Shown: positions 1 through 7,774 of the stretch, piece after piece
How the letters are laid out: the number at the start of each line of letters is the position of its first letter
How positions within the stretch are numbered: the first letter of the stretch is position 1
Source of the DNA: Nitrospirae bacterium RBG_19FT_COMBO_42_15
GTDB taxonomy: Bacteria > Nitrospirota > CAKKRA01 > 9FT-COMBO-42-15
DNA: 7,774 nucleotides
Assembly: GCA_001803815.1 (NCBI GenBank)
Contig: MHEL01000019.1
Coordinates: forward strand, 3,683 to 11,456
Direction of reading: 5' to 3'
Made by a program: the position numbers and the translations under genes
The notes under the pieces: model-generated
What the model saw: only the letters and a program-made list of their open reading frames with translations
What the model was told of the DNA's origin: nothing
The model's database searches: none

Positions 1-876
1 TGCAGCAACAGCAAGGGCAACTGCAAATAATACCATCTTAACTATAAATGGGATCGTAATCGTCCCTACCCACGCCTCCTTTGCTATGCTGTAGCCGGCA
101 ACTATAAAGCATATGCCGAGGGCTATTATCCCAAGCCATTTGCCAATCTCTTCTGTCCTTTTTTCAAGAGGCGTCTGCTCTGTCTCAACTGCTGTAACCT
201 CTTTAGCAATCTTGCCGAACTCTGTATCCATCCCTGTTGATGTTATAACAACCTTTCCCCTCCCATAGGTAACTGTGGTGCCTGTTAAGACCATATTCTT
301 TCTGTCGCCAACGCTTATCCCCTCAGGCAGTGTATCCATTATCTTTCCTACAGGCATGGACTCTCCTGTAAGCGGCGCCTCATCGCACCGCAATGAATAA
401 TTTTCAACAAGCCTGCCGTCTGCTGGTATCTTATCGCCTGCCTCAAGGAGCAGGATGTCTCCGGGCACAAGCTCTTTTGACGAAACCTCTTCCTCCTTGC
501 CTCCCCTTAAGGCTGTTATGGTAGGAGAGAGCATCTTTTTTAATGCCTCAAGCGCCTTTTCAGCGCGAAACTCCTGTACAAATCCGAGGACAGCGCAGAA
601 AACCACTATGACTAATATAAGAATTGCATCAAGTATCTCGCCAACAGCCGCAGATAAAACAGTAGCGCCGAGAAGGATGATAATCAGGATATTTTTGAAT
701 TGATTGATAAAAAGTGTGAATGTGGATATGCCTTCTTCCTTTTGCAGCTCATTGTACCCGTATTTCTCAATCCTTTTTTTTACCTCTTCCTCTGTTAAAC
801 CGCGATGGCTGTCAGTATCAAGCTCTTTTAAGGCCTTTGCTGCATCCATCGCATGCCAAACCGCATTCCCTCCCAT
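1..876 (-). CDS. P-type cation-transporting ATPase, P2A (Ca2+-ATPase-like), N-terminal part; 3' end outside window
   Basis: Reading the minus strand from ATG at 876 gives 292 codons open to the window edge, so this is the N-terminal third of a roughly 900-residue ion pump. Residues 5-50 form a cation-ATPase N-terminal domain (the GLTEEEV...RYG-like stretch reads GLTEEEVKKRIEKYG). TM1-TM2 lie at about 61-101. The actuator domain follows with VPGD (137-140), GDKIPADGR and the dephosphorylation motif LTGES at about 169-173, preceded by the P2-type sequence CDEAPLTGES. Hydrophobic segments near 253-275 and 280-292 are TM3 and the start of TM4. The window stops just before the expected PEGLP ion-binding motif and the DKTGT phosphorylation site, so the ion (Ca2+, Mn2+ or other) cannot be assigned. 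The start is supported by GGAGG at 887-883. A terminator separates it from the upstream rhodanese gene, so it probably has its own transcription start. No frame damage is seen. Confidence 0.93.
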   Translation of the reverse strand, partial: MGGNAVWHAMDAAKALKELDTDSHRGLTEEEVKKRIEKYGYNELQKEEGISTFTLFINQFKNILIIILLGATVLSAAVGEILDAILILVIVVFCAVLGFVQEFRAEKALEALKKMLSPTITALRGGKEEEVSSKELVPGDILLLEAGDKIPADGRLVENYSLRCDEAPLTGESMPVGKIMDTLPEGISVGDRKNMVLTGTTVTYGRGKVVITSTGMDTEFGKIAKEVTAVETEQTPLEKRTEEIGKWLGIIALGICFIVAGYSIAKEAWVGTITIPFIVKMVLFAVALAVAA

Positions 877-930
877 AAATTAAACCTCCAAATACTATCA
901 TTAGCAAAGATTATTATCTGTTGATAAAAG

Positions 931-967
931 AAGACCCCACAAGCCGCCATAGCAGCTGTGGGGTCTT
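931..967 (-). terminator. Rho-independent terminator after the rhodanese gene
   Basis: Perfect 11-bp inverted repeat AAGACCCCACA / TGTGGGGTCTT (931-941 with 957-967) with a 15-nt loop, starting 22 nt beyond the rhodanese stop codon. On the minus strand the hairpin is followed by CTTTTATC. On the plus strand it is followed by GATTTTTTAG, so it could stop transcription in both directions. It closes the exporter-rhodanese unit and insulates the ATPase gene. Confidence 0.82.
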
Positions 968-989
968 GATTTTTTAGAACCCTATCAGA

Positions 990-1517
990 TTATTTTTTCC
1001 AGCTTCCTGCTTCTTTCCCCGCTGCTGTATCATAGCCCTTCTTTATCCAACCGGGAATACCATCACGCAGCCAATATACATTTTTATATCCTGCATCCAA
1101 AAGCAACGCTGACGCTGCTGGAGACTTCCAGCACTTAATCCCGTTACAATAGTTGACGATTGTATCGTCCTTTTTGACCCCTGCTGCCTCAGCCACCTTT
1201 GGTCCAGTCTTAAGCAACTCATCAGTACCAACCCACTTCGCACCCGGGATATGCTCCGCCTCGTATTCTTTATCTTTGCGGTTGTCGAGGATTACAACAG
1301 CCTTCCCCTCATCCATCCACTTCTTCAGCTCTTCAGTTGTGATATTTTTCACCCCTGCCATTGTTGCCGGCATTTCTACCTTTTGGCCGGCGAGGTTTTT
1401 CATCTCATCAGCCGTCTTCAATGCCTTAGCGGAAAACTGCTCGGCGAAAGCCGACCCTGCCATCACAAAAAGCACTGTTAGAATCACGGCAAAACCCATT
1501 TTTATTGTAGCTATCAT
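990..1517 (-). CDS. Periplasmic rhodanese-like sulfurtransferase
   Basis: A 175-residue secreted single-domain rhodanese. Residues 1-25 form a Sec signal peptide ending in SAFA. The mature part has the family landmarks: ITTEELKKWMDEGK (59-72), the substrate-loop region VVILDNR (74-80), the EAEHIPGA motif (86-93), and the active-site segment VNYCNGIKCWKS (121-132) with the expected catalytic Cys at C124. It ends with YWLRDGIPGW (148-157). Rhodaneses move sulfane sulfur onto or from an active-site Cys. The export signal places this one in the periplasm, where thiosulfate, polysulfide or SoxY-bound persulfide could be partners (inference). A second Cys (C129) sits five residues after the catalytic one. 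AAAGGAGGTAG lies just upstream of the ATG at 1517. The gene follows the putative sulfate exporter by 39 nt, so they are probably co-transcribed, and a terminator follows. Rhodanese fold is near certain; substrate is unknown. Confidence 0.93.
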   Translation of the reverse strand: MIATIKMGFAVILTVLFVMAGSAFAEQFSAKALKTADEMKNLAGQKVEMPATMAGVKNITTEELKKWMDEGKAVVILDNRKDKEYEAEHIPGAKWVGTDELLKTGPKVAEAAGVKKDDTIVNYCNGIKCWKSPAASALLLDAGYKNVYWLRDGIPGWIKKGYDTAAGKEAGSWKK

Positions 1518-1556
1518 TTTTATCTACCTCCTTTAATGAATAAAGTTTTTTTTAGT

Positions 1557-3089
1557 TTACCTTATATTAGGCACAGCAAATAAAATCCCGCCGAATAATA
1601 GATAGGCAAGGATCAAAGTCCAGACAACATTTAGCGCCTGCGCAATAATAAATGCCGCTGCCGGCCTGCCGCCCTCCATGCTTGCAAGCTCTGTAAACTT
1701 CGTCTCAAGACCTATGCAAACAAATGCAAGGGCAAACCACCATTTCGTGAGCCCGCTTAAAACTGATTTTGTTGATGAAACTGTGTCTATATGGAGAATG
1801 AAGGAGAATAAAATAGAAGCAATGATAAACCCAAGGACAAACTTAGGAAAACGCTCCCAGATGATTCTTGCGCTCGGCTTTTCCCCTGTAGTAGCGCCTT
1901 TCTTTATGGTCCAAACTATAGAAAGCACAAAGGCTGCCACTCCTATAAGGACATTCTGTGAGAACTTGACGATAACGCCTGCCTTCATCGCTGCTTCGCT
2001 GATTAATGCGCCTGCAGCAACAACAGAGCCGCTCGTGTCAAGGGTCCCGCCTATCCATGCCCCTCCCACAAGATCAGGGATGCCCAAGCTCTTTACGAGC
2101 CATGGCATTATAACCATCATGGGAACTGCGACAATAAGAACAAGGGATGTTACATAAGAGAGTTTCTTTTTATCCCCTTCAACTGCGCCGCATGCAGCAA
2201 TAGCCGCAGACACGCCGCAGATGGAAACAGCAGTAGACAGCATCGCCGCAAAATCTTCATCAACCTTAAGCTTCCTTGCAATCCAGAAGCAGGCATACCA
2301 TACAACAGAAACAACGAGAATCCCCTGAACAATTCCGAGGGCGCCGCCTTGAAGTATCTCAAAGAACAGGATTGCTGATCCGAGGATGACAAGCCCTGTC
2401 TTGATGTAGTATTCTGTTTGAACAGCAGGTTTGAGCCATTCAGGTACACCCACGGTATTGCTGATCAAAATGCCAAGAACCAGTGCGTAGACTACATACT
2501 CAACTCCCCAGTCTAATGCAAGGGCATTCCCTGCAATAAAATTTGAGACCCATGCAAGAAAGAAAATAATCGGAAAACCAATAATGAACTTGCCGACCTG
2601 GCCTTTAAGCAGAATCATGCCTATTGCTGCGAGTATGAGATAAGCAATGCCAAGCTTAACAGCCTTGCCGGTATTCTCTCCAGAGAAGACCTTCCCCGGA
2701 ATACTTGTCGCACGCCCAGCGATTTCCTTGCCTAACGCTCCGGGAAGATCCCCGAGACGCGCTACTTTTTCGGCTGCAGCTCCAATACCTTTTCTGTCGC
2801 CTTTAGCAAGGGCTTCTTTCAGGTCCCCAAGCCTTTTAACTGTTCCTGCATCATCCTTAGCCTGAGCTTCTTTAATGATTGAATCAGCGGCTTTATTCCA
2901 GCCGTCTATTCTTGAGGCAATCTGCCCATCTGTGGTCCACTTAAATGAAGGGCTTATACTTTTGGTATCAAACTTAAATTGACTGGTTGATAAAAGGATC
3001 AGTGCAATAATAAGGAATCCCAGCCAGACGGCTATCCAATCCTCTTTTGTATATAAATCTGACCAACCGCTTACTTTTTTCTTAGCCAT
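1557..3089 (-). CDS. YeiH/UPF0324-family membrane protein, putative sulfate exporter, with long N-terminal insertion
   Basis: A 510-residue multi-pass inner-membrane protein of the conserved-hypothetical 698 family (PF03601), usually named putative sulfate exporter although the substrate is poorly established. Visible family signatures are WGVEYVVYALVLGILISN (194-211), the STAVSICGVSAAIA segment (285-298), and GAWIGGTLDTSGSVVAAG (343-360), followed by further TM helices to the C-terminus. Typical members are about 320-350 residues. The excess here is N-terminal: TM1 at about 17-36, then roughly 100 polar helical residues (about 40-142) before the next membrane helix at 143-160. That insertion holds an internal repeat, VKRLGDLKEALAKG (84-97) and VARLGDLPGALGKE (109-122). 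AAGGGAGGTAG precedes the ATG at 3089. A sigma70-type promoter lies about 218 nt upstream. The rhodanese gene follows 39 nt downstream, and soxYZ lies upstream on the same strand, which supports a role in sulfur-anion handling. Confidence 0.9.
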   Translation of the reverse strand: MAKKKVSGWSDLYTKEDWIAVWLGFLIIALILLSTSQFKFDTKSISPSFKWTTDGQIASRIDGWNKAADSIIKEAQAKDDAGTVKRLGDLKEALAKGDRKGIGAAAEKVARLGDLPGALGKEIAGRATSIPGKVFSGENTGKAVKLGIAYLILAAIGMILLKGQVGKFIIGFPIIFFLAWVSNFIAGNALALDWGVEYVVYALVLGILISNTVGVPEWLKPAVQTEYYIKTGLVILGSAILFFEILQGGALGIVQGILVVSVVWYACFWIARKLKVDEDFAAMLSTAVSICGVSAAIAACGAVEGDKKKLSYVTSLVLIVAVPMMVIMPWLVKSLGIPDLVGGAWIGGTLDTSGSVVAAGALISEAAMKAGVIVKFSQNVLIGVAAFVLSIVWTIKKGATTGEKPSARIIWERFPKFVLGFIIASILFSFILHIDTVSSTKSVLSGLTKWWFALAFVCIGLETKFTELASMEGGRPAAAFIIAQALNVVWTLILAYLLFGGILFAVPNIR

Positions 3090-3620
3090 ACTCTACCTCC
3101 CTTTTTAACTTAAGATAGATACTTGATTAATCCTTACTCCCAAAAACATCCCTAAAAACTATGAATTATTAATAGATTAAAGCATCCCCCCCTTCATTAA
3201 GAAAGAATAAAGGTCTATCGGGATTATTTGTAGAACTTTTCCACATCACCCCCTTAGAATTGAAATTTTCAGAAGATATTTGATAAGTTTTTTTTGAGTA
3301 TTTTAAACACCCTTTTATATTCCTTTTCAGTATCCTTGTCAAGTGAAAAGAAATATATAAGTAATTGTAATATCAATATAAATTTATATTATCAGATAGC
3401 ATGTTACAGCCCTTTTGCCATCTATCCTCTATTGCATCCTGCTGCCTGCTCATTATTGCTTTAGCATAAAAATATAAATGCATCTTAAATTATTATTGTG
3501 ATGGTATAAACCTAAATATTTCAATGAGTTGAATTCAAGATGGAGAGGTAATTTATTGCAGTTATTCTTAAACAAAAATGTAGGGCATTAATAAAGAATA
3601 AAAAAACTGAGGTAGGATTG
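3090..3620. other. 531-bp AT-rich intergenic region between soxZ and the exporter gene
   Basis: No convincing protein or RNA gene is seen. Besides the promoter at 3342-3314 the stretch holds a perfect 16-bp palindrome AATATAAATTTATATT at 3375-3390, about 33 nt upstream of the -35, which could be an operator. It also has a 10-bp palindrome TTGAATTCAA at 3529-3538. In the leader there are two near-identical 12-mers, AAGGGGGTGATG (minus, 3255-3244) and AAGGGGGGGATG (minus, 3194-3183), and a 25-codon ORF (3246-3169). A weak hairpin in the leader (AAAGTTCTA pairing with TAGACCTTT with one mismatch) overlaps that ORF. Confidence 0.5.
3314..3342 (-). promoter_or_regulatory. Sigma70-type promoter for the exporter-rhodanese unit
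   Basis: On the minus strand TTGACA (3342-3337) is separated by exactly 17 nt from TATAAA (3319-3314). This is a perfect -35 and a five-of-six -10 at ideal spacing. The predicted start is near 3307, giving a leader of about 218 nt before the ATG at 3089. It is the best promoter-like sequence in the window, but AT-rich DNA raises the chance of coincidence for the -10. Confidence 0.65.
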
Positions 3621-3626
3621 TCAGCT
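3595..3626 (-). terminator. Weak candidate intrinsic terminator overlapping the soxZ stop codon
   Basis: On the minus strand AGCTGA (3626-3621) can pair with TCAGTT (3610-3605), including one G-U pair, over a 10-nt loop, and is followed by TTTTTATTCTTTAT. The short stem makes this a weak candidate. An overlapping perfect palindrome GTCAGCTGAC (3620-3629) contains the stop codon. Confidence 0.3.
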
Positions 3627-3959
3627 GACCTTTATATCTACTGTCTCCTCAAATTTATTGCCTTCTGAACAGGTCAAAACAACTTTTAGCTGTGCAGATT
3701 TTACCGCCTTAATCTTAAAGCCTATCAACGGATTCTCGCTAAGGCCCGGCGACAGGTCAAAATCATTAATCTGCTCTCCGCCGTAATACACATACATCTT
3801 CTCAAGCGTATGCTTAGGAATGGTCTTTTTTGTCTCCCTGTCCTTGCGGAGGCCTGACTCCATCGGGTGGTCAATCTTTACCTTTATCTCAACGATGCTG
3901 CCCTTCTTGATATCCGAGGGAATCCTCATCTTCGGTTTTTGCGTTTCTACCATTGCCAT
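3621..3959 (-). CDS. soxZ: Thiosulfate-oxidation carrier subunit SoxZ
   Basis: A 112-residue protein matching SoxZ in length and pattern. SoxZ is the partner of SoxY; the SoxYZ heterodimer carries sulfur intermediates through the periplasmic Sox cycle. SoxZ has no signal of its own and is normally exported together with Tat-targeted SoxY. Recognisable features are PKMRIPSDIKKGSIVEIKVKI (near 9-29, an Ig-like first strand pair), the hallmark DHPMESGLRKD at 30-40, VYYGGEQINDFDLSPGLSENP (57-77), and a final strand ending TVDIKVS. No N-terminal signal peptide is visible, as expected. A cysteine at C97 is unusual and falls where SoxY here has its extra Cys (C138). The ATG at 3959 has GGAGGGAG ending 5 nt upstream. 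The gene starts 48 nt after soxY, so the two are surely one unit. Confidence 0.93.
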   Translation of the reverse strand: MAMVETQKPKMRIPSDIKKGSIVEIKVKIDHPMESGLRKDRETKKTIPKHTLEKMYVYYGGEQINDFDLSPGLSENPLIGFKIKAVKSAQLKVVLTCSEGNKFEETVDIKVS

Positions 3960-4007
3960 ATAATCTCCCTCCTCCTGAGAATTAGGATTTAGAAATTAGA
4001 ATTTCCC

Positions 4008-4481
4008 TTAGCACCCTCCAACAGTAACCTTAATGTCAGCGCTGCCTTCCCACTTTCCATGTTTATTGCATTCCACTATAGCCCGCACCTTTGTGCTCTC
4101 AGCGAGTTTTATTCTTGTAGAGATATATGCCTCGCCGTTTGCAGGCGTAAACCTGTAAAGACCCTTGCTCGGTATTGCGCTTAAATCATCTAAAATGTAT
4201 ATGCTCTTTATATAATGGTCAGGCTCCATGGGGTGGTTTACAGAAACTATTATTGGGACTAAACTGCCGTCTTCAGCTATTATTGGAATATCCACTTTTG
4301 GGATATGTATTGCCTCTTCAGGGGTAAGGTTTTTCGGATCAACTGCCTTTTTTCCAGACTCTGCAGCAGCCAATACGCTCTTAGGCATAAGTATATCAGG
4401 TATGATTGAACTGATTAGTCCAATTAATGCAGCGGCCCTTAGAAATGCCCTTCTTGAGAGACCCTCTTTGATAATATTCAT
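4008..4481 (-). CDS. soxY: SoxY-like sulfur carrier with Tat signal and superoxide-reductase-type ligand set
   Basis: A 157-residue Tat-exported protein. SoxY holds sulfur intermediates on a C-terminal Cys for thiosulfate/sulfide oxidation, together with SoxZ. Residues 9-15 are the twin-arginine motif SRRAFLR, followed by a hydrophobic stretch and likely cleavage after VLA or AAA near 36-40. The Ig-like SoxY domain spans about 55-154 and the protein ends VTVGGC, with C157 the carrier cysteine. The usual final GG of the GGCGG arm is missing. Unlike standard SoxY it contains NHPMEPDHYI (82-91) and CNKHGKW (138-144), plus an upstream His (H59, in AIHIPKV). These are the positions and spacings of the five iron ligands of superoxide reductase. 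Start choice: the Shine-Dalgarno AAGGGAG (4494-4488) directly abuts an ATG at 4487 but sits 6 nt before the ATG at 4481, so 4481 is preferred; using 4487 adds only two residues. soxZ follows after 48 nt. Confidence 0.88.
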   Translation of the reverse strand: MNIIKEGLSRRAFLRAAALIGLISSIIPDILMPKSVLAAAESGKKAVDPKNLTPEEAIHIPKVDIPIIAEDGSLVPIIVSVNHPMEPDHYIKSIYILDDLSAIPSKGLYRFTPANGEAYISTRIKLAESTKVRAIVECNKHGKWEGSADIKVTVGGC

Positions 4482-4505
4482 ATTCATCTCCCTTCTTTAA
4501 GTAGG

Positions 4506-4523
4506 GGCGAAAAATCTTTCGCC
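4506..4523 (-). repeat. Perfect hairpin in the soxY leader, possibly a palindromic repeat remnant
   Basis: GGCGAAA-GATT-TTTCGCC on the minus strand: a perfect 7-bp stem with a 4-nt loop, lying 11 nt before the soxY ribosome binding site. The plus-strand flank GTAGGGGCGA resembles the edge of palindromic intergenic repeats common in environmental bacteria, but the other flank is degraded. No U-run follows, so it is not a classical terminator. It might affect mRNA stability or ribosome access. Confidence 0.45.
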
Positions 4524-4533
4524 TATGCAGGTT

Positions 4534-4567
4534 CAGGCTTGTAAATGGTTTTGGACAGGTTGTAAAT
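4534..4567 (-). promoter_or_regulatory. Two direct repeats 21 bp apart in the soxY leader, candidate operator
   Basis: ATTTACAA occurs on the minus strand at 4567-4560 and again at 4546-4539, each followed by CCTG or GCCTG. The 21-bp period equals two helical turns, so a dimeric regulator could bind both on one DNA face. They fall just downstream of the candidate soxY promoter start (near 4578), a position suited to a repressor. No regulator gene is in the window. Confidence 0.35.
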
Positions 4568-4584
4568 CTGCTTTTGATAGAATA

Positions 4585-4613
4585 AGTTTAACAAAGAAAG
4601 CCTTAAAATGCAA
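4585..4613 (-). promoter_or_regulatory. Candidate extended -10 promoter for soxYZ
   Basis: On the minus strand TTGCAT (4613-4608), 17 nt, then TAAACT (4590-4585), the latter preceded by TGT so that it reads as an extended -10. The -35 matches only half of consensus. It lies in the 153-nt gap between the adaptor gene and soxY, the only sizeable gap upstream of soxYZ. Confidence 0.35.
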
Positions 4614-4634
4614 ACCAAAAAAATAAATATCCCT

Positions 4635-5414
4635 TCATGGCAGGGTTGCTACAGCCTTCTGGCCGGGGCGTATTATAGCAGAAGGGCCGATGCTGAATCT
4701 GATATCCACCTCGTATAGAGACCCTCCTTCACTAACGCCAACCGGCTCCATTCCAATACGGCTGATTACACCTTTATATTCCTTGCCAGAGACCTTTACA
4801 GAAGCCTTCTGCCCAAGCGACAGGGCTGCTAATCCTTTGTCAGGGATTTTGATTCTCGCCACCATATAGCCTGACTCTGCAAGTGTAAACATAGGGGCAG
4901 GCTGCATAGCTGATATAATGGTCTGGCCAATCTCAATAGTTCTATTCAGTATTATTCCGTCAAAAGGCGCCTTGACAACACTATATTCTAAATCAAGCTC
5001 TGCCTTTGTCAGGACAGCCTGAGCTGCCTTATATTCAGCATCGCTTGTTAAAGATCCAATCCTTGCAAGCTCCAGCTCGTGGTCAGCAAGGAGCTCCCGT
5101 TCATGCATCTCCTTTGCCCTTTTTAATTCCCCTTCTGCCTCGCGATGCTTCACCTCAAGCCTTTTAACCCCTGCCTTTGCCTTTTCCACCTCCGCCTTAA
5201 AAGGACGCTCATCCAGCTTCATCAGAGGCTGCCCTTTGCGCACATGATCGCCTATATTTACAAGCGCCTCTGTTACAATACCTGATACCGGAGTGCTAAG
5301 CTCAACCTTGCGGGACCATTGCAGGGCGGCATCTATGTCCTTAGCCCATAATGCAGCAGGCAGTATAAATAAAAATATAAAACAGAGTATCACTGAATCT
5401 GCTCTTTTATTCAT
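4635..5414 (-). CDS. Periplasmic membrane-fusion (HlyD/RND-type) efflux adaptor
   Basis: A 259-residue adaptor linking an inner-membrane transporter to a TolC-type duct. Residues 1-24 are a signal peptide ending ALWA. VELSTPVSGIVTEALVNIGD (37-56) and RKGQPLMKLD (59-68) form the first half of the lipoyl-like domain. A charged alpha-helical hairpin follows (about 70-143; EKAKAGVKRLEVKHREAEG and onward). The second lipoyl half is VVKAPFDGIILNRTIEIGQ (146-164), and beta-barrel strands run to the C-terminal RPGQKAVATLP. It is short for the family, with little or no membrane-proximal domain. The frame is open further upstream to 5540, but the start at 5414 is preferred: it has GGAGGAAAGG just before it, gives a clean signal peptide, and overlaps the tolC-like stop by 8 nt, a typical coupling arrangement. 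No inner-membrane pump gene is in the window. Confidence 0.88.
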   Translation of the reverse strand: MNKRADSVILCFIFLFILPAALWAKDIDAALQWSRKVELSTPVSGIVTEALVNIGDHVRKGQPLMKLDERPFKAEVEKAKAGVKRLEVKHREAEGELKRAKEMHERELLADHELELARIGSLTSDAEYKAAQAVLTKAELDLEYSVVKAPFDGIILNRTIEIGQTIISAMQPAPMFTLAESGYMVARIKIPDKGLAALSLGQKASVKVSGKEYKGVISRIGMEPVGVSEGGSLYEVDIRFSIGPSAIIRPGQKAVATLP

Positions 5415-6729
5415 CCTTTCCTCCATTAAAGACCTTTTCCCCTGTAAGCGCATCAAGCCTTGCCCATGCCAGCGCAATGGCGTATTTAGTCTCTGCAAGG
5501 CGCAGCCTCGCCTCAGAATATTCCACAAGGGAGCTTCCAAGATACGCCCTTAAACCCTGCTCATAGATGGTTCTTGCATGGTCAAGAGACAGGTCTCTAT
5601 ATTTAACCAGTGTATTGACCTCTTCAAGCTGATAGTGCAGGACATTTATCTGCTGCCACGTTTCAAAAACAGCCTTGCGGACATCCATCTCCCTGCGGCG
5701 CAGACCTGCCTCAATGCGGTGCAGCTCAGCTGTATGCGCTGCAATCTTGGATGCCCTTCTGCCTCCTGTTAAAAATGGTATCTCCAGCACAAGCCCTGCG
5801 CGCAGCCTGTCCCTTGAGCCAAACTCCCTCTCATAAGCAGATGCCTCAAGTTCAGCAGACAAAACAGGGCCCCACTCAAAGCGGGCAGCCTTAATCCGTT
5901 TATTCGCAGCCTCAACCTTCTCCTTTAGGGATAGAATCACAGGGTCTTTGGAAAGGGCGCTCTTGATAAGCCCTTCCATCTCCGGCAATTTACGGTCAAT
6001 CTGCAAAAGCGAAGGCTCTGTAAGCGCTGCGGGGAGTTTGCCGGGGCGATTAAGCGCCTCAGCAAGAAGCTGTCGTGTAATATTCTGACGCGCCTCGCTC
6101 GCAGCCCTTTTTCTGCGCGTCTCCCTGTATTTTGCCTCTGCCTCCAAGAGCTCTAAGCCTGATGCCTTTCCTAATTCCTTGCTTTTCTCCAGACTCTGAA
6201 ACCTGAAATAGGCGACTGCCACTTCTTCTCTATTGCGGATAAATTCAAGATCTGATATCAGCACGCCGAAGAATTTCTCCATGATATCTATCTGCCGCCT
6301 GCTCATTGCATCCTTATAAAGCAGCTCGTTAGCCTTTATATCCATCTCTGCTGCAGACAGCTTAAGGCTGCTTCTGCCAAAATCGTATATCCTCTTTTTC
6401 AGCGAAAAGCCCGCCATTGAATCATTATGGGATTGGTCTGGCGCAGCCCGGGCAGGCTCCACCCACGTTGCGCGGCCGACAACAGAGGCATTTATGCCTG
6501 TCTCGGATTCCACGCCAAGATATCTTGCCTCTGCATCTTCTATTTCTGATTTTGAAAGCAATATATCGGGATGCGGCTCACTGGCAAGCTGGAGCGCATA
6601 TTCAAGGGTGAGCGGTTCCGGCAAGGACGGAGCAGGCTTTTCCTCAGCGCGAAGATGAGGAGATAGCGTCAACACATAAAGAAAAAATGCCGCATAAATG
6701 CCCGGCTTCCTGATGAAACAGCTCTTCAT
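5407..6729 (-). CDS. TolC-family outer-membrane efflux protein
   Basis: A 440-residue protein with the length and layout of the outer membrane efflux family (PF02321, two repeats). Residues 1-28 are a signal peptide ending HLRA. PLTLEYALQLASEPHPDILL (39-58) is the typical family opening. KKRIYDFGRSS matches the conserved YDFGR-type strand of repeat one, and LEIPFLTGGRRASKIA is its counterpart in repeat two. Long charged helices between them form the periplasmic alpha-barrel, and YSEARLRLAETKYAIALAWARLDALTGE closes the protein. It would trimerise into an outer-membrane channel used by the adaptor encoded immediately downstream. The start ATG at 6729 overlaps the stop of the upstream thioredoxin gene as ATGA (6729-6726), with only a weak AAAAGG before it, so translation is probably coupled to the upstream gene. 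That matters because the upstream gene contains an in-frame UGA. The cargo is unknown. Confidence 0.92.
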   Translation of the reverse strand: MKSCFIRKPGIYAAFFLYVLTLSPHLRAEEKPAPSLPEPLTLEYALQLASEPHPDILLSKSEIEDAEARYLGVESETGINASVVGRATWVEPARAAPDQSHNDSMAGFSLKKRIYDFGRSSLKLSAAEMDIKANELLYKDAMSRRQIDIMEKFFGVLISDLEFIRNREEVAVAYFRFQSLEKSKELGKASGLELLEAEAKYRETRRKRAASEARQNITRQLLAEALNRPGKLPAALTEPSLLQIDRKLPEMEGLIKSALSKDPVILSLKEKVEAANKRIKAARFEWGPVLSAELEASAYEREFGSRDRLRAGLVLEIPFLTGGRRASKIAAHTAELHRIEAGLRRREMDVRKAVFETWQQINVLHYQLEEVNTLVKYRDLSLDHARTIYEQGLRAYLGSSLVEYSEARLRLAETKYAIALAWARLDALTGEKVFNGGKDE

Positions 6730-7241
6730 TTTGCCTTTTCTTTTTGTCTCTGCTGTTTATATTTTATAAAAGGCATATCCTTATATACGCCGTTTGCAAC
6801 ATATTCCCCAAGCCATATGAATTCAGTATCAGTCTGTGTGGCGCCCAGATAACGCGTTACCTCATTGCCATTGAGATCAAAAAAGATAAATGTTGGGGTG
6901 GCTCGGACATGATTATCTCGTGTATACTTCTTCTCAGACATTGTCGCGCCTTTGAAATCAGTAATCTCCACATCGCCCCTTATATTTACAACAAAGATAA
7001 GAAAGCGCTCTTTATAAAAGTTATAGACTTCTGCTTTAGGAAAAACCTTTTCCTTCATCCAATTGCAGAAGGGTCATGTATCCTCTTCAAAAAAAAGCAT
7101 GATGCCCTTTTTGCCCTGCTCCTTTGCAGTCTTGAGCTCGTCAGTGAAATCCCCAAGGGTTGCATCAAAGAATTCAGCAGCCCATGCTGTGCCATGCATC
7201 AATATAAATATTATTAAAAGGATTATGCCAAGCCTTTTCAT
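6726..7241 (-). CDS. SoxW-like periplasmic thioredoxin, predicted selenoprotein with Sec in the UPFC active site
   Basis: Read through the single in-frame UGA at 7076-7074, this is a 171-residue thioredoxin-fold protein like SoxW (PF13098 group), which reduces or exchanges periplasmic thiol/disulfide partners such as SoxY. Residues 1-22 are a signal peptide (MKRLGIILL...TAWAA). GKKGIMLFFEEDT leads into U56-P-F-C59-NWM, where most relatives have C-P-[FY]-C. Further family landmarks continue in the same frame: KVFPKAEVYNFYKERF, NIRGDVEITDF, and RATPTFIFFDLNGNEV with the cis-Pro near 116. The UGA alone splits it into 62-codon and 110-codon ORFs. A SECIS-like structure directly follows the UGA. 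UGA is a normal stop elsewhere here (soxZ, the adaptor and this gene itself) and Trp is encoded by TGG. Start at 7241 is chosen for GAGGT six nt upstream; an ATG at 7262 overlaps the previous gene. No other Cys is present. Alternative: a pseudogene with a nonsense mutation. Confidence 0.85.
7026..7073 (-). promoter_or_regulatory. Bacterial SECIS-like RNA element after the UGA codon
   Basis: Immediately 3' of the UGA on the minus-strand transcript, CUUCUGC (7071-7065) pairs perfectly with GCAGAAG (7034-7028). An internal loop follows, then AGGAAAA (7054-7048) pairs perfectly with UUUUCCU (7044-7038) over the loop GGU (7047-7045). Twenty-six nt separate the UGA from the apical loop. Bacterial SECIS elements are known to have a stem beginning close to the UGA and a small apical loop with a G (often GU) near its 5' side, at about this distance; SelB binds this loop. 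A shorter alternative fold (CCUUC with GAAGG, 7072-7052) competes. Confidence 0.78.
7074..7076 (-). other. In-frame UGA, predicted selenocysteine codon
   Basis: The codon lies in ACA-TGA-CCC-TTC-TGC, translating to T-U-P-F-C. It falls exactly at the first redox position of a thioredoxin CxxC, which is where known Sec-containing thioredoxin-fold proteins place their Sec. Both sides of the codon encode one continuous thioredoxin domain in the same frame. Confidence 0.83.
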
Positions 7242-7251
7242 CAATATACCT

Positions 7252-7774
7252 CTATTTTCCATACATCTCTATAACTTCCTTAATGAGACCCTCAAGCAGT
7301 TTCTCAACAGGGTCAAGGACATCCTTGCCGCTGTCATCATTCCAGATAAGGCGCCTGTAGGAGAGATACACCTTTTTTTCATCCTGAGGGAGGGTATAGA
7401 CCATTATCTGATACGGGCAAAAAGCAAGGAAGTGGGGGTTCTTCTCCATCATATCCCTTGAACTAACAGCGCTGCAGAATTCCATGACATTTGCCTTCCC
7501 AAATATTTTCTTGGTCCTGCCCAGGTCCTTACCTGTCCTCTCCAGCATCTCACCCACATGGGAAACGCTGGATACAGTCAGCCCCCTTCCATGCAAAGCA
7601 GCCTGCAGGCCTTCCCATACCTCTTCATAGTCAGCATTAAATGTGTATATGACAACAGGCTCTTTGCCCTTGACAGACATCTCGCCTGTCAATGGTTTGT
7701 CCCCCTTAGCTGCAAATGCCTGCAGAGGAGACAGCGCTGCCAAAGACAACAGAACTAATAAAATTATTCTCGCT
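7252..7774 (-). CDS. Secreted DUF302 protein, 5' end outside window
   Basis: The frame is open to the window edge and 173 codons are visible. The first visible residues, ARIILLVLLSLAALSPLQAF and then AA, are most of a signal peptide, so the real start lies just beyond 7774; a TTG inside this segment is not a credible start. The mature protein carries a DUF302 domain (PF03625): VVIYTFNADYEEVWEGLQAA, LHGRGLTVSSVSHVGEML, the Cys-containing VMEFCSAVSSRDMM, and HFLAFCPYQIMVYTLP (C100 and C118 counted from the first visible codon). The domain's biochemical role is not established. It is found in secreted proteins of sulfur- and metal-active bacteria, and it starts the thioredoxin-tolC-adaptor cluster here. 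The stop at 7254-7252 is 10 nt before the preferred start of the thioredoxin gene, so the two are co-transcribed. The two Cys might be redox partners of the Sec-thioredoxin, but that is inference only. Confidence 0.88.
   Translation of the reverse strand, partial: ARIILLVLLSLAALSPLQAFAAKGDKPLTGEMSVKGKEPVVIYTFNADYEEVWEGLQAALHGRGLTVSSVSHVGEMLERTGKDLGRTKKIFGKANVMEFCSAVSSRDMMEKNPHFLAFCPYQIMVYTLPQDEKKVYLSYRRLIWNDDSGKDVLDPVEKLLEGLIKEVIEMYGK

What the first reader, a model, noticed from the sequence alone, without database searches (positions are those of the whole stretch)
6726..7241. A SoxW-like thioredoxin with selenocysteine (UxxC) that ordinary gene calling splits in two
Two adjacent ORFs on the minus strand, one ending at 7074 and the next beginning at 7058, are in the same frame and are separated only by a UGA plus five sense codons. 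Joined, they give one continuous secreted thioredoxin domain with T-U-P-F-C at the active site. Every expected element lies in one frame: signal peptide, FFEEDT before the site, CNWM after it, NIRGD, cis-Pro TPTFIFFD. A nonsense mutation could hit any codon, yet this one hits precisely the catalytic Cys position. Sec-containing thioredoxin-fold proteins are established, but a Sec form in a sox gene neighbourhood is, as far as I know, not a standard textbook case. Sec would lower the thiol pKa and speed reduction of SoxY or another persulfide-bearing partner.
Basis: partly seen in the sequence, partly recalled or inferred. Interest (0 to 1): 0.95.

Follow-up and report, generated by a model that had tools for sequence, protein, structure and literature searches.

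The report
Selenocysteine SoxW-like thioredoxin in sox cluster
A bacterium of a likely sulfur-oxidizing groundwater lineage has a thioredoxin gene with a stop codon exactly at its catalytic cysteine, as do three related species; the stop is likely read as selenocysteine, and the protein is predicted to be secreted and to serve thiosulfate oxidation.

Summary
A minus-strand frame (7241 or 7262 to 6726) is broken only by a TGA at 7076-7074, at the first catalytic Cys of a predicted secreted thioredoxin (T-U-P-F-C). Four Nitrospirota species share this TGA; of 65 database relatives, 62 have Cys there and 3 are split halves. The part after the TGA is under purifying selection (dN/dS 0.04-0.13), and Sec and Cys forms interleave in the tree. 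The host MAG (65.6% complete) has tRNA-Sec, selD and part of selB on one contig; selA was not found, but the contig ends inside selB, beside which a relative carries it. SECIS evidence is weak. 'SoxW-like' survives testing: 35% identity over 107 aa to a Paracoccus thioredoxin in SoxW position, and soxB, soxA, soxY and soxZ lie near the Sec gene in three relatives. Against it, 15 of 15 Cys-form loci showed no sox gene in the flanks held, and one TGA species (G003) showed no sel genes. UxxC members of PF13098 are already listed as selenoproteins; new is a Sec, SoxW-like form tied to sox clusters. Selenium incorporation and the Sox role are inferred.

The parts
6726..7241 (-). Sec-containing SoxW-like thioredoxin gene, joined reading (Sec56 from ATG 7241; Sec63 if ATG 7262 is used)
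   Evidence: PF13098 61.9 bits; AlphaFold model mean pLDDT 93.3, thioredoxin fold
7074..7076 (-). in-frame TGA at the first catalytic Cys position, predicted Sec codon
   Evidence: TGA in 4 species, TGC/TGT in Cys forms
7028..7071 (-). predicted SECIS-like hairpin: lower stem CUUCUGC/GCAGAAG; upper part folds in more than one way, one of them AGGAAAA/UUUUCCU with a GGU loop at 7047-7045
   Evidence: fits the published bSECIS rules (PMC13188914) but is weak statistically
7252..7773 (-). DUF302 protein upstream; on the contig it is in frame with a YeeE-type (PF04143) sulfur transporter (555-aa ORF, L082:10934-12601)
5407..6729 (-). TolC-like outer membrane efflux protein
   Evidence: PF02321; an OEP gene follows the Trx in G003, G089, G270, L049, L052, L054, L056
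4635..5426 (-). HlyD-like membrane fusion protein
   Evidence: PF13437
4008..4487 (-). SoxY-type carrier, Tat-like signal, ends GGC-COOH; below the NCBIfam cut-off for true SoxY (81.8 of 125 bits)
3621..3959 (-). SoxZ (79.3 bits, cut-off 76)
1557..3089 (-). PF03601 membrane protein
990..1517 (-). rhodanese, probably exported
   Evidence: the signal sequence is my reading

Best explanation
A SoxW-like thioredoxin gene, predicted to be secreted, carries a TGA in place of its first catalytic Cys codon and is likely translated through as a UxxC selenoprotein that would act on sulfur carried by SoxYZ. Steps: (1) shown in sequence: the TGA sits at the catalytic Cys in four species, and the frame continues beyond it under purifying selection; (2) inferred: SelB and tRNA-Sec decode it with the help of the hairpin at 7071-7028; (3) inferred: the protein is exported to the periplasm and recharged by a CcdA/SoxV-type membrane protein; (4) inferred: the low-pKa selenol attacks oxidised or persulfidated SoxY, giving back free SoxY and releasing the sulfane sulfur, which the YeeE-type transporter encoded upstream could take to cytoplasmic reverse Dsr, since the described relative nzgw271 is reported to have Sox without SoxCD.
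For: TGA/Cys pairing at an otherwise invariant column. dN/dS after the TGA 0.043-0.129 in the 4 of 6 pairs where dS could be computed. Sec and Cys forms interleave in the tree; starred branches force at least 2 changes. Host contig C83: selB C-terminal part (77.1 bits, partial, below cut-off), tRNA-Sec with anticodon tca (99 nt, identical to G001), selD 396.3 bits. G089 has selA, selB and a selD whose in-frame TGA lies at the UxxK site by eye, a second witness for Sec decoding there. Sox context: soxB (821-823 bits), soxA, true soxY and soxZ in the clusters of G001, G003 and G089 (soxZ of G001 by Pfam). SoxW likeness: 35% over 107 aa to the thioredoxin behind ccdA in a Paracoccus sox operon; the family profile scores it 79.6 bits and SoxS 7.1. 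Of 13 plasmid records with a relative, 9 have it within 2.8 kb of soxB. In G270 the Cys form lies in Trx-TolC-HlyD-CcdA order.
Against: selA not found in the host MAG, which is 65.6% complete. G003, 96% complete, has the TGA gene but no selA, selB, selC or selD over cut-off. No tRNA-Sec found in G089: its best model hit, 47.7 bits and just over the gathering score, reads as tRNA-Ser in ARAGORN. SECIS: against synonymous recoding p = 0.04, 0.23 and 0.40 for the three distinct sequences; by the strict rules 3 of 4 Sec forms pass (2 distinct sequences; L004 fails) and so do 4 of 11 Cys forms. Partner: SoxA, SoxB, SoxY and SoxZ of G001 find nothing in the flanks held of 15 of 15 Cys-form loci (L048-L061, L124), so the wider family does not depend on Sox; some flanks are short. 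No ccdA gene among the window genes scanned. No expression, selenium or activity data.
Confidence: 0.77

Rival explanations
1. Selenoprotein, but not for SoxY: the Trx works with the TolC-HlyD pair next to it, or in cytochrome c maturation, and its place in the sox cluster is incidental.
For: A TolC-type gene follows the Trx in L049, L052, L054, L056 and G270, with HlyD behind it in all but L049, and 15 of 15 Cys-form loci show no soxA, soxB, soxY or soxZ in the flanks held. Nearest solved folds are an H. pylori thioredoxin-fold protein and DsbD C-terminal domains; DsbH follows.
Against: The three Sec-form relatives whose flanks I read all have soxB, soxA, soxY and soxZ in the same cluster, and the window has soxY/soxZ-type genes; similarity to SoxW and linkage of 9 of 13 plasmid relatives to soxB.
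Confidence: 0.22
2. Pseudogene or sequencing error: a nonsense mutation or a miscalled base at the Cys codon.
For: Assembled MAG data only; G003 has no sel gene over cut-off.
Against: Same TGA in four species whose synonymous sites have diverged (dS 0.49 to 1.71 where computed), with low dN/dS on both sides; repeated Sec/Cys switching; the 110-aa halves recur as database clusters of 5, 28 and 6 member sequences.
Confidence: 0.03
3. Two separate products, a 62-aa peptide and a 110-aa protein started at 7058, or the TGA read through as another amino acid.
For: Databases hold the 110-aa piece as a protein.
Against: The 110-aa piece lacks both catalytic positions (63 and 66) and the strand E53-59 of the fold, and no ribosome site precedes it (sequence; my reading). 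TGA ends other genes here, at 6728-6726 and 3623-3621.
Confidence: 0.03

Closest known systems
SoxW, periplasmic thioredoxin of the Sox system (Paracoccus, Rhodovulum)
   Same: Predicted secreted PF13098 thioredoxin in a sox cluster; GDVE-TDF-G-SEK stretch; 35% identity over 107 aa.
   Different: Sec instead of the first Cys; followed by TolC and HlyD; no ccdA seen beside it; the C-terminal third does not align.
'Thiol:disulfide interchange protein', PF13098, UxxC, WP_011366075.1 (PMC13188914, Table 1, read)
   Same: Same Pfam family and same UxxC motif; predicted selenoprotein.
   Different: I did not see that sequence, so subfamily identity is untested; a search of that review for words beginning 'sox' found none.
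NCBIfam TsoB, rhodanese/DsbD fusion-like selenoprotein (NF045694)
   Same: Best NCBIfam match, via its thioredoxin part.
   Different: 28.8 bits against a cut-off of 805; different architecture.
SoxS
   Same: PF13098 oxidoreductase in sox loci.
   Different: No BLASTP alignment to P0001; 7.1 bits with the family profile.

Membership tests
Bacterial selenoprotein (UGA-decoded) | In-frame UGA aligned with the conserved Cys of homologues | tested here: met
Bacterial selenoprotein (UGA-decoded) | tRNA-Sec and selD in the host | tested here: met
   G000 contig C83
Bacterial selenoprotein (UGA-decoded) | selA and complete selB in the host | tested here: inconclusive
   selB only in part, selA not found; MAG 65.6% complete and C83 ends inside selB; both present in G001 and G089
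Bacterial selenoprotein (UGA-decoded) | SECIS hairpin just after the UGA | tested here: inconclusive
   strict rules: 3 of 4 Sec forms and 4 of 11 Cys forms pass; null p 0.04-0.40
Bacterial selenoprotein (UGA-decoded) | Selenium in the protein | not testable with these tools
   needs 75Se or mass spectrometry
SoxW | Sequence relation to SoxW of a known sox operon | tested here: met
   the reference protein is annotated only 'thioredoxin' and taken as SoxW by its position after ccdA
SoxW | Gene in a sox cluster | tested here: met
   Sec forms; not so for the 15 Cys-form loci
SoxW | Partner SoxV/CcdA gene beside it | tested here: not met
   none among the window genes scanned; CcdA-type genes elsewhere in G000, C1 and C160; the G270 Cys form has one in its cluster
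SoxW | Reduced by SoxV, acts on Sox proteins | not testable with these tools
   needs biochemistry
TsoB selenoprotein | Score above NCBIfam cut-off | tested here: not met
   28.8 of 805 bits

The most novel reading that the evidence does not exclude
Selenium works directly in energy-yielding sulfur oxidation: the selenol of this Sec-SoxW takes the sulfane sulfur off SoxY as a selenopersulfide and passes it to the neighbouring YeeE-type transporter for reverse Dsr, filling the gap left by missing SoxCD; Sec was taken up by the lineage whose gene sits in the sox cluster.
Probability: 0.2. Interest if true: 0.85.

Novelty: new variant of a known kind. Interest (0 to 1): 0.66.

Why it matters
It would place selenocysteine in the Sox pathway of uncultured Nitrospirota. 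How SoxY-bound sulfur reaches the cytoplasm in bacteria that pair Sox with a cytoplasmic oxidation system is open (PMC10451225 calls it a mystery; passage); a selenol thioredoxin next to a YeeE-type transporter gives a testable answer. It also shows a gene that databases hold as 110-aa fragments.

Tried and rejected
SelB N-terminal part on C117: rejected, the sequence reads as EF-Tu (my reading). The second tRNA-Sec model hit of G000 and the best hits of G003 and G089 are tRNA-Leu, tRNA-Leu and tRNA-Ser in ARAGORN; weaker hits were not checked. SECIS by folding energy, against synonymous recoding and against Cys relatives: not decisive. My first coding of the rules passed 4 of 4 Sec and 4 of 10 Cys forms, but the L004 structure had a single pair under the loop; the strict coding passes 3 of 4 and 4 of 11. 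Cys rows without the PFC motif (L058-L061) were not folded. Rank of the hairpin among 48-nt windows of the gene: 1 of 163 (L001), 9 of 163 (L003), 33 of 163 (L002), 43 of 165 (L004). Further UGA/Cys pairs in eight sox, sel and Trx loci by all-against-all tblastn: on the coding strand only this gene (my sorting of the hits). More Sec forms in the order of G089: 2 of 176 genomes match, L004 and the Cys form of G270. Literature on Sec in Sox: searches listed no paper with it in the title; some lists were capped (one search showed 15 of 62 papers), and I read only the passages and sections named. The outgroup of the tree is very long, so its root is unsure.

Full report
The window lies in a MAG of 1.57 Mb, 181 contigs, 65.6% complete. 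The contigs of same-genus genomes G001 and G003 match, by length and by the gene, the records of nzgw271 and Hainich-H32-bin128-1, which PMC11033732 puts in the Nitrospirota genus 9FT-COMBO-42-15, from groundwater (passages).

The gene. Two minus-strand ORFs join through the TGA at 7076-7074 into one predicted secreted thioredoxin with T-U-P-F-C. From start 7241 the gene follows DUF302; from 7262 it overlaps it. Pfam: Thioredoxin_2, 61.9 bits. AlphaFold mean pLDDT is 93.3; nearest solved folds are an H. pylori thioredoxin-fold protein and DsbD C-terminal domains, then DsbH.

Is the TGA a Sec codon? Of 395 phylum genomes 7 match at 1e-12: four have TGA at this codon (G000, G001, G003, G089); G270 has TGT; the two distant ones (25-29% identity) have Cys. 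Of 65 database proteins 62 have Cys at both positions and 3 are 110-aa halves. Of 16 loci from genome contigs, 2 have TGA (the records behind G001 and G003) and 14 have TGC/TGT. dN/dS is 0.086-0.223 before the TGA (6 of 6 pairs) and 0.043-0.129 after it (4 of 6; two had no computable dS). In a 73-row tree the four Sec rows sit in a nine-row clade with five Cys rows; starred branches force at least two changes. A dead gene would not give this pattern.

Machinery. G000: tRNA-Sec 70.2 bits, ARAGORN tRNA-SeC(tca), 99 nt identical to G001; selD 396.3 bits; selB C-terminal part, 77.1 bits; all on contig C83, which ends inside selB. In G001 one contig holds selD, selC, selB and selA in a row, so selA is expected past the end of C83 (inference). 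Results against: no selA in G000; G003 has no sel gene over cut-off; G089 has selA, selB and a TGA-containing selD but no tRNA-Sec that ARAGORN confirms.

SECIS. After the TGA, bases +3..+9 pair with +40..+46; the upper part has several near-equal folds, one of them +20..+26 with +30..+36 around a GGU loop, -12.1 against a minimum of -14.2. The rules in PMC13188914 (passages: loop 3-9 nt, stem at least 4 bp, G in the first two loop bases, 16-37 nt from the UGA, MFE at most -7.5) are met by L001, L002 and L003 but not by L004, and by 4 of 11 Cys forms. Against synonymous recoding p = 0.04, 0.23, 0.40. This is compatible with a SECIS and is no proof.

Neighbourhood. Window: DUF302, Sec-Trx, TolC, HlyD, SoxY-type, SoxZ, PF03601 protein, rhodanese. 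G001: cytochrome c, SoxY, SoxZ, SoxA, SoxB, a hydrolase, YeeE-type transporter, DUF302, Sec-Trx, then the contig ends. G003: SoxX-like (55.8 of 61 bits), SoxY, SoxZ, SoxA, SoxB, a hydrolase, YeeE-type, a DUF302-like frame (by eye), Sec-Trx, TolC, HlyD, a DsbH-like protein, second SoxY-type and SoxZ. G089: SoxY, SoxZ, SoxA, SoxB, substrate-binding protein, two-component genes, rhodanese, DUF302, Sec-Trx, TolC, HlyD. In Cys forms TolC follows in L049, L052, L054, L056 and G270, HlyD in four of these five; G270 adds CcdA. SoxA, SoxB, SoxY and SoxZ of G001 find nothing in 15 of 15 Cys-form loci (3.9 to 16.5 kb held). So Sec and sox linkage go together here, and the Cys family at large does not need Sox.

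SoxW test. From a Paracoccus ferrooxidans plasmid I took the thioredoxin between ccdA and soxX: 35% identity over 107 aa, with the GDVE-TDF-G stretch. The family profile gives it 79.6 bits, another host Trx 56.9, SoxS 7.1, a TlpA-like protein 6.0. P0001 finds 13 plasmid records; 9 have the match within 2.8 kb of soxB. Of the other 4, one Aliiroseovarius stretch that I opened shows DsbD and cytochrome genes and no sox gene; 3 were not opened. Three of the nine (Paracoccus ferrooxidans, Rhodobacter, Ruegeria) were opened with annotation and show ccdA-Trx-soxXYZAB; Paracoccus pantotrophus had no annotation. That SoxV reduces SoxW is the title of a reference (Appia-Ayme and Berks 2002) in PMC10451225.

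Mechanism. nzgw271 is reported with soxXAYZB and reverse dsr but no soxCD, so sulfane sulfur on SoxY must leave it; PMC10451225 suggests a YedE-like SoxT transporter, perhaps with SoxS (passage). I propose that the Sec-Trx does this job or keeps SoxY reduced. Steps beyond the sequence are inference.

Novelty. UxxC proteins of PF13098 and a YeeE selenoprotein are already in the 2026 list of 119 families (PMC13188914, section 7, parts 1 and 2 of 3); no word beginning 'sox' occurs in that text. Hence a new variant of a known kind: a Sec, SoxW-like form in sox clusters.

Noticed in passing
L082:10934-12601 (window 7252-7773 and upstream): In this MAG the YeeE-type transporter and DUF302 form one 555-aa ORF, while in G001 (L085) they are two genes; fusion or a frameshift.
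   Followed up: no
window 4008-4487: The SoxY-type carrier ends GGC-COOH and scores below the true-SoxY cut-off; a like pair (L086:1773-2617) follows a DUF255/DsbH-like gene in G003.
   Followed up: partly
window 4635-6729: TolC and HlyD genes with no inner-membrane pump gene between or just beside them; a TolC-type gene follows this Trx in Gammaproteobacteria too.
   Followed up: partly
L104 (G089 C28): SelD of G089 carries its own in-frame TGA at the UxxK site, so it is itself a predicted selenoprotein; SelD of G000 has Cys there.
   Followed up: partly
L086 / G003: G003, 96% complete, has the TGA gene but no sel gene over cut-off; either the sel contig is missing from the bin or the machinery is lost.
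   Followed up: no
L125 (G000 C1): CcdA-type gene in a cluster with ResB, cytochrome c assembly, TlpA-like and another PF13098 thioredoxin: looks like a cytochrome c maturation locus.
   Followed up: no
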